DNA of 64,000 bases, taken from Centipeda felix. Lineage in GTDB: Bacteria > Bacillota > Negativicutes > Selenomonadales > Selenomonadaceae. Every line of letters starts with the position of its first letter. The first letter of the stretch is position 1. The notes under the pieces were generated by a model, which ran no database searches, was not told the DNA's origin, and saw nothing but the letters and a program-made list of their open reading frames with translations. This document shows, piece after piece, positions 1-64,000 of this stretch. The stretch covers positions 122,328 through 186,327 of the forward strand of contig NZ_LT891957.1 of assembly GCF_900186465.1 (NCBI RefSeq). The letters run 5' to 3'. The position numbers were made by a program, and so were the translations under genes.

Positions 1-594
1 CAGCACCGCCCCCTCGTCGATCGAGAGGGAGTCATCGGGCACGAGCGTCGATTCGTCAACGACGCGCACAATACCTGTCCCTCCGCACGTCTCACAGGCA
101 CCGCCGCTGTTGAACGCGAGTTCCTCCGCACCCGGCGCATAGAAATGTGCGCCGCACGTCGGGCAGACGATTTCCTGCTCCGCCGCCACCTTGCGCGTCG
201 GCGGTACATAGTGGCCATTCGGGCAGCGATGGCTTGCCAAACGAGAGAACATCAGCCGCACAATGTTCAGCAGCTCCGTGGAGGTTCCAAACGTGCTGCG
301 CATCCCGGGCACGCCGGGGCGCTGATGCAGCGCAAGCGCCGCAGGGATATAGCGCACCTCATCGACACATGCCTTCTCTGCCTGTGTCATGCGCCGCCTC
401 GTATACGTTGACAATGCCTCAAGGTAGCGGCGTGAACCCTCGGCGTAAAGCACGCCAAGTGCGAGCGAGGACTTTCCCGAGCCGGAGACGCCCGCAATAC
501 CTACAATCCGATGCAGCGGAATATCGACAGATATATTTTTCAAATTGTGGACGCGCGCCCCGCGGACTTCAATCGCCATCGGCTGCTTTTCCAT
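1..594 (-). CDS. UvrA-type ABC ATPase (excinuclease subunit A-like), N-terminal part only
   Basis: The gene enters from outside the window and reads leftward; 198 codons are visible. Residues 35-42 are a Walker A loop (GVSGSGKS), followed by [13 protein letters not shown], the UvrA counterpart of RRYVESLSAYARQ. Two CxxCG pairs near residues 145-180 (CPTCG, CETCGG) form the start of the UvrA zinc-binding insertion. UvrA proteins are paired ABC ATPases that scan DNA for damage; a second, drug-resistance-linked subgroup (UvrA2/DrrC-like) exists. The segment after the Walker A region ([17 protein letters not shown]) differs from the canonical DQKTTSRNPRSTVGT stretch, so I lean to a UvrA paralogue rather than the housekeeping uvrA. 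The start is the ATG at 594; a GTG lies two codons upstream. The C-terminal ATPase is outside the window. Confidence 0.85.
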
Positions 595-692
595 TACCAC
601 ATGCCTCCTCGCTTTCTTTGTGCTGCCGAAATCATCATACCGCCTTGCCGCACATATTCAAACAGCAGCCACCTGCATTTCAAATAAAAAAA

Positions 693-800
693 TCATAACA
701 CAGAACACGCTGTGTTGCCTAAACGCTCGATTGCCTCCACAGGACAGCTCTCATGGCACAGGTCGCAGTGCAGACAATGCGCTGCGGCGATGACATCCAA
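693..800 (-). pseudogene. 4Fe-4S ferredoxin-like fragment
   Basis: A 35-codon stretch encodes CLHCDLCHESCP followed by VEAIERL, the standard CxxCxxCxxxCP iron-sulfur cluster motif. There is no ATG: an in-frame stop lies just upstream, and only a TTG at 800 could open it, without a ribosome site. It sits directly after the broken MATE gene on the same strand. I read it as the decayed remainder of a ferredoxin or a ferredoxin domain; a functional mini-ferredoxin with a TTG start is possible but less likely. Confidence 0.45.
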
Positions 801-832
801 GTCTAATAGACTTTATTTTATCCGTGAACCTC

Positions 833-1128
833 CTAAGTAGGAACATCTTGCTCCATATGTATCAACTCCTGCCAATGCCGATACATTGTCGACATTGCAA
901 GGATAAATGCAAGAATTTCCGCGATGGATCCCGCGTAGAACACGCCATCCAAACCAAAGAGACAAGGAAGCAAGATGAGAAACGATATAATTTGGATGAC
1001 GACTGTGGCGAGTGCCGCACCCTCAATCTCCCACCCAAATCCGATCATAAAGAGGTTTTCTGAATCAGTCCCCCGACAGGTGCGACACCAAGCGGATTCT
1101 CCTTTGGTGTCATGGCGACTTTGGGCAT
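833..1128 (-). pseudogene. MATE-family efflux pump with large internal deletion
   Basis: A ribosome site (AGGAG) and ATG at 1128 begin a 24-residue piece typical of the N-terminus of MATE transporters (MTPKENPLGVAPVGGLI). Its frame stops within a few codons. In a second frame the sequence continues with a segment typical of the MATE C-terminal helices (IEGAALATV, GLDGVFYAGSIAE, ending near QELIHMEQD). Roughly 350 residues between the two ends are missing, so a single deletion seems to have removed the middle of the gene. MATE proteins export drugs in exchange for Na+ or H+; this remnant cannot do so. It lies just downstream of the metallo-hydrolase terminator. Confidence 0.75.
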
Positions 1129-1160
1129 ACAAGCTCCTATCAAATAGAATCACGGAATTA

Positions 1161-1199
1161 AAGAGATTCCAAACGCTAAGTGGAGCGATTGGAATCTCT
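1161..1199 (-). terminator. Repeated terminator hairpin, copy 1
   Basis: Arms AAGAGATTCC and GGAATCTCT enclose a loop containing aacgcta and gcgatt. On the minus strand the stem is followed by a short T run. It lies 31 bases after the stop of the metallo-hydrolase gene and is one of seven near-identical hairpins in the first 23 kb. Confidence 0.7.
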
Positions 1200-1230
1200 G
1201 TTGTGTGCGGAATTTACCGTATGACAGGAA

Positions 1231-2043
1231 TTAAGCTCTGGCTGTTGCGGCTTTATATTCAACCGACGCACCATCGGACGGCATATCATAATTCACCACG
1301 CCGCGACGTGCCAAACATCCTCGCAGTGTATGCCTCGTAAGCGCAGCATGTGCGACATTGTCCAAGTGCGTCAGATAAAGACGGGCGTTAGGCGCAGTCA
1401 TTGCAACGCAGTGAACATCTTCATCGTTCATGATGAGGCGTCCATTTTCCACGGTCTCTGCGGCACAACAGTTCAGGGCAATCACCTCAGGCTGATAGTT
1501 CCGCAGTGTCTCAGCTATGCCGGAATACCAGACCGTATCCCCTGCCAAATAGAAGGTGTTCTCCTCCGATGCCTCAAACACAATCCCCATCGCGTCACCG
1601 CACGGAACAACGGTGCCGTGCAGGGCAGGGACGCGGGTCAGTCTCGCCGCACCGAACTCCATACCGCTTGTCGGCAGGACGATTACCTCTGAAAACCCGG
1701 AACTCCGCAGAACAGAGGCATCCTCCTCCGACTGACAGATGACTGGAACCGCCTTATCAAGCGGCGCACCGACCGTCCCGTCCGGTGCCATATCAATATG
1801 ATCGGGATGCAGATGCGTAACGATGTAGTAGTCGACACCGCTCAAAATCTGCCCCATATCCATCGGCAAATTGTAGAACGGCATCGGAAGATGCTCCTTC
1901 ATCGGATCGGGGATGTGGAACGGCATGTCCGGAATATCGACAAATGACATCTGGTGTTTCGGTGCAAGCCACGGATCAATCAGAAAGACTTTCCCTGCAT
2001 AGTCCAAACGGTTCGTTGCATTGCGAATCTGTGTGAGTTTCAT
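1231..2043 (-). CDS. Metallo-beta-lactamase-fold hydrolase (UlaG-like)
   Basis: 270 residues. THLHPDHID near residue 76 is the HxHxDH zinc-binding signature of the metallo-beta-lactamase superfamily. The later AGDTVWYSG (about 167-175) supplies the bridging Asp, and LTHLDNVAH near the C-terminus a further His. No signal peptide is visible, so it should be cytoplasmic. The layout resembles UlaG/YycJ-type hydrolases that act on sugar lactones or phosphodiesters; substrate cannot be read from sequence. It is divergent from the LysR-type gene starting at 2190, and that regulator is the obvious candidate to control it. Confidence 0.8.
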   Translation of the reverse strand: MKLTQIRNATNRLDYAGKVFLIDPWLAPKHQMSFVDIPDMPFHIPDPMKEHLPMPFYNLPMDMGQILSGVDYYIVTHLHPDHIDMAPDGTVGAPLDKAVPVICQSEEDASVLRSSGFSEVIVLPTSGMEFGAARLTRVPALHGTVVPCGDAMGIVFEASEENTFYLAGDTVWYSGIAETLRNYQPEVIALNCCAAETVENGRLIMNDEDVHCVAMTAPNARLYLTHLDNVAHAALTRHTLRGCLARRGVVNYDMPSDGASVEYKAATARA

Positions 2044-2189
2044 AAGTGTTCCTCCTGTTCATCATTTGGTTGATCTGTTTCAGCAGTATATCGAACTTCC
2101 CAAATGATAACAAGAAAAACAACGGGGCTTGCCGAAACAATATTGTTGCGGTAAAATAGATAACGATGAAAAAGCTGGGAGGTATGAAG

Positions 2190-3101
2190 ATGAATCGAAA
2201 ACAGATGGAGTATTTTATTGAGGTCTATCGCTGCGGCAATATCCAGACGGCAGCAGATCATCTTTATGTTGCAAGACAAGGTCTCAGCAGAGCGATGAGA
2301 TCATTGGAGGCGGAGCTTGGGCAGCCGCTTTTCACCCGTACCCCACGCGGAATCATTCCGACCGATTATGCAGCAGCGCTACTGCCCCACGTTCAACGTA
2401 TGCTGGATGAATATCAATCCATCGAAAGCATGAAATCCCTCGCCACCCATTCAAAAAGTGTTGTTACCATTTTTGCACTGGATCACGTCTTTTCTTATCT
2501 TGGATCGCAATTTCTACAGGATTTTCATACTACTCATCCGAGCATTATTCTGAGCATTGTCGATACAACAGACGACGATGCAATGGAGGGACTTCTAACA
2601 AAGCGATCTCATTTTTCCATTGTCACCGCCCCTTTTGATCAGACACGCTTTCAAGGGGACGTACTCTTTTTCTCCCGCTACTGTGCTCGTCTCTCTGCGC
2701 ATCATCCCTTGGCAGAAAAGAGCCGTATCTCCTACACAGATCTCGACGGACAAATGATCATCAGTAAAGGACGCGCCTATCACTGTTTCCGTCATAATAT
2801 CGACAAACACATTCTCCTGCCAGGTCTCAAAATCGAGATTCTAGCCGAAACTGCCGATGAATCCCTCATTGTTGATCTGCTGCGTCATAATCCTGCGATC
2901 AATCTCGGCTACGACTACGCAGCCGTCATGAACAGACAGCCGGACATTGTCATGCGAGAACTTGGCGACGGAAAAGATGTGGGGCAGGAGGTATGCCTCA
3001 TACAGGACAAGACCGTCATCCTCACCGAAGCGGCGCGTACATTCCGTCAATTCCTCTTGGATTGGCTGAAAAAAACGAGAAAGGATCGTATCATATGGTA
3101 A
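2190..3101 (+). CDS. LysR-type transcriptional regulator
   Basis: About 303 residues. The N-terminal winged helix-turn-helix is plain (MEYFIEVYRCGNIQTAADHL, then VARQGLSRAMRSLEAELG), followed by LFTRTPRGI, the usual LysR linker start. The rest forms the effector-binding domain. I place the start at the ATG at 2190 because GGGAGG lies 7 bases upstream; two earlier in-frame ATGs at 2166 and 2184 are too far from or too close to that site. It is divergent from the metallo-hydrolase gene with about 145 bases between them, the usual arrangement for a LysR regulator and its target. Its ligand is unknown. Confidence 0.88.
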   Translation: MNRKQMEYFIEVYRCGNIQTAADHLYVARQGLSRAMRSLEAELGQPLFTRTPRGIIPTDYAAALLPHVQRMLDEYQSIESMKSLATHSKSVVTIFALDHVFSYLGSQFLQDFHTTHPSIILSIVDTTDDDAMEGLLTKRSHFSIVTAPFDQTRFQGDVLFFSRYCARLSAHHPLAEKSRISYTDLDGQMIISKGRAYHCFRHNIDKHILLPGLKIEILAETADESLIVDLLRHNPAINLGYDYAAVMNRQPDIVMRELGDGKDVGQEVCLIQDKTVILTEAARTFRQFLLDWLKKTRKDRIIW

Positions 3102-3186
3102 CTGATGAACAGAACCATTCTATTGCTATGGGGTCGCCCTCATGTGCCTTTACAATGGTTTCATAGGGGAGAAGTCGGTCACTCAT
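3091..3186 (-). pseudogene. Tn916-type helix-turn-helix protein, N-terminal scrap
   Basis: A good ribosome site (GGAGG) and ATG at 3186 open a 31-codon frame with LLPYETIVKAHEGDPIAIEW. This matches the start of the small helix-turn-helix/sigma-like proteins of Tn916-type conjugative elements (family pattern LPYEiIvAAskGD.eAI). The protein then ends abruptly by running into the LysR gene's 3' end. I take it as the edge of a former integrative element. Confidence 0.5.
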
Positions 3187-3226
3187 GGGGCAACACCTCC
3201 TTCTGTGTTTTTTGCACAAAATTTGA

Positions 3227-3257
3227 GGCTGCTGCACGTTTGTTTCGTGCAACAGCC
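3227..3257. repeat. Stem-loop in element remnant
   Basis: GGCTGCTGCACG and CGTGCAACAGCC form a 12-base stem with one G-T pair around a 7-base loop. No long T run follows on either strand. It precedes the helix-turn-helix scrap and, together with the flanking GC-rich stretch to 3345, looks like non-coding DNA of an integrative element. Confidence 0.5.
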
Positions 3258-3347
3258 CCCTTTGATTACCCACCAGCAAGGACAGACGGGGCTGTCAACG
3301 GTGGGCGCAGCCCATTCACTTGCCGTTGATCGGCTCGGCTGGATTTG

Positions 3348-3719
3348 CTAAATCAATTTTTTCAAAAGTGTTTCTACTTCTTTTGATTTCAACACTTTTC
3401 CCATAGAAGCAACCTGCTCATTTACAACAAGAGCTGGCATACTCATTACTCCATACTGCATGATTTTTTCCATGTCTGTAACATATTCAATCTCAATAGT
3501 AAGTCCCATTGAATGAACCGCTTCCTGAGTTGCTTCTAACAGTGCACGACAGCTTTTGCAACCAGAACCTAAAACCTTAATACAGCAAATTCCGTCCACT
3601 GTTTTTCCGCAACACTCTTTTTCCAGCTTGATTTCTGTTGCCTCGCTTGTCGGGCAGCCGGCATTACAAGCACACGCAGGCGTTTTTTCTTCTTTGTTTT
3701 TTCTGTTAAATAATGACAT
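3348..3719 (-). CDS. Small thioredoxin-family disulfide protein with Cys-rich N-terminus
   Basis: 123 residues from the ATG at 3719, which has GGAGG 9 bases upstream. Residues from about 47 onward form the redox-active small thioredoxin fold of the TIGR00412 type, with GSGCKSC as the active-site CxxC and SMPALVVNE as the cis-proline segment. The first 45 residues carry extra cysteines (ACACNAGC, KECCGK, GICC), suggesting metal or metalloid binding. It is the last gene of an operon with a Cys-rich peptide and an ArsP-like permease under an ArsR regulator. Such thioredoxins often accompany these permeases, probably as reductants or metal-handling partners. Base composition is AT-rich compared with the core genome. 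Confidence 0.82.
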   Translation of the reverse strand: MSLFNRKNKEEKTPACACNAGCPTSEATEIKLEKECCGKTVDGICCIKVLGSGCKSCRALLEATQEAVHSMGLTIEIEYVTDMEKIMQYGVMSMPALVVNEQVASMGKVLKSKEVETLLKKLI

Positions 3720-3734
3720 AATGAATACCTCCAT

Positions 3735-3929
3735 TTATTTTTCGCTTTCAAAGCGTTTTTTCAAAACCTCATAATGATTTCGATTGCTTTTATCCCCACC
3801 ATTATCCGGGAACAAGCAATAAGGCAAACTATCCGTTGTACGGTGCTTTATGACGCAAGCATAACACCTCCCATGATTTTGGCACGATATTTTAGGACAA
3901 ATACATTCTTTTACATTTTCGCAGTGTAT
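3735..3929 (-). CDS. Small Cys-rich protein of metalloid operon; no standard start codon
   Basis: A 64-codon open frame between the permease and thioredoxin genes reads ENVKECICPKISCQNHGRCY followed by ACVIKH and later YCLFPDNGG. The CxCPxxxCxNHGxCxxC pattern is a recognisable small Cys-rich family, likely metal-binding. The frame is bounded upstream by a stop and contains no ATG, GTG or TTG where needed. The best ribosome site (TGAGGT) points to an ATA at 3929. Either the start has mutated, translation begins at AUA, or one base is wrong. Spacing to both neighbours is short, so it belongs to the operon. Confidence 0.5.
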   Translation of the reverse strand: MHCENVKECICPKISCQNHGRCYACVIKHRTTDSLPYCLFPDNGGDKSNRNHYEVLKKRFESEK

Positions 3930-3943
3930 TTTTCTACCTCATT

Positions 3944-4957
3944 TCAAATTAGTATTGGCTGAATGGCATTAAAGAGATAGCCAACCAGTATAATTCCGAC
4001 AGTACAGATTGCGATAAAAATCCATAAAAGTTTAGGTTTTACAGCTTTACGAAGCATAATCATTGAAGGCAGGGACAAAGTAGTAACGCCCATCATAAAA
4101 GATAAAACAACGCCCAACAATGCGCCCTTTGCAAGTAGTGCTTCTGCAATCGGAATTGTTCCAAAAATATCTGCATACATGGGTACTCCGGCAATAGTTG
4201 CGATAATTACACCAAATGGGTTATTAGCTCCGAGTATCTTAACAATGATTTCTTCCGGTATCCAGTTATGAATAATAGCCCCGATACCTACACCAATCAA
4301 GACATAAGGTGCAACCTTTTTCGCAGTAGATACATCCTGTTCCCATGCAAAATGAAGTCTATCCTTAAAGTGCAATTCTTCCTGCGGAATATCAACAGAT
4401 TTTCCATTTTTAATGTATTCCTCTACTTCATTTTCAAGGTGTAATTTTTCGATTAAACTCCCTCCTGCAACAGCAATTATAAGTCCGAGCAGAACATACA
4501 CGATTGCCACTTTCCAGCCGAATATGCTCATAAGGAGTACAAGAGAGCCGAGGTCTACCATAGGAGAAGAAATTAAAAAAGAAAACGTAACACCCAGCGG
4601 CAGCCCGGCACTGGTAAAACCGATAAATAATGGAATGGACGAACAAGAACAAAACGGCGTAACTGTCCCCAAAAGGGCAGCTATCATATTTGCCCCTATT
4701 CCTCGAAATCTCCCTAATATCTTTTTGGTTCTCTCAGGCGGGAAATAACTTTGAATATACGAAACTATCAAAATTAAAACGCCCAGCAATAGCATAATTT
4801 TTATGGTGTCGTAGATGAAAAACTGAACGCTTCCCCCTAACCGAGTTTCAGTAGATAGACCACATGCTTCTAACAGATTTCCTATCAGTTGGTTTAGCCA
4901 TTTCATACCGAGGATTTCATTCTGAAAGAAATCCCAAACACTTTTTAGTGCCTGCAT
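3944..4957 (-). CDS. Permease of the UPF0718/ArsP family
   Basis: 337 residues with about eight to ten hydrophobic segments. The diagnostic motif TPFCSCSSIP sits near residue 101; these cysteines are essential in ArsP, the trivalent organoarsenical exporter, and are kept in the wider UPF0718 permeases. A second repeat half begins near residue 215 (APYVLIGVGIGAII) and carries ANNPFGVIIATIAGVPMYAD. It lies in the inner membrane. Context (ArsR regulator upstream, thioredoxin and Cys-rich peptide downstream) supports metalloid or thiol-metal export; the substrate itself is not readable. A ribosome site GAGGT precedes the ATG at 4957. Confidence 0.82.
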   Translation of the reverse strand: MQALKSVWDFFQNEILGMKWLNQLIGNLLEACGLSTETRLGGSVQFFIYDTIKIMLLLGVLILIVSYIQSYFPPERTKKILGRFRGIGANMIAALLGTVTPFCSCSSIPLFIGFTSAGLPLGVTFSFLISSPMVDLGSLVLLMSIFGWKVAIVYVLLGLIIAVAGGSLIEKLHLENEVEEYIKNGKSVDIPQEELHFKDRLHFAWEQDVSTAKKVAPYVLIGVGIGAIIHNWIPEEIIVKILGANNPFGVIIATIAGVPMYADIFGTIPIAEALLAKGALLGVVLSFMMGVTTLSLPSMIMLRKAVKPKLLWIFIAICTVGIILVGYLFNAIQPILI

Positions 4958-4977
4958 ATCCTAACCTCTCTTTCTTA

Positions 4978-5003
4978 TAAATCAAGAATTTTCGATTTGA
5001 TAT
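4978..5003 (-). promoter_or_regulatory. Candidate ArsR operator in front of the permease operon
   Basis: AAATCAAGAA and TTCGATTTGAT form an imperfect inverted repeat just upstream of the permease ribosome site. A similar site lies in front of arsR itself at about 5369-5391, so the two transcription units probably share one repressor. Confidence 0.45.
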
Positions 5004-5007
5004 TCCT

Positions 5008-5041
5008 AAAAAAAAACCGTTGCCATATTGGAACGGCTTTT
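5008..5041 (-). terminator. Rho-independent terminator after arsR
   Basis: On the minus strand AAAAGCCGTT and AACGGTTTTTTT form a stem around ccaatatggc, followed by nine T residues. It overlaps the last codon of arsR and separates it from the permease operon. Confidence 0.8.
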
Positions 5042-5357
5042 AGGTGTTTGAACACTTATTACAACTCATATTTGTTTCGTCAATAGCAATCGTATCTTTC
5101 AATAAAGCCAGTACCTTTTCACTGCCTTGCTTGCTGATTTGGTAATGTGTCCATTTACCGTCCTCACGACCTGTCACAATACCTGCTTCACATAGGATTT
5201 TCATGTGATAGGAAAGCGAAGATTGAGGCATATTCACTTCATCGGTTAAAGTGCAAGTACACTTTTCTCCATTCTGCAAAAGTTCTAAAATGCGTAATCT
5301 ACGTTCATCACTTAAAGCTTTAAAGATTTTTGCTCTTTCCTCATAAATAGTTGCCAT
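5040..5357 (-). CDS. ArsR-family metalloregulator
   Basis: 105 residues. The winged helix includes PQSSLSYHMKILCEAGIV as the recognition helix, and EKCTCTL in the preceding helix matches the ELCVCDL metal site of ArsR-type repressors. Three more cysteines sit at the C-terminus (MSCNKCSN), which could add to the metal site. Such proteins repress their operon until As(III), Sb(III) or a similar ion releases them. The gene is followed by its own terminator and then by the permease operon. Confidence 0.88.
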   Translation of the reverse strand: MATIYEERAKIFKALSDERRLRILELLQNGEKCTCTLTDEVNMPQSSLSYHMKILCEAGIVTGREDGKWTHYQISKQGSEKVLALLKDTIAIDETNMSCNKCSNT

Positions 5358-5368
5358 GCTCTCACCTC

Positions 5369-5391
5369 AAATCCAAATTTCTTGATTTAAG
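5369..5391 (-). promoter_or_regulatory. Candidate ArsR autoregulatory operator
   Basis: AAATCCAAATTTCTTGATTT is an imperfect palindrome between the arsR ribosome site and its likely promoter, and it shares the ATCAA/TTTGAT half-sites with the site at 4978-5003. Confidence 0.4.
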
Positions 5392-5397
5392 TGTATG

Positions 5398-6034
5398 CTT
5401 CAAATCGAAAAAAGTCAATATGAAATTATAGTTTTTCTAAATTTTGATAAACAGATACGGAATAATAGGGCCTGCTGTCTGCAAAATTCTTGTGTGCTAC
5501 TTTGCCGCACATGAGCATTATAGCACGGGATGTCACTATGGATTTTGTTTTTGTTTAGCTGTTCAACTTCATTTTACAACGAACCCCCAAAAGAGAATTG
5601 TGTAGATTCCCCTAATAGAGATCAATTTCCCATCTTGTTGGAGTTTATCATCTTCTTAGGCAAGCAGTCACGTCAATCTTGATTAGAAACCATTGTAGTT
5701 CTCCCAACGCCAACCTAAAACTCCCTGCTCGAAGCGCAGTATCTTCGACCTCGCCGATACATTCACAGCAAAGATTCCGGGCTACGACGAAACAATTGCT
5801 GCGGTCGGTGACGCACTCATTGTCTACGAGATCACATTTCCCACTGCGACAGTGACCGTCGATATGGAACACAGTGGAACGGTGACGATTTGAGTGTTGC
5901 TGCCCCATACCGATGATTGAAGGGCATCTTTCTTAGGGTGACTGAAAGGTCGTCCTTTTTGCGGCGTCTGTTGCGAGGCCACTTCTGGTAAATGGAATCT
6001 TTTGCGTGAAAGGTGATCTCTTGAATTTATATCT
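5398..6034. other. Decayed region without an intact gene
   Basis: No gene with a start and ribosome site is visible. Bases 5568-5585 (TTCATTTTACAACGAACC) match the right end of the IS30-family element at 29.3-30.5 kb, so a copy once ended here. On the plus strand about 5707-5893 there is an open stretch without a start that ends in TFPTATVTVDMEHSGTVTI; it may be the tail of a lost protein, but I do not recognise it. Confidence 0.45.
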
Positions 6035-6556
6035 TCATCCCTCAACTGCAGTCTCAATCCCGCCCTTGAAAACAACAGTCACCGCGCCATCCTCCTTAAC
6101 TACAATGTGATCGAGCAGCCCACTCCATAGCTCCTCGTCAAACTCGACTTGTTCCCCGTTGATACCATATACCACTTGAATTATGGTCTCCAAAGTCTTT
6201 CTCTTACCCTCCCTCTCGGCAATTTGCTCATCCAACCTCGCTAGATGCCCCTGCTTTTCCAGATAGCGTGCGCGAATCTCATTCTCCTGTTTCAGATATG
6301 CGTTCTGATCCTGTGCCACCCGCGCATTCTCACGAATCAGTATTTCAAGACGTTCTGCCAAAACGCCGAGTTCCTGCTCTGCTCTATTACGCTCCTCGAC
6401 AAGCTCCTCCGTTTGGCAAACACTGTCAATCAGGGAATGGAGTTCCGCGATTACGTTCTCTTTGACTTCCACCAACGAGTTCAGTGCCTTGACGAAAAGC
6501 TCTTTGATCTCTCCTCCTCGGTCAAGTGGACAGTTCCCTAGATAGAGGACAAGCAA
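6035..6556 (-). pseudogene. Large serine recombinase, C-terminal remnant
   Basis: 173 codons. The pattern FVKALNSL, ENARVAQDQNAYLKQENEIR, then a coiled-coil stretch, then VEFDEELWSGLLDHIVV matches the C-terminal coiled coil and tail of large serine recombinases that excise and integrate conjugative elements. The catalytic N-terminal domain, the zinc ribbon and any start signal are missing. With the Tn916-type scrap at 3.1 kb it brackets the AT-rich metalloid module, suggesting that 3.1-6.6 kb is what is left of one integrative element. Confidence 0.75.
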
Positions 6557-6609
6557 GAAAATCCCTCCTGTTGTAGTGGTCTGCTCCCTAGAGAACGGAC
6601 AGTAAAAAG

Positions 6610-6702
6610 ATCCCTACTGTTGTAAAATAAAAATTACAACAGTAGGGATTCGTCATGTCTAGAAAGTATACAAAAATAGAAATGTTGTCAGATGAAATTC
6701 TC
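6610..6702 (+). mobile_element. IS3-family remnant: terminal palindrome plus start of orfA
   Basis: ATCCCTACTGTTGTAA (6610-6625) and its perfect complement (6634-6649) flank 8 bases. The right arm is followed by an ATG at 6655 and MSRKYTKIEMLSDEIL, which looks like the first residues of an IS3/IS150-type OrfA. After about 16 codons the sequence switches into the yifB fragment. The rest of the element is gone. Confidence 0.5.
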
Positions 6703-6709
6703 CACCGCA

Positions 6710-7134
6710 ATGGACGGAGCAACGTAGAGCTCCGTCAGTCCCCGCTCATGTGCCGTAATCGCCATCGGAAGAATACCACTGATCGGACGGCAGTTCCCAT
6801 CGAGGGAGAGTTCCGCAGAGAAAAGCGCACTCTGCACTGCCGTCTCCGGAACCATACCGTAGGATGCAAGGAGACCAACGGCAATCGGCAGATCAAGCCC
6901 CGAGCTGTCCTTTCGCACATCGGCGGGTGCAAGATTGACCGTCACACGCTCCTGCCGCAGCTGGATGCCGGGGTTGCGGATTGCCGTCCGCACACGCTCC
7001 TTCGACTCCTTTACCGACGTATCGGGAAGCCCCACCAACACAAAGCCCGGCAGTCCGGGCGACACATCCACCTCAACGTCGATAATCCGTCCATCGATCC
7101 CGAGGGTCGTCGCACCATAAGTCTTTGCAAACAA
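6710..7134 (-). pseudogene. yifB: yifB (comM) 5' fragment, copy 1
   Basis: From a TTG start at 7134 with GGAGGG upstream, 140 codons encode the N-terminal domain of YifB/ComM, the Mg-chelatase-like AAA+ family (GIDGRIIDVEVDVSPGLPGF, then GLPDTSVKESKERVRTAI, then SSGLDLPIAVGLL). ComM is a hexameric helicase that promotes branch migration during natural transformation. The fragment ends at residue ~140, before the AAA+ core, where it joins the IS3 scrap, so it is not a working gene. It has intact frame and start. It differs from copies 2 and 3 at several residues (FVLVGL versus FELVGL; NPGI versus NSGI). Confidence 0.85.
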
Positions 7135-7257
7135 CGGCCTTCCCTCCTACGTTTCAAATATAAGAAAATTATAACACAGGATAGGGCAAGATGGCTAATG
7201 ATTCTTTGCAACAAAAAAGAGATTCCAGGCGCTAGGCAGGACGGGTGGAATCTCTCT
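7135..7257 (-). repeat. yifB leader repeat, copy 1 (promoter, ribosome site)
   Basis: The stretch upstream of copy 1 is repeated almost unchanged at 10206-10326 and 19906-20026 and in diverged form at 22776-22899. On the minus strand it holds the terminator hairpin, then gcaaagaatcattagcc, a TATAAT box at 7168-7173, and the GGAGGG ribosome site for the TTG start. No convincing -35 box is seen. Confidence 0.75.
7217..7257 (-). terminator. Repeated terminator hairpin, copy 2
   Basis: GGAATCTCT and AAGAGATTCC stem; on the minus strand the second arm runs into TTTTTT. It would stop transcripts coming from the PIN-like gene region before the yifB leader. Confidence 0.75.
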
Positions 7258-7862
7258 TGTTATCCTTGAAGCATCATTCATCAACGCCAATCTCAATCCC
7301 ATCAAACTTTCGATGACGCCCTCCATCATATCACTGCTTTTCCCGATTAGAAGCACGTTTTTCCTATAACCATTTTCTCCTTTAGCTCGCACCCAGAGAC
7401 TCTCTCATGTTCCAGAGCCCCTTTTCCCCATACGAATCATAAATCGTCTGGAGATGCTCCATTATCTCTTACTTCTGATCTGGATTTTTCCATATATCGT
7501 AGTAATAATAGAATCGTTTGTCGCATCAATTAGCGTCGAATTTTCCAGATCCTGTAAAACTCCTTCAGTTCCAAAATGCGCTCCCCCTCTATTTCCTCCT
7601 GAAAGCCGCCCTACCGGACATCTTTCATCAGCTAGGTATCAGGGAAAATGGTCAGATCCACAACAACGATCTTGTCCGGATGCAGCAGATTGAATATAGA
7701 TTTCGCCGTTGTTCTCAAATACATCCATGCGCAATTATTCCTTGGTAAGCCATGACTGTCCCCTTACTTTGATGGCTAAGAAGTCAACAACCATACTTTT
7801 CCTGTCCTTCTTTAGAATACGGAGCAACTGCGACAACACAGCCTTAGCGGACTCATAGAACA
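7258..7862. other. Region without an intact gene
   Basis: Short broken frames only. Minus-strand snippets such as MEHLQTIYDSYGEKGLW and NVLLIGKSSDMMEGVIES look once-coding but are interrupted by stops and lack starts. I do not recognise the parent proteins. The stretch follows the 3' end of the PIN-like membrane gene. Confidence 0.4.
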
Positions 7863-9788
7863 TTACCTTTCATCTATTCTTTTATAATTTTTGAGATCCT
7901 TTTTTATAAAAGAAAAACCTACAGGAATGGCACCAATCAATCCAAACACAATACCTACAGCGGTTGGAATAGATGGATCAACCTCACTACAAAAATAGGT
8001 TAAGATGATTACTAATAATACAAGAACTATTATTTTGCACATAATATTAAAAATTAGACATTTTTTTCTTTTTCGTATCAACTGTTTTCTCTTTTTTTCT
8101 TCCTCCTTTCTATGATATTCCGCCAATTCTGCTTCAAGTTTTTTATTTCGATCTTGTTGGGATAGAATAAGTCGGTTTTTTTCTTCTAAAGCATTATTCT
8201 TCTCAGACAGTTGTCGATCATTTTGATCACGTAAATCTTGTAGTAGGCGATCCTTTTCTTGTATCGTTTCCTTATTACGATTAACTTCTTCTTCATAGCG
8301 AGCAAGATACTCTAAGGAAAAATCAAGATCGTCTTCAATTGTCTCAGAAGTTAACTCTTCCGGTGTAATCGGTTTTTTTCGAAGAGCAATAATTCTCGAA
8401 GCTAATTGAGCCTCTGTTATCTCCCCAGAATTAAACAGTTCTTTGGTTTCAGTATAGAGTTTTGAAATGTTATGTGAAATTTTTGATGCAAGCAGCATAC
8501 GTGCTTTTAACACTGCATTTACGTTCGTAGGATAGGTTTTTCGACCTAATCCATTCCCTAGTTTATACCAAAGGATATTGGTTAACTTCTCTACAGAAAC
8601 TGCATAATCACAAACATTGTCGAGAGATTGTTCTTTCATAACTCTCTCAACTTGATCCCTTGATGCATTCAATGTTAATCCTGTATTTGTTACAATTAAA
8701 AATTTGGCATCTAAATCATTAGAGTATATTATGCCTTTTCGAAGTTTGTTGATGTGACTGATAAGTTTTATGCTATCATACATTCTCGGATCAATTGACA
8801 AATTCTCGAGATTATACGGAACATCATCTATTTCATAATAGTCCATCCGTTCATCTTCAACTATTCCGTATGTATACTGTAATCTATGATAAAAATCAGA
8901 CATTTTAATTCTTACATCAGCAGATGTTGAACAGCCGTTTATTATAGCCTTCATAGCAACAGTATCAAACAACAACTGTTTTCCATCTACAATACTTTCT
9001 GCACTAGAAAAGAATTTGTCTATTTCTTTTCTTACATCTGAAAAATAACGAAGTGAAATTCGCTTAGTTTCAATATTTGCAGCCTTGATCTGAATGTACA
9101 GATCCTGTGCCAACTTCCTATATATTTCACCATTATACCCATATAAGCTAAACAGAACCTCTGTGCCTAAAAAAAGTGTCAACTCATTTCTAACGCTTCC
9201 TATTTCATTGATATTGTGATTAAGGCCAATATATAAAATACCACCTTCTCGTATTGCTGCTAAAGACGTCTGTATTTTCTCGTCAGTTTCATGTTTGAGA
9301 ATGAATTGACTAATTAAATCCGTATATCTACCTGAAGCAGTTGATCTCTGGTCATCGAGAAGATAGGCTATGAATTCTTGTGTAACAGTGTCAACCACTA
9401 CTGTATTTGACACATTATTATCTTTTATAAAAGAGATAAGCAAATCGATGACGTGAGCGTTACTGGCTTCAGCAGCAACGTTCATCTCCTCAAAAGAAGA
9501 AATCTCCTTAATCCCAGAGCGATCAACATAATGAACCCCGTTCTCTGTCTTAATAAATGCTAATCCTCGAACAGATGTTTTAATAACAGCTTCAGGAATA
9601 TCAAAACCAAATATTTCGATAAGCTTGTTCTTCATCTCTATTGCAGTAAATGAATGAAGTCTACATTTTACTATAACATACTGAACAAATTCAGCTAAAA
9701 TTTGATACGGACTCTGGTACTGTTTTGCATCTACCATGCTTTTTATCGTTGAAAACGATGCCAGTATAGAAGTCGGATTGTTGTTCAT
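7863..9788 (-). CDS. Predicted membrane-anchored PIN-like protein with coiled coil
   Basis: 641 residues from the ATG at 9788 (GGAGGAAACAA upstream). I do not recognise a named family. Residues ~1-110 are helical. Near 199-260, LTLFLGTEVLFSLYGYNGE followed by a helical stretch resembles the start of PIN-type nuclease domains (usual pattern LFLDTNVLFSLLG). Near 355-380, DLDAKFLIVTNTGLTLNA resembles the later strand with the second acidic group. If so, the first catalytic Asp is replaced (DTN to GTE). Residues ~500-575 are a charged coiled coil, then two membrane helices (~577-600 and ~608-628) close to the C-terminus. The gene is strongly AT-rich compared with its neighbours and sits between two yifB fragments, so it was probably acquired. 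A defence role is a guess from architecture and location. Confidence 0.7.
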   Translation of the reverse strand: MNNNPTSILASFSTIKSMVDAKQYQSPYQILAEFVQYVIVKCRLHSFTAIEMKNKLIEIFGFDIPEAVIKTSVRGLAFIKTENGVHYVDRSGIKEISSFEEMNVAAEASNAHVIDLLISFIKDNNVSNTVVVDTVTQEFIAYLLDDQRSTASGRYTDLISQFILKHETDEKIQTSLAAIREGGILYIGLNHNINEIGSVRNELTLFLGTEVLFSLYGYNGEIYRKLAQDLYIQIKAANIETKRISLRYFSDVRKEIDKFFSSAESIVDGKQLLFDTVAMKAIINGCSTSADVRIKMSDFYHRLQYTYGIVEDERMDYYEIDDVPYNLENLSIDPRMYDSIKLISHINKLRKGIIYSNDLDAKFLIVTNTGLTLNASRDQVERVMKEQSLDNVCDYAVSVEKLTNILWYKLGNGLGRKTYPTNVNAVLKARMLLASKISHNISKLYTETKELFNSGEITEAQLASRIIALRKKPITPEELTSETIEDDLDFSLEYLARYEEEVNRNKETIQEKDRLLQDLRDQNDRQLSEKNNALEEKNRLILSQQDRNKKLEAELAEYHRKEEEKKRKQLIRKRKKCLIFNIMCKIIVLVLLVIILTYFCSEVDPSIPTAVGIVFGLIGAIPVGFSFIKKDLKNYKRIDER

Positions 9789-9906
9789 TTGTTTCCTCCA
9801 CACATTCCTCTACATATTGTATATTCCAAAATGAATTGGATTACAATCAAAAATACAAATTGAATAAAAACTGGACTTTTTTTCGTGAATCTCATCAAGT
9901 AAATAT

Positions 9907-10205
9907 ACTGCCGTCTCGGGAACCATACCGTAGGATGCAAGCAGACCAACGGCGATCGGCAGATCAAGCCCCGAGCTGTCCTTTCGCACATCGGCGGGCG
10001 CAAGATTCACCGTCACCCGCTCCTGCCGCAGTTGGATGCCGGAGTTGCGAATCGCAGTGCGTACCCGCTCCTTCGACTCCTTCACCGACGTATCGGGAAG
10101 CCCCACCAGTTCAAACCCCGGCAGCCCCGGCGACACATCTACCTCAACGTCGATAATCCGTCCGTCAATCCCGAGGGTCGTCGCACCATAGGTCTTTGCA
10201 AACAA
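9907..10205 (-). pseudogene. yifB: yifB (comM) 5' fragment, copy 2
   Basis: Starts at the TTG at 10205 with the same ribosome site as copy 1 and runs for about 100 codons, to MVPETAV, before switching into AT-rich unrelated sequence (LLDEIHEKKSS and a stop at 9810). Frame is intact up to the break. The AAA+ domain is absent. Confidence 0.85.
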
Positions 10206-10326
10206 CGGCCTTCCCTCCTACGTTTCAAATATAAGAAAATTATAACACAAGAAAGGGGAAGATGGCTAATGATTCTTTGCAAAAGAAAAGAGATTCCAAA
10301 CGCTAGGTAGGGCGAATGGAAGCTCT
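10206..10326 (-). repeat. yifB leader repeat, copy 2, with terminator hairpin
   Basis: Matches 7135-7257 with few changes: ribosome site, TATAAT box, gaatcattagcc, then hairpin arms AAGAGATTCC (10288-10297) and GGAAGCTCT (10318-10326). Here the second arm has one unpaired change. The hairpin would end transcription of the flavin oxidoreductase gene at 10420. Confidence 0.75.
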
Positions 10327-10419
10327 CGTTTGTTGGTTTGAGAGGCATCCTTCAACAAGCAGGCTCTCTCAGCCATAAAAATTTGAACGTATCATATAAC
10401 GCCAACCGTGCCTTGAAGA

Positions 10420-11469
10420 TCATCTTCGCGCAGGATTCTTTTTCCGCATAATGCGTGCGGGACATTTCCTGCCATCGGTGAACCATCGACATGTTTTACA
10501 ACCAAGACAGGGGCGATAATTCATATTCTCCATCGATCGCACGACAAATGATGGATCGGCAAGAAACGCCCTACCATAGGCGACAAAATCACAGGAATTA
10601 TGTTCCACGAGAACGTTGCCTCGTGCAAGCGTGTCAATCCCCCATACGGTGATGACGGGGATGTGTATGTGCGGCTTGATCGAAGAACCTGCGTATACAA
10701 TGCTGCTATATTCATAATCGGCAGGCAGATGGAAGTTCCGTGTCTGCGGTATCCCGTGCGAGACATGTAGCATTTCGATGCCGATATCCTCGAACGCCTG
10801 CGCTACTGCAATATCCTCCTCCAGTGAATTTGTCCAGCCCATTCGATAGGACAGGATGAAATGGTCATCGGCGAATTTCTGAATACCGCCCACGATCTCC
10901 CGGGCAAACGTCAGCCGCCCATACAGATCTCCTCCATATTTGTCGCTGCGTCGGTTCGCCTCGGCGGAGGTCATCATATTCAGAAAAAAACCATGTGCGC
11001 CGTGTAGTTCGACACCATCTGCTCCCGCACAGAAACAAATATATGCGGCATTTATAAAATCATCTCGTATGCGCTCCAAATCTGCTATTGTCAGCGTGTT
11101 GACATCTTTGGAATCAAATGCCAAAAAATCATATCCACCTTTGCCCAACTGTACAAAGAACCTGCTTCCACACCTATGACAACGATCTGCAAGCTGCTGC
11201 AGATATGGAATATGTCGCTTTGAATACGCTCCTGCTCCACCGGATGTTCCGGCAGAACGCGCCATGGGATCGTCTGATGCTGATATGCTCAGAGACTGGC
11301 TGATGAGAAGCCCAATCTCTTGATCGCAATATTCAAGGTATTCGCGGATAAGCACATCTCCCATAATCCCGTCACTGCAAGGAAACCCGAACCGTACCAT
11401 CGGCGCCATAACGATTCTGTTTTTGAACATCACTTTTTTGATCTGATAGGATGAAAAAATATTGCTCAT
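10420..11469 (-). CDS. NADH:flavin oxidoreductase, Old Yellow Enzyme family
   Basis: 349 residues from the ATG at 11469. KNRIVMAPMVR is the N-terminal FMN-binding strand. DGVELHGAHGFFLNMMTSAEANRRSDKYGG is the family signature split around residues 165-195 (HGAHG, then NRRSDKYGG). VAYGRAFLADPSFV binds FMN phosphate. The C-terminus has CLGCKTC and one more Cys, as in members with a 4Fe-4S cluster. These enzymes reduce electrophilic enones or quinones with NAD(P)H. It is divergent from an HxlR-type regulator at 11583, the typical arrangement for redox- or quinone-induced reductases. The family is usually N-terminal TIM barrel of this length, so the gene is complete. Confidence 0.85.
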   Translation of the reverse strand: MSNIFSSYQIKKVMFKNRIVMAPMVRFGFPCSDGIMGDVLIREYLEYCDQEIGLLISQSLSISASDDPMARSAGTSGGAGAYSKRHIPYLQQLADRCHRCGSRFFVQLGKGGYDFLAFDSKDVNTLTIADLERIRDDFINAAYICFCAGADGVELHGAHGFFLNMMTSAEANRRSDKYGGDLYGRLTFAREIVGGIQKFADDHFILSYRMGWTNSLEEDIAVAQAFEDIGIEMLHVSHGIPQTRNFHLPADYEYSSIVYAGSSIKPHIHIPVITVWGIDTLARGNVLVEHNSCDFVAYGRAFLADPSFVVRSMENMNYRPCLGCKTCRWFTDGRKCPARIMRKKNPARR

Positions 11470-11582
11470 ACATGACTCCCTCCTAAATCTTGCTATTTTT
11501 GTCAGCATCATTATAATCGTTGTATACCACTCAATATAGTACGCATTAATTTGTAAGATACTATCTAAAAGGAGAGAATTAC

Positions 11583-11927
11583 ATGATTCAAAATCTCTGC
11601 CGCAGCAAAGAGGCTCCGTTTTTATCAACCTTAGCGGTCATCGGGGGCAAGTGGAAAATGCGCATCCTCTATGAGCTTTCATGTGATTCCATTTTACGAT
11701 ATGGCGCTCTGAAACGAAATCTGGCTCCTATCACGCACAAAATGCTGAGTACGCAGCTGAAGGAGCTTGAAAAAGATGGCATGATTATACGCAAGGAATA
11801 TCCACAAGTGCCCCCAAAGGTCGAATACTCCCTGTCCGATAAAGGAAAAACATTCGTCCCCATCATCAACGCAATGTGCGATTGGGGAAAAGCGTATCCC
11901 ATCAACAGCTCATTCGGCACTCACTAA
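11583..11927 (+). CDS. HxlR-family winged-helix regulator
   Basis: 114 residues. The pattern IGGKWKMRILYELS, then LRYGALKRNLAPITHKMLSTQLKELEKDGMI and YSLSDKGK is diagnostic for HxlR (MarR-like) regulators. A cysteine near the N-terminus (LCRS) sits where YodB/HypR-type proteins sense quinones or disulfide stress. AAGGAG precedes the ATG. It most likely regulates the divergent Old Yellow Enzyme gene; the alpha/beta hydrolase at 12012 on the same strand may also belong to the regulon. Confidence 0.87.
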   Translation: MIQNLCRSKEAPFLSTLAVIGGKWKMRILYELSCDSILRYGALKRNLAPITHKMLSTQLKELEKDGMIIRKEYPQVPPKVEYSLSDKGKTFVPIINAMCDWGKAYPINSSFGTH

Positions 11928-12011
11928 AAAGTGCCTACTTGTGCCAGTCTCCGACACGCAGTACTATAAATCAAGCGTTTTACGACATATAATACTGCAA
12001 AGGAGAATGAA

Positions 12012-12581
12012 ATGAGTAAGCAGGCACATGATAAGAACGTATATATCATTCACGGGTTTGACGCATCATCCACGCGGCACTGGTTCCCCTGGCTGAACAA
12101 ATTTCTGACAGACAAAGGTGTTACCACTGAATCCATCGATATGCCGACACCAGCACAGCCGGACTGCAAAACATGGATATCATTTCTCTCAGAGCATCTC
12201 ACGAGCATAACATCAAACACCTATTTTGTTGCCCATAGTCTGGGATGCATTACAACGCTGCGATATTTACAAACAGTCGCTGCACCAATCGGCGGCGTTG
12301 TACTCGTTTCCGGATTCGATCAGTCGATTCCAGACTTTTCGTTCCTCGATGAATTCACCGCCACACCCCCGAACTATAAACTGCTTTCAAGAACAATCCC
12401 AAACAGAGCTGTTGTTTCCGCCATAGACGATCCGATTGTCCCCCACGAGTTCAGCCGCTCGTTTGCCGAACGATTCGACGCAGTCTTTTATGAGACCAAG
12501 ACGGGCAGACACTATCTGGACGTTGACGGCGTGACAACACTCCCCATCGCTGCCGATGTACTGTCTCGCATGATGGAATAA
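12012..12581 (+). CDS. RBBP9/YdeN-type alpha/beta hydrolase
   Basis: 189 residues. YIIHGFDASSTRHWFPWL and FVAHSLGCITTLRYL are the oxyanion region and nucleophile elbow (AHSLG, Ser nucleophile) of the small RBBP9/YdeN serine hydrolases; DDPIVPHEFS supplies the Asp and GRHYLDVDG the catalytic His. Family members are cytoplasmic esterases with unknown natural substrates. A clear AAAGGAG lies upstream of the ATG. It follows the HxlR gene by 84 bases. Confidence 0.85.
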   Translation: MSKQAHDKNVYIIHGFDASSTRHWFPWLNKFLTDKGVTTESIDMPTPAQPDCKTWISFLSEHLTSITSNTYFVAHSLGCITTLRYLQTVAAPIGGVVLVSGFDQSIPDFSFLDEFTATPPNYKLLSRTIPNRAVVSAIDDPIVPHEFSRSFAERFDAVFYETKTGRHYLDVDGVTTLPIAADVLSRMME

Positions 12582-12615
12582 TTGCAAATAGAATACCGTG
12601 TCCGATGAAGCAGAA

Positions 12616-12655
12616 AAGAGATTCCAAACGCTAGATAGGGCGAATGAAAATCTCT
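12616..12655. terminator. Repeated terminator hairpin, copy 4 (bidirectional)
   Basis: AAGAGATTCC and GAAAATCTCT arms between the convergent ends of the hydrolase and the Bcr/CflA transporter genes. On the minus strand the stem is followed by a T-rich run (TCTTTTC). Confidence 0.65.
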
Positions 12656-12683
12656 ATCCTAACCGGAGAATGGTGTATCCCCA

Positions 12684-13865
12684 TCATGCACGTACGAATT
12701 TTCCTGCCACGAATGCAAAGACAGCGGCGAGCAAAACAAAGCTAGTGATGATGCAGCACATGGCGACGGGCGTGCCGTCCGAGAACACAGCGAGGAGAGC
12801 GGAGGAGATCATGCCGCTGCCGTATTGGAGTGCGCCGATGAGTGCCGCCGCAGAACCCGTGATCTCATCCGGAACTTTGGAGAGTGCCGCCGCATTGGAG
12901 CACGCGGTAATAATACCATTTGTACTGCATACCAAGAACATGGGAATGGCAATCCCCCACAGACCGAGCTTACCCGTCAGTCCATCCGCTAGCAGCCAGA
13001 GAGAAAAGAGTGCAGCAATGCTCGTTGCTGCCTTGAGCAGCCGTGAGAGGGAGAAATGTGTCACAAACATGCGGTTGAAGTAACTCACCGCTGCAACGCC
13101 GATGATGTTGACACCGAAGAACAGCCCATAGTACTGCGGATCAATACCGAAGTGACGGATGTAGATGACAGGCGACTCCGTAATGAAGGCATACACCGCC
13201 ACATAGAAGAACGTCACGCTGAGGGTATTCATCATGAAGGATTTCATCCGTACGAGCCTCCCATAGCTCTTGAATGCCGCACCGAGGCTCTCGGCAGAGC
13301 GTTTTTCGTGCGGCAGCGTCTCCGGCAGGAAATGCACGGAGAAAACGAGCAGTACGGCAATCGCAGCCATCAGCCAGAAAACCATGCGCCAACCACCGGC
13401 GCCCATGAGAAATGCACCGAGCAGTGGTCCCGCGATCGGCGCCGCCGACATAATGAGGACGAGTGTCGAGAGCATTGCTGCCGCCTGACTGCTCGTGTAG
13501 AGGTCACGCATCATCGCGCGGCTGAGCATCGGGCCGACACATGCGCCGACGGCCTGTACCACACGGAATCCGATGACGGCCTCCATCGAGGGTGCCAGTG
13601 CGCAGCCGACCGATCCGATGAAAAAGAGCAGTGCACCGATCGCGAGCGGAATGCGACGACCAATGTGATCGCTGATCGGCCCCCAGACGAGCTGGGCAAT
13701 GGAAAAGCCAACGAGGAAGCTCGTGATCGTCAGGGCTACTGCACCGCCGAGGTCATCCTGCATCGCAGGCATCGCGGGCAGGTAGATGTCCGTCGACAGC
13801 GAGGCGAATGCCATAAAGGCACTTAGGATCATCATAAAGGACAGACTGCGTTTCGGTTCCTGCAT
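12684..13865 (-). CDS. Bcr/CflA-type multidrug MFS transporter
   Basis: 393 residues, twelve predicted membrane helices. The first helix ends in SLSTDIYLPAMPAM, the signature of the DHA1 Bcr/CflA group; GPISDHIGRR is the loop 2-3 motif A and VVQAVGACVG the motif C region. Members export drugs such as bicyclomycin or chloramphenicol by proton antiport. The ATG at 13865 has GGAAAGGAAA upstream; an earlier in-frame ATG at 13922 lies in the promoter region and lacks a ribosome site. Confidence 0.88.
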   Translation of the reverse strand: MQEPKRSLSFMMILSAFMAFASLSTDIYLPAMPAMQDDLGGAVALTITSFLVGFSIAQLVWGPISDHIGRRIPLAIGALLFFIGSVGCALAPSMEAVIGFRVVQAVGACVGPMLSRAMMRDLYTSSQAAAMLSTLVLIMSAAPIAGPLLGAFLMGAGGWRMVFWLMAAIAVLLVFSVHFLPETLPHEKRSAESLGAAFKSYGRLVRMKSFMMNTLSVTFFYVAVYAFITESPVIYIRHFGIDPQYYGLFFGVNIIGVAAVSYFNRMFVTHFSLSRLLKAATSIAALFSLWLLADGLTGKLGLWGIAIPMFLVCSTNGIITACSNAAALSKVPDEITGSAAALIGALQYGSGMISSALLAVFSDGTPVAMCCIITSFVLLAAVFAFVAGKFVRA

Positions 13866-13953
13866 AGTAATTTCCTTTCCATTTCCGCATAACGGATGCT
13901 CTTTTTCTTGTTGATATTGCATATTATAACTACTGCATCGGTATCTGTAAAAA

Positions 13954-13996
13954 AAGAGATTCCAAACGTCAATCGGACGAATGGAATCTCTTTTTT
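13954..13996. terminator. Repeated terminator hairpin, copy 5 (T runs on both strands)
   Basis: AAGAGATTCC and GGAATCTCTT arms with runs of six T after the stem on the plus strand and a run of T on the minus strand. It lies 8 bases after the racemase stop codon, so it terminates that gene. Confidence 0.8.
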
Positions 13997-14003
13997 CGCA
14001 TTT

Positions 14004-14699
14004 TTATTGTTCCAGTGATTTGAGTGCTGCCTGCTTCGCATGAATGCGTGTGGTATCAAAGAGTGGAATATCGGTATCAGATTGCTGAATAAGAAGTCCG
14101 ATTTCCGTGCATCCCAGGATGATCCCCTGCGCCCCGTTTCGTGCGAGTTCATGAATAATGTCCAGATATGCGGCTTTGGACTTCTCAGAAATTTTTCCAA
14201 GACACAGTTCATCGTAAATAATGCGATTGACGATATCGACACCAGCATCATTTGGAATGAGAACCTCAATTCCCTGTTCGATCAAAATATTTTTATAGAA
14301 ATCCTGCTGCATAGTGTATTTCGTACCGAGCAGACCGACTTTTCGGATGCCGTGTTTCTTTAGCTGCACAGCGGTCATGTCCGCAATATGCAGGATTGGG
14401 ATATGAATTCTCCTGCCGATTTCAGGCGCTACCTTGTGCATCGTATTGGTGCAGATTACGATATAATCTGCCCCCGCCCGTTCCAATGCTTGTGCGGCTT
14501 CAGACAAAACATCTGCGCTCTTATCCCATTCTCCGCCTGCTTGATATTTCTCGATTTCATCAAAATCAACACTGTATAGAATACATTTTGCAGAGTGCAG
14601 ACCGCCCAGCTGCTTTTTTATCGTTTCGTTGATGACCTGATAGTATGTCACGGTGCTTTCCCAGCTCATACCACCGATCAGCCCTATTGTTTTCATCAT
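14004..14699 (-). CDS. Aspartate/glutamate racemase family protein
   Basis: 231 residues. IGLIGGMSWESTVTYY at the start, VICTNTMHKVA (first catalytic Cys, near residue 82) and IILGCTEIGLL (second Cys, near 192) define the two-cysteine, cofactor-free amino-acid racemase fold. Family members include aspartate racemases and YgeA-type broad racemases. AGAGGTG lies before a pair of adjacent ATGs at 14699 and 14696; either may be used. Neighbours on both sides are transporters/regulators, so no pathway can be assigned. Confidence 0.85.
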   Translation of the reverse strand: MMKTIGLIGGMSWESTVTYYQVINETIKKQLGGLHSAKCILYSVDFDEIEKYQAGGEWDKSADVLSEAAQALERAGADYIVICTNTMHKVAPEIGRRIHIPILHIADMTAVQLKKHGIRKVGLLGTKYTMQQDFYKNILIEQGIEVLIPNDAGVDIVNRIIYDELCLGKISEKSKAAYLDIIHELARNGAQGIILGCTEIGLLIQQSDTDIPLFDTTRIHAKQAALKSLEQ

Positions 14700-14792
14700 A
14701 TCACCTCTGCCATTACGATAGCACCGCCCGTCCGTCATGACAAGGTAAAAATTGTAGGGAGGACAATTCACCCCGCTCTGCCTTTGTTCTTC

Positions 14793-16199
14793 CTAGAGAA
14801 TCAATGTCTCCGTCTGCGGCGGGATCGTATTTTCCTCCATCAAATCATGAACAATCCGCAGTCCGCGCACGAGCTCCTCATTCGTTGGCGGCGAGCAGAG
14901 GGCAAGACGGATAAAGGAATGCTCCGCCTCGCTGCCGACGGCAAAGCAATCCGACGAGAGGACACGCACACCGCGATGCTGCGCCTGCGCCTCAAAATTC
15001 GCCCCACCGCATCCCACAGGCAGCGACATCCATTGGAAGAAGCTGCGTGTATTCCCCGTATGTGCAGGGAAGAGCCCTCGAAAGATGCGATTGCGCTCCT
15101 CAGTCAGCCGACATTTCTCCCGCATTATACGCTCCGCCGCGCCGCTGGCAATCAGCTCTGATGCAATCGCGGCACTCAGCGGCGGGATCGCCATACTGAT
15201 GCTGCGCGCCGCTCTTCGAATGAGCTGCCTAAAATGCGATGGAACAAGCATGTATGCAACACGCAGTCCGGGACAGGTAAGTTTTGAAAGACTGTGCAGA
15301 TAAACGGACTGCCGTGGGAGGAGCACGGTCATGGGCGCAGCGTTCCCGCGTGCCGTAAAGCCGTAGGCATCGTCCTCAATCAAAAGGATGTTGTGCTTAC
15401 GCAGCACTGCTGCAATCTCCTTGCGCCGCTCCTCAGGCATGACGATGCCAGTCGGATTCGCGCAGGACGGCATAAGATAGACACCCTTGATGTTTATCTG
15501 CTGATGCTGCTGTGCGAGCGCATCCGGCAGCATCCCGTCCACATCCCCCTCGATGGGGATGAGTCGGATGTTCAGCTGTTTTGCAAGGCTGATGAAATTC
15601 GCATACGTATACCTGTCCACCGCAATTCGATCCCCTGCATCGAACAGCGCAGTGAGTACGATTGCAAGTGCACTCTGCGTGCCAGCAGTAAGAAGGAGAT
15701 TCGTCGGCTCTGCCTCAAGAGAAAAACGTGCAAGCCAGCGGCATGCAGTCCGCGCATGACGCTCCTCATCCTCTGCACCGAGAAGCGCAAAGAGGTGCGT
15801 TGCCTCCCTGCCGCGCAGGATCTCCCGTGCGGTGTCTGCAAGAATCTCGCTAAGTGAATCGTACGGATGAATGCTGCCAAGTTCAATAAGAGACTTTTTC
15901 GTATCTGCTGTTGTATTCGACAATGCTGCATTCGGCGAGACGAACGTCCCGCGTCCAATAACTGCATAGACCAACCCCTTGTCCGTACAAAGACGAAAGG
16001 CGCGCGTCACCGTGCTCAGATTGAGATCGAGGTAGTCGGCAAGCTCCCGCTGCGGCGGGAGTTTTGTATGCGGCGACAGCCGTCCGCTGAGGATATCACG
16101 TTCAAGCTGCGCGGCAAGCGCACGGTAGAACGGAGGATGCAGATGGATACGTTCTGGACGCCACGTCATCGGATAATCATCGAACGAATTGATGGGCAT
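14793..16199 (-). CDS. MocR-type regulator: GntR DNA-binding domain fused to aminotransferase
   Basis: 468 residues. Residues ~20-85 form the GntR winged helix (LPPQRELADYLDLNLSTVTR). The rest is a fold-type I aminotransferase with MPSCANPTGIVMP, DDAYG and the PLP lysine in HSLSKLTCPGLR. MocR proteins use PLP chemistry to sense a metabolite and control a neighbouring gene. Here the divergent MFS transporter begins about 100 bases away, and a 12-base inverted repeat lies between them. A PdxR-type role in vitamin B6 control is possible but no pdxST is nearby. Confidence 0.88.
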   Translation of the reverse strand: MPINSFDDYPMTWRPERIHLHPPFYRALAAQLERDILSGRLSPHTKLPPQRELADYLDLNLSTVTRAFRLCTDKGLVYAVIGRGTFVSPNAALSNTTADTKKSLIELGSIHPYDSLSEILADTAREILRGREATHLFALLGAEDEERHARTACRWLARFSLEAEPTNLLLTAGTQSALAIVLTALFDAGDRIAVDRYTYANFISLAKQLNIRLIPIEGDVDGMLPDALAQQHQQINIKGVYLMPSCANPTGIVMPEERRKEIAAVLRKHNILLIEDDAYGFTARGNAAPMTVLLPRQSVYLHSLSKLTCPGLRVAYMLVPSHFRQLIRRAARSISMAIPPLSAAIASELIASGAAERIMREKCRLTEERNRIFRGLFPAHTGNTRSFFQWMSLPVGCGGANFEAQAQHRGVRVLSSDCFAVGSEAEHSFIRLALCSPPTNEELVRGLRIVHDLMEENTIPPQTETLIL

Positions 16200-16222
16200 A
16201 TAACAGCTCCTGCAACATTGTC

Positions 16223-16284
16223 ATACATACAATTTTACTGTTGAAATCACACAATAGGCAGTCTAACATAATAATTGTATGTAT
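16223..16284. promoter_or_regulatory. Candidate MocR operator pair
   Basis: ATACATACAATT (16223-16234) and AATTGTATGTAT (16273-16284) are perfect 12-base inverted copies separated by 38 bases, between the divergent MocR and MFS genes. The right half overlaps the earliest possible ATG of the transporter (16279), so I place that start at 16300. Confidence 0.5.
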
Positions 16285-16299
16285 TATATCACAAAGGGG

Positions 16300-17574
16300 A
16301 TGCCAGTGGAGATGAAAAATAACGTTACTTCAACGTGCACAGCGATATCCGCCTCACTTTATATCCTGCCCTTTATCCTGGTCGGCTCGTTTCTGTCCAT
16401 CTTCGACCAGTTCGTTATCAATGTCGCCGCCCCCGCCATCATTTCCTCCTTACATCCGTCGGCTGCAGAATTCGAGGGCATTATGAGCGGATACGCGCTC
16501 GTCTATGGGGCGGGGCTGATGGTCGGGGGACACCTCGGCGACCGTTTCGGACGGCGGCGTATCTATCGTCTCGGACTGTTTCTTTTTGCCGTGACCTCGT
16601 TGCTCTGCGGTGCTGCTCAGACAGCACTGCAGCTTGTTGTCGCACGCCTTCTGCAGGGGCTTTCGGGCGCCGTCATGGTGCCGCAGGTACTTGCTCTGAT
16701 TCGTGTCTCATACGAAGAGAATGCACGTGTGCAGGCACTATCTGCATTCGGCGTGTCCATTGGGCTCGGGCAGATCATGGGGCAGGTACTCGGCGGCTGG
16801 ATTCCCGCATGGGATTTCCTCGGACTCGGTTGGCGCATGATTTTCCTTGCCAACATGCCGATCTGCCTGATCGCCGGCATTGGCTGCAGGTCGCTGCCCG
16901 CATGCCCAAACTCTGCACACGAGGCATACCAAAAGCAGTTCGGAAATCCTCTTCGACTCTTTCGTTATCGTGGCTATACGGTCGGAATTTTTCTCAATGT
17001 ATGCCTGTACGCCGCCATTGTCCCCTTCTTCGTCGTGCTCGGTCTCTACCTGCAGAATATCTGTGACCTCACACCGCAGACGGCGGGGCTCGTCTTTATG
17101 GCGGTCGGCACGGGATTCGTCCTCGCCTCGTCCACAGGACCTGCACTCATGCGGAAGTTCGCGCCGCCGCGCGTACTGATCTGCGGAACGATCTGTACCA
17201 GCGTGGGCATCCTCGCCGTGTTGCTTGGTACAATCACAGGACGAGCCACTGCGATTCCCTTCGTCATTCTCGCTCTGTTTGTCCTCGGTGTCGGCAACGG
17301 CACAGTGATTCCCATTGCAACGGGTGTTGTCCTGCGCTATCTGCCGATGGCGGACGCTGGCGTTGGTGGTGCCATCCTGACGACGGGACAGCAACTTGCG
17401 GGTGCGCTTGGGATTGTGCTTGCAGGCGAGTTTCTCATGGGAGACGGCGCATCCCTCAGCTCTCCCGCCACCTATGTGGACGGTCTCGCCCTTCAGGTGT
17501 GCGCCGCATCGGCTGCACTCTGCTGCGCCGCTCTCCTCAGCCGTATCCCCACCGCCACGCAAAATGTATCCTAA
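16300..17574 (+). CDS. MFS drug-efflux-type transporter
   Basis: About 424 residues with twelve or so helices. FDQFVINVAAPAI in helix 1 and GGHLGDRFGRRRIY in loop 2-3 are typical of the DHA2 (QacA/EmrB-like) branch, and RLLQGLSGAVMVPQ is motif C-like. DHA2 proteins usually have 14 helices and ~480 residues; this one is short in the middle, so it may be a 12-helix variant. Three starts are possible (16279, 16300, 16312); AAAGGGG at 16293-16299 favours the ATG at 16312 or 16300. It is divergent from the MocR regulator, which likely controls it. Confidence 0.8.
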   Translation: MPVEMKNNVTSTCTAISASLYILPFILVGSFLSIFDQFVINVAAPAIISSLHPSAAEFEGIMSGYALVYGAGLMVGGHLGDRFGRRRIYRLGLFLFAVTSLLCGAAQTALQLVVARLLQGLSGAVMVPQVLALIRVSYEENARVQALSAFGVSIGLGQIMGQVLGGWIPAWDFLGLGWRMIFLANMPICLIAGIGCRSLPACPNSAHEAYQKQFGNPLRLFRYRGYTVGIFLNVCLYAAIVPFFVVLGLYLQNICDLTPQTAGLVFMAVGTGFVLASSTGPALMRKFAPPRVLICGTICTSVGILAVLLGTITGRATAIPFVILALFVLGVGNGTVIPIATGVVLRYLPMADAGVGGAILTTGQQLAGALGIVLAGEFLMGDGASLSSPATYVDGLALQVCAASAALCCAALLSRIPTATQNVS

Positions 17575-17576
17575 GT

Positions 17577-18335
17577 CGCAATATCAAATCAGACAGCAGA
17601 ACATAACAGAATCAAAAACTATGGCCGAAGATTTTTTAGTGCGGCATCGAAGCATTCTTGCAGCGCCTCATAACCTAGAATTTTGAGTGGCAGCGTATTG
17701 ACCCAATCCTCTACGCGCTCCACTTCTTCCTCGCTCAAGTTCGTCATATCCATCCCCTTCGGAATGAAATACCAAATGAGCGCATTCTGCTTCCCCTTCG
17801 TTCCACATTCCCTATGGACGTAAGGACGAGCATAGTACGCCTTCGCCTCCGGAACAGCGTCTTGCAGACGAGCAAACCGCTCCCATTGTCGCAGATGGTC
17901 GTATGAAACACCTGTGAAAATGTGCCCCGCAGCGATCTCTTAGTTAGGTGGTCTTCGTGCAGATCTGGACCTCAAATAGATATGTACGTCTGTTGAGCCC
18001 GCAGATCGCACCAGGGGAATGCTTGTCTTTAAGAATGCGGGGGCTTCAACATATCGGATGAAATCCCGCGCGCAATGAGCTTGGAGGACTTTACTGCGTT
18101 CTTGCGATTACGCTCATAAACGATTTGACCAGTTTCGTCAAAATGCTGGTCATAGTATGTCCAGTCTGAACGCATCTGCCTTGCTGTACTGCGCTTTATT
18201 TCAGCGTACAGAGTGGAGCATGCGATGCCGAGGTTTTGGGCGATTTTCACCTTAGGAATTCCAAGACGCAGCATCGCTCCGATCGGTCAGTGCTGATAAG
18301 CGTTTAAGTATTTGAATGTGCGGCGTTTAGTGAAT
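17577..18335 (-). mobile_element. Degenerate IS30-family element with broken transposase
   Basis: Bases 17577-17945 and 17946-18335 match the two ends of the intact element at 29.35-30.53 kb, with about 310 bases missing between them. Only the N-terminal transposase part stays open (MLRLGIPKVKIAQNLGIACS, minus strand from 18274). The left terminal repeat GCAATATCAAATCAGACAG is kept; the right end is lost. It abuts the 3' break of yifB copy 3. Confidence 0.8.
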
Positions 18336-18438
18336 GCAGATCAAGTACTTGACCTGATTTATCTGGAGTATCTGAAAGCTAATGTGTCATATATACATGA
18401 TCGTCGGGTGGAAACATACCCTTATGCAAGAGATTCCA

Positions 18439-19086
18439 TACATTATGCCCTCCCGCCGCTGCAATCTCAAGCGCACGCTTCGCCTGATACTGTCCCTATA
18501 CGTCCGCAAAGTCATCGGTAAAAGCCGCATCTTTTTTCTGTTCTGTTGGATGTGGCACAGCAGGAGTCAGCGTCTCCGTTCCCGTCAGATGACGCACGAG
18601 CTGCGCCAGATTCTCGACCGCATAGACCTTTAGTCCGTCAAACGAGCAGTGCCTCATCTGCATTGGACGGTGCAACGTAGAACTCCGTAAGTCCCCGCTC
18701 ACGCGCCGTAATCGCCATTGGGAGAATGCCGCTGGTCGGACGACAGTTCCCATCGAGAGAAAGCTCCGCTGAGAAAAGTGCACTCTGCACCGCCGCCTCC
18801 GGAACCATACCGTAGGATGCAAGGAGTCCGACGGCAATCGGAAGATCAAGCCCGGAGCTGTCCTTTCGCACATCGGCGGGCGCAAGATTCACCGTCACCC
18901 GCTCCTGCCGCAGCTGAATGCCGGAGTTGCGAATCGCCGTCCGTACCCGCTCCTTCGACTCCTTCACCGACGTATCGGGAAGCCCGACCAGCTCAAAGCC
19001 CGGCAGCCCCGGTGACACATCCACCTCAACGTCGATAATCCGTCCGTCAATCCCGAGGGGCACGCACCATAAGTCTTTGCAAACAA
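18439..19086 (-). pseudogene. yifB: yifB (comM) 5' fragment, copy 3, frameshifted
   Basis: The longest of the three copies, about 215 codons from the TTG at 19086 to GGHNV, just before the AAA+ Walker A loop would start. It carries a one-base loss in codons 8-12 (ggtgcg then tgcccctcggg), a second frameshift near 18650 after VAPSNADEALL, and a CAG-to-TAG stop in DDFADV. So it is older or less constrained than copies 1 and 2. The usual leader upstream is cut short: only the ribosome site and about 15 bases remain before the methyltransferase gene's 3' end. Confidence 0.85.
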
Positions 19087-19149
19087 CGGCCTTCCCTCCC
19101 ACGTTTCACATGATGATTCCTGTTAACCATCTGCCCCCATGAAGCCTAT

Positions 19150-19905
19150 TTATTTGACAGATTTTGTTGCAATATAGGTTTTGATGTTCATGTCATGTAG
19201 TCTGCCAAAACCATTGGTGTCTTCATATAGATCAAGCAGCGTAAATCCTGCTTTCAGTTGTCCCCCGATCTGTTCGGTCATCGTATGAGAGAACTGCATC
19301 CCAGAGCGTTCCGCCAGCATGAACGCCCTAGCTTTTTCATCTTTCAATGGATTGAACGGCATATTCCAAACAATCTCTTTTTCTTCATTGTCAACCATAT
19401 AGTTGATTTCACTGTTCAATCCAGAAAGCAACATGCCGCCTTGTTTCAAAACTCTGTACGCTTCACGGAAGACAAACTCCACATCTTCCACATAGCAGTT
19501 TGAAACAGGGTGAAATACAATATCAAAACTTTCATCTGGAAAAGGGAATTTTTTTGTCATGTCCCCCTCAATCGCATCAATATGATAGCCTTCCCGCTCA
19601 GCTACCAACAATTCAGATGCTATCTGCTTCGAGGAGTAATCAAGCACTGCACATTCTGCGCCCAACGCATGAAAGATTGGCATTTGCTGACCGCCGCCCG
19701 ATGCCAACCCCAGAATCTTCTTCCCTTTTAGATCACCAAACCATTCATGCGGAACACAAACCGTAGGCGTCAGTAAGACATTCCAATTCCCCTGCTTCGC
19801 TTCAAGATACTCCTCATGAGACGTAGATTTTCCCCATATCCACCCTTCTTCAACCCACCGATCAATCGTTTCTTTATTTATATCTTGATAGACCTTTGCA
19901 AACAA
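19150..19905 (-). CDS. Class I SAM-dependent methyltransferase using the yifB start region
   Basis: 251 residues. KKILGLASGGGQQMPIFHAL is the SAM-binding motif I, ECAVLDYSSKQ motif II, and FDIVFHPVSNCYVEDV the region of motif IV; the protein matches a family of ~250-residue Firmicute methyltransferases that begin MYxKxYdeINKEtID. Substrate is unknown. The start is a TTG at 19905, and the ribosome site, TTG and first codons (MFAK) are the same as in yifB, so the gene has been joined to a yifB leader at the fourth codon. Directly downstream lies yifB copy 3 with the same start region repeated. Composition is more AT-rich than the core genome. Confidence 0.82.
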   Translation of the reverse strand: MFAKVYQDINKETIDRWVEEGWIWGKSTSHEEYLEAKQGNWNVLLTPTVCVPHEWFGDLKGKKILGLASGGGQQMPIFHALGAECAVLDYSSKQIASELLVAEREGYHIDAIEGDMTKKFPFPDESFDIVFHPVSNCYVEDVEFVFREAYRVLKQGGMLLSGLNSEINYMVDNEEKEIVWNMPFNPLKDEKARAFMLAERSGMQFSHTMTEQIGGQLKAGFTLLDLYEDTNGFGRLHDMNIKTYIATKSVK

Positions 19906-20026
19906 CGGCTCTCCCTCCTACGCTTCAAATATAAGAAAATTATAACACAGGAGAGGGTAAGATGACTAATGATTCTTTACAAAAGAAAAGAGATTCCAAA
20001 CGCTAGGTCGGGCGAATGGAATCTGT
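19906..20026 (-). repeat. yifB leader repeat, copy 3, driving the methyltransferase
   Basis: Same order as at 7135-7257: ribosome site, TATAAT box, aatcattagtc, then hairpin arms AAGAGATTCC (19988-19997) and GGAATCT (20018-20024). This copy sits in front of a methyltransferase instead of yifB. Confidence 0.75.
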
Positions 20027-20083
20027 GTTGATCTTGAATTCTTCACACCCATTGTTATGTTGAGAGTCTTTCAACTAAAAGAA

Positions 20084-20131
20084 AATACACATCCTTAAAC
20101 CAAAGATTGTATAGCATATTGGATGTGCATT
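20084..20131 (-). terminator. Terminator of the small Cys-rich gene
   Basis: On the minus strand AATGCACATCC and GGATGTGTATT form an 11-base stem with a long loop, followed by TTCTTTT. It lies 60 bases after the stop at 20194. Confidence 0.6.
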
Positions 20132-20193
20132 ATTTTGTTCAGTAATTATATTTTTGAGTGGCATTATCGCCGATAGGGCATCGGCCAATCCCT

Positions 20194-20397
20194 CTATTTT
20201 TTGTACCCAGTCCACTGTTCATATTTATTGGCGCAGTGGTAACCCGCCTTGGTTTCTTTGCCCTTGAACGAACTCTTTTTATTGATGCACACGCCCAAAA
20301 CTCGATCATTTTCACAGCGAACAGACTTGCCGGATTCTCGCTTGCCCATCCAATGTTCACAAGTAGCACAGCATTTGCGGTTCAGTAGGACGCTCAT
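20194..20397 (-). CDS. Small Cys-rich (zinc-ribbon-like) protein
   Basis: 67 residues with CCATCEHWMGKR, a middle VRCENDRVLGVC and a C-terminal YHCANKYEQW. The spacing CxxC ... C ... C ... C with aromatic residues suggests a small metal-binding fold seen in conserved hypothetical proteins of Firmicutes. No function is known to me. The ATG at 20397 has a weak AAAGAG 10 bases upstream; a TTG three codons earlier is also possible. It has its own terminator and lies between a yifB leader copy and IS30 debris. Confidence 0.6.
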   Translation of the reverse strand: MSVLLNRKCCATCEHWMGKRESGKSVRCENDRVLGVCINKKSSFKGKETKAGYHCANKYEQWTGYKK

Positions 20398-20446
20398 TAA
20401 TATCAACTCTTTTATTAATGATTCGCTAAATTTTCATGCCTGCCTA

Positions 20447-20558
20447 AATTGCAATATCAAATCGGACAGTAGAGCATAACAGAATCAAAAATTATGGGTG
20501 AAGATTTTTTCGTTCATTGTAAAACGAAATGGGACACATAAAAAGTCGAACATACAAA
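20447..20558. mobile_element. IS30-family end fragments, joined in opposite orientation
   Basis: 20447-20508 is nearly identical to the left end of the intact IS30 element (29345-29412). 20509-20558 is the inverse complement of its right end (30475-30528). The two ends therefore face each other the wrong way round, so this is not a simple internal deletion. Confidence 0.7.
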
Positions 20559-20695
20559 ATCGCTCCGGCAAAACACCTTTGCCAAGGCCAGTATATTCGA
20601 CGCTCATTCTACCATAAAACACCGTGTATTCAAACATCTAAACGTCAATCAGCGCGTACAGTCAAGCCGATGATTCGACTCCTTCCGCCTCTCTC

Positions 20696-20724
20696 TTGAC
20701 AATAGGCAGAAGCAGTGATATTCT
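20696..20724 (+). promoter_or_regulatory. Promoter of the riboswitch-controlled transporter
   Basis: TTGACA (20696-20701), 17-base spacer, TATTCT (20719-20724). Transcription would start near 20731 and read into the cobalamin riboswitch. Confidence 0.7.
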
Positions 20725-20759
20725 TCCTCACGGAAGCCATTATCACGACAAACAGCATA

Positions 20760-20915
20760 CTGATGAATCAGGTGTCGCAAGACTCAATAGAGAAGCCGGA
20801 AGAGCCGGCGCGGTCCCGCCACTGTGTCAGCGAGCGAATCTGCAGGAAACGTCACTGAGGAAACTTGGGAAGGCGCAGAGGAGCGATGAACTGGAGCCAG
20901 GAGAACTGCCTGATC
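20760..20915 (+). promoter_or_regulatory. Cobalamin (B12) riboswitch
   Basis: The ordered conserved blocks of the class are present: AATCAGGTGTCGC, then GAAGCCGG, GCCGGCGCGGTCCCGCC followed by ACTGTGTCAGCGAGCG, then CTTGGGAAGGCG, and the B12 box AGCCAGGAGAACTGCCTG (20896-20913). Binding of adenosyl- or methylcobalamin normally shuts off translation or transcription of the gene downstream. Here that gene is the anion transporter at 21244, an unusual target; B12 uptake or synthesis genes are the norm. Confidence 0.88.
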
Positions 20916-21243
20916 AACGATCACCGTCTGACCTGCGAGCGACGGGGAGGGGATCTGCGTCTTGCGCCGGATCGATCCGCATCTTTGCGGCGTCGTTTCG
21001 GTGGTGATTTTCTGCACTTCGGCGCTGCACGCGGCGAGGCAAGGATATTTTGCAGTCTCTTCTCTCATTCGCAGAAAGGGGCTGCCTTTATTTTGCGAAT
21101 GTCCAAGACGCAAAACAGCACCTCTTCTCACAGACCTCGGACGTATGCTCTGCAAATCTACAGCTTCCATGGGCGTCGCAGGAAATGCTTTCAGCAAAAA
21201 GGGGACTGCGGCGGAGAACTCATATTTTTGATGGGGTGAACAC
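20916..21243 (+). other. Long leader between riboswitch and transporter
   Basis: 328 bases without a convincing gene. It is GC-rich with several possible hairpins (CTGCACTTCGGCGCTGCAC near 21012, CATTCGCAGAAAGG further on). Open frames on both strands lack ribosome sites and look like chance frames. It may hold the expression platform, or be the junction left by loss of the original riboswitch gene. Confidence 0.4.
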
Positions 21244-22653
21244 ATGAACACGAAGAGAAGAAATGCACTCATCACGATCGGCGTCGGACTCATCCTATGG
21301 TTCCTGCCGGTTCCTGACGGAGTCACAGTACTCGCCTGGCATTTGCTTGCGGTCTTTATCGCGACAGTGCTGGGCTTTATCCTGCATCCGCTGCCGATCG
21401 GCGCGGTGGCCTTCATCGCGATTTCCTTCTCCGCATGGGCAGGCCTGCTAAAGACGTCCGATGCCTTGGCAGGCTACGGCAACAGCACGATCTGGCTGAT
21501 CGTCTGTGCGTTCCTCTATTCCCGCGGCTTCATCAAGAGCGGACTCGGCAAACGCATCGCTTTCCGCATCATCGAGGCAATCGGCAAGAGCGCGTTGTCG
21601 CTCGGCTATGCCATCGCCCTGAGCGAGCTTGTGATCTCGCCCGCGACGCCCTCGGCCACAGCGCGCGGCGGCGGCATTCTCTATCCAATCGTGCGTTCAC
21701 TCGCGGAGGCTCTAGGCTCGAAACCCGGTGAGAGCGCACGCCGCATCGGCACCTACCTCATGCAGGTCGGCTACCATACGGACGCCGTGACCTGCACGAT
21801 GTTCGTGACCTCGATGGCGGGCAACCCGCTCTGCGTGGCGCTCGCTGAGAAGACGCTGGGTGTTCAGGTCACGTGGATGGGCTGGGCGAGCGCTGCAATT
21901 GTGCCGGGACTCATCGCGCTCCTGCTCGTCCCCTATGTCATGATGAAACTTTCGCCGCCTGAACTCGTGCGTATTCCCGACGCCAAGGATCTGGCACAGC
22001 GTGAGCTTTCCGAAATGGGGCCGATGAGCCTTGCGGAAAAGGGACTTTCCGTCATCTTCGTCGTCTCTCTCGCACTCTGGGCAAGCTCCGGCCTCACGAA
22101 CATCGACGCGACACCCGTTGCCATGGGCGCAGTCTGCCTCATGCTGATACTCGACATCATCAACTGGCAGGACGTCATCCAGGAAAAGGGTGCATGGGAC
22201 GCGATGTTCTGGATGGGCTCTTTGATGACACTCGCTTCGGCTCTCGCAAAATCGGGCATCATCACATGGATCGCCAATGGTGCGGGCGCGGCGATTTCCT
22301 CGCTCGGCTTCGGTTGGCTTATTTCCTGCCTCATCATCCTGCTCTTCTACACCTACATCCACTACGCCTTCGCCAGTGTCACGGCACGCATCAGTGCCCT
22401 CTATGCGGCATTCATCGCTGTCAGCGTCAGCGTCGGTGCACCGCCCCTTTTGGTCGCCATCATCTTCGGCATCTTCGCCGATGTGCCGATCTCCCTCACG
22501 CATTACGGCAACGGCTGTGCCCCGATCTACTTTGGCGGAGGCTATGTCTCGCAAAGCGAATGGTGGAAGAACGGCTTCATCATGACGACCATTACGACGC
22601 TGATCTACCTGACAATTGGCGCGGCATGGTGGAAAGTCTTGGGCCTTTGGTAA
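21244..22653 (+). CDS. DASS/SLC13-type anion (dicarboxylate/tricarboxylate) transporter
   Basis: 469 residues with about 12 hydrophobic segments. SELVISPATPSATARGGGILYPI and the later SVTARISALYAAF are the two SNT-like substrate/Na+ loops of the divalent anion:sodium symporter family (CitT, YbhI, plant 2-oxoglutarate/malate translocator). The likely substrates are dicarboxylates or tricarboxylates such as malate, succinate or citrate. Ribosome site GGGGTG precedes the ATG. It is the only gene between the cobalamin riboswitch and a strong terminator. Because propionate formation through B12-dependent methylmalonyl-CoA mutase is common in Negativicutes, a B12-linked dicarboxylate transporter is metabolically plausible, but this is inference. 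Confidence 0.85.
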   Translation: MNTKRRNALITIGVGLILWFLPVPDGVTVLAWHLLAVFIATVLGFILHPLPIGAVAFIAISFSAWAGLLKTSDALAGYGNSTIWLIVCAFLYSRGFIKSGLGKRIAFRIIEAIGKSALSLGYAIALSELVISPATPSATARGGGILYPIVRSLAEALGSKPGESARRIGTYLMQVGYHTDAVTCTMFVTSMAGNPLCVALAEKTLGVQVTWMGWASAAIVPGLIALLLVPYVMMKLSPPELVRIPDAKDLAQRELSEMGPMSLAEKGLSVIFVVSLALWASSGLTNIDATPVAMGAVCLMLILDIINWQDVIQEKGAWDAMFWMGSLMTLASALAKSGIITWIANGAGAAISSLGFGWLISCLIILLFYTYIHYAFASVTARISALYAAFIAVSVSVGAPPLLVAIIFGIFADVPISLTHYGNGCAPIYFGGGYVSQSEWWKNGFIMTTITTLIYLTIGAAWWKVLGLW

Positions 22654-22670
22654 ATAGTAAATCACTGGCA

Positions 22671-22692
22671 GCCCCCTACGTGGGGGCTTTTT
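22671..22692 (+). terminator. Rho-independent terminator of the transporter gene
   Basis: GCCCCC and GGGGGC stem around tacgt, followed by TTTTTA. Confidence 0.85.
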
Positions 22693-22775
22693 ATATACCA
22701 TTCTCCCCTCCCTCGTTGCCCGTAAACAGGACGACAAACTCTTTTGGCTCCCTGAGTCTGTCATAATATCCTCTT

Positions 22776-22899
22776 GTAACTGATTCTTGATATAATTCCA
22801 GAATAAGAGAATTATGACTTAGTGTAGGGGAAAATGGCTAATGATTCTTTGCAAAACTACAAGAGATCCCAAACGCTAGTACAGTGACTGGGATCTCTT
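22776..22899 (-). repeat. Diverged yifB leader repeat with compensated hairpin
   Basis: The order gaataagagaattatgac, aaaatggctaatgattctttgcaaa and hairpin is that of the other leaders, but the ribosome site and TTG start are replaced. The hairpin arms are AAGAGATCCC (22861-22870) and GGGATCTCTT (22890-22899): both arms changed by one base relative to the other copies, preserving the pair. It lies after the stop of the ankyrin gene and would terminate it. Confidence 0.65.
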
Positions 22900-23037
22900 G
22901 TATGATAGAGTTTTTCTTCGTTCAGACGTACGGACGGACATCCTATTTTCCTGTGATAGGTTGACCTTCATCAAATCGCTCTGCCATATGCTTGTAATGA
23001 AGTACAGCTGACTAAGCAGTATGAACTATCACAGCTG

Positions 23038-24270
23038 TCAGTACGAATTGCCATTTTCATAGGTTTCCTCCATATTTCCGGTTTTTGGATTGACCCCATC
23101 TATAAATAGCTCTGCACCATGTGCCAACAACAATTCTTTTTGTTCCTCGTTGTATTTTTCTCCTACAACAGACAGCTCATCATAAACCATGCTTAACGCC
23201 GATGACCGAATATGCCACTCATCCTTCGTACTGCACATAGAATCGAAATCCGTATTGTAATTAGGGTCAGCCCCTCTGCTTAGTAAAAATTCCATAATAC
23301 GAGCGTCTGGAATATATACCGATTCGCATAGCGGAGTACACAGACACCCAAATCCGTATAAATTGATATCAGCCCCATGCTCGAGAAGGTAATCAACGCA
23401 CTTCTGCATCTGGGAAATTTTTCGTTCCACATCGTCCATGGATTTCCTAGGATCACATTCATCCAAATAATCATCTGCGACAGCCTCAACACATTTATAG
23501 ACCGGAGTCCCACCGTCTTGGTCTATCGCCAGTACATCTGCACCGGCTTCTATTGCAATCCGTATGGCATCTATGTCGAGATTATCACAGGCCTTAAATA
23601 GTGATATATCCTTCTCTGTAAAGCGATTTATCTTCTCGCCGTGTAGTAGCTCCATATCCTTGAGAGAAAGCGTCGTAAAATAATCCTTGATTTCGTCCCA
23701 TCCATAAGAAATGTCCTTTCGTTTATATCTGTTCCAGCTGAGCAAATCGTGAGCTCCATAATCTTTTTTTACGTCATCTGTGTCGATGATAATGTTCAGA
23801 ACAGGGGCCGGAGTCATGCTCAACGAAGGCCCATCAATAAAGGTAGAATCTGTTGTTTGATATTCCGTGGAAACTGAATACCCCTCGGAAACTCTTATGA
23901 TTCCAGATTCTGCAATCGACGCCATCGTTTCATACAGTGAATCAATTGCATCATTAGGTGTACCATTTTTATAGACCAGTTTATTAAAGGAACTGTTGAT
24001 AGGAACCCATTTCACATCAAAGGCCGAGGAGTATTTAGATTTCATTACGCCCAATGACATAACGATTAGCTGCATGGCATAGGACAGCTTAAGTGATGTA
24101 ATTTGATTCAGAATTGACGTATCAAAGGGCAATTCATCATGCGTTTGTCCATAAATCCGAATGCTTTCTTTTGGTCTGCTTATCGCCACTGGAAAATATC
24201 CGCAATTATAAGTCCGTATATCCGCATTTCGCAGACAATCGTTCACGCTATAGATATCGGAAATATTCAT
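23038..24270 (-). CDS. Ankyrin-repeat protein with unknown N-terminal domain
   Basis: 410 residues from the ATG at 24270 (TAGGAG 9 bases upstream). Residues ~220-392 contain ankyrin-type repeats: AIRIAIEAGADVLAIDQDGG, CVDYLLEHGADINLYG, IMEFLLSRGADPNYN and KELLLAHGAELFID. The first ~200 residues resemble no family I recognise; they are mixed alpha/beta without a signal peptide. Ankyrin proteins bind other proteins, and in bacteria they often occur as immunity proteins or in toxin loci. The gene is flanked by a yifB leader copy and an AT-rich intergenic region, consistent with acquisition. Confidence 0.75.
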   Translation of the reverse strand: MNISDIYSVNDCLRNADIRTYNCGYFPVAISRPKESIRIYGQTHDELPFDTSILNQITSLKLSYAMQLIVMSLGVMKSKYSSAFDVKWVPINSSFNKLVYKNGTPNDAIDSLYETMASIAESGIIRVSEGYSVSTEYQTTDSTFIDGPSLSMTPAPVLNIIIDTDDVKKDYGAHDLLSWNRYKRKDISYGWDEIKDYFTTLSLKDMELLHGEKINRFTEKDISLFKACDNLDIDAIRIAIEAGADVLAIDQDGGTPVYKCVEAVADDYLDECDPRKSMDDVERKISQMQKCVDYLLEHGADINLYGFGCLCTPLCESVYIPDARIMEFLLSRGADPNYNTDFDSMCSTKDEWHIRSSALSMVYDELSVVGEKYNEEQKELLLAHGAELFIDGVNPKTGNMEETYENGNSY

Positions 24271-24452
24271 GCTATACATCTCCTACAACAGATAACAGCA
24301 ACGAAACAGACATCGGAAAGAGACATTCAATCGACAGTAATTATACCATTTCCACTGCTTTGTGAGTAGAGCCTATTCCTCCCCTGCCAGATCGACCATT
24401 GTATTAGGCAACGGCTTGGCATCCTCCCCGCGTAGCGACTACGTATAGAAAG

Positions 24453-24516
24453 AGCGATACCTCTCAGTCACTGATGCGTGCCATCTTTGGGCTTGGTTTG
24501 AAGGGTATCGCTTTTT
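24453..24516. terminator. Long-loop hairpin with T run on plus strand
   Basis: AGCGATACC and GGTATCGCT form a 9-base stem around 42 bases, followed by TTTTTG on the plus strand. No plus-strand gene precedes it, so its role is unclear. Confidence 0.4.
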
Positions 24517-24517
24517 G

Positions 24518-24619
24518 TTGACATGCTTGTTTTTCGTGCAATACTAACAATATGAAAATTGCTTGTTCCAGCTGCCATGGGGAATTGGCCCCCGGCAGGA
24601 GCTGGAACAGGCAATTTTT
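24518..24619 (+). ncRNA. Possible small hairpin RNA with own promoter, or terminator of the minus-strand gene
   Basis: TTGACA (24518-24523), 18-base spacer and TACTAA (24542-24547) precede a long hairpin: AAAATTGC and TGTTCCAGCT pair with AGCTGGAACA and GGCAATTTTT (24555-24619). On the minus strand the same hairpin follows the secreted-protein gene ending at 24630 and can serve as its terminator. A 65-base transcript from the plus strand would be almost entirely the hairpin. Confidence 0.4.
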
Positions 24620-24629
24620 CTATGCTGTT

Positions 24630-25172
24630 TTATACGTCACCGTATTTATCCTTGATGAGGATTTTCTGAATAACGCCATTCTGATCCGTCATGAAAACAA
24701 CAAAGCGAATGCCCACCTCGCCACTTGGAAGGGAGAAAGGAAGCGCCCCAAACGGCGGCATGTAATCCTTCGCATATTTTTTTTCTGCTGCAGGACGTAC
24801 CTCTAAGTTTTTAAAGATCTTCAGTACGTCAGCAATTTTCATTCCAACACGTACCCCGGATGGCATAACCAGTGCACTGTTCGTGCTCTCAATGGTCTGA
24901 ACGAGTGGATTCGTTTTACCGCCAATAATGTCGTATGTGATGACAAACCCCTGCCCATAATAATCTACCAAATAGGATGGATAATTTCCTATTTTTCGTG
25001 TCTTCTCTCCATCCGGTTCGCCGTAGATACTTCGCACATACATCAGATCATTGCCGGGGGAAATCCCTGCGATTGACGCATCCTCAAGTGTCATGTCACG
25101 TGGCGCAGCCAGCGCGCTGCTCATGAGGAGCAGCATCAGTGCCACTGTGAAACAAAAGATATTCCGATACAT
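24630..25172 (-). CDS. Secreted protein of unknown function, BamE/SmpA-like pattern
   Basis: 180 residues from the ATG at 25172, which has GGAGGG 6 bases upstream. Residues 1-23 are a clear signal peptide (hydrophobic stretch ending ALAAP). The mature part contains GISPGNDLMYVRSIYGEPD and VRVGMKIADVLKIF, repeating the short 'G-x-dvl-iyG' pattern found in BamE/SmpA-like periplasmic domains. It is therefore probably periplasmic or envelope-bound. It stands alone; the next gene upstream is the zeta-toxin-like kinase, 29 bases away. Confidence 0.65.
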   Translation of the reverse strand: MYRNIFCFTVALMLLLMSSALAAPRDMTLEDASIAGISPGNDLMYVRSIYGEPDGEKTRKIGNYPSYLVDYYGQGFVITYDIIGGKTNPLVQTIESTNSALVMPSGVRVGMKIADVLKIFKNLEVRPAAEKKYAKDYMPPFGALPFSLPSGEVGIRFVVFMTDQNGVIQKILIKDKYGDV

Positions 25173-25200
25173 GAAAATCCCTCCTGTTTGTTTTCCCTGT

Positions 25201-26022
25201 TCAGTGTCCGCCTTTTCCTCGCTCCTCCTGCGAGAAGAACTCCGCATAGGCGCGCAGAGTCTCTTCGACCTTTGCCCGTCCGACATACGGCGTATAATCC
25301 TCCTCAATATCTGTCTTTTCGCGGCTTGTCAATTCCCGTGAGAACTCCTCACGGAAGAGATCGGCCGGATCGCGAAATGGCGTTTTCTCCTTGTCATAGA
25401 GACACTCCCCCGCTCGATTGTAGATGCGAATGCCTTGAAAGGTATCCTGCTCGTAGAGCGTATGCAGGTTGTCGACGAGAGAGCGAACAACACGGTCATG
25501 ATGTTCCCTTGGTGTCATGCGCGGAGTAAGCCCTGCCTCCTCCATCAGTCGATAGCGTTTCAGTGTACTGAGATATGATTTTTCGGGACGCACGAGAATC
25601 ACATTTAGAGAGACATCATATCCACGTGCGGCAAGAAGATCATGCGTCCGTAGCGGCACCTCGGTCGTCCGCAGTGTCCCTTCAATGATGAGATGATACC
25701 GCGACAGGCTCAGATCGTCGATCAGAGCCTCCGTCATCTTCCCCGCGAACTGTTGTGTATGGAGGACAGCATCATCACCGTACTGTGCTTGCAGCTCAAT
25801 GAAACGAGGGTGATACCTGCGGTAATCATCGCTCGAAATAAAGATGATATTTCCACCATGTGCTCGTGCACAGATATCTGCCAGTTTCGTTTTCCCTGCT
25901 CCAGGCTGTCCTGCAAGCAAATAGGCACGCGGATGCGTATCAGGTGCTGCACTGACCAAAAGATCGTCTTTGATGCGTTCTTTTTGTTCATTAAGTTCCT
26001 GCGGAGTGTAGTTATCCTGCAT
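25201..26022 (-). CDS. Zeta-toxin family kinase
   Basis: 273 residues. YLLAGQPGAGKTKLADI is the Walker A loop (Lys-Thr at the end). IISSDDYRRYHP carries the aspartate and basic groups of the zeta UNAG-binding site, and LIIEGTLRTTEVPL and a later arginine (KRYRLMEEAGLTPR) the other family elements. Zeta/PezT toxins phosphorylate UDP-N-acetylglucosamine and block cell-wall synthesis. The start at 26022 overlaps the end of the small gene upstream by 11 bases and has TGGAGA before it; that coupling fits a toxin-antitoxin pair. The C-terminal ~70 residues are charged and specific to this protein. Confidence 0.82.
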   Translation of the reverse strand: MQDNYTPQELNEQKERIKDDLLVSAAPDTHPRAYLLAGQPGAGKTKLADICARAHGGNIIFISSDDYRRYHPRFIELQAQYGDDAVLHTQQFAGKMTEALIDDLSLSRYHLIIEGTLRTTEVPLRTHDLLAARGYDVSLNVILVRPEKSYLSTLKRYRLMEEAGLTPRMTPREHHDRVVRSLVDNLHTLYEQDTFQGIRIYNRAGECLYDKEKTPFRDPADLFREEFSRELTSREKTDIEEDYTPYVGRAKVEETLRAYAEFFSQEERGKGGH

Positions 26023-26284
26023 GATTGGTCTCCAGTTCCCGTATATAGGTGCGGGCATTTTCAAAGGTCTGCCGGAGTCTTTGTATATCCTCCATGGTAT
26101 TGTATGAATCTCCAAGAATATTATGCAGCGTCACTCGTAGATTCTGTTGAACGAGGGAAATCGGCTGAACGGTATCATACCGATCAATGCCCATACGTTC
26201 TTTGATTCGATTCACATCGGCAAGCAGCTCTGCTATACCTTCATGCAAAATTTCTTTCGCTTCGATTACTTCGTACGGAATCAT
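26012..26284 (-). CDS. Putative antitoxin partner of the zeta-type kinase
   Basis: 90 residues, almost entirely helical (AKEILHEGIAELLADVNRIK, then LRVTLHNILGDSYNTMEDIQ). No helix-turn-helix is obvious, and it does not clearly resemble the epsilon or PezA antitoxins. It is placed directly upstream of the zeta-type gene with overlapping reading frames, the usual order of such modules. Function as antitoxin is inferred only from position and size. Confidence 0.6.
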   Translation of the reverse strand: MIPYEVIEAKEILHEGIAELLADVNRIKERMGIDRYDTVQPISLVQQNLRVTLHNILGDSYNTMEDIQRLRQTFENARTYIRELETNHAG

Positions 26285-26473
26285 AGCATCGCCTCCTCTC
26301 TTTCATGATACCACAATGGTGCAGTGTTGACCATAGCGATCTTCCCTGTACCGCACTTGCCTGTGGGATAGATTCACCTCACTTCCTGTATCACATGATT
26401 GTTGGCGATGCCCCTATTCTCATCAATTGTATGTATACCAAGTGCCGCGCATCCCTTCTACATCAAAGGGTTA

Positions 26474-26502
26474 TTGAAATACGGCGCATTTTAGCGTATA
26501 AT
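26474..26502 (+). promoter_or_regulatory. Promoter of lysC
   Basis: TTGAAA (26474-26479), 17-base spacer, perfect TATAAT (26497-26502), 54 bases before the start codon. Confidence 0.75.
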
Positions 26503-26555
26503 GCGTTGAGAATTCACCATGATGGGAATTATACCAATCCATAGGGGGACATTGT

Positions 26556-27788
26556 ATGTCATTAATTGTAAAGAAGTTTGGCGGAAGTTCGGTGGCTACC
26601 CCGGAGAAGATCAAGAACGTAGCAAAACGCATATTGCGTGAGAAAGCCCCCGATGATCGCATTGTCATGGTGGTATCTGCCATGGGCGATACGACGGATG
26701 ATCTCATCGCGCTAGCTGGCGAAGTGGTGGAAAGCCCCTATCAGTACACGCGCGAGATGGATATGCTCATGACGACGGGGGAGCAGGTCTCGATCGCACT
26801 GCTCGCGATGGCATTCCGTGCTCTGGGACAGCCCGCCATATCTCTCACCGGTGGCATGGCAGGAATGCGCACAGATCATGCGCATACCAAGGGGCGTATT
26901 CTCGGAATCGAGCCAAAACGTGTGCACGAGGAGCTTGAAAAGGGCAACATTGTCGTTATCGCTGGCTTTCAGGGTACAGATGTCGACGGCAACCCAGTGA
27001 CGCTTGGACGCGGTGGGTCGGATACCTCCGCCGTGGCGATCGCGGGCGCAATCGGCGCGGATACCTGCGAGATCTACACGGACGTTGATGGAATCTACTC
27101 CGCCGACCCGCGCATTGTCAAGGGCGCGCGCCGCATGAAGGAGATTACCTACAACGAGATGCTCGAGATGGCACGTCTCGGCGCGGGCGTTATGCAGCCA
27201 CGCTCGGTGGAGATGGGACAGCTCTATAGCATCCCCATCCACGTTCGTTCGACCTTTACCTCAGAACCCGGAACCATCATTAGGGAGGAATATACAGTGG
27301 AAGAAAAGTCCTTTATCATTCGCGGTGTCGCACACGATGAGCACGTCGCTAAGATCACAGTGCTCGGTGTCTCCAACGTCCCGGGCGTTGCCTACAAGAT
27401 ATTCTCTGCCCTCGCCGATGCGAACATCGACGTGGATATGATCGTGCAGAGCCTCCGCAGTGCCGACTCCAATGTAACCGATATGGTGTTCACTGTTGCA
27501 TCCATTGACGCCGAGGAAGCGCGCCGCGTTGTCGAAGGGATTTCGGCAGACATTCACGCATCTGGTGTATCCATTGACAATGATGTCGCGAAGATCTCCA
27601 TTGTCGGAGCCGGTATGCTCGGCAATCCCGGTATTGCCTCCCGCATGTTCGGGGCACTCTCCAATGCAGGCATCAACCTCGAGATTATCAGCACCTCCGA
27701 GATCAGCATCTCCTGCCTCATCAAGGGCGGCAGCGTCAAGGACGCTGTCAACCGCATCCACGACGAGTTCTTTCCGAACGAGGCATAA
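26556..27788 (+). CDS. lysC: Aspartate kinase
   Basis: 410 residues. VKKFGGSSVATPEKIK is the kinase signature at residue 5. TLGRGGSDTSAVAIA and EIYTDVDGIYSADPR are the aspartate/ATP sites. Two ACT domains follow from about residue 265 (VLGVSNVPGVAYKIF) and 345 (SIVGAGMLGNPGIAS), the layout of Lys/Thr-feedback-regulated monofunctional enzymes. It catalyses the first step toward lysine, threonine and methionine. An aminotransferase gene lies 150 bases downstream on the same strand. Confidence 0.95.
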   Translation: MSLIVKKFGGSSVATPEKIKNVAKRILREKAPDDRIVMVVSAMGDTTDDLIALAGEVVESPYQYTREMDMLMTTGEQVSIALLAMAFRALGQPAISLTGGMAGMRTDHAHTKGRILGIEPKRVHEELEKGNIVVIAGFQGTDVDGNPVTLGRGGSDTSAVAIAGAIGADTCEIYTDVDGIYSADPRIVKGARRMKEITYNEMLEMARLGAGVMQPRSVEMGQLYSIPIHVRSTFTSEPGTIIREEYTVEEKSFIIRGVAHDEHVAKITVLGVSNVPGVAYKIFSALADANIDVDMIVQSLRSADSNVTDMVFTVASIDAEEARRVVEGISADIHASGVSIDNDVAKISIVGAGMLGNPGIASRMFGALSNAGINLEIISTSEISISCLIKGGSVKDAVNRIHDEFFPNEA

Positions 27789-27862
27789 GAATACGTGTAT
27801 ACACCTGTGCGGCTTGTGGACATAAGGAGAGTCGCGCGCTATCATCATATTACGCTACGACG

Positions 27863-27911
27863 GCACGGATCAACGACGCCCTACCCCTGCGGAGGACACG
27901 ATGATCCGTGC
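27863..27911 (+). promoter_or_regulatory. Hairpin between lysC and the aminotransferase
   Basis: GCACGGATCA and TGATCCGTGC pair perfectly over 10 bases; only TTTCC follows, so termination would be weak. It may attenuate or stabilise the downstream message. Confidence 0.45.
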
Positions 27912-27938
27912 TTTCCATCGAAAAGGAGAGCATATAAC

Positions 27939-29177
27939 ATGGCAATTCAAATGGCAGCATCACACGCGGCATCGCGCCGCCTGAAGGACGCGATCTTCGG
28001 CGCCAATGCGGCATGCCGCGCCGCAATCGCAGAGCACGGTGAGGAGCGCGTTGTCAACGCGACAATCGGTGCCGTCATGGACGACAGCGGTAAACTGGCA
28101 CACCTGCCGACGGTCGAGCGCGTCTTCCGCTCCCTCCCCATCGAGGACTATATCGCCTATGCGCCGATCTCTGGGCTTCCGGAGTATCTCGAGGCAGCGA
28201 TTGATATTACATTCGCCGGCAAGCGTCCTGCGGGCTATCTCGCCGCTGTCGCAACGGCAGGTGGAACGGGAGCTCTGCGCACCGCCGTCGACGACTACGT
28301 CGAGCGAGGCGATCAGGTGCTCACCTCGGACTGGTTCTGGGGAACGTACAACATCATCTGTCAGGAACTTGGCTCCTCCGTCACGACCTTCACGCTGTTC
28401 GACGAAGCCAACAACTTCAATCATAAGGCGTTTTCAGAGGCCGTCGATGCTCTTTGCAAAAAACAGGACAGCCTGCTCGTCATCCTCAACACACCTGCGC
28501 ATAACCCGACGGGCTACAGTCTTTCTGCGGAGGACTGGGATCACGTTCTGGACACGGTCAAGGCACAGGCAAAGACCGGAAAGAAGATACAGCTCCTCGT
28601 CGATATCGCCTACATTGACTTTGCGGGCGAAAAGCATGCGACACGCGCCTTCATGCAGAAGTTTGCGGGACTCCCCGAAAACATCCTGACACTCTTCGCC
28701 TTCTCCATGTCCAAGGCGTATACATTCTACGGACAGCGCTGCGGCGCACTCATTGCTCTTTCTGCAAACAAGATGGTCATCGATGAGTTCAGCGAGATCA
28801 GCAAGTACGCTGCACGCGCAACGTGGTCGAACATCAACCGCGGTGCAATGACCCTCCTGACGCGTATTCAGCAGGACAGCGCAGCGTATGCCGCCTATGA
28901 GAGGGAGCGCGACGCACTGTACCGCCTCGTACAGGAACGCGGCGATATCTTCATGCAGGAGGCTGCCGCGTGCGGTCTGCCCGCCCTCCCCTATAAGGGC
29001 GGCTTCTTTCTCGCTATTCCTTCGAGCGATCCACAGGCGGTCTGCGACGCTCTCCACGAGGATCTCATCTTCGCTGTTCCACTGAAAATGGGCGTGCGTA
29101 TTGCGGCATGCTCTGTGCCGAAATCGAAAATGCACGGGGTTGCAGAAAAAGTAAAGCGTGCTATGCGTAAGTTGTAA
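27939..29177 (+). CDS. Class I/II aminotransferase
   Basis: 412 residues from the ATG at 27939 (AAAAGGAGAG upstream). The fold-type I features are TAGGTGALRTAVDDY, NTPAHNPTGYSLSAEDWD, VDIAYIDFAGE and FSMSKAYTFYGQRCGA with the PLP lysine. The NPTG and the GQRCGAL segments resemble aromatic/aspartate aminotransferases of Firmicutes. The substrate is likely aspartate or an aromatic amino acid, fitting its place after lysC. The last codons (AMRKL and stop) lie at the edge of an IS30-family element that inserted right behind the gene. Confidence 0.85.
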   Translation: MAIQMAASHAASRRLKDAIFGANAACRAAIAEHGEERVVNATIGAVMDDSGKLAHLPTVERVFRSLPIEDYIAYAPISGLPEYLEAAIDITFAGKRPAGYLAAVATAGGTGALRTAVDDYVERGDQVLTSDWFWGTYNIICQELGSSVTTFTLFDEANNFNHKAFSEAVDALCKKQDSLLVILNTPAHNPTGYSLSAEDWDHVLDTVKAQAKTGKKIQLLVDIAYIDFAGEKHATRAFMQKFAGLPENILTLFAFSMSKAYTFYGQRCGALIALSANKMVIDEFSEISKYAARATWSNINRGAMTLLTRIQQDSAAYAAYERERDALYRLVQERGDIFMQEAAACGLPALPYKGGFFLAIPSSDPQAVCDALHEDLIFAVPLKMGVRIAACSVPKSKMHGVAEKVKRAMRKL

Positions 29178-29218
29178 AATAAATTGACGCAAAAAGTTCC
29201 ATTTTGCAAACGGTTCAG

Positions 29219-29346
29219 TTAAACTTTTAGTCACAACACAAAAAGAAACTGAAAGTGAGACTGCAAAATGGAACAGAATCATTGTACTACAAAAACAGGG
29301 AAATGGAAACAGCTGACGGAGCGGGATCGGTACAAAATCGAAGCCC
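29219..29346 (+). mobile_element. IS30-family element B, truncated copy (5' end only)
   Basis: Begins with the terminal TTAAACTTTTAG and includes the first codons of the same transposase that is complete at 30545-31615 (MEQNHCTTKTGKWKQLTER), here on the plus strand. It is cut after about 25 codons by the left end of element A. GTTCCATTTTGCA (29197-29209) and TGCAAAATGGAAC (29262-29274) form an inverted repeat spanning the element end and the transposase start. Confidence 0.8.
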
Positions 29347-30523
29347 TAAATTGCAATATCAAATCGGACAGTAGAGCATAACAGAATCAAAAATTATGGG
29401 TGAAGATTTTTTAGCGCGGCATCGAAGCGCTCTTGTGGCGTCTCATAACCTAGAATTTTACGTGGCAGTGAATTGATCCAATCCTCTAGGCGCTGCACTT
29501 CTTCCTCGCTCAAGTTCGTCATATCCATGCCCTTCGGAATGAAATACCGAACGAGGGCATTCTGCTTCTCGTTCGTTCCACGTTCCCAAGGTGCGTAAGG
29601 ATGAGCATAGTACACCTTCGCCTCTGGAACAGCTTCTTGCAGACGAGCGAACTCGCTCCCATTGTCGCAGGTGATCGTACGAAATACCTGTGAAAATTGT
29701 GCCCCATAGAGCTCTCTTAGTTTGGCAATCCCCTCGGCAACCGCCTCTGCGGTCTTTGCACGAATCTTTATAAGGTGTCTCTTTCGCTTCTTACATTCAT
29801 CTGCGGCAAGCAGAACAGGATCCGTTCCCTTTTTCCCGACGATGGTGTCAAGTTCCCAATTTCCAAAGGTGGAGCGTTCGTCAACAAGAGGGTCACGGCG
29901 GTCAATACTCTCACCGAGCGTCCTGCCGTCGTCATGGTTCTTTTTCTCTTTGCGCTTACGACGGCGTACCTTCTGTCGCAGGTCGATGTTTTTGACCTTG
30001 AGCAGCCCCATCGCAATGTAGTTGTAGATGGTCTTTGTGCAGACAGACACCTCGAGCAGATTCATACGCTTGGCACGCCCGCAGATTGCATCAGGAGAGT
30101 GTTTGTCTTTGAGAATGGCGTTTTCTACATACCGGATGAAGTTCTGTGCAGCATTAAATTTGGACGGTTTTCCGGAGTTCTCACGATTGCGCCCATAGCG
30201 CATTTGACCGGACTGTGCAACATACTGCTCATAGTACGTCCAATCGGAACGCTTCTGCGCTACCGTGCCGCGCTTTATTTCCTCGTACAAGGTGGAGCGG
30301 GCGATGCCAAGGTCTTTGGCGATTTTCACCTTGGGGACACCGAGACGCAGCATCGCTTCGATCTGCCCGCGCTGATAGGCGTTTAAGTGCTTGAATGTGC
30401 GGCGTTTTGTGGTAGAATGAGTGTGGGACATACAGAACCTCCTGGTAGTGTTTGTGCAAAGATATTTTACCAGATTGATTCTGTATGTTCTACTTTTTTA
30501 TGTGTCCGATTTCATTTTACAAT
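29347..30523 (-). mobile_element. IS30-family insertion sequence A, apparently complete
   Basis: Ends are ATTGCAATATCAAATCGGACA on the left and TGTCCGATTTCATTTTACAAT on the right, imperfect inverted repeats. It contains one transposase gene. Partial or broken copies occur at 17577-18335, 20447-20558 and 5568-5585. Confidence 0.85.
29394..30431 (-). CDS. IS30-family transposase A
   Basis: 345 residues. The N-terminal helix-turn-helix (KHLNAYQRGQIEAMLRLG, then KDLGIARSTLYEEIKRG) is the HTH_38 domain. The DDE core shows GNWELDTIVGKKG (first Asp), ITCDNGSEFA (second Asp) and WERGTNEKQNALVRYFIPKG (the Glu in the IS30 signature). It closes with a GYETPQE tail. All catalytic groups are present and the frame is open, so the element may be active. 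Confidence 0.93.
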   Translation of the reverse strand: MSHTHSTTKRRTFKHLNAYQRGQIEAMLRLGVPKVKIAKDLGIARSTLYEEIKRGTVAQKRSDWTYYEQYVAQSGQMRYGRNRENSGKPSKFNAAQNFIRYVENAILKDKHSPDAICGRAKRMNLLEVSVCTKTIYNYIAMGLLKVKNIDLRQKVRRRKRKEKKNHDDGRTLGESIDRRDPLVDERSTFGNWELDTIVGKKGTDPVLLAADECKKRKRHLIKIRAKTAEAVAEGIAKLRELYGAQFSQVFRTITCDNGSEFARLQEAVPEAKVYYAHPYAPWERGTNEKQNALVRYFIPKGMDMTNLSEEEVQRLEDWINSLPRKILGYETPQERFDAALKNLHP

Positions 30524-30528
30524 GAACC
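30504..30528 (+). repeat. 25-base direct repeat, left copy
   Basis: GTCCGATTTCATTTTACAAT plus GAACC. An identical 25 bases lies at 31718-31742, flanking element B. It is the right end of element A, so element B (with extra DNA) has landed in and duplicated that end. Confidence 0.85.
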
Positions 30529-31664
30529 TTAAACTTTTAGCGAGTTATATCATCGCAGCATACATATCATTTGCTGACTTATATCCGAAAATCTTGCGCG
30601 GATAGTTGTTAACCCAATCTTCGATCCGCTGCAGTTCCTTCGGCTTCAATTTGCTGAAGTCCGTTCCCTTGGGAAGAAACCTGCGCAGCATCCGATTTCC
30701 GTTTTCGTTGCTTCCACGCTCCCAGCTGCTGTACGGATGCGCGTAATATACCTCGCCGCATTTGGCGGCACGCTTCATTCCTTCGCCATCCAAAAACTCT
30801 GACCCGTTGTCTGCCGTGATACTCTTGAATACGTGCGTAAAGTCTCCTTTGACGCGCCGCTGCAACCGACGAAGTGCTTGCAGTACTTCTTTTTGGCTCT
30901 TGTTCTTTATCAGAACATAGAGTGATTTCCTCGTCTGCCGTTCGACCAATGTTAAAATTACCGGCTTTGTCCCTTTGCGACCGACGACCAAGTCAATCTC
31001 CCAATGTCCGAACTCCTCTCTCCGATTCACCGGCTCAGGGCGCTCGTCGATGCTTTTCCCGTCCCGGTTATTCCACGCAACACCGCGCCTGCTGTTTTCT
31101 GTCTGTTTGTCTCGATTCTTTTTGTAGAGGAGGTCGTCGTTTGTGAGTTCGAGAAACAGCTGCTGATCGATATAGTTATACAGGGTCTTGACACAAATGC
31201 GGACATCATAGCTCCAGCCGCGTTGACAGAGCTCACCGATAACTGCCGCAGGAGACCATTTTTCTGTTTTGATCTTATGTTCAATGTGTCGAGCAAGCGC
31301 GTGGTCTTTATCGATTTTCAGCCCCCGCCCTTTACGAGCAGCGTTTTCCTCGTGTCGTCTTTGTGCTGCATCGGCAAGATACACCCACTGCACCTGCAGG
31401 TCTTCGCAGGTCTTGATATTCTTTGTCGCAGGTTTGAGCTGTGCTGTCATTCCAAGACGCCGCTCCCGCTCAATCGTACGCTTGGAGCAGCCAATGTACG
31501 CGGCGATTTCCTGCGGCTTCAACCCGGCCTGGAAATAGGCTTCGATTTTGTACCGATCCCGCTCCGTCAGCTGTTTCCATTTCCCTGTTTTTGTAGTACA
31601 ATGATTCTGTTCCATTTTGCAGTCTCACTTTCAGTTTCTTTTTGTGTTGTGACTAAAAGTTTAA
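30529..31664 (-). mobile_element. IS30-family insertion sequence B, apparently complete
   Basis: Terminal repeats TTAAACTTTTAG at 30529 and CTAAAAGTTTAA at 31653-31664. One transposase gene on the minus strand. Bases 31665-31717 beyond its right end are an inverted copy of 29167-29218, i.e. of the aminotransferase 3' end, with two differences. Confidence 0.8.
30545..31615 (-). CDS. IS30-family transposase B
   Basis: 356 residues. KQLTERDRYKIEAYFQAGLK and IAAYIGCSKRTIERERR form the N-terminal helix-turn-helix; FGHWEIDLVVGRKG, ITADNGSEFLDG and WERGSNENGNRMLRRFLPKG are the DDE motifs. It shares the family but only modest identity with transposase A. The gene is open and complete. Confidence 0.93.
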   Translation of the reverse strand: MEQNHCTTKTGKWKQLTERDRYKIEAYFQAGLKPQEIAAYIGCSKRTIERERRLGMTAQLKPATKNIKTCEDLQVQWVYLADAAQRRHEENAARKGRGLKIDKDHALARHIEHKIKTEKWSPAAVIGELCQRGWSYDVRICVKTLYNYIDQQLFLELTNDDLLYKKNRDKQTENSRRGVAWNNRDGKSIDERPEPVNRREEFGHWEIDLVVGRKGTKPVILTLVERQTRKSLYVLIKNKSQKEVLQALRRLQRRVKGDFTHVFKSITADNGSEFLDGEGMKRAAKCGEVYYAHPYSSWERGSNENGNRMLRRFLPKGTDFSKLKPKELQRIEDWVNNYPRKIFGYKSANDMYAAMI

Positions 31665-31717
31665 CTGAACCGTTTGCAATATGGAACTTTTTGCGTCAAT
31701 TTATTTTACAACTTACG

Positions 31718-31742
31718 GTCCGATTTCATTTTACAATGAACC
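31718..31742 (+). repeat. 25-base direct repeat, right copy
   Basis: Identical to 30504-30528. It directly abuts the truncated methylase gene and supplies that gene's stop codon. Confidence 0.85.
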
Positions 31743-32979
31743 CATATTTCTTTTTCTCATCTCGATAAGTGATTACAATACCGCCTTTGATTGGTGTGGA
31801 CAAATTTGGGAAAACTTTGTCACTGTCTTCCTCATATTCCAACACTTTGAAATGTGGATCTTGCAACATCTTTTCGTTCCACGCCTTCGGCGTCGACCCT
31901 GCATTAAACAGAAACCTTGCAGGATGTATAAGTTCAACTTTATCAGCAATTTTATATGCTTCATCAAGAAATAAATGATAAATCGGAGGAGCATAATTAC
32001 GCAAATCTCCATTAGATTCATCCTGATACGGCGGATTTCCAATCACAAAATCAAACTTCATTGTTCTTCCCCCCGTATTCACCCTACGATACTCCAGTCC
32101 GCTCTTCCGCCGCCAGTCATAGATGCGCACAGGCGGCATCTCTCCCGTATGCGCGGGGAACAGTCGGAGTTCCTCGATCTCCTCGGGCAGATCAAAGAGC
32201 ATCAGCTCCATCGGCTCACTCTCCTCGGCATAGGGAATCGACCCACGTATCCCGTCCATCTGCCAGAGATTCCACACTATCGTGCGGATGATGGCGCGGT
32301 ACTCCTGTGCTGTCGGCTTTCGCCGCCAGCGTGCACGCAGATACTTCTCGAACGTCATGAGGAGATTGTCCCCTTGGAACTCGTAGCCATACGTCGCCTG
32401 ATAGGCGCGCACTGTCCACCGCATCCATTCCGTTTCATCCGCGACATTCTCGCACACGATGCGCAGTTTGCGGTCAAGAACGCCCTGCCGCTCCGCGAGC
32501 GGTACGCCCTCCATCGTCGCGACATCATAGCGGTGCACGAGATAGGGCGCCTCGCCGCAGGTGATCTCCAGCCGCCGCGCATCGACATAGTGCTGCCATT
32601 TTCTGCGGCGCGGAAAACTGACGCGCGCGGACGGCACACCGTCCACCATAAACGGATCCACACCGCCAAAGTACGCAGCATCCGCATCGCCGATCATCTG
32701 CCGACAGACGGAAAGTGGGGTAAACACCTCGGCATGCCGGCGCGTGCGCTCCGACTGCTGTTCCATCTCCTTGCGCGCCCGCGTCTTGATTACATCCGAG
32801 TGCTCTCCCGTAATCAGGGCAGGTCGGATCTCCTGTGTCCGCTCGTACGGAAAACCGAGGGAACGGTAGGCGTCCGTCGCCCAAATGATATTCCGTTTGG
32901 TCGTCTTATCCGCGAGAAGCGGGGCAAGGAGGCCCTTCGCGTGCAGCCGCAGAATCTCATCCTGTATTCCGACGAGCAA
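31726..32979 (-). pseudogene. Eco57I-like restriction-modification protein, C-terminus removed by IS
   Basis: 417 codons from a TTG at 32979 with a strong GGAGGTGTATC upstream. RRHAEVFTPLSVCRQMI resembles motif X, EITCGEAPYLV motif I, and DFVIGNPPYQDES (residue ~315) is the NPPY motif IV of N6-adenine methylases. Proteins of this family usually continue for several hundred residues with the target-recognition region. Here the frame runs into the IS30 end after GGIVITYRDEKKK, so the rest is missing. It may still bind SAM, but specific DNA modification is unlikely. Bases 33003-33180 upstream hold only short fragments. Confidence 0.75.
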
Positions 32980-33186
32980 GATACACCTCCTTTTCCCATT
33001 CTCTCTCGTATGATCTGCTATTCGATATGATACTTCTCATAGAGCCGATGTCGCGCCTCACGATCCATCTGGTGGCTGTTTAATTGCAGGATCCATGATC
33101 GCTAGCTCCTTTCTTTCGTTCATTTCCTTTTATTTTATCAGACATCACGTATTTCTTCCAGTAGGCACATTGTTTTCTCAACAAAG

Positions 33187-33230
33187 AGCACCCCCATATA
33201 TCGAATGCTCTTCCGACATACGGGGGTGCT
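33187..33230 (-). terminator. Terminator after relA/spoT
   Basis: On the minus strand AGCACCCCC and GGGGGTGCT pair over 9 bases, followed by CTTTGTTG. It starts 5 bases after the relA stop codon. Confidence 0.7.
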
Positions 33231-33234
33231 TCTG

Positions 33235-35454
33235 TTATCCCTCTCCGTTTCCTGCGCCGAGGGTGCGCGTGACGCGGTAGACGTCCTTGAGCTGGCGGAC
33301 ACGCGTCATGACCCGCTCGATCTGGTCGATGTTGCTGACGCTGAGTCCGAGCTGGACGGTGGAGGTTTTATTGCGGCGGTTCGGCGTGGCGTTGATGGTC
33401 TGGATGTTGATCTTCATCTCAGACGGCACGGCGAGGATCTCCGAGAGCATCCCGTTGCGGTCGTTGCAGATGATCTCGATGCCGACGGTGTACTCCTTGT
33501 CCAGACCGATGTCCCAGCTCACCTCGATCATGCGCGTAAACTCGGTGTCGTTGAGGACGTTCGGGCAGTCGGAGCGGTGCACGGAGACGCCCCGTCCGCG
33601 CGTGATGTAGCCCGTGATTGGGTCGCCCGGGACAGGGTTGCAGCAGCGCGCGAGGCGCACGAGGTAGCCGCCCTCCCCTTCGACGAGGACGCCATGACTT
33701 GCCTTTTTCCGCTTGCCACGGCGTGGCGCCTTGAGCTCCGAGAGCATCTGCGAGACCTCTGGCGGTGTGCTGTCCTTGATTGCCTGCTGATAGAGCTCAA
33801 TCAGCTTCGTCATCGCTCCGCGCAGGCTGACACCGCCGTAGCCGAGTGCGGCGAGCAGATCGTCCTCGCTCTGCACATTGAGCTTTTCCGCGACCTTGGC
33901 AAGTCGCCCATCCGTCATGAGATCCTTTGCCGCATAGCCAAGACGCTTTGCCTCATCGCGGATGAGGGTCATGCCGCGCTCGATGTTCGCCTCGCGGTTC
34001 TCCCGTTTGAACCATGCGCGTATCTTCCCGCGCGTCGCCGAGGAGGCAACGGTGTTCAGCCAGTCGGGGCTCGGTCCGCTGCTCGCCTTGTTCGTGACGA
34101 TGGAGACGATGTCGCCATTCTTCAGCTTGTATTCGAGCGGCACGATCTTCCCGTTGACCTTTGCGCCGACGCAGTGATGCCCGATCTCCGTGTGGATGTG
34201 ATAGGCAAAGTCGATGGGGTTCGAGCCTTTCGGCAGATCAATGACATCACCGCGCGGCGTAAAGACAAAGACCTCGTCGGAGAACACATCGAGCTTCAGC
34301 GCCTCAAAGAATTCCTTCGGATCGTCGTATTCCTTCTGGAGGCTGACCATCTGACGCAGCCACGACATCTTTTGATCGTTCTCATCGCCCGCGCCGACGC
34401 TCCGCCCCGCCTCCTTATACTTCCAGTGCGCCGCAATACCGAACTCGGAGATCTGGTGCATCGCCTTGGTGCGGATCTGGATCTCGAGCGGATCCCCCTC
34501 CGTCATGACGGTCGTATGCAGGGACTGATAGCCGTTGGACTTCGGCATGGCAATATAGTCCTTGAACCGCCCCGGGATCGGCTTCCACATCGCGTGGATG
34601 ACGCCGAGCACACCGTAGCAGTCCTTGACCGTCGAGACGAGGACGCGCACCGCTGAGAGGTCGTAGATCTCATTGATGCTCTTGTTGTCCCGCTTCATCT
34701 TGCGATAGATGCTGTAAAAATGCTTCGCGCGGCCCTTGATCTCTGCCTCGATTCCCGCCGCCTCAAGCTGGGCACGGATTTTTTGAACGGCATCCTGAAT
34801 AAATTCCTGCCGCTCACGCCGCTTCTGCTTAACCTCTTCCACGAGCGTATAGTATGCCTCGGGTTCCAAATACCGCAGGCAAAGATCCTCGAGCTCCGCC
34901 TTGATGCCGGAGATGCCGAGACGATTCGCGAGCGGCGCATAGACTTCGAGTGTCTCCCGTGCGATGCGCTGGCGTTTGTCCTCACGCATATACTTCAGCG
35001 TGCGCATGTTGTGCAGACGGTCGGCAAGCTTAATCATGATGACGCGGATGTCCTTCGCCATGGCGAGAAACATCTTGCGGTAGTTCTCGAGTTTGACATC
35101 CTCCTTGGACATGGACTCAATGCGCCCGAGTTTCGTCACGCCGTCAATGAGCGTCATGACGTTCTTTCCGAATACCGCCTCGATCTCCTCGAGGGTAGTC
35201 TGCGTGTCCTCCACCACGTCGTGCAGAAATGCGGCGCATATCGTCTCATCGTCAAGATGGAGCGTTGTAAGGATATAGGCGACGTGCATGGGATGGACGA
35301 TATATGGCTCACCCGAGACACGTTCCTGTCCCCGATGAGCGTTTGCCGCAAATTCGTAGGCGCGTATAATTTTGTTGATATCCGCGTTTGGCTGATATGC
35401 GGCAATTTCCTCCAGGATCATATCGAGTGTCACAGGTTTCAGTTCATCCGACAT
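33235..35454 (-). CDS. relA: RelA/SpoT family (p)ppGpp synthetase/hydrolase
   Basis: 739 residues from the ATG at 35454, which overlaps the recJ stop region by 11 bases. An HD hydrolase domain comes first (HPMHVAYIL, FLHDVVEDT near residues 77-84, KLADRLHNMRTL). The synthetase domain follows with AKHFYSIYRKMKR and YQSLHTTVM. Then come a TGS domain (FVFTPRGDVIDLPKGSNPID) and a C-terminal zinc-finger/ACT region (RLARCCNPVPGD, then IICNDRNGMLSEIL). All key residues for both activities look present, so it is probably a bifunctional Rel enzyme. It is the last gene of a recJ-relA pair. Confidence 0.95.
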   Translation of the reverse strand: MSDELKPVTLDMILEEIAAYQPNADINKIIRAYEFAANAHRGQERVSGEPYIVHPMHVAYILTTLHLDDETICAAFLHDVVEDTQTTLEEIEAVFGKNVMTLIDGVTKLGRIESMSKEDVKLENYRKMFLAMAKDIRVIMIKLADRLHNMRTLKYMREDKRQRIARETLEVYAPLANRLGISGIKAELEDLCLRYLEPEAYYTLVEEVKQKRRERQEFIQDAVQKIRAQLEAAGIEAEIKGRAKHFYSIYRKMKRDNKSINEIYDLSAVRVLVSTVKDCYGVLGVIHAMWKPIPGRFKDYIAMPKSNGYQSLHTTVMTEGDPLEIQIRTKAMHQISEFGIAAHWKYKEAGRSVGAGDENDQKMSWLRQMVSLQKEYDDPKEFFEALKLDVFSDEVFVFTPRGDVIDLPKGSNPIDFAYHIHTEIGHHCVGAKVNGKIVPLEYKLKNGDIVSIVTNKASSGPSPDWLNTVASSATRGKIRAWFKRENREANIERGMTLIRDEAKRLGYAAKDLMTDGRLAKVAEKLNVQSEDDLLAALGYGGVSLRGAMTKLIELYQQAIKDSTPPEVSQMLSELKAPRRGKRKKASHGVLVEGEGGYLVRLARCCNPVPGDPITGYITRGRGVSVHRSDCPNVLNDTEFTRMIEVSWDIGLDKEYTVGIEIICNDRNGMLSEILAVPSEMKINIQTINATPNRRNKTSTVQLGLSVSNIDQIERVMTRVRQLKDVYRVTRTLGAGNGEG

Positions 35455-37432
35455 TTTTTGTCGCCTCCTTTCTCTCCTGATGCTGACGATAGGTCGGCGC
35501 ATCCATCAGCTCCATTGTACCCCGCGGCGGAACAAAATTCCACCCCTCAGACGATACATTCAGCACGCCGAGCTCCAAAAAGATCTGCAGGGCGCAGTCC
35601 ATCGTGTAATGTGAGATATGTTCCATCGTATATGAAAAGCGGTGGGTAAGCACAGGTACACTCCCCCGTATCGTCCCATCCTCCGCCGCAAGAGAACGCA
35701 GGAAGGCATAGATCCTGCGAAGCAGTTCCCGCTCTGGAAAGATGCGTTCGTGTGCGGCGGGCGTGACCGTATCCACCATGCACTGCACGGAGCGTTCGCC
35801 CTGCCACTCGTTGATGCCCGGCGTATAGGCGAGGTCGCTGTCCTCCTCCGTCAGCACTGTCGCGAGATCGCCCGCATTCCAGTAAAGTGCCGTGATGTGA
35901 TGCTCCCGCGTGCCGATGTCCATGCGCAGATGCTTTCCCTCCGCACCGATGGACGATGCCTTCTGCGGACGGACGTTCCGCACGCCGAAGATCGGGCGCG
36001 GATTTCCCATCCCATACGGCTCCAGCAGAGCCAGCTCCTCCACTGTCTCGACGGTCCAGTCCGCAGGAGCGGCAAGAGCAGAAACGGCGACCTTCGGGAT
36101 AAAGTCCTGCGCGGTCAGTCTGGTGCGCACCGCCTCCGAAAAGGCACGGCGAAAGTCCGAGAGCCGTTCACAGGAGAGTGTCAGTCCTGCCGCCATAGCA
36201 TGTCCGCCGAACTGGATGAGGGTGTCACGACAGGCGGAAAGTGCCTCATAGAGATGCAGTCCCGCGATGCTGCGGCATGAGCCCTTATAGACATCGTCCA
36301 GACGCGTGAGGACAATGCTCGGTCGATAATATTTTTCGACCAGGCGAGATGCCACGATGCCGATTACGCCTGCGTTCCATTCCTCTCCTGCCACGACAAT
36401 GGCAGGAACATCGGGAGTGAAATCCGCCAGCTGCCGCTCCGCCTCCGCCAAGATGTCCTGCTCCAGATCACGCCGCTCCGTATTGAGTGCATTCAGCTCC
36501 CCTGCCATGCGGGAGGCACACGCCGTATCCTCGGTTAGAAGGAGCTCTGCCCCATGACGTGCTGTCTCAAGACGGCCTGCCGCATTGAGACGCGGGGCAA
36601 GCTGGAATCCGACCTGTCCCGTGTTGATGCTCTTGTCCGCAAGCCCCGCGACCTCGATGAGGGCGCGGATGCCGACACAAGGGTGCTCTGCCATATGCCG
36701 CAGTCCCATCTGTACAATTTTTCGGTTCTCGCCGACGAGCGGCACAAGATCGGCGACCGTGCCGAGTGCCGCGATGTCCAGATACTCTGCAAAGGATTCC
36801 TTTCTCTCCATCTGCCAAAGTGCCTGAACGAGCTTAAACGCGACACCAACACCTGCGAGATTCTTCTCCGGATAGGCGCAGTCTGCACGATGCGGGTTCA
36901 TCACGGCATAGGCAGGCGGGAGCATCTGCCCCGGCAGATGATGATCCGTGATGACGATGTCCATGCCGCCCGCCGCCTCTGCCACAGTATCCACCGAGGC
37001 AATGCCGCAGTCCACCGTCACAAGAAGGCGGCAGCCCTCCCCCGCGATCTGCTGCAGGGCATCGGCGTTCAGCCCATAGCCCTCCGTGAAACGGTTCGGG
37101 ATATAGTAGGAGACATTGCCGCCAAGCGTGCGGATACTCCGCATCAGGAGGGCGGTTGCCGTCATGCCGTCCACGTCGTAGTCCCCGTAGATCACGATCG
37201 GCTCGTCACGGCGGATGGCACACAGGACGCGCTCTGCCCCGCGCTCCATATCCGCCATGAGAAAGGGATCATGAAACGGCGTATCCGCGGGGTGGAGAAA
37301 AGCTCGCGCTTCCTCTGCCGTGCGGATGCCGCGCTGCCAGAGGAGCTGTCCGATGATGGACGTGACGCCGATCTCTGCGGCGAGCGCGTCCCCCTCGTCT
37401 GTATGCTGTGCGACGATCCATTCTTTCAGCAC
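35444..37432 (-). CDS. recJ: Single-strand-specific exonuclease RecJ
   Basis: About 662 residues. IVIYGDYDVDGMTATALL, LVTVDCGIAS and DIVITDHHLPGQ are the DHH motifs; GGHAMAAGLTL is the DHHA1 signature. It degrades 5' ends in recombination and mismatch repair. I prefer the GTG at 37432 as start because AGGAGG lies 9 bases upstream. In-frame TTG/ATG at 37462/37459 fall in the T tract of the secF terminator. A C-terminal extension of about 120 residues (ERELLRRIYAFLRSL onward) is typical for Firmicute RecJ proteins. Confidence 0.93.
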   Translation of the reverse strand: MLKEWIVAQHTDEGDALAAEIGVTSIIGQLLWQRGIRTAEEARAFLHPADTPFHDPFLMADMERGAERVLCAIRRDEPIVIYGDYDVDGMTATALLMRSIRTLGGNVSYYIPNRFTEGYGLNADALQQIAGEGCRLLVTVDCGIASVDTVAEAAGGMDIVITDHHLPGQMLPPAYAVMNPHRADCAYPEKNLAGVGVAFKLVQALWQMERKESFAEYLDIAALGTVADLVPLVGENRKIVQMGLRHMAEHPCVGIRALIEVAGLADKSINTGQVGFQLAPRLNAAGRLETARHGAELLLTEDTACASRMAGELNALNTERRDLEQDILAEAERQLADFTPDVPAIVVAGEEWNAGVIGIVASRLVEKYYRPSIVLTRLDDVYKGSCRSIAGLHLYEALSACRDTLIQFGGHAMAAGLTLSCERLSDFRRAFSEAVRTRLTAQDFIPKVAVSALAAPADWTVETVEELALLEPYGMGNPRPIFGVRNVRPQKASSIGAEGKHLRMDIGTREHHITALYWNAGDLATVLTEEDSDLAYTPGINEWQGERSVQCMVDTVTPAAHERIFPERELLRRIYAFLRSLAAEDGTIRGSVPVLTHRFSYTMEHISHYTMDCALQIFLELGVLNVSSEGWNFVPPRGTMELMDAPTYRQHQERKEATKNVG

Positions 37433-37461
37433 GTTTTTCTCCTCCTCTTCCCACCTCATCA

Positions 37462-37495
37462 AAAGAGCCTGCTCAGCGACCCAAGCAGGCTCTTT
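37462..37495 (-). terminator. Terminator after secF
   Basis: AAAGAGCCTGCT and AGCAGGCTCTTT form a 12-base perfect stem with a 10-base loop and flanking T runs. Confidence 0.85.
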
Positions 37496-37505
37496 CCCTA
37501 TGAAA

Positions 37506-38423
37506 TCACTCCGCCGCTGCAGGTTTTACCGCAGGGCGGCGATGCTCCGTCCGATTGCGCAGCTCAATCCAGAGCTGGCTCGCAATGAAGATGGAGGAAT
37601 AGCAGCCAACCGCAAAGCCGATGAGCAGTGCAAAGGCAAAGTCCTTCGTCGTCTCGCCGCCGAACCAATACAGGGCGAACGTCGTGAACAGCACCGTGAA
37701 CACCGTATAGAGCGAGCGGGTCAGCGTCTGATAGATGGAACGGTTGACCAGCTCGTTCACATCCCCGCCGCGGCGGAAATGCAGTTTCAGATTCTCACGG
37801 ATACGGTCAAAGATAACGATGGTATCGTTGATGGAGTATCCGACAATCGTCAGCAGAGCGGCGATAAACGAAGAGTCAATCTGCCGCTGCGTGAACGAAA
37901 AGACTGCCATGACGATGATGATGTCATGGATGAGCGCGAGCACGGCCGACACCCCAAAACGCCACTCAAAGCGATACGCGACATAGAGGATGATGAGTGC
38001 CCATGAGATCACGAGAGCAAGCACGGCGTTCGTAATCAGCTCGCCGCCGATGGTCGCACCGACCTTTTCCTCGCGCAGCACTGTGTAGGGACCGACATCC
38101 TGCGTGAGTGATGCCATGACTTCCTTGCGTTGGTTCTCCTCAAGGTCGATCGTGCGGATCATCACGTTCTCAGACGCATCAATCCCCGCCTCTGCACCTG
38201 CAAACTGGATCGTGCTGCCGTCCAGATCATACTTTGCGAGGCTGCTGCGCACCCCCTGCAGGGTCACAGGCTGCTCAAAGCGCAGATCCATGATCGTGCC
38301 GCCCGTGAAGTCGATGCCGAAGTTGAATCCGCGCACGCCCATGCAGATAATCCCAGGGATAATGACGAGCAGGGAGATCAGAAACCATATTTTGCGATGT
38401 CCTGCGATATCGAACTTAGGCAT
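37506..38423 (-). CDS. secF: Protein translocase subunit SecF
   Basis: 305 residues from MPKFDIAGH at 38423. GFNFGIDFTGGTIMDLRF is the SecF/SecD fold marker; VGYSINDTIVIFDRIREN is the conserved fourth-helix motif; six membrane helices. With SecD it uses the proton gradient to finish protein export. The start overlaps the secD end by 8 bases. Confidence 0.95.
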   Translation of the reverse strand: MPKFDIAGHRKIWFLISLLVIIPGIICMGVRGFNFGIDFTGGTIMDLRFEQPVTLQGVRSSLAKYDLDGSTIQFAGAEAGIDASENVMIRTIDLEENQRKEVMASLTQDVGPYTVLREEKVGATIGGELITNAVLALVISWALIILYVAYRFEWRFGVSAVLALIHDIIIVMAVFSFTQRQIDSSFIAALLTIVGYSINDTIVIFDRIRENLKLHFRRGGDVNELVNRSIYQTLTRSLYTVFTVLFTTFALYWFGGETTKDFAFALLIGFAVGCYSSIFIASQLWIELRNRTEHRRPAVKPAAAE

Positions 38424-39672
38424 TCTTCTCAGCCCCCTTCTTTCCCTCGAGCATAAAGCCCGTCGCACCATAGAGGCGCGGATTCTCTGACAGCTTCGAG
38501 TTGATCATCAGCTTGAGCATGAACTGCGTCAGCGTGATCGCCGTAAACATGGAGAGAATCGTGCCGACGCCAAGCGTGATGGCAAAGCCGCGTATCGTCC
38601 CCGTCCCGAGGAAGAAGAGCACACCCGCCGCGATCAGCGTCGTGACATTCGAGTCAAAGATCGTTGTAAATGCACGCTTGAACCCCGCGTCCATGGCAAG
38701 GCGCAGGGACTTCCCATTGATCTGATACTCCTCTTTGAAGTGCTCAAAGATGAGCACGTTCGCATCCACCGCCATGCCGATGGAGAGGATGATGCCCGCA
38801 ACGCCCGGGAGAGTCAGGGTTGCATCCATCAGGTAGAGGATACCGAGCAGCATGATCGTATATGCCATCAGTGCCACGTCGGCAATGAACCCCGAGAAAT
38901 GATAGAAGAAAATCATGAATACGACGACCGCACCAAGGCCGACCGCAAAGGCGAACTGGGACTTGTCCTTCGAGTCCTGTCCGAGCGTCGGGCCGACCGT
39001 GCGCGTCTCGATGATCTCGACCTTCACGGGCAGTGCGCCGCTGCGCAGGACGACGGCGAGGTTCTGTGCCTCCTCGAGCGTCTTCTGTCCCGTGATCTCC
39101 GCACGTCCGCCGAGAATCGGCTCGCGTACGTTTGGCGCAGTGAGTACCTCACCGTCAAGCAGGATCGCAATCGTACGCCCGACGTTCTTCATCGTCAGGT
39201 CGGCGAATTTCTGTGCACCCTCATCTGAGAACTCGAGGTTGACGACGTTCTGCCCCGTCTGCGGATTCGTCGATGCCTGTGCATCTTTCAGATCGGTACC
39301 GGTCAGGACGGTATTTCCTTCCTCATCACGGAACTCGAGCATCGCCGTCTTGCCAATGGTCTTGATCGCTGCATCGGGATCCTTGACGCCCGGCAGCTCG
39401 ATGATGACGCGCCGCTCACCCTCGCGCTGGATGATCGGCTCGGTGAGGCCAAGTGCATTGACGCGCTTCTCCATGATCGCCACCACGCGGTTCATCGCAT
39501 CGTCGTTGACCTGTGCCTGTTCCGTATCGACCGCCTCCAGGACGACGTGTGTACCGCCCTGCAGGTCAAGCCCCTGTCGTATGGAGCTCGCAAGCGGCCG
39601 AACGCACACGAAAAAAGCTGCGATGATGACGGCGACCGTAATCACCAGCTTTAACAGACTATGTTGTCTCAA
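38416..39672 (-). CDS. secD: Protein translocase subunit SecD
   Basis: 418 residues. Helix 1 at 8-28, then GLDLQGGTHVVLEAVD, the P1 domain with RRVIIELPGVKDPDAA, LGGRAEITGQ, and the C-terminal helices with GIILSIGMAVDANVLIFEH. Complete, of usual length for Firmicutes. Forms a translation-coupled pair with secF. Confidence 0.95.
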   Translation of the reverse strand: MRQHSLLKLVITVAVIIAAFFVCVRPLASSIRQGLDLQGGTHVVLEAVDTEQAQVNDDAMNRVVAIMEKRVNALGLTEPIIQREGERRVIIELPGVKDPDAAIKTIGKTAMLEFRDEEGNTVLTGTDLKDAQASTNPQTGQNVVNLEFSDEGAQKFADLTMKNVGRTIAILLDGEVLTAPNVREPILGGRAEITGQKTLEEAQNLAVVLRSGALPVKVEIIETRTVGPTLGQDSKDKSQFAFAVGLGAVVVFMIFFYHFSGFIADVALMAYTIMLLGILYLMDATLTLPGVAGIILSIGMAVDANVLIFEHFKEEYQINGKSLRLAMDAGFKRAFTTIFDSNVTTLIAAGVLFFLGTGTIRGFAITLGVGTILSMFTAITLTQFMLKLMINSKLSENPRLYGATGFMLEGKKGAEKNA

Positions 39673-39678
39673 CAGCCT

Positions 39679-40275
39679 TTACCCCTCTTTCACTCTGCCG
39701 TTTCGGCAGTCCATGCTGCGCCGCTCGGTCAGAATCCGATCAACGCGTGCATCCCACGCCGCCATGGGAACGGCAGGAACGATCTGAAAATCAAATGCCA
39801 GAACGAGACGTTCCGCATGCACCGCACGCGGCAGGAAGCGGTCATAATATCCGCCGCCCAGTCCCAGCCGTCCGCCGTCTGCATCAAACGCCGCACCGGG
39901 GACGATGACGACATCGATCTCCTCGGGCGGAATCTGCGCCCCACGTGCAGGATCAGGTGTCGGTATATCAAATGCACCATCGATCAGAGCATCCATGGCA
40001 GCCAGTTCCCGTGCCTCCATTGTGCCGCGCCCCGTGATCTCGGGCAAAGCGATGCGTTTCCCCGCAGAGATCAGCTTCTCCATCAGCGGAAAGAGATCAA
40101 TCTCCTCCGGCATGGATGCGTAGAGCATGACCGTCCCTGCCTGCTTCAGTTCCGGCAGGACCTGCGCCGTGATGACACTGCCCGCATGTGCCCGCTGCTC
40201 CGGTGAAACTGCACGGCGGCGGCTCAGCATCTCCCGCCGCAGAGCCTTTTTCTCAGCACGTATATCCTCTGCCAT
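39679..40275 (-). CDS. 5-formyltetrahydrofolate cyclo-ligase
   Basis: 198 residues from MAEDIRAEKK at 40275. LYASMPEEIDLFPLME and RLGLGGGYYDRFL (ATP/substrate loop) are the family signatures. It converts 5-formyl-THF to 5,10-methenyl-THF with ATP, rescuing folate from a dead-end form. It ends 6 bases before secD and follows yajC by 10 bases, so it is in a yajC-to-secF transcription unit. Confidence 0.92.
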   Translation of the reverse strand: MAEDIRAEKKALRREMLSRRRAVSPEQRAHAGSVITAQVLPELKQAGTVMLYASMPEEIDLFPLMEKLISAGKRIALPEITGRGTMEARELAAMDALIDGAFDIPTPDPARGAQIPPEEIDVVIVPGAAFDADGGRLGLGGGYYDRFLPRAVHAERLVLAFDFQIVPAVPMAAWDARVDRILTERRSMDCRNGRVKEG

Positions 40276-40285
40276 CACAGCGGAT

Positions 40286-40567
40286 TTACTCCTGTCCCTC
40301 ACTCACGCCGCTGATCGCAGAGCGCTCAAAGACGATGCTGACGTTCTCGGCAGCACTGAGGGTAACGGTTTTCTCATCAATCGCAGTAATCCTGCCATGC
40401 ATCCCGCCGAGCGTAATGACCGCATCGCCGACCTTCAGACGGCTGAGCATTTCCTCACGCTTCTTCTGTGCCTGCTTCTGCGGGCGGTAGAGGAGGAAGT
40501 AAAAGAAGAGCACCAGTATAACAATCGGGCCCCACGAACTCAGCTGTGCCATCATTTCTGCATCCAT
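40286..40567 (-). CDS. yajC: Preprotein translocase subunit YajC
   Basis: 93 residues: one membrane helix at 12-27 (GPIVILVLFFYFLLYRPQKQ) and a small cytoplasmic domain with KVGDAVITLGGMHGRI. It joins SecDF. It lies between tgt and the cyclo-ligase gene, in the common tgt-yajC-secDF order. Confidence 0.95.
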   Translation of the reverse strand: MDAEMMAQLSSWGPIVILVLFFYFLLYRPQKQAQKKREEMLSRLKVGDAVITLGGMHGRITAIDEKTVTLSAAENVSIVFERSAISGVSEGQE

Positions 40568-40580
40568 AAAGACAACTCCT

Positions 40581-41705
<1,125 letters not shown>

Positions 41706-41771
41706 TCATCCACCTCCACGCCTGCCAAATTCTCTCTATTGGCGCAAACTCTTCCGACTCACAACACTACT

Positions 41772-41800
41772 ATATTATGTATCACGCCCGACATTGTCAA
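41772..41800 (-). promoter_or_regulatory. Promoter of tgt-yajC-secDF
   Basis: On the minus strand TTGACA (41795-41800), 17-base spacer, TAATAT (41772-41777), about 65 bases before the tgt start. Confidence 0.75.
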
Positions 41801-41943
41801 GCCGATTCGCGACAATTCAATGAGCAAATCCAAATTTTACATTCCATAACATTTATCATAGAGCCGAAATCGGTCAAAATATGGCATCATGCCATGCAGT
41901 GTGGTATACTTGCCATGATTTATCGTGTGCAGGAGGTAGGAAT

Positions 41944-43293
41944 GTGCGAATTGTAGTAGCAGGCGCGGGACAGCTTGGATACAGCATTGCCTCGCTGCTC
42001 TCGGAGGAGGGCATGGACGTCGTCGTGGTGGACGGCGTGTCAAAGCAGCTGGAGGCGGCGAAGACGACGCTCGATGTGCTCACGGTCGAGGCAAATATCG
42101 CGAGCCCCATAACGATGAACGATCCCGACATCAATAGTGCGGACATTCTCATCGCGGTGACGGAGAGCGATGAGGTGAACATCGTCGCCTGTGTCCTCGC
42201 GAAGAAACACGGCATTCGTCATACGATTGCCCGCATCCGCGATATGAAGGTCACGGTGGAGGCAGGCAAGTATCTCAAGGAAAATTTTGACATTGATCTC
42301 GTGCTGAACCCCGAGCTCATCACGGCGAATGAAATCAACCGCATCCTCATGACCCCTGCCGCACTCAACGTGGAGGATTTTGCACAGGGCAAGGTGCAGC
42401 TCTTCGAGACGCGCATCCGCCGTCATGCGCCGATCGCCCGCATTCCGCTCAAGGACTTAACCCTGCCGCAAGGTGTCTTGGCAGGGCTGATCTTTCGTGA
42501 CCATCGAATGATTATCCCCCATGGCGATGATATGTTTCTCCCAGGTGACAATGCCTACTTCATCGGCCTGCAGGAGCGGATCGAGGAGTTCAGCCAGAGC
42601 CTCGTGCCCAGCGACACGAAGAAGCTCGCACGCGTCGCCATCATCGGTGCGGGCCGAACGGGACGTGCGCTCGCGCTCATGCTCGAGCGTCAAGGGGTAC
42701 AGGTAAAGGTGATCGACCGCAGCCGCGAGCGCTGCGAGCTGCTCGCAGGAATGATGTCAACAGGCCTTGCAATCTGCGGCGACGGTACGGATATGGATCT
42801 CCTGATGCAGGAGGGAATCGCCGAGGCGGATGCCATCGTCTGCCTGACGGAGGACGACAAGCTGAATCTGATGCTTGCCCTCCTCGCACGCCATCTCTCA
42901 AACAGCAGCATCAAGTCATTGGTACGCGTCAACCGCAATGAGTATATCGATCTCATGGAGAAGGTCGGCGTAACCATCGCGCTCTCGGCGCGTCTGCTCT
43001 CCGCAAGCGAGGTGCTCGCCTTTGCGCGAGGCGGCGATGTGGCGCGTGTCACCCTGCTCGAGGGCGCACGTGCAGAGGCGCTCGAGGTGATCGTCCGCCC
43101 CGGTGCTCCCGTCGCAGGAAAAAAACTGATGGATGCACGGCTCCCGCGCGAATGTCTCGTCTGTGCCTATGTGCGCGGAGAGAAAGCGGCAATCCCGAAC
43201 GGCACGACGGAGCTGCAGCCGGGAGACCGTGTCATTCTCTTCGTCCTGAAGAGTTTTGCCAATAAGGCTCTCACCTACTTTGGAGACGACTGA
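41944..43293 (+). CDS. trkA: Trk potassium-uptake regulatory subunit TrkA
   Basis: 449 residues from a GTG at 41944 with GGAGG 9 bases upstream. Two RCK units: the first begins RIVVAGAGQLGYSIASLL and the second (residue ~225) RVAIIGAGRTGRALALML, each an NAD-binding Rossmann fold. TrkA-C domains follow each half. It gates TrkH channels according to NAD(H)/ATP. The last base of the stop codon overlaps the next ATG, so trkA and trkH are translationally coupled. Confidence 0.93.
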   Translation: MRIVVAGAGQLGYSIASLLSEEGMDVVVVDGVSKQLEAAKTTLDVLTVEANIASPITMNDPDINSADILIAVTESDEVNIVACVLAKKHGIRHTIARIRDMKVTVEAGKYLKENFDIDLVLNPELITANEINRILMTPAALNVEDFAQGKVQLFETRIRRHAPIARIPLKDLTLPQGVLAGLIFRDHRMIIPHGDDMFLPGDNAYFIGLQERIEEFSQSLVPSDTKKLARVAIIGAGRTGRALALMLERQGVQVKVIDRSRERCELLAGMMSTGLAICGDGTDMDLLMQEGIAEADAIVCLTEDDKLNLMLALLARHLSNSSIKSLVRVNRNEYIDLMEKVGVTIALSARLLSASEVLAFARGGDVARVTLLEGARAEALEVIVRPGAPVAGKKLMDARLPRECLVCAYVRGEKAAIPNGTTELQPGDRVILFVLKSFANKALTYFGDD

Positions 43294-44732
43294 TGCGTTT
43301 TGATCTCTTTTGGGTGCTCATGGGGCGCACGGCGTACGTCTTCGCTCCGCTCTATCTTATTCCCTTTGCCTATGGGATAATCGTCGGCGATGCCTCGACC
43401 GGTTTTTTTCTCGTTCTCAGTGTACTGACCTTTATCCTCGGCATGGTGTTCGGCAATATGGGGCGCAGTCACATGCGCCAGTTATCCGTGCAGGAAGGGA
43501 CGCTCTTTCTGCTCGTCGTGTGGTTTTTCCTCGCGCTGCTCGGCATGCTGCCCTTTCATCTGGCGGGGCTGCATCTCTCGCCGATCAATACCTTCTTTGA
43601 ATGTATCTCAGCACTTACGACGACGGGTCTGACGGCACTGCCCGAGGATCTGCCGCCCGCACTCCTCCTCTGGCGCGGACTCATGAGCTGGTTCGGCGGA
43701 CTGCTCTTTGTCGTCATTCTTGTGACGGTGCAGCCCGTTGTCAGCGGCTGCTTCGGCGTGGATTTTTCGGTGCGGCAGGAGCGGCTCTTCAGCCCTCTAT
43801 GGAACCGCATGACGCGCCCCATGCACGAGATGACGCTGCTCTACATTGCCATCACAATTGCTGCGGCTCTCCTCTATCTTGCGGCGGGCGACACGGTCTT
43901 CTCAGCACTGCTGCTCGCCCTCTATACGATTGCCTCGGGGGCAGGGCCGATGGCGGGCGACCTCCCGCCAACACCATCTCTGATGCTCGCCGGCGGTCTC
44001 AGCGCTCTGCTCTCAGCACTGCCGCTCCTCACGATCCGACAGCTCCTGCGTCGACGCAGCGAGGTGGACGTACTGCGCCACACAGAGCTGCAGGCCTTTT
44101 GCCTGCTCTTTCTCTCCGCCGGGCTGGTGCTCACCATTCCAGCTCTTCTGTCCAGCACATCCTCCCCCATCGATGCCATTGCCCACGGATTTTTCTACGC
44201 CATTTCCTTTCTCTCCACGAATGGGCTGCTGCTCGCGGGAGCGATCCCCGTCCACGGCGGTGCTGTGCTGCTCCTGACGCTCCTCGCCATCATCGGCGGC
44301 TGCATGGGCTCGGCAGCAGGCGGTTTCCGCATTTCGCGCCTGCTCGTACTGCTCGCACTCTCATGGACGGAACTGCGGCGCACCCTGCACCCGCGCATTG
44401 TATTCGCCGTGCGGCAGGGGGGAATGCCGATCCCCATCCACTCGGTCGGACGGGTGCTCGTCCTCTCTTTTTTCTTCGCTGCAGTCTTTTCAGTCAGCAG
44501 TCTCCTCATCTCTCTGACAAACCTCGCCCCCATCGAGACGATTGCTCTGACGGTCTCCTGTCTCACAACGACGGGCGGTGTCGCGGGGCTGGTACACATG
44601 GACACAGCAGCGGCGCTCCCGGCATGGACAAAGATCGTCTGTGTCTTTCTCATGATCCTTGGACGCATCGAGATTTTTGCCTTTTTCCTTTTCATCGGTG
44701 CGCTGTTCAAGGACACCGGGCATAACTGGTAG
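43293..44732 (+). CDS. trkH: TrkH-type potassium channel subunit, divergent paralogue
   Basis: 479 residues, about ten helices in the TrkH/KtrB fold. The four selectivity-filter loops read SALTTTGLTAL, IASGAGPMAG, LSTNGLLLAG and CLTTTGGVAG. Each keeps a filter Gly, but loops 2 and 3 depart from the usual T-x-G-F pattern. Ion selectivity or gating could therefore differ from the paralogue that follows. It is coupled to trkA and 6 bases precede the second trkH. Confidence 0.9.
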   Translation: MRFDLFWVLMGRTAYVFAPLYLIPFAYGIIVGDASTGFFLVLSVLTFILGMVFGNMGRSHMRQLSVQEGTLFLLVVWFFLALLGMLPFHLAGLHLSPINTFFECISALTTTGLTALPEDLPPALLLWRGLMSWFGGLLFVVILVTVQPVVSGCFGVDFSVRQERLFSPLWNRMTRPMHEMTLLYIAITIAAALLYLAAGDTVFSALLLALYTIASGAGPMAGDLPPTPSLMLAGGLSALLSALPLLTIRQLLRRRSEVDVLRHTELQAFCLLFLSAGLVLTIPALLSSTSSPIDAIAHGFFYAISFLSTNGLLLAGAIPVHGGAVLLLTLLAIIGGCMGSAAGGFRISRLLVLLALSWTELRRTLHPRIVFAVRQGGMPIPIHSVGRVLVLSFFFAAVFSVSSLLISLTNLAPIETIALTVSCLTTTGGVAGLVHMDTAAALPAWTKIVCVFLMILGRIEIFAFFLFIGALFKDTGHNW

Positions 44733-44738
44733 GACGCT

Positions 44739-46187
44739 ATGAATATCTATACGGTCAACTATATTCTGTCACGCCTTTCCTTTGCGATGGCGGCGGCACT
44801 CGCGATCCCCCTCGTCCTCGCCATCGTCGGCAAGGAGGCAAGCCGCGAGGCGTTCATGCTGTCCGTCTTCGTCAGCATTTTTTTCGGCATTGCCTTTCGC
44901 CGCTACGGGGAACGCTCCGATGATCTGACCCCGCGCGAGGGGATCGCCATTACAGCGTTCGGCTGGTTCACGGGGACTTTTCTCGGGATGCTTCCCTACC
45001 TCCTCGGCCACTACCTCGGTTTTCTCGACGCACTCTTTGAGAGTATCTCGGGCTTTACCGGTACGGGCGCGACGGTCTTTGTCACACTCGATGGGGTGCC
45101 GTACAGCATCCTCTTCTGGCGGATGATGACAGCGTGGATCGGCGGCCTCGGCATCATCGTGATCTTTATCGCGCTGCTCCCGCAGTCCGGGGCAAGCACG
45201 ATCTATATGTACAGTGCCGAGGGCAGCGGTCCGACGCTCGACCGCGTCATGCCGCGCCTGCACGAGATGACCGTCGCACTCTTTAAAATTTATCTGATCT
45301 TCACCATCATAACAACGGCTGTTTTCATGCTGTGCGGTGTCGATTTCAGTATTGCTCTTGCCCACGCAATGTCCACCATCGGAACCTGTGGATTCTCCAC
45401 CTACGACGACAGCACGATGCACTTTCACAATCTCCCATTCGAGCTGTGGACGGCGCTCTTCATGTTCCTCGCAGGCGGCAGCTTCTCACTCTACTACCGT
45501 GCCTATGTCAAGGGACCTGCGGTCATTCTGCACAACACGGAGTTTCGCACCTATCTCGGCATCGTTCTCGCGGCGACGCTCCTCATCGCGCTCAACCTCA
45601 TCCTCTCGATGGGGATGGACGGCAGTATGGCGGCACGCGTCGCAATCTTTCAGGTGACCTCGCTGTCGACGACGGGATTCGTGTCGGCGGACTTTGAGAC
45701 GTGGCCGACCTTCTCCAAGATGGTACTGCTCCTCCTCATGGTGATCGGCGGCTGCGCAGGCTCGACAGCAAGCGGCATCAAGGTGGTACGCCTCATCCTC
45801 CTCGTGCGCAACGCACGTGCCGTCGTCCTCCAAAAGCTGAATCCGAACCGCGTGGTGGATATCACGCTCACGGGCGCACATGTCGACGGCGCAATGCTGC
45901 TGCGCGTCGGGACATTTTTCTTTCTCTACCTCGCCGTCATCTTTGTCACGGCGTTCCTGCTCGCCATGGACGGTCTTCTCCCGTTCGATGCTGTCGCCGT
46001 CGCCATCACGACCATCGGCAACATCGGCCCCGCATTTGGGATCGTGAGCGCGACCTCCACCTACGCACCGCTCTCCGATTTCTCAAAGGCGATACTCTGC
46101 CTCACGATGCTCCTCGGCCGCCTTGAGATCTTCACCCTGCTCATTCTCCTGCAGCCGTCGTTCTGGCGCAGGACGTATCGGTGGTAA
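44739..46187 (+). CDS. trkH: TrkH-type potassium channel subunit, canonical paralogue
   Basis: 482 residues. Filter loops GFTGTGATVF, STIGTCGFSTY, SLSTTGFVSADF and TIGNIGPAFG match the canonical TrkH set. GGCAGSTASGIKVVRLILL precedes the intramembrane loop. Member of the trkA-trkH-trkH operon on the plus strand. Confidence 0.93.
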   Translation: MNIYTVNYILSRLSFAMAAALAIPLVLAIVGKEASREAFMLSVFVSIFFGIAFRRYGERSDDLTPREGIAITAFGWFTGTFLGMLPYLLGHYLGFLDALFESISGFTGTGATVFVTLDGVPYSILFWRMMTAWIGGLGIIVIFIALLPQSGASTIYMYSAEGSGPTLDRVMPRLHEMTVALFKIYLIFTIITTAVFMLCGVDFSIALAHAMSTIGTCGFSTYDDSTMHFHNLPFELWTALFMFLAGGSFSLYYRAYVKGPAVILHNTEFRTYLGIVLAATLLIALNLILSMGMDGSMAARVAIFQVTSLSTTGFVSADFETWPTFSKMVLLLLMVIGGCAGSTASGIKVVRLILLVRNARAVVLQKLNPNRVVDITLTGAHVDGAMLLRVGTFFFLYLAVIFVTAFLLAMDGLLPFDAVAVAITTIGNIGPAFGIVSATSTYAPLSDFSKAILCLTMLLGRLEIFTLLILLQPSFWRRTYRW

Positions 46188-46193
46188 AAAATG

Positions 46194-46229
46194 GGGACTG
46201 TCCAGCGAAACATCTTCGCTGACAGTCCC
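46194..46229. terminator. Bidirectional terminator between trkH and yacP
   Basis: GGGACTGTCCAGCG and CGCTGACAGTCCC pair with one bulge, with A/T runs on both sides. It serves both convergent operons. Confidence 0.85.
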
Positions 46230-46231
46230 TA

Positions 46232-46765
46232 CTATTTTTTACGCCGCAGTTCTTCGAGCCGCGCCAGTGTTGCACGATCGATCCGTTCGTGCACCTCGAT
46301 GCGCCCGAGCGGTTTCGTGTGCGTGCTGATGTACTCCGCACGCATCAATTTTTTTGCCTTTTTTACCGAACGCCGCAGCTCGGGTGAGGTAATGCGATAC
46401 GCGCCTGCCCCGAGGATAAGGCTCTGCTCTGCTCCGTCCGACGTGACGACGTGTACCTCACGTCCCATGCGCACCGCTGTATAGGCGAGCCTCTCGATGC
46501 AGCTGTCCGCCGTCTCCCCCGTCGCTGTATAGATGACACGCATACGACTGCTGATCTCCAGCGCATGCTCCTCTTCGTCCGTAGCAAATGCGTCAAAGAC
46601 AACGGTCATCTCGTAGTTCTCAAACGCACCGTACTCCGTCAAAATACGGATGAGGACATCACGCGCCTCGTCGAGGTTGCTGCGCAGGCGAATGAGCTCC
46701 GGCCACGCGTTGATGACGTTGTAGCCGTCGATGAGGTAATACGCGGGTTCCCGCTGCATTGCCAT
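46232..46765 (-). CDS. yacP: YacP/NYN-domain RNase-like protein
   Basis: 177 residues from MAMQREPAYYLIDGYNVINAW at 46765. LIDGYNVINAWPEL, TVVFDAFA and VHVVTSDGAEQ are the acidic NYN motifs (PIN-like fold). YacP (Rae1 in Bacillus) is a ribosome-associated endoribonuclease. It starts one base after the rlmB stop, which is the usual cysS-mrnC-rlmB-yacP order of Firmicutes, here with thyX inserted. Confidence 0.9.
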   Translation of the reverse strand: MAMQREPAYYLIDGYNVINAWPELIRLRSNLDEARDVLIRILTEYGAFENYEMTVVFDAFATDEEEHALEISSRMRVIYTATGETADSCIERLAYTAVRMGREVHVVTSDGAEQSLILGAGAYRITSPELRRSVKKAKKLMRAEYISTHTKPLGRIEVHERIDRATLARLEELRRKK

Positions 46766-46766
46766 G

Positions 46767-47585
46767 TCACACCGCAGCCTTTGCCCTGCGCTGCCGCTGT
46801 GCCTCGTACATGAGGATCGCCCCCGCAACGGAGGCATTGAGGGAGTTGATCTTCCCCACCATGGGCAGGCGTACGGTAAAGTCACAGAGATCACGCGTGA
46901 GGCGGCTCATGCCGCGTCCCTCGCTGCCGATGACGAGGACGAGAGCGCCTGTGAGATTGGCATGGTCATAGGTCTCCTCGCCGCTCATATCCGCCCCCGC
47001 AATCCAAAAGCCCTGCTCTTTCAGCGCACGCATGGTCTGTGCGATGTTGCCGATGCGCGCAACGGGCACGTATTCGAGTGCCCCCGCCGAAACGCGCGCG
47101 ACGGTTTCCGTCAGGGGGACACTGTGGCGGCGCGGGAGAAGAATCCCGTGGACGCCGGCCGCATCTGCTGTGCGGAGCAATGCGCCGAGATTCTGCGGAT
47201 CCTCGATGCCGTCGAGGAGCAGGAGGAGCGGATTCTCCCCGCGCGCCCGCGCGCCCGCGATGATCTCCTCCACCGCAGCGTAGGCGACGGGTGCAACATA
47301 GGCGACTGCCCCTTGATGCCGCACATCCTGCGACACGAGGGCATCGAGCTTGCTGCGGCCGACCGTGTCCACCGTGATGCCATGCTCGCGTGCGAGATCC
47401 CGCAGTTCGTTGACGCCACCACCGCGCACATTGTCGGCGAGCAGAATGCGGTTGATGCCGCGCCCCGCCTTGATCGCCTCGATGATGGCATGCCGTCCCG
47501 CCAAGATGGGCGGGGCCTTTTCCTCCTGCGGCACAGCATTGCGCTGTGCATGCTTTTCTTTCATCGGATTCACCTTCTGCACCAT
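46767..47585 (-). CDS. rlmB: 23S rRNA 2'-O-methyltransferase (SpoU/TrmH family), RlmB
   Basis: 272 residues. APPILAGRHAIIEAIKAGR begins the N-terminal substrate-binding domain; LLDGIEDPQNLGALLRTADA, VIGSEGRGMSRL and LPMVGKINSLNASVAGAI are the three SPOUT motifs of the trefoil knot. It methylates G2251 (E. coli numbering) of 23S rRNA. The ATG at 47585 overlaps the thyX stop (TGATG); an ATG seven codons later at 47564 has a better ribosome site. Confidence 0.93.
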   Translation of the reverse strand: MVQKVNPMKEKHAQRNAVPQEEKAPPILAGRHAIIEAIKAGRGINRILLADNVRGGGVNELRDLAREHGITVDTVGRSKLDALVSQDVRHQGAVAYVAPVAYAAVEEIIAGARARGENPLLLLLDGIEDPQNLGALLRTADAAGVHGILLPRRHSVPLTETVARVSAGALEYVPVARIGNIAQTMRALKEQGFWIAGADMSGEETYDHANLTGALVLVIGSEGRGMSRLTRDLCDFTVRLPMVGKINSLNASVAGAILMYEAQRQRRAKAAV

Positions 47586-48223
47586 CAGCTGCGCGGGATA
47601 AACGCTTCAAGCCACGGCTCCTCTGCGACGATGAGATCGCGCATCCGCAGCATCATCTCTTTGATTTCCCACTGCGCCCCGGGGGTTGTGACGCGCTTTT
47701 CATAGACATCCATAAAGGAGCGCAGATTGAGTGTCGTGACGAAATTCGTGCACGCTCCGCCCGGCAGAACAAAGCGCGCATCCTGCTTTGCGACACCGAG
47801 CGCGAGAAGCTCGTCGTATGTCTTTTGGATCTCCTGCATACAAGCCATATAGCGTGCATACGCCTCTGCGTTTTCCGCCACGGTCTGCGGGACGACATGC
47901 TCAAAGAGCCCGTCCGTCTGCTTTTCGGACTGCTCCGAGACATAGCGCTGACTCTGCACGCTCAGTGAAACGCCGATGCGATGACGGCTGTATTGGGCGA
48001 GGAGCGTGCGCGACACATCCTTAACGGCAAAGGTCATGGAGCAGTGCTCGACGACAGAAAGATGTTTGCTCGTCATAATGCGCGTGAGGAGACGCAGCAT
48101 CTCCTCCTCCGTCTTTTCCTCCGTGAGCAGTTCGATGGGCGAGTCTGCGCTGTAGCAGGTGCGCGCCGCTGTCCAGCAAGTTTTAAGGTAATTCGGCGTC
48201 TTCGAGATCAGTTTAATTTCCAT
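47585..48223 (-). CDS. thyX: Flavin-dependent thymidylate synthase
   Basis: 212 residues. The ThyX signature region is QYSRHRIGVSLSVQSQRYV (RHR followed by the active-site Ser and SQRY). HLSVVEHCSMTFAV precedes it. It makes dTMP from dUMP with FAD, NADPH and methylene-THF. The start overlaps the mrnC end by 11 bases. Confidence 0.95.
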   Translation of the reverse strand: MEIKLISKTPNYLKTCWTAARTCYSADSPIELLTEEKTEEEMLRLLTRIMTSKHLSVVEHCSMTFAVKDVSRTLLAQYSRHRIGVSLSVQSQRYVSEQSEKQTDGLFEHVVPQTVAENAEAYARYMACMQEIQKTYDELLALGVAKQDARFVLPGGACTNFVTTLNLRSFMDVYEKRVTTPGAQWEIKEMMLRMRDLIVAEEPWLEAFIPRS

Positions 48224-48713
48224 GCTTTTTTTCCCCCTGCATCTCCTCCATCATTGCCTTGGCAATGATCTGAAATGCCGCTTCTGTAATCTCCTCGAGA
48301 CGCTCTGTCTCATGGCGAATGTAGAGGCTGCCGAGAAGCGCCTCAAAGCCCGTACTCGCATGGTAATCCGCGACTGATGCACTGCGCGGCGCATGGCTCT
48401 TCGTATTCCGTGCACGGCGGTAGATCGTTTGCTCCTCCTCGGTCAGCATAGGGGCGATGCCGCGATAGGCGCGTGCCTGCCAGACCGCCGAGACGATCTG
48501 AGCACTGAATGCGTGCAGCCCCTGCACCTGCGTCTGTTCGTACGAGAGGAGACGCATGCGTACATAGAGGTGAAAATATGCGTCGCCAATGTAGGCAAGC
48601 ACGAGCGGATGCACCTGGGCGGCATCCACATGGTCATAGCGCACGGCGGGATTCCCGTCGCCATCCGGCAGGAACATCGTGCGAACGAGCTGCTGAAAGC
48701 GTTCAAACTTCAT
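48213..48713 (-). CDS. mrnC: Mini-ribonuclease III
   Basis: 166 residues from MKFERFQQLV at 48713. The RNase III catalytic fold is present without a dsRNA-binding domain: HPLVLAYIGDAYFHLYVRM holds the first acidic groups and GFEALLGSLYI the second. It matures 23S rRNA ends. It sits directly after cysS (7-base gap). Confidence 0.93.
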   Translation of the reverse strand: MKFERFQQLVRTMFLPDGDGNPAVRYDHVDAAQVHPLVLAYIGDAYFHLYVRMRLLSYEQTQVQGLHAFSAQIVSAVWQARAYRGIAPMLTEEEQTIYRRARNTKSHAPRSASVADYHASTGFEALLGSLYIRHETERLEEITEAAFQIIAKAMMEEMQGEKKHGN

Positions 48714-48720
48714 GCGCTTG

Positions 48721-50151
48721 TTACGCCCGCTTCCAGCGCACACCAGTCGGCGTGTCCTCGATGAGAACGCCCGCCTCCTTCAGCCCGTCGCGAATCTTAT
48801 CCGCAAGTGCCCAGTTCTTCTGTGCACGCGCTTCCTGCCGCAGGGAGATAACAAAGTCCATGATAGCATTAGTCAGGCCATCGTCTGCGGGAGCCACCTC
48901 ATCCTGCTCAAAGATGCCGATGATCCCGGCCATTTTGCGATATGCCTCGGCTGCCATGCGGAAATGTGCCATGTCAAACGCTGCGCCGCGCTCGATCTCC
49001 TGATGATAGCGATTGATCTCCTTCGCGAGCCCAAACATCTGACTGATCGCAAGTGCCGTGTTGAAATCGTCGTCCATCGCTGCATCAAAGTCGCGCAGAA
49101 ATGTCTCCGCCTGCGCGGCAAGATCCGCCGCCGTGTCCGCTGTTCCCTCCCGTTTCAGGAGCTCGTCGATCACGTCATTCGCGCCTTTCAGACGCGCAAG
49201 AGCCGCCTGTGCCTCCTTCAGCCGCTCATCGCTGAAATCGAGCGGGCTGCGGTAATGGGTCTGGAGGATGAAGAAACGGATCACCTCGCCCGGATATTCC
49301 TTCAGAATGTCCTTGACCGTAAAGAAGTTATTCTTCGACTTCGACATTTTCTCGTTGTCGATGGTGATAAAGCCATTGTGCAGCCAGTAACGTGCAAATT
49401 TTACGTCAGCGTCGATGCATGGATCTGCCTGTGCAATTTCATTCTCGTGATGCGGGAAGATCAGATCGCTGCCGCCGCCGTGGAAGTCAAACGCCTCACC
49501 GAGATACTTCACAGACATTGCCGAGCACTCGATGTGCCAGCCGGGGCGTCCCTTCCCCCATGGGCTGTCCCACGAGGGTTCGCCCGGCTTTGCCGCCTTC
49601 CACAGAGCAAAGTCCATCGGATGATGCTTCGTCTCGTTGACCTCGACGCGCGCACCTGCCTCCATGTCGTCAAGACTGCGTCCGCTGAGGCATCCGTACG
49701 GAGCAAATGCCTCGACGCTGTAGTAGACGTCGCCCGCCTCCGTAACGTAGGCATAGCCGCGCTCGATCAGCGTCTCGATCATGCGGATGATGTCGTCCAT
49801 CGTCTCGGAGACGCGCGGGAATACATCGGCACGATGCACATTCAGCGCATCCATCGCCGTGAAGTAGGCGGCGATATAGCGGTCAGAGATCTCCTTCCAC
49901 GTCACGCCCTCGCGATTCGCCGCATGGATGATCTTATCATCCACGTCGGTGAAGTTCTGGATGTAGCGTACGCGATAGCCCTTGTGCGCGAGATAGCGGC
50001 GTATGACATCCCACGTCACAAAGGGACGTGCATTTCCGATGTGCGGGTCATTATAGGGAGTTACACCGCAGCAGTAAATGCTGACCTCGCCCTCACGCAG
50101 CGGGTGAAACTCTTCTTTTTTTCGGGTCATTGTATTGTAAACAGTAATCAT
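48721..50151 (-). CDS. cysS: Cysteinyl-tRNA synthetase
   Basis: 476 residues. [17 protein letters not shown] gives the HIGH motif, and [18 protein letters not shown] the KMSKS loop. Zinc ligands include the N-terminal Cys in YCCG and [10 protein letters not shown] plus HHENE. No T-box leader is seen upstream. It lies between cysE and mrnC. Confidence 0.96.
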
Positions 50152-50160
50152 CGTATCTCC

Positions 50161-50883
50161 TTATTCACGCTTTTCAAGGACATCCAGCCGCGCCTTCAGT
50201 GCGGCGATCTCCTGACGCATCTGTTCGATCATCTCCGCCTCCGGATCGGGCAGCATGTCATGATCGAGGTCAACATCCAGCTCACTCGCGATCTCCTCGG
50301 CACTCTCCTCACAGTCTATGGAGTAGGCGCGTGCCCTCAGCAGCTCTGCCTCTGTACGGACACGCTGTCCCTTCATCACGACAATGCGCCCCGGGATGCC
50401 AACCACTGTGGCATGTGCGGGAACGGGTCGCAGGACAACAGAGCCCGCACCGATCTTGGCGTGGTCGCCCACCGTGAACGAGCCAAGCACCTTGGCACCC
50501 GATGCCACGACGACGTTGTTGCCGAGCGTCGGATGGCGCTTTCCCTTTTCTTTGCCCGTTCCACCGAGGGTCACCCCCTGGTAGAGCGTGACATTCCGCC
50601 CGATCTCCGCCGTCTCCCCGATGACAATGCCTGTCCCGTGGTCGATAAAGAGCCCCTCGCCGATGCTCGCTCCCGGGTGGATCTCAATCCCCGTCAGGAA
50701 ACGCCCGAAGTTCGAGATCAGGCGCGGAATCAGCACCCAGCCGCGCACAAAGAGTGCGTGGGCGATACGGTGCAGCCAGATGGCATGCAGCCCGCCGTAG
50801 CAGAGCACCACCTCGATCACGCTCTGCGCCGCCGGGTCACGCTCAAAAACGACGCGAATATCGCGCCTGATCTGTGCGAACAT
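50161..50883 (-). CDS. cysE: Serine O-acetyltransferase
   Basis: 240 residues from [20 protein letters not shown] at 50883. The hexapeptide-repeat beta helix spans ~60-175 with the active-site [14 protein letters not shown] and [16 protein letters not shown]. It forms O-acetylserine, the precursor of cysteine. The C-terminal tail is a charged coiled coil ([20 protein letters not shown]), longer than in E. coli CysE. The Cys-feedback C-terminal segment is not recognisable. Confidence 0.93.
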
Positions 50884-50962
50884 GAAAGAATCCTCTCTGT
50901 GATAAAACACAAAAAACAACACGGGTAACATCGAAGTTTGTGCCGTGCTTTTTTATTTTATC

Positions 50963-51034
50963 AAAAAAAGAGCTGCCGCGCAACCGCAAGAAAACACCCG
51001 CAGAGCCACGCCTCACGAGTGTTTTCTTGCAGCT
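50963..51034 (-). terminator. Terminator after comFB
   Basis: GCAAGAAAACAC and GTGTTTTCTTGC (50986-51030) form a long stem, with outer arms AGCTGC and GCAGCT. On the minus strand it is followed by TTTTTTTG. It separates comFB from cysE. Confidence 0.75.
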
Positions 51035-51044
51035 GTCGGCACGC

Positions 51045-51338
51045 TCAGAGCCCCTCCTCATCACGGCCATGATGCGGCTGTCCATCGACGATCTGCATTG
51101 CGCGCACCGTCTCTGTGAGCACCTCCACCTCGTATTGGAGCTCCATGCCCTCAGCGCGGTTCAGGACGTCGCCCTTATGCGTCGACACATAGCGCGGGGG
51201 CAGATTGTTGAGGGCAATCATCATCATATCCGTCCTGCACCGATCGCACATACAGATGTCGGGGTACTGCGGCGCAAGACGCTTCAGCATGTGATCGACG
51301 GCATCCTCCATGTAGTTCTTAAATGGCAGATGATTCAT
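51045..51338 (-). CDS. comFB: ComFB-like late competence protein
   Basis: 97 residues from the ATG at 51338 (GGAGG upstream). KNYMEDAVDHMLKRL, YPDICMCDRCRTDMMMIALN and LPPRYVSTHKGDV match the ComFB family (zinc-binding Cys pairs). Bacillus comFB lies in the comF competence operon, but its role is unclear; some homologues bind c-di-AMP or c-di-GMP. Here it follows the Hsp70-like gene by 25 bases. Confidence 0.82.
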   Translation of the reverse strand: MNHLPFKNYMEDAVDHMLKRLAPQYPDICMCDRCRTDMMMIALNNLPPRYVSTHKGDVLNRAEGMELQYEVEVLTETVRAMQIVDGQPHHGRDEEGL

Positions 51339-51363
51339 CGCATCATTCCTCCCCACCGTGGGT

Positions 51364-54021
51364 TCAGCCCAGACGAACGGTATAGATGGTTCCCTTGTAG
51401 TTCTTCGCCATGAGCGCCTTTTCCGCAGCAACCGTGTACTCAATCGTATTCGGCGACTTCTTGCGGATATAGACACCGACATCGTCGTCGTCACTCACAT
51501 CGCTGTCGTCGATCATGCACCGCACCATGCGCACCTCAGCCGCCTTCATGTTCCCCTTGAGCGCACGCGGTTCCTGCGTGTAGTACAGCTCGAACTCATC
51601 CTCATCCGCATACGTAAAGTAGGTCCATACACCGTAGTCGACGCGTGCATCGATGTCCACATGGAAGCAGCCATGCTCGTTCAGGCTGCCGAGAAAATAC
51701 GGGAACAGCAGCTCGTCATGCGCATCGACATTCTTGTTGATGATCTTGACATCCTTCCCGCCCTTACGGCAGCGGAGCAGACCAAAGGCCACGCCCGTCT
51801 TTCCCGTGCGCAGGCGGTCAAAACCATCGAGGAGCTTTTTGCCCATCTCCTTCTCCTCATGCTCCATACCGAGCGGGAGGTAGAGGATGAAGGGTGCGTC
51901 CTTGCGCTGCATCGTAGACTTTGTATGCTCTTGCTTCTTTCCGTCCGTTTTCTCGCCTGCCGTTTTCGCTGCGGGCGATATGGCGCCGATCTGACGATCA
52001 ATGTACTCATCGAACAGCTTCCGTACGATGGGTGCCTTACAGGAGTTGCCCGCGAGGAAGATGTGTACCTGCCGTACATCACGTCCCTTGAAGGCTGCCG
52101 CCATCGCCTGAAAGAAGTTATCTACGCCGCGCCGTATGCGGTTCTCAAGTGTGCGCTCGAGCTTTTTCACGTCGATGTGCAGGCGGACATCCGCACGGTT
52201 TCCTGCATTCCCCGTTTTTTCCGAGGAGAACAGTGTCATCTCCGTATCGAACGCATCCCCAGCCGCGAACTCCTCATAGCCTGCGCCATGTTCCCAGAAG
52301 GGACGCAGCCGCTCGGCGAGGATCTTGTTGTTGAGATGCGACGCCGCATCGCGCGTCTCGCGCACGAGTGCCTCCGCCCCCGCAAATGTCTCACTCTCGG
52401 GCGGGAGCGCAAATGTGATCTTATGCTGGCGCATCTCGGGCAGATTGTCCTTGAATACCTCGTAGGCAAGCAGCTCGAGGATGTTCTCTCCGCCGAGATA
52501 CATATCGCTGCCGAAACCAAACTGCTCGATGATGAACTTGCGCCGCCCATTCTCCGGTACGGACTCCACGCCGAAGTCAAAGTCCGTCGTGCCGCCGCCG
52601 AAGTCAAACACGCCGTAGGCGACCTCCTCGCCCGCACGCTTCGGCTCAAGCCCGTATGCTTCAAGGGCACTGATCGCGTACGCAGCGGGCTCATTTGCCC
52701 CATCGTACACGCGGAAACGGCGCATCATATCCGCATCGTCGAGAAGAGCCTTCGGCAGCGTCTTTCTGAGTCCGCGCTCAAAGCTCTGGCGGATGTGCTC
52801 GCGTACGCTCTTCTCATAGCCCACGGGGAAGGAGAGGATATAGTCGAGATAGATGCTGCGATGCATATTGTTGATATAGAGTCCGAGATAGTAGGCGTAG
52901 ATCTCGATGGGGTCGAAGCCGCCCGCATCGAGCGGCTGCGTCTCCGCATACGGCTTTACCTCCTGAATGTAGCCGTGCCGATCCTTCAGGATCGGGGAGT
53001 TCGCCGTGTCCCTTGTCCAGCGTTTCAGCTCGCTGAACACGGAGTAGTAGACAGCGATCCCCTCCGTCGACTGACGCTCAAAGATCGCATCCGCCGCCTG
53101 ATGCGACGCGGTCACCTGCGCCCACTCCGTATAGGGGCGTCCCTCGCGTGCACGGTAGAGCTGCTTGAACTTTTCAATATCGATCAGCTCAATCGCCGTC
53201 GGATTCTCATAGTCCTGAATCGTCGGCTCATTGGAGTAGTCGCCCTTGCCGATGCGCAGGAGACGTGCCTCGCGGTCACGGCAGACGACGACCGTACTGC
53301 GCGTACCGAAGTCGATCGCGCAGGTTCCGTTCATGATCACGTCCATCTGGGGCGGACGTGCCACGAGGAAATCCGTCGGCGGCAGACGCAGACAGACGCT
53401 GTCCTCACGCCCCTCATCCGTCAGTTCCTCGTAGAGATCCCAATGCCCCAGGCTCATATCCGTCAGGATGCGCTCCGCATAGGGCTGGATATTGGCGCGG
53501 ACATGGTCCGTATACAGGAGAGATTTCTTGAACGGCTCGATGGAAAAATCGAGGGCAACCGAGCCCGTATTGATCGCCGTCTCAATAACGCTCTGGATGT
53601 CAAAGGTCGTGCCGAAGATCGTCTCCTTGAACCGCCCTGCCACCACATCCTCGGCAAAACGCTCATGGTCAAAGATGAGCTGATCCTCCTCGATGCGGAT
53701 GTAGGCACGGATCTTCGGATACTCCGCCACCAGACGGCGCAGACGCTCCTCCTGCTCGTGCGAGACATCCTCGGCGTTGAACTCATCCGAAATCCATTTC
53801 AGGAAGCTCTGTGCGCCGCTCGTCTCCATCCCAAGGGAGAACATATACTTCTTATTGACAATGGAGGCTGTCTCATCTTTGAGCGCAGCAATATCTCTGC
53901 CGATTTGCTTTCCAAAACGAAGCGTACTCTCGTAAAAGAATTGCCGAAATGCGTTCTTTTTCAGATGTAAGCTGCGCATGAGCACCGGACGCGCCGTCGC
54001 CTGCACCTCTTTTCGCGTCAT
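51364..54021 (-). CDS. Large Hsp70-like (actin-fold) ATPase with unique N-terminal domain
   Basis: 885 residues. From residue 236 the actin/Hsp70 nucleotide-binding motifs appear in order: phosphate-1 AIDFGTRSTVVV, connect-1 NEPAAYAI (443-450), phosphate-2 GVFDFGGGTTDFDFG (470-484) and adenosine IFLAGNSCKAPIV (654-666). Residues 1-235 form a separate mostly helical domain of unknown kind. A charged linker (~680-715) and a ~150-residue C-terminal beta-rich region replace the usual substrate-binding domain. No J-domain or GrpE partner is nearby. It is probably a cytoplasmic ATP-driven scaffold or chaperone; function is unknown. It starts at ATG 54021 and is followed by comFB. Confidence 0.8.
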   Translation of the reverse strand: MTRKEVQATARPVLMRSLHLKKNAFRQFFYESTLRFGKQIGRDIAALKDETASIVNKKYMFSLGMETSGAQSFLKWISDEFNAEDVSHEQEERLRRLVAEYPKIRAYIRIEEDQLIFDHERFAEDVVAGRFKETIFGTTFDIQSVIETAINTGSVALDFSIEPFKKSLLYTDHVRANIQPYAERILTDMSLGHWDLYEELTDEGREDSVCLRLPPTDFLVARPPQMDVIMNGTCAIDFGTRSTVVVCRDREARLLRIGKGDYSNEPTIQDYENPTAIELIDIEKFKQLYRAREGRPYTEWAQVTASHQAADAIFERQSTEGIAVYYSVFSELKRWTRDTANSPILKDRHGYIQEVKPYAETQPLDAGGFDPIEIYAYYLGLYINNMHRSIYLDYILSFPVGYEKSVREHIRQSFERGLRKTLPKALLDDADMMRRFRVYDGANEPAAYAISALEAYGLEPKRAGEEVAYGVFDFGGGTTDFDFGVESVPENGRRKFIIEQFGFGSDMYLGGENILELLAYEVFKDNLPEMRQHKITFALPPESETFAGAEALVRETRDAASHLNNKILAERLRPFWEHGAGYEEFAAGDAFDTEMTLFSSEKTGNAGNRADVRLHIDVKKLERTLENRIRRGVDNFFQAMAAAFKGRDVRQVHIFLAGNSCKAPIVRKLFDEYIDRQIGAISPAAKTAGEKTDGKKQEHTKSTMQRKDAPFILYLPLGMEHEEKEMGKKLLDGFDRLRTGKTGVAFGLLRCRKGGKDVKIINKNVDAHDELLFPYFLGSLNEHGCFHVDIDARVDYGVWTYFTYADEDEFELYYTQEPRALKGNMKAAEVRMVRCMIDDSDVSDDDDVGVYIRKKSPNTIEYTVAAEKALMAKNYKGTIYTVRLG

Positions 54022-54103
54022 TCATTCATCTCCTAACGAAAAACAAAATTCCTTTATATAAATATTCTTCGTATTTCAGAAAAATCCTTTTCTTCTCTGC
54101 ATG

Positions 54104-54129
54104 AAAAAACCCCGCGATATTTCGCGGGG
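54104..54129 (-). terminator. Terminator after tRNA-Arg
   Basis: CCCCGCGA and TTCGCGGGG stem, followed on the minus strand by TTTTTT. It lies 14 bases after the tRNA 3' end. Confidence 0.9.
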
Positions 54130-54142
54130 TGATGGATCATCA

Positions 54143-54217
54143 TGGTGCGCTCGGCGGGAGTCGAACCCACGCTTTCAGCTCCGGAGGCTAACGTCCTATC
54201 CACTGGACTACGAGCGC
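54143..54217 (-). tRNA. tRNA-Arg (anticodon CCG)
   Basis: 75 bases including an encoded CCA. The acceptor arms GCGCTCG and CGAGCGC pair fully; D stem GTCC/GGAC; anticodon stem TTAGC/GCTGA around CTCCGGA, giving anticodon CCG for CGG codons; T arm GTGGG/CCCGC around TTCGACT. Confidence 0.95.
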
Positions 54218-54249
54218 AAAGCACATGGTGCATTATAACGCAAAAGTAT

Positions 54250-54951
54250 CTATTTGTCGATATTTTTTTCTTGCTCCGCGCGTGCGCCATCCTCCTCATC
54301 GGCACGATGTGCCGCCGAGATGGGTGCAAAATAGTCGCGAACCGCAATGATATCGTCCTCGATGAAGAGTGCTACAGGCGATTCACGCAGCATGACGAGC
54401 TCCAAAAGGCGTGCCTGCGCCGCAGCATCCTTCTCCTTCATCGCTGCAGACTCGGCGGCTGCACGCGTCAGCGTCACTGCCTTCTGCTGCGCCGCCGCAT
54501 AGTCATCGGTCTTGCTGAGAATGGACGCGAGATGGTCGTAGACATCATCCGACAGTTCCAGCGGAGGTGCATTTTTCTCGATGCGGCTGCGCTGTTCCTG
54601 CATGTCCTGTTCGAGTGACGAAAGCCGCTCGCGCGTCACCGACAGGCGTACATTCCCCGCCTTGGCATCGGAGAGGATCTGATGATAGCGCGTCCAGCCG
54701 CGGTCGAGCTCTGCGACCTGCTTCTGATACGCCGCCCACCACGGCATGAAGTAGTCCTGATCCCGCGCAATCGCGGCGCGCTGCTCCTGCGTCAGCGGAG
54801 CAGGAGCACGCTCCGGCAGCTGCATGTGGACAACGATGGCACAGAGTACTGCAGCAAGCGCGACAAAGACAATAAAGATCCGATGCGGCAGATAGCGAAA
54901 CAGCAATATGAGCAGCAGCAGGACAAGGACGACAAGAGCATAGATCAGCAT
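54250..54951 (-). CDS. Membrane-anchored protein of unknown function
   Basis: 233 residues. Two hydrophobic helices at 1-17 and 25-43 are followed by a long, Ala- and charge-rich helical region with coiled-coil character (LSSLEQDMQEQRSRIEKN). I recognise no family. Its start overlaps the Crp/Fnr gene end by 7 bases, so it is probably made together with that regulator. Confidence 0.6.
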   Translation of the reverse strand: MLIYALVVLVLLLLILLFRYLPHRIFIVFVALAAVLCAIVVHMQLPERAPAPLTQEQRAAIARDQDYFMPWWAAYQKQVAELDRGWTRYHQILSDAKAGNVRLSVTRERLSSLEQDMQEQRSRIEKNAPPLELSDDVYDHLASILSKTDDYAAAQQKAVTLTRAAAESAAMKEKDAAAQARLLELVMLRESPVALFIEDDIIAVRDYFAPISAAHRADEEDGARAEQEKNIDK

Positions 54952-55661
54952 CGCTTACGATCCCCCACGCCTTCATCAGCACGGCGACGGAGTGCCGCAC
55001 GATCAAGAATGTGAATACAGCCGCGCGAGGCACGTACCATGCCCTCCTGCGCAAACTCACCAATCAGACGGCTGACGACCTCACGTGCCGTACCGAGCGC
55101 CTGTGCCGTCTGTTCATGGGTCAGGCGAATCTCACTGCCCGCCGTGCGTTCGGTCTCTGCCAGCAGGAATTTTGCCAAACGCTGGTCGGCGGGAGTAAAG
55201 AGCATCTGCTGAAACCGCCACAGCATCTCTGAGAGACGGTGAACGGCACCCTCATACGCCAGCAGCCGCGCGTGGATGTTCTCCTCGAGAATCTTATGGC
55301 AGACGCCCATCTCCGAGCTGAATAGCTCCGTATCTTCCGCCGCCGTAATCGTGACCTCGCAGGAAACACTGCCGAGAAATGCTGCGCTCGAAAGGAGGGC
55401 GACTTCGCCGACGCGCATGAAGCAGAGGGTCAACTCGCGCCCCTCATCCGTGACGACGTAGACGCGCAGTGTGCCGGATACGATGTGCAGTGTTCCGAGA
55501 TGCCCAAGCGCACCGCGATGAATGATCTCCCCTTTGGTGCAGCGGCGATAGTGCGTATGAGCAGCTAGGAGAGCACGCTGCTCTGTCGTCAGCGGCTTCC
55601 ACAGATCAAATGTATCGATATAATCCTGAAAAGGACGTGCCTTTGACACATGTTCCGACAT
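54945..55661 (-). CDS. Crp/Fnr-family transcriptional regulator
   Basis: About 238 residues. The N-terminal cyclic-nucleotide-binding-type barrel contains KGEIIHRGALGHLGTLHIVSG, and the C-terminal winged helix is RLTHEQTAQALGTAREVVSRLI. The single cysteines in the sensor part do not make an FNR iron-sulfur set. Domain type and length resemble NtcA/ArcR-like regulators of Negativicutes and Clostridia. The ATG at 55661 sits 6 bases after GGGGGG; another lies two codons earlier. Confidence 0.85.
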   Translation of the reverse strand: MSEHVSKARPFQDYIDTFDLWKPLTTEQRALLAAHTHYRRCTKGEIIHRGALGHLGTLHIVSGTLRVYVVTDEGRELTLCFMRVGEVALLSSAAFLGSVSCEVTITAAEDTELFSSEMGVCHKILEENIHARLLAYEGAVHRLSEMLWRFQQMLFTPADQRLAKFLLAETERTAGSEIRLTHEQTAQALGTAREVVSRLIGEFAQEGMVRASRGCIHILDRAALRRRADEGVGDRKRC

Positions 55662-55699
55662 AATCATCCCCCCTTTTTCGTTTCATTTCCTTTCCACGG

Positions 55700-56554
55700 C
55701 TATGCCGTTTTTACAGCGGACAGTCCCGCCTGTGCCCCCTCGTACACAGCCTTGGCGATCTGCAGCAGACCACCCGTGCAGTCCCCTGCTGCATAGACAT
55801 GAGGGACATTAGTCGCCATGTGTGCATCGACGGCGATCCTGCTGCCGTCAAGCCGAACGCCCAGTTTTTGTGCCAGCGCCGTACTCCCTGCTACACCGAC
55901 GGCAAGAAAGACTCCATCCACGTCCAGCGACGTCTCATCGGCAAAAACAACGCGCTCCACGCGGCGCTCCCCCTCGACATGAAGCAGACGGCGCGTATCG
56001 ACGGAGACGGCAGGAGGAAAGGAAACCTCTGGTGCGGCGCCATTCGTCAGGAGCGTCACGCGTGCAGCATGCGGGAGCAGGATCTGCGCCTCATGCTGCG
56101 CGTATGCCCCTGCCCCAATGACAGCGACATGCCGTCCGCGATAAAAGAACGCATCGCAGACCGCACAGCTGCTGACACCGTGACCCTCGAACGCGCGGAT
56201 GCCCGCGACGGGGAGTCCCGCACGCTGTGCTCCTGCAGCCAGAATCAAGGCATCTGCTTCATAGCTGCGCTGCCGTCCGACGACAATATAGCCGTTACCT
56301 TCCGGCGGCGAGGCAAAGCCCACCACCTCATCGCGTTCAAATACAACGCCCAGACGACGGGCACCCTCACTGCCGCGATGCAGAAGCTCCGCCCCGGAGA
56401 TAGGTTCCTCGAAACCATAGTAGTTCTCGATCCGATCGGCAGCGGAGAGTGCCCCGTCGTCCTTGGCGACTACCGTCACATCGGCACCGCCGCGCCGCGC
56501 ATAGAGCGCAGCCGAGACACCGGCGGGACCGGTGCCGACAATCACAACATGCAT
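55700..56554 (-). CDS. Thioredoxin-reductase-like flavoprotein
   Basis: 284 residues. GTGPAGVSAALYARR is the FAD-binding GxGxxG, SSCAVCDAFFYRGRHVAVIG contains the CAVC redox pair followed by the NAD(P) domain, and VYAAGDCTGG closes FAD binding. These are the features of TrxB-type reductases, but it is about 25 residues shorter than usual TrxB and the NADPH motif reads GAGAYAQHEA rather than GGGNSA. So it may be a TrxB relative with another electron partner. It lies upstream of the Crp/Fnr gene on the same strand. Confidence 0.82.
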   Translation of the reverse strand: MHVVIVGTGPAGVSAALYARRGGADVTVVAKDDGALSAADRIENYYGFEEPISGAELLHRGSEGARRLGVVFERDEVVGFASPPEGNGYIVVGRQRSYEADALILAAGAQRAGLPVAGIRAFEGHGVSSCAVCDAFFYRGRHVAVIGAGAYAQHEAQILLPHAARVTLLTNGAAPEVSFPPAVSVDTRRLLHVEGERRVERVVFADETSLDVDGVFLAVGVAGSTALAQKLGVRLDGSRIAVDAHMATNVPHVYAAGDCTGGLLQIAKAVYEGAQAGLSAVKTA

Positions 56555-56642
56555 ACCTGTCTCCTATATAGGAAGCACGAATAAGTTCAACACTACCATC
56601 CTGACGCATCATTTTATCAGTGATTTCTACAGATGCGAAAAA

Positions 56643-56664
56643 GGGACGTCTCATGGGACGCCCC
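56643..56664 (-). terminator. Terminator after prs
   Basis: GGGGCGTC and GACGTCCC pair (one G-T) around ccatga, followed by TTTTTC on the minus strand. Confidence 0.75.
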
Positions 56665-56690
56665 TTCCTCCCTCCATCGATATCGTCGGC

Positions 56691-57644
56691 TCAGTGATGA
56701 TTGAAGAGCAGACTTACCGAACGATGACTTTGAATGCGCACAATCACATCGGCGAGCGACTGTGCGAGCGAGAGTACGACGAGTTTTTCCGACTGTTTCT
56801 CCGGTGCGAGCGGAATCGAGTCCGTAATGACCAGCTGATCGATCACGGACGCGTTGATCCGCTCCATGGCCGGATCGGTCAGAATCGCATGGGAACATGC
56901 TGCCAGTACGCGCTTCGCACCACGCGCGGCAAGTGCCTTTGCGCCCTCGCAGAGCGACCCAGCTGTGTCGACAATATCGTCGATCAGGAGTGCCGTCTTG
57001 CCCTCGACATCACCGATGAGGTTCATGACCTCAGCACAGCCGGGACACGGACGTCGCTTTTCAATGATGGCAATCGGCGCACGGAGGAAGTCCGCCATGA
57101 TACGCGCACGCGTCACACCGCCCAGATCCGGCGAGACGACAACGAGATCCTCGATGTTCTGCTCACGGAAGTAATTTGCTAGTACCGGTGCTGCGGCAAG
57201 GTGATCCACAGGAATATCAAAGAATCCCTGAATCTGTCCTGCGTGCAGATCGACGGTGACAACGCGCGTCACCCCTGCCGTCGTCATCAGATCGGCGATG
57301 AGTTTCGCCGAGATCGGCTCGCGACCGCGCGTCTTGCGATCCTGCCGCGCATAGGCATAGTAGGGGACGACCGCCGTAATGCTGTGTGCCGACGCGCGTT
57401 TGCACGCATCCGTCAAGATCAGCAATTCCATGAGGTTGTCGTTCACAGGATAGCTGGTCGGCTGAATGATGAAAATATCCTTCCCGCGGATACTCTCCTC
57501 AATCATCACCTGGATCTCACCGTTGTTGAACTGTCCGACGAATGCCTCACAGAGCGGAATGCCAATGCGGTCTGCGATTGCTTTCGCCAGCTGTGGATTG
57601 GCATTTCCCGTCAGGATGCATACATTATCGGCCGGAAAACTCAT
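56691..57644 (-). CDS. prs: Ribose-phosphate pyrophosphokinase
   Basis: 317 residues from MSFPADNVCILTGNANPQLA at 57644. FNNGEIQVMIEESIRGKDIF and DLHAGQIQGFFDIPVDHL are diagnostic, and DDIVDTAGSLCEGAKAL is the PRPP-binding loop. It makes PRPP from ribose 5-phosphate and ATP. It follows glmU, the classical Firmicute order. Confidence 0.96.
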   Translation of the reverse strand: MSFPADNVCILTGNANPQLAKAIADRIGIPLCEAFVGQFNNGEIQVMIEESIRGKDIFIIQPTSYPVNDNLMELLILTDACKRASAHSITAVVPYYAYARQDRKTRGREPISAKLIADLMTTAGVTRVVTVDLHAGQIQGFFDIPVDHLAAAPVLANYFREQNIEDLVVVSPDLGGVTRARIMADFLRAPIAIIEKRRPCPGCAEVMNLIGDVEGKTALLIDDIVDTAGSLCEGAKALAARGAKRVLAACSHAILTDPAMERINASVIDQLVITDSIPLAPEKQSEKLVVLSLAQSLADVIVRIQSHRSVSLLFNHH

Positions 57645-57763
57645 CTCTCTGTTCCTCCCAAATACCGAGCGTGCGGTTATTAGTGAATACACAATTCATA
57701 CTTAGTATAGCACGCACACCAGCATTTGGGAAGCCTAACAGGGGCTTTTTCATTTTTCTGTTA

Positions 57764-59128
57764 TTAGCTACGCTTGTCGTGCCAGCCCTCGACCTCCTTC
57801 TGACGTGCACGGGCGATGGAAAGTGTATCGGGCGGGACGTCGTGTGTGATGGTCGATCCCGCAGCGACGTAGGCATTCGTTCCGACCGTCACAGGAGCAA
57901 CGAGGTTGGAGTTACACCCGACGAAGGCATGATCTCCGACCACCGTGCGGTACTTTTTCTTCCCATCGTAGTTCACCGTGATCGTGCCGCAGCCCATGTT
58001 GACGTGCGCGCCCATATCACAGTCGCCGATGTAGGAGAGATGCGGCAGCTTCGTTCCCACGCCGATGTCGGAGTTTTTGACTTCGACGAAATTCCCGAGC
58101 TTAACGTCCGCAGAAATATGACTGTCGGGGCGGATGTGATTGAACTGCCCAAGATCCACATTATCGTCGATCTGTGCATCGTGCACATAGGCGTAGTGTG
58201 CCTTGACGCCATTGCCGACCACGGTGTTCTGAAAACGCACATGAGGACCGATGCAGCAGTCCTCACCGATCACCGTATCGCCCTCAAGGAAGGTAAAGGG
58301 ATAGATTACCGTGTCCATGCCGACACGAACATCGGCATCCACGAAGGTCGTATGCGGGTCGATAATCGTCACCCCGTCCGCCATCAATTCCTCTGTCTTG
58401 CGCCTCCGCAGGATGCGCTCAGCGATGGCGAGCTGACTGCGCGAGTTGATGCCGAGTGTGCTCTCGTAGTCGTCTGCCGCAACCGCCCAGATCTTCTCCC
58501 CCGCATCGCGCAGAATGCTGAGCACATCGGGCAGATAGTACTCACCCTGTGCGTTGTCATTCGTCACCTTGGCCAGCGCCGAAAAAAGCGCCTGTGCGTC
58601 AAAGCAGTAGATCCCGGCATTGACCTCGTGAATCTGACGCTCCTCCTCCGTCGCATCCTTGTGCTCGACAATCTTCAGAACCTCGCCATTGTCACGGCGC
58701 ACGACACGCCCGTAGCCCTTGGCGTTCGGCATGATGGCTGTGAGCACACTCGCCTTTGCCCCCGCCTGGACATGTTCCTCGTGGAATCGTGCCAAGAGCT
58801 CTGCCGTAAGGAGTGGGGTATCGCCACAGAGCACCATGATCGTCCCGTGCTCCTCGCCGAGGAGCGGCTTTGTCTGCAGAACGGCATGCCCTGTCCCGAG
58901 CTGTTCTTTCTGCTCAACGTACTCCACGCTGTCCCCGATCGCCCTGCGCACTGTTTCGCCGCCAAAGCCCGTGACGACAATATTGCGGCGTGCGCCCGCC
59001 GCATCTGCTGCATCTATGACATGCTGCAGCATCGGTTTTCCTGCTGCGCGGTGCAGCACCTTCGGCAGCTTCGATTTCATGCGCGTTCCCTTGCCTGCTG
59101 CCAGTATCACCGTTATAAAATCCAACAT
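57764..59128 (-). CDS. glmU: Bifunctional UDP-N-acetylglucosamine pyrophosphorylase / glucosamine-1-phosphate acetyltransferase
   Basis: 454 residues from MLDFITVILAAGKGTRMKS at 59128. The uridylyltransferase motif is LAAGKGTRMKSKLPKVLH; the C-terminal left-handed beta helix includes DSHISADVKLGNFVEVKNS and ends with a HDVPP tail. It produces UDP-GlcNAc for peptidoglycan and LPS. Confidence 0.96.
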   Translation of the reverse strand: MLDFITVILAAGKGTRMKSKLPKVLHRAAGKPMLQHVIDAADAAGARRNIVVTGFGGETVRRAIGDSVEYVEQKEQLGTGHAVLQTKPLLGEEHGTIMVLCGDTPLLTAELLARFHEEHVQAGAKASVLTAIMPNAKGYGRVVRRDNGEVLKIVEHKDATEEERQIHEVNAGIYCFDAQALFSALAKVTNDNAQGEYYLPDVLSILRDAGEKIWAVAADDYESTLGINSRSQLAIAERILRRRKTEELMADGVTIIDPHTTFVDADVRVGMDTVIYPFTFLEGDTVIGEDCCIGPHVRFQNTVVGNGVKAHYAYVHDAQIDDNVDLGQFNHIRPDSHISADVKLGNFVEVKNSDIGVGTKLPHLSYIGDCDMGAHVNMGCGTITVNYDGKKKYRTVVGDHAFVGCNSNLVAPVTVGTNAYVAAGSTITHDVPPDTLSIARARQKEVEGWHDKRS

Positions 59129-59155
59129 GACACGCCTCCCTTTTTCCATCGCTGC

Positions 59156-59893
59156 CTATTCGGCATCGCTGCCATTCCGTTTGGAGCGCCGCTTGAGCAA
59201 GGGCGTCCCCGTCTTCTTTTCCTGTTCCTCAATCGCACAGAGCAGCGTCTGCTCCGAGTTCTCCATGTGCTTCGCCGCCATTTTGCGCGCACGGCGGGCA
59301 TCGCCCGAACCGATGGCATCGACAAGAGAGCGGTGCTCCTCCAGAGTCGCCTTGAGACGCCCGGGATACGACATGGAAATCGTGCGAAACCGCGTCAGCT
59401 GCTCGCGCAGATTGCCGATGATCGCGAGCAGGCGCTCGTTGCGCGCTGCCTGATAGAGCAGCTCATGAAACTCGATGTCCGTCTGCACGATACGCTCCAT
59501 ATCATGCTCCTCGATCGCGCGTCCGATGGCGACCAGGAGGCGTTCCAGCCGCTCCTGCTCCTCCTCCGTGATGCGCTCTGCCGCCAGCTCACAGGCCAGT
59601 ACCTCAAGTGCGGCACGGATCTCGAAGATCTCGTTGATGTCACGGATGGAGACGCTCGCCACGTAGGCACCGCGCCGCGGAACGGTGACGACGTAGCCCT
59701 CCTGCTCCAGCTTGCGGATCGCCTCGCGCACGGGGGTACGACTGACGAGCAGCTCATCGGCAAGATCGTTCTCCTTCAGCCACTCCCCCGGCTTCAAGAC
59801 GCCACCGCGAATCGCCTCGCGCAGCACCTCACAGACGATCTCGCGCAGGGGCTGATAACTGTTGACCACAACCGGCGATAATTTTCCTTGCAT
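59156..59893 (-). CDS. GntR/FadR-type regulator with FCD domain
   Basis: 245 residues. The winged helix has LKENDLADELLVSRTPVREA, followed by the all-helical FCD sensor with metal ligands in FEIRAALEVLACELA and MEHRSLVDAI-like segment EEHRSLVDAI. Such regulators sense organic acids. It lies 27 bases upstream of glmU. A fixed glmU-GntR neighbourhood suggests joint transcription, not necessarily regulation. Confidence 0.88.
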   Translation of the reverse strand: MQGKLSPVVVNSYQPLREIVCEVLREAIRGGVLKPGEWLKENDLADELLVSRTPVREAIRKLEQEGYVVTVPRRGAYVASVSIRDINEIFEIRAALEVLACELAAERITEEEQERLERLLVAIGRAIEEHDMERIVQTDIEFHELLYQAARNERLLAIIGNLREQLTRFRTISMSYPGRLKATLEEHRSLVDAIGSGDARRARKMAAKHMENSEQTLLCAIEEQEKKTGTPLLKRRSKRNGSDAE

Positions 59894-59923
59894 AGCTATA
59901 TCCCTCTGCCTACTGCTGACCCC

Positions 59924-60781
59924 TCACATCTGCCCCATCGTATGCGTCAGATGTACGTCAGCATCTGTCTCCTGCCGCATCATTTCTGCCGCACGCGCTG
60001 CATCATCTGCATCAGTAAATATGCCGAATACCGTGGGGCCGCTGCCCGACATCATCGCACAGACCGCCCCTGCCGCACGCAGGCGCGCGCGATAGTCGCC
60101 GACGACGGGATGTGCCGCCTCCGTTATGGGCTCGAGCACGTTTGCTGCCATACGCAGGCACGCCGCTATATCCCCTGCATGGAGCGCACGCAGGAATGCC
60201 GCACGATCTGGATGCTGCGTCGGCGGATTTGCATCATAGGATCGGTACGCCCACGGGGTTGAGACCGCCACAGGCGGCTTTGCGAGGACGACCGGCAGAT
60301 CGAATGCAGCGGGCAGATGCTCAAGCACCTCGCCGCGTCCCGTGGCAAGTGCCGTCCCTCCCATCAGGGAGAACGGTACGTCCGAGCCGATCTGCGCTCC
60401 AAGACGGCAAAGTTCTGCATCGGATTGTCCGAGCGCATAGAGCTCGTTCACGCCGCGCAGCGCAGCCGCCGCGTCTGCACTCCCGCCGGCAAGGCCCGCT
60501 GCAATGGGAATTCGCTTGTCGATGCGGATGTGAACGCCGCCGCGCACGCCACACTCCCGCATGAGAAGCGCCGCTGCGCGATAGGCGAGATTTCGCTCAT
60601 CCGCCTCGAGTCCCGGCAGGTCAACCGTCAGCGTGATCCCCGACTCCTGCTTGGTGAGCGTCAGCGTATCGGCGAGTGCGAGGGACTGCATCACCGTCGC
60701 GATTTCATGGTAGCCGTCCTCACGCTGCCCGAGAATGTCGAGCAGCAGGTTGATCTTCGCATACCCATTTACCGCCACCAT
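59924..60781 (-). CDS. ispE: 4-diphosphocytidyl-2-C-methyl-D-erythritol kinase
   Basis: 285 residues from the ATG at 60781 (GAAGAAGG 8 bases upstream). GYAKINLLLDILGQREDGYH is the N-terminal signature, and PIAAGLAGGSADAAAALRG is the GHMP ATP-binding loop. SGSGPTVFGIF is the third motif. It phosphorylates CDP-ME in the MEP isoprenoid pathway. Confidence 0.95.
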   Translation of the reverse strand: MVAVNGYAKINLLLDILGQREDGYHEIATVMQSLALADTLTLTKQESGITLTVDLPGLEADERNLAYRAAALLMRECGVRGGVHIRIDKRIPIAAGLAGGSADAAAALRGVNELYALGQSDAELCRLGAQIGSDVPFSLMGGTALATGRGEVLEHLPAAFDLPVVLAKPPVAVSTPWAYRSYDANPPTQHPDRAAFLRALHAGDIAACLRMAANVLEPITEAAHPVVGDYRARLRAAGAVCAMMSGSGPTVFGIFTDADDAARAAEMMRQETDADVHLTHTMGQM

Positions 60782-60886
60782 CGGCAGACCTTCTTCCATT
60801 GTGCAGAGGATTTGCACCACATAACGTCACAAACTCCTTCTTCTCTCAGATTAGCAGGATTTTGAATTATATTCAATAGTTTCCAA

Positions 60887-63301
60887 TTAAAAAATAGTAA
60901 TTGGATCGATATCTATGGCAACATCATCGCGCAGATGCATCCCCTGTTCCCGCAGGAAGTCCTGCACATCGACCAAGTCGGCTACCTTGATGAGTACGAC
61001 AAAACGATACTCCCCACGTTCCTGTGCGATGAGTGCCGGAGACGGCCCAACCAGCATATATCCCTGTCGCCCATGAAACTCGTTCTGAAACACATCCGCG
61101 AACGCAGCTGCTGCATCCCATGCGCGCTGCCGATCCATCTGGTGAAAGAGGAGCTTGACGAGACGGCTCAGCGGCGGATAGAACAGCTCCCGCCGCAGCA
61201 CGATCTCCTGTGCGTAAAACGCCTCGTAATCCTGCCGCAGAGCAGATTGCACCGCATAGTGCTCCGGATTGTACGTCTGGACGATGACCTCGCCGCGCGC
61301 ACCATGGCGCCCTGCGCGTCCCGCCGTCTGCGTGATGAGCATGAAACATCGTTCTGCCGCACGAAAATCCGGAAGATTGAGGCTCGCATCCGCACTGATG
61401 ATGCCGACCGTCTGAACGCCGGGCAGGTCGTGCCCCTTTGCCACCATCTGTGTGCCGAGGAGGATGTCGTAGTCGCGTCGACGAAAATGCGCAAGGATCT
61501 CCTCATGGGCGTGTTTGCGTCCCGTCGTATCACGGTCCATGCGGATCACACGAGCCTGTGGGAGCAGCTGTGCCAACTCTGCCTCGAGCTTTTCCGTGCC
61601 CGCCCCGAAATATTTGATGCAGCGGCTGCCGCATTTGGGGCAGACCGTAGGTACATCGGCACGCAGATCACAGTGATGGCAGACGAGAGTACCGTTGGCA
61701 TGGTAGACCATCGGCTGCCCGCACGCATGGCAGGAGAGCACGAAGCCACAAGCGCGGCAAAGGACAAACGTCGAATAGCCGCGCCGATTCAGCATGATGA
61801 TCGCCTGCTCACCGCGCGCCAGCGTCTCCGTCAGGAGATCACGCAGATCGTTGGAGAGGATCGTGCGCCGCCCATGACGCAGCTCTTCACGCATATCGAC
61901 AGCACGCACGTGCGGCAGTGGCTGCGCACCGATGCGCTCCGGCATGCGGAGGAGCGTCAGTTCCCCGGAGAGCGCCCGTGCATACGTCTCAAGCGAGGGC
62001 GTTGCGCTCCCCATGATGAGGATCGCCCCATGCCGACGTGCCAGGATCTCTGCGACAACGCGTGCGTGATAGCGTGGGGACTCATCCTGCTTATAGGACA
62101 TATCCTGTTCCTCATCGAGGATGATGCAGCCGACGTTCCCCGCCGGCGTAAAGAGCGCGGACCGTGCGCCGATGATGACCCCCGCTTCGCCGCGCCGCAC
62201 GCGGAAGATGGCATCGTTGCGCTCGGCAAGTGAAAGGCGGCTGTGCAAGACGACAATATCTCCGGCAAAGCTCTCTTGAAACGCCGTGATGAGCTGACCC
62301 GTGAGCGCGATCTCCGGCACGAGTACGATGACCTGCCGCCCTGCGCGCCGAACGGCTCGAGCTGTCTCCATGTAGACACGCGTCTTGCCGCTCCCTGTCA
62401 CCCCATGAAGGAGATAGCCGTGAAACGTCTCCGCGGCAGCGCCTGCCTGCAGTGCGGCGACGGCATGCTGCTGCGCCTCCGTCAGCGTCTCCCCGCACGT
62501 CTCACGCGCCCCTGCCGCATAGCTGTCACGCACCTGACGGCGCAGGTGCTCCATGAGAATATGCGCATCGGTCAGATGTCGGATGGTCGCGGTCGTAATC
62601 CCTGCCTGCTTCAGTTCTGCGAGCGTGTGCTCGCGCTCCATGCGAAAGAGCTCCAATGCGCGCCGCTGCGCCGGTCTCCGCGTGAATGCACGGAGCAGTT
62701 CCTCCGTAATCTCGCCCGCCGTATAGTACTTCTCATACTTTGCCTTGTCACGCCGATCGGCACGGTATTCCTTGCGTATGAGGCCATAGCGCAGGAGCTT
62801 TTCCAATGCCCCATCCACATCGCACGCCGGCAGAGCCGTCCGCAGCTGTGCCCCGCGCTGCTCGCCATACTCGCAGAGGCAGTCGTAAACGGCGCGTGCT
62901 GCCGCATCCATGAGGATGGGATGCGTTTCATCCACATCCTCTGCCGGCACATAGGCGGAAAAAATACGCAGCCCACTCTTGCCCGGCATAAAGAGCCGCA
63001 TCATCTCTGCCGCAGAGCAGAGATAAAATGCCGCCAGCTCCTGTGCCGCTGCAAGCAGCTGCGGCGTAAACCACGCCTCCTCATCCACAGGCTCGAGAAT
63101 CGCGCGCAGACGATGTGCGCCATCACGTGCCGCATCGTAGGGGCGTACGGCGACGACGAATCCCTCAACACGCACCTTGCCAAACGGGACGAAGACACGC
63201 CATCCTACATCGATCTGCGGCAGCGCATCCGGCACGACATAGGTAAACGCCGTGGCAATACTCTTGACGGGAATGTTGACATAGACATCGGCAACCGTCA
63301 T
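60887..63301 (-). CDS. priA: Primosomal protein N' (replication restart helicase PriA)
   Basis: 804 residues. The N-terminal 3'-DNA-binding region is TFTYVVPDALPQIDVGWRVF; the helicase has Walker A HGVTGSGKTRVYMETA and the DEEQD box. The eight-Cys zinc element is CRACGFVLSCHACG, CHHC and CPKCGSRC. AGRAGR closes motif VI. It reloads the replicative helicase on stalled forks. Confidence 0.96.
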   Translation of the reverse strand: MTVADVYVNIPVKSIATAFTYVVPDALPQIDVGWRVFVPFGKVRVEGFVVAVRPYDAARDGAHRLRAILEPVDEEAWFTPQLLAAAQELAAFYLCSAAEMMRLFMPGKSGLRIFSAYVPAEDVDETHPILMDAAARAVYDCLCEYGEQRGAQLRTALPACDVDGALEKLLRYGLIRKEYRADRRDKAKYEKYYTAGEITEELLRAFTRRPAQRRALELFRMEREHTLAELKQAGITTATIRHLTDAHILMEHLRRQVRDSYAAGARETCGETLTEAQQHAVAALQAGAAAETFHGYLLHGVTGSGKTRVYMETARAVRRAGRQVIVLVPEIALTGQLITAFQESFAGDIVVLHSRLSLAERNDAIFRVRRGEAGVIIGARSALFTPAGNVGCIILDEEQDMSYKQDESPRYHARVVAEILARRHGAILIMGSATPSLETYARALSGELTLLRMPERIGAQPLPHVRAVDMREELRHGRRTILSNDLRDLLTETLARGEQAIIMLNRRGYSTFVLCRACGFVLSCHACGQPMVYHANGTLVCHHCDLRADVPTVCPKCGSRCIKYFGAGTEKLEAELAQLLPQARVIRMDRDTTGRKHAHEEILAHFRRRDYDILLGTQMVAKGHDLPGVQTVGIISADASLNLPDFRAAERCFMLITQTAGRAGRHGARGEVIVQTYNPEHYAVQSALRQDYEAFYAQEIVLRRELFYPPLSRLVKLLFHQMDRQRAWDAAAAFADVFQNEFHGRQGYMLVGPSPALIAQERGEYRFVVLIKVADLVDVQDFLREQGMHLRDDVAIDIDPITIF

Positions 63302-63318
63302 GCCTTCCCCTTTTCCGC

Positions 63319-63357
63319 AAAAAAGAAGCCGTCACACGAACACATCCGTGCAGCAGC
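63319..63357 (-). terminator. Terminator after the 63.4-kb small gene
   Basis: On the minus strand AGCTGCTGCACG and CGTGTGACGGCT pair imperfectly around gatgtgtt, followed by TTCTTTTTT. It lies between that gene and priA. Confidence 0.6.
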
Positions 63358-63379
63358 TCCTTCCCTCCCGTTCGTCTGA

Positions 63380-63735
63380 TTATCCAATGACCGCCTGATT
63401 GGCGAGAATCGCCTTGCCTGCCTGACAGGCAGGACAGATACAGGTATCCTCGCCCTGCTCTTTTGCCTTCTTCGCAGCAGCTGCCAGTTCCTGCGCTTTC
63501 TTTTCACCAAAGACCTTGACGCCGTCCGGTGAATCCGTGAACCCAATGAGCTGATCAATCGTCAGCACATCGCCCTTCAATTCCTCGACCAGCGTGTGGA
63601 AGGAAGCGTGCTCCTCTGCAGTTCCCGCTGCGCGGAGAAAATACTCTGCCTTCTCCTTCAGTCCCGCATAGACCGACGGTGCTTCTGCCAATTTCTTTAC
63701 TTGAGCAATCACCTCTTCACGACTGAGTGCCATAA
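63380..63735 (-). CDS. Small protein with C-terminal CxCxxC motif, function unknown
   Basis: 118 residues from MALSREEVIAQ at 63735 (GGGAG 8 bases upstream; an earlier ATG at 63757 is possible). It is helical, with a C-terminal DTCICPACQAGKAIL motif that may bind a metal. I recognise no family. It has its own promoter at 63784-63812. Confidence 0.65.
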
Positions 63736-63783
63736 CAACATCTCCCTTCGAAGTCATTGATACGATAACATAATCTATTTGTT

Positions 63784-63812
63784 ATTATAGGGCATGACAC
63801 AGTGTTTGACAA
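63784..63812 (-). promoter_or_regulatory. Promoter of the small CxCxxC gene
   Basis: On the minus strand TTGTCA (63807-63812), 17-base spacer, TATAAT (63784-63789). Confidence 0.75.
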
Positions 63813-63885
63813 CAGAAAACAGCCAAATAAACATAACTATTATAAATCTTTATTTGAGAATAAATATTATTTTTTCTGCACATCT

Positions 63886-63915
63886 TTGACTTTTTGACAA
63901 ACCAGATGTTATACT
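63886..63915 (+). promoter_or_regulatory. Promoter of the cupin gene
   Basis: TTGACT (63886-63891), 18-base spacer, TATACT (63910-63915), 24 bases before the start codon. Confidence 0.65.
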
Positions 63916-63938
63916 ATCAGCATAAAGGAGGGATTACC

Positions 63939-64000
63939 ATGTCAATCTTAAACAATATCGAGGACGCACAGGTGCTGTCACTCAAGGACCAGGTTGCCTA
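63939..64000 (+). CDS. Cupin-domain protein, N-terminal part only
   Basis: Twenty codons are visible, MSILNNIEDAQVLSLKDQVA, behind AAAGGAGGG. This opening is characteristic of small single-domain cupins in Firmicutes (MSxINNIEkAEVLSLKDQV). The rest lies beyond the window, so only the start is supported. Confidence 0.65.
   Translation, partial: MSILNNIEDAQVLSLKDQVA

Follow-up and report, generated by a model that had tools for sequence, protein, structure and literature searches.

The Hsp70-like protein P0001, encoded in all genomes of the genus Selenomonas that we compared, combines an intact Hsp70 nucleotide-binding domain (NBD) with a probable substrate domain lacking the helical lid, and it nests in the tree among relatives whose genes lie in a recurrent multi-gene operon. 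With moderate confidence, we lean towards regarding it as a lidless, specialised Hsp70 switch that came from a conflict- or secretion-type cassette and was retained alone in the genus, where the housekeeping GrpE may serve it. The window mentioned below is the whole stretch of 64,000 nucleotides analysed, and its relevant features are collected in Table 1.

Table 1. Coordinates of the Hsp70-like gene, its protein segments and its neighbours in the window
Feature	Residues	Position	Strand	Basis or remark
Hsp70-like gene (P0001)		51364..54021	(-)	885 aa; ATG start, AGGAG upstream
N-terminal region, mostly helical in model	1-229	53335..54021	(-)	Model; barely covered by structure comparison
Deletion junction	56-72	53806..53856	(-)	Alignment
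Hsp70 nucleotide-binding domain	230-756	51754..53334	(-)	VIA-align, hhalign, catalytic residues
Variable low-confidence insertion near NBD end	684-731	51829..51972	(-)	pLDDT, dN/dS
C-terminal beta-sandwich, Hsp70 SBD-beta-like, no lid after	757-885	51367..51753	(-)	Predicted structure
comFB, 97 aa		51045..51338	(-)	PF10719 E=1.3e-21; 25 bases past the Hsp70-like stop
Terminator-like hairpin and T run, between tRNA and Hsp70-like gene		54109..54130	(-)	
tRNA-Arg(CCG), upstream of Hsp70-like gene		54143..54217	(-)	ARAGORN

A conserved gene with an Hsp70 nucleotide-binding domain

A preliminary description of this DNA had placed an Hsp70-like ATPase here. The 885-residue reading frame on the minus strand is real and bears Hsp70-type nucleotide motifs, while its ATPase activity is a prediction. 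A long open frame also lies on the plus strand (870 aa, 51358-53970). As the minus frame is retained in 14/14 genomes of the Selenomonas genus, namely its own and 13 others (86-94% identity), with a low median pairwise dN/dS of 0.044 (87 usable of 91 pairs, dS being above 1 and near saturation), it was taken to be the gene. The Hsp70-like core is under strong purifying selection in the genus.

Structural alignments of the NBD alone by VIA-align gave Z values of 20-21 and rmsd values of 3.2-4.5 over 343-374 residues, and comparison with the DnaK NBD by hhalign gave a probability of 96 and E=1.7e-9. In an alignment of 41 rows (five from the genus, 36 from outside), the counterparts of DnaK D8, T11, K70, E171, D194, G196-198, T199 and D201 (DnaK numbering, assigned to P0001 columns from alignments) were identical in 41/41 rows. 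Thus the earlier statement that all actin-fold nucleotide motifs are kept holds for the catalytic residues checked, and P0001 has the actin-fold NBD with Hsp70 catalytic residues that marks the Hsp70 superfamily. Near the end of the domain lies an insertion with pLDDT below 50 at residues 684-704 and 723-731, and dN/dS over residues 681-715 is 0.30.

The protein is an annotation trap, as it has the Hsp70 fold and catalytic residues yet scores under the cut-offs of the Hsp70 models. It reached 15.7 bits with DnaK TIGR02350 (cut-off 822.55), 12.1 bits with PF00012 (20.6), 18.7 bits with HscA TIGR01991 (708.55) and 19.4 bits with HscA at a cut-off of 620; HscA and DnaK were its best NCBIfam matches, far under cut-off. 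The interdomain linker of DnaK is DVLLLD. This motif is not kept, and the region in P0001 reads DVKIIN in the register set by the alignment.

A probable substrate domain without a lid

The same description had stated that there is no substrate domain, which is probably wrong. With the P0001 model, 15 of the 50 VIA-align rows listed match the SBD-beta of Hsp70 chains as far as residue 884 or 885, and the alignment was repeated with the model of relative L041, where rows reach residue 997 or 998. These multi-domain alignments have an rmsd of 6-9 A, and for some chains that include an SBD (2v7y, 5obu, 5obv) only the NBD aligns to P0001. By sequence profile the C-terminal part alone was not significant (hhalign, local and global; probability <=0.2%), so the SBD-beta assignment rests on the predicted structures. 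According to the two models, the last ~125 residues are probably the Hsp70 beta-sandwich substrate domain, and only the SBD-alpha helical lid is absent, the P0001 model ending with the beta-sandwich. From P0001 position 756 onward, 40/41 aligned rows have 122-135 residues and L072 has 255.

A shortened N-terminal region and a variable front block

The N-terminal region was modelled at pLDDT 75-94 per ten-residue block, except for residues 1-10 (46) and 51-70 (59-66). It had been described as a long and new domain of 235 residues. About 230 residues (229) do precede the ATPase, but they are not new. As many as 281-398 residues lie ahead of the ATPase in the 36 aligned non-genus rows, and thus the genus version is a shortened form of an older region. 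At the deletion junction the genus has 15 residues, compared with 111-174 in 36/36 aligned non-genus rows.

Among the relatives, this front block is all-beta in the structure model of L041. In two Acinetobacter plasmid copies it gave a weak match to Lcl_C, which is C-type-lectin-like, at 28.6 and 29.5 bits against a cut-off of 34.9. WD40 was placed by alignment at the front of one row only, the Ghiorsea copy L058. The N-terminal blocks of ten Bacillota relatives and three longer pieces gave no convincing Pfam match (best E 0.06). The all-beta front block of other relatives may share the Lcl_C-type fold; the N-terminal parts of both the P0001 and the L041 model were barely covered by the structure comparisons. 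DUF6273 was considered as a part of the Hsp70-like protein and rejected, as its only occurrence was in a small gene next to the Hsp70-like one (L070).

Neighbours in the genus

The reported adjacency to comFB was confirmed, with comFB next to the Hsp70-like gene in 14/14 genus genomes at a spacing of about 23-30 bases, and the pairing persists at L028 and L030, whose next gene beyond comFB is a different one. At 46 relatives' loci outside the genus-level orphan set (L034-L077, L163 and L164, loci of limited length), no comFB match was obtained at E<=1e-4. comFB at 34-47% identity was present in 31/46 non-genus genomes searched, few of which carry the Hsp70-like gene, and the other nine window genes tested were all absent from ten comFB loci outside the genus (up to 5 kb on each side). 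The surface or competence role suggested earlier would be an extrapolation from the comFB adjacency, the sole observation pointing to it.

On the other side of the gene, tRNA-Arg(CCG) occupies the same place at 9/9 named genus loci. Four terminator-like sites were found in the region scanned, with 2.6 expected by chance. A tRNA integration scar was rejected, since no repeat of the final 20 bases of the tRNA-Arg was found elsewhere in the window with up to four mismatches allowed.

Partner genes in the relatives

The relatives' recurrent operon consists of genes for a GrpE-like protein, the Hsp70-like protein, an ATPase of the HerA/FtsK superfamily and a small helical protein. A GrpE-like coiled-coil gene was found at 28/39 non-genus database loci and 0/9 genus loci, and the HerA-type ATPase, together with the small helical protein, at 15/39 non-genus loci, a HerA-like gene occurring at 0/9 genus loci; many of the positive loci in these counts also served to build the search models. 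The earlier remark that GrpE neighbours are lacking is thus true of this locus and untrue of many relatives.

The GrpE-like protein at L060:6705-7460, from Heliorestis acidaminivorans, matched PF01025 over residues 97-250 with E=0.0048, its 17.0 bits being below the cut-off of 25.8. Compared by hhalign with the relatives' GrpE, the GrpE-like profile gave a probability of 85.5 and E=5.7e-6 over 45 columns, with four unrelated profile pairs at 0.1% as controls. The C-terminal end of one such profile, A2, matches the C-terminus of the housekeeping GrpE encoded in the genome that contains the window at E=0.16; the top match of A2 in that genome is a different coiled-coil protein (E=0.008), and with a single GrpE-like sequence several coiled-coil families outscore GrpE in Pfam. 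Judged from sequence, the partner appears to have the C-terminal beta domain and coiled coil of the GrpE family. The HerA-like ATPase matched PF01935 above cut-off (E=2.5e-6), NF033849 with E=5.9e-30 but only 103 of 650 bits, and in PADLOC mad8 (E=2.1e-19) and HerA (E=7.2e-17).

Within the 14 genus genomes, the HerA-like partner was found in none apart from one distant match in G007 and the small helical protein in none, while the GrpE-like profile gave weak coiled-coil matches in 7/14, none spanning the GrpE-type end. Several relatives, e.g. L061, L062, L064 and L066, also have no GrpE-like gene nearby, so partner loss is not peculiar to the genus. Because the genus copy nests in the tree among operon-bearing Selenomonadaceae (operon-presence labels depend on contig ends), it looks like an orphan of a multi-gene machine. 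The proposed dedicated ATP-driven machine fits this recurrent operon; its supposed architecture does not, as P0001 seems to have retained the substrate domain and the N-terminal domain is a reduced older form.

Conflict or secretion context

A few relatives adjoin toxin, immunity or secretion genes, the tabulated cases being L076, L163 and L164. At L076 the Hsp70-like gene lies alongside injection-type genes (VgrG-like, Hcp-like and PAAR-like), and at L164 alongside WXG100-like/FtsK genes. A dynamin-type GTPase is located next to L049 and is also annotated on an Acinetobacter plasmid. WYL regulators occur at only 3/55 loci, the three from which the model was built; hence the gene context does not as a rule point to a defence role.

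PADLOC anti-phage models returned 0 families for P0001 and for the L060 relative, and a known anti-phage family was rejected for the Hsp70-like protein on this ground. Phage origin of P0001 was likewise rejected, as it had no match in 50,697 phage records; nine weak matches of viral contigs to NBD stretches were put down to common Hsp70-like or actin-fold proteins. When the L060 relative was compared with 72,556 plasmid records, two matched, neither over 80% of the query. A diversity-generating retroelement was considered near L035, where a 409-aa neighbour was suspected to be a reverse transcriptase, and was dismissed since its sequence is by eye unlike one.

Comparison with known systems

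P0001 resembles the Hsp70 superfamily (DnaK, BiP, Ssb, HscA; PF00012) in NBD fold, catalytic residues and a C-terminal beta-sandwich at the SBD-beta place, but it lies below the family cut-offs, has neither the SBD-alpha lid nor the DnaK linker motif, and carries a 229-residue N-terminal domain. The closterovirus HSP70 homologue (HSP70h) has a divergent Hsp70 fold in common with this family through the L041 match, but it is viral and the match is one of general fold only.

GAP1-N2 GTPase-centred conflict systems, as described by Kaur et al. 2020 (PMC7159879), comprise operons with Hsp70 and GrpE genes and a predicted conflict role, and the Hsp70 of a subset is described as being without a peptide-binding domain. 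The Hsp70 and GrpE theme is thus common to both, whereas at the loci studied here a HerA-type ATPase replaces the GTPase core and the Hsp70 has a variable N-terminal block. CnuD of the CoCoNuT systems likewise has an Hsp70-like NBD/SBD in a defence setting, and the EccE3/VirB4-like ATPase (with a variable-length insertion) and small helical protein of these systems resemble the relatives' HerA-like/helical pair. CnuD is, however, described as carrying HEAT-like repeats, as having Walker A-like motifs that are degenerate and as being accompanied by McrBC-type proteins, and its degenerate ATPase motifs contrast with the invariant catalytic residues of the present family (41/41 rows). HEAT gave no Pfam match in P0001, and neither McrB, McrC nor HEAT families were seen in the Pfam tables for the part of the neighbours scanned. 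The relatives' operon was not found in print within the portions of the literature examined (including PMC7159879, PMC11090510 and PMC12313861).

Discussion

The constant partnership in the genus could mean that co-transcription unites the Hsp70-like ATPase with ComFB in a joint competence/pilus or second-messenger function, one that might, e.g., answer cyclic dinucleotides by remodelling a component of a pilus or of DNA uptake. The close spacing in 14/14 genomes and its survival at L028 and L030 speak for such a function, but comFB is widespread outside the genus in genomes that mostly have no Hsp70-like gene, stands at ten such loci without the other window genes tested, and is unmatched at the 46 relatives' loci, and we consider this explanation unlikely. 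It is similarly improbable that P0001 is a DnaK/HscA-type paralogue which has diverged and simply folds proteins as a general stress chaperone. Intact catalytic residues in an Hsp70 NBD, the SBD-beta-like domain and the top HscA/DnaK matches would suit such a paralogue; those matches are far under cut-off, however, the lid is absent, and DnaK itself is present in 13/13 genus genomes searched. Moreover, DnaK R167, a J-domain contact, is not conserved, its counterpart being D440 in the five genus rows and variable elsewhere (a register set by alignment and not by the structure of a complex), and many relatives stand beside a GrpE-like partner and pump ATPase, and a few beside toxin genes.

A structural or assembly Hsp70, which like HSP70h would build or anchor a filamentous or secretion structure with no client folding, is very unlikely. 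The fold matches of L041 to HSP70h and the injection-type and WXG100-like/FtsK genes at L076 and L164 point in its direction, but the former reflect only the common Hsp70 fold, and the recognised neighbour genes in the window encode no filamentous or secretion structure.

In the reading as a specialised, lidless switch that we prefer, P0001 is a divergent member of the Hsp70 superfamily with an N-terminal helical domain, a complete NBD and a lidless SBD-beta-like domain, and would derive from a mobile cassette of several genes, of which it was the Hsp70 component. This cassette would encode a GrpE-like coiled-coil exchange factor, the Hsp70-like protein, an EccE3/VirB4-HerA-like ATPase (HerA/FtsK superfamily), a glycine/serine-rich small helical protein and one more small protein. 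In the cassette, a trigger or partner may bind to the variable N-terminal block of the Hsp70, whose clamp would then be switched by ATP together with the dedicated GrpE-like factor. The clamp may hold its client, either a toxin-like effector or the helical protein, or pass it to the pump ATPase. The ancestor of the Selenomonas genus would have lost the front block and partner genes while the core Hsp70 stayed, and today's orphan would probably be a stand-alone ATP-driven holdase or clamp working with the housekeeping GrpE. Drift of the genus toward DnaK residues, as though it had changed to housekeeping partners, was rejected: of the 24 differing NBD columns, 0 have the DnaK residue in the genus and 6 have it in the other relatives. 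Hence the use of housekeeping GrpE gains no support from these columns and is something that we infer.

More tentatively, the relatives may represent an undescribed chaperone-switched conflict/secretion cassette, in which an Hsp70 with an exchangeable Lcl_C-like/WD40 front is joined by its own GrpE-like factor and an EccE3/VirB4-HerA pump, and which crosses phyla, also via plasmids; the Selenomonas gene would then be a domesticated core keeping its ATP-clamp function with housekeeping partners. If so, an Hsp70 and its exchange factor would serve as the switch of a mobile conflict/secretion module whose recognition part is swapped at the front and whose output is a pump ATPase, and one bacterial genus would show such a module stripped yet kept.

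Gene, Selection and Neighbourhood

The table lists the features at and around the gene of the Hsp70-like protein P0001. Of the two strands at this place, the minus frame alone behaves as a gene; the antisense frame and the second long open frame are taken as by-products of codon use.

Features at and around the Hsp70-like gene (window positions)
Feature	Position	Strand	Remark
Hsp70-like gene	51364-54021	minus	885 residues, ORF search
Antisense open frame	51358-53970	plus	870 aa, over the Hsp70-like gene
Second long open frame	48712-50928		738 aa
tRNA-Arg(CCG)	end 121 bases upstream of Hsp70-like gene		
Terminator-like hairpin	after tRNA-Arg(CCG), upstream of Hsp70-like gene		
comFB	start 25 bases past stop of Hsp70-like gene		
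ORF	54250-54951	minus	233 aa, hydrophobic N-terminus; conserved in 9/9 named genus loci

The gene is present in all 14 genomes of the Selenomonas/Centipeda group (the genus), and the 13 other copies show 86-94% identity (93% in Selenomonas flueggei ATCC 43531) and no internal stops. Median pairwise dN was 0.055, dS 1.21 and dN/dS 0.044 among the genus copies (87 usable of 91 pairs; dS is close to saturation). Of the five stretches compared, residues 681-715 were the least constrained (dN/dS 0.30), and the predicted structure is poorly ordered there too. The 233-aa ORF gave no Pfam match above cut-off.

As the preliminary description had noted, comFB adjoins the gene, and it follows directly in 14/14 genus genomes. 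The trio of tRNA-Arg, Hsp70-like gene and comFB was found together in 9/9 named genus loci, even with a different next gene (L028, L030). No comFB was found at E<=1e-4 in 46 loci of relatives, and among ten comFB loci outside the genus, nine lay in genomes without a detected Hsp70-like gene and one (genome G026) in a genome carrying it elsewhere. Within the flanks covered at these ten loci, up to about 5 kb to either side, none of nine other window genes was found. Hence, as far as seen, the comFB pairing is a genus-level feature. Cyanobacterial ComFB is described as a receptor for cyclic dinucleotides (PMC12313861), which makes the rival explanation, that the Hsp70-like protein and ComFB act together, worth testing.

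Fold and Catalytic Residues of P0001

Sequence models recognize P0001 faintly: Pfam HSP70 scored 12.1 bits (cut-off 20.6), and the top NCBIfam matches, HscA and DnaK, were both far under their cut-offs. The predicted structure (mean pLDDT 85.8, pTM 0.85) assigned residues 230-756 to an Hsp70 nucleotide-binding domain (NBD), with VIA-align Z 20-21 and rmsd 3.2-4.5 in NBD-only alignments, and profile comparison by hhalign supported the NBD (probability 96, E=1.7e-9). The counterparts of the DnaK catalytic residues D8, T11, K70, E171, D194, G196-198, T199 and D201 were identical in 41/41 aligned rows, which bears out the earlier statement that the actin-fold nucleotide motifs are kept. ATP hydrolysis by P0001 is therefore expected from its sequence. 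Membership of the Hsp70 superfamily can be regarded as firm.

The protein had also been described as having no substrate domain, a claim at odds with both structure models. In 15/50 of the listed VIA-align rows the alignment continues as far as residue 884 or 885 and pairs this end with the beta-sandwich substrate domain (SBD-beta) of DnaK, BiP, Ssb and others, and the model of a relative (L041, 998 aa, pLDDT 86.1) gave the same NBD and SBD-beta result. The two-domain alignments have an rmsd of 6-9 A, and certain SBD-containing chains align over the NBD alone; profile comparison of the C-terminal part by itself gave no support for SBD-beta. Judged from the models, the C-terminus is very probably an SBD-beta without lid.

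Relatives and Their Operon

Of the 48 loci found in the genome_contigs scan, 9 belong to the genus (Selenomonas, Centipeda). The other 39 are labelled mainly Selenomonadaceae/Selenomonadales or Clostridia; two come from Ghiorsea/Mariprofundaceae MAGs and one from a short contig of Cloacimonadota. The gene occurred in 20/100 related genomes (14/14 of the genus, G020, G026, G051, G053, G093 and, marginally, G083 at E=9e-4) and in 6/398 of a phylum sample at E<=1e-30. One genus member, G007, carries a second, distant Hsp70-like gene (L073:4615-12523), whose 933-aa product is 29% identical to P0001. Its neighbours differ: a coiled-coil protein and, judged by eye, an apparent radical SAM enzyme and membrane proteins.

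Neighbour clustering revealed a recurrent order: GrpE-like, Hsp70-like, HerA/FtsK-superfamily ATPase, a small helical protein that begins Gly/Ser-rich and, in many cases, one more small protein. The product of the first gene is a coiled coil whose C-terminus is of GrpE type (PF01025 E=0.0048, certain coiled-coil families scoring higher); its hhalign probability against GrpE was 85.5, compared with 0.1% in four control comparisons, and its profile reached the C-terminus of the housekeeping GrpE from the genome of P0001 at E=0.16. The ATPase (about 1,000-1,100 aa, serine-rich middle) matched PF01935 at E=2.5e-6 and NF033849 at E=5.9e-30, the latter under the model cut-off. GrpE-like genes were found in 28/39 non-genus loci but 0/9 genus loci, and HerA-like genes in 15/39 but 0/9, in counts where the partner models were built from the operon genes themselves, so that many positives arise by construction, and some contigs are short. 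Across the 14 whole genus genomes, the HerA-like gene gave one distant match (G007), the small helical protein none, and the GrpE-like profile weak coiled-coil matches in 7/14, none over the GrpE-type end.

Toxin, secretion and plasmid contexts are individual cases rather than an enrichment in the statistical sense. Two loci, L076:4751-18990 and L077:3921-17001, come from same-family genomes (G020, G051). At L076 the GrpE-like/Hsp70-like pair is followed by a toxin island of the injection type, with genes for a DUF4280-AHH-like nuclease, Imm11, an Hcp-like and a VgrG-like protein; a WYL regulator stands before this island, and such regulators occur at 3/55 loci. At L077 the same pair lies ahead of similar-looking genes (one scanned), and the beginning of another, ordinary HSP70 gene also falls within this locus. 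At L049 a neighbouring gene encodes a dynamin-type GTPase. On the Acinetobacter piscicola plasmid pYH12207-1 (L163:1166-17033), genes for a WYL regulator, a HerA-like ATPase, the helical protein, a GrpE-like protein, two Hsp70-like proteins, HEPN and dynamin lie next to an integrase gene; the two Hsp70-like copies stand in tandem and have an Lcl_C-like front. On the Helicobacter plasmid pNHP190012_1 (L164:4837-13810) the Hsp70-like gene is split in two ORFs, next to WXG100-like (below cut-off), WHH nuclease, SMI1-type and FtsK ATPase genes and a gene for a coiled coil that matches the GrpE-like model weakly (E=3e-5).

Front Block and History of the Genus Copy

Residues 56 and 72 are separated by 15 residues in the five genus proteins of the alignment, and by 111-174 in 36/36 other rows. 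This front block was modelled all-beta in L041. The two copies on the Acinetobacter piscicola plasmid have a front block that resembles Lcl_C, a C-type-lectin-like fold (E=1.8e-6 and 1e-6, both short of the curated cut-off); WD40 repeats (E=3.3e-85) stand, as placed by alignment, at the front of L058 from Ghiorsea, and ten Bacillota front blocks gave no convincing Pfam match. The WD40-fronted copy (L058:7068-10109, Ghiorsea MAG) adjoins GrpE-like and HerA-like genes. A variable front on a constant switch would look like a recognition module.

In a maximum-likelihood tree of 45 rows, the genus rows formed one group (100/100), sister to nine rows, eight with a GrpE-like gene (joint branch 100/99). 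Both lie inside a 23-row, mainly Selenomonadaceae clade (100/97) mixing GrpE+HerA, GrpE-only and HerA-only loci; one intervening fork is weaker (88/74), and some long branches outside the clade were flagged. The partner labels, which are affected by contig ends, need 17 changes (minimum 3), and therefore partners were gained and lost often. Most simply, the partner genes and the front block would have been lost from the genus copy, and an orphan history of the gene is likely.

Kaur et al. 2020 (PMC7159879) report HSP70 and GrpE genes in conflict systems, part of which have an Hsp70 lacking the peptide-binding domain. For CoCoNuT (PMC11090510), Hsp70-like units of NBD and SBD are reported, and also an ATPase of EccE3-VirB4/HerA type that has a variable insertion and a small helical partner. 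By description only, the CoCoNuT ATPase and helical pair resemble the HerA-like and helical genes of the relatives; a GrpE-like/Hsp70-like/HerA-like operon with exchangeable front block is not described in the consulted parts of either source. A chaperone-switched conflict or secretion-type cassette may be tentatively proposed as the mechanism, at slightly less than even chance. P0001 itself is probably a specialised Hsp70, lidless and orphaned, and its ancestors probably had their place in such a cassette.
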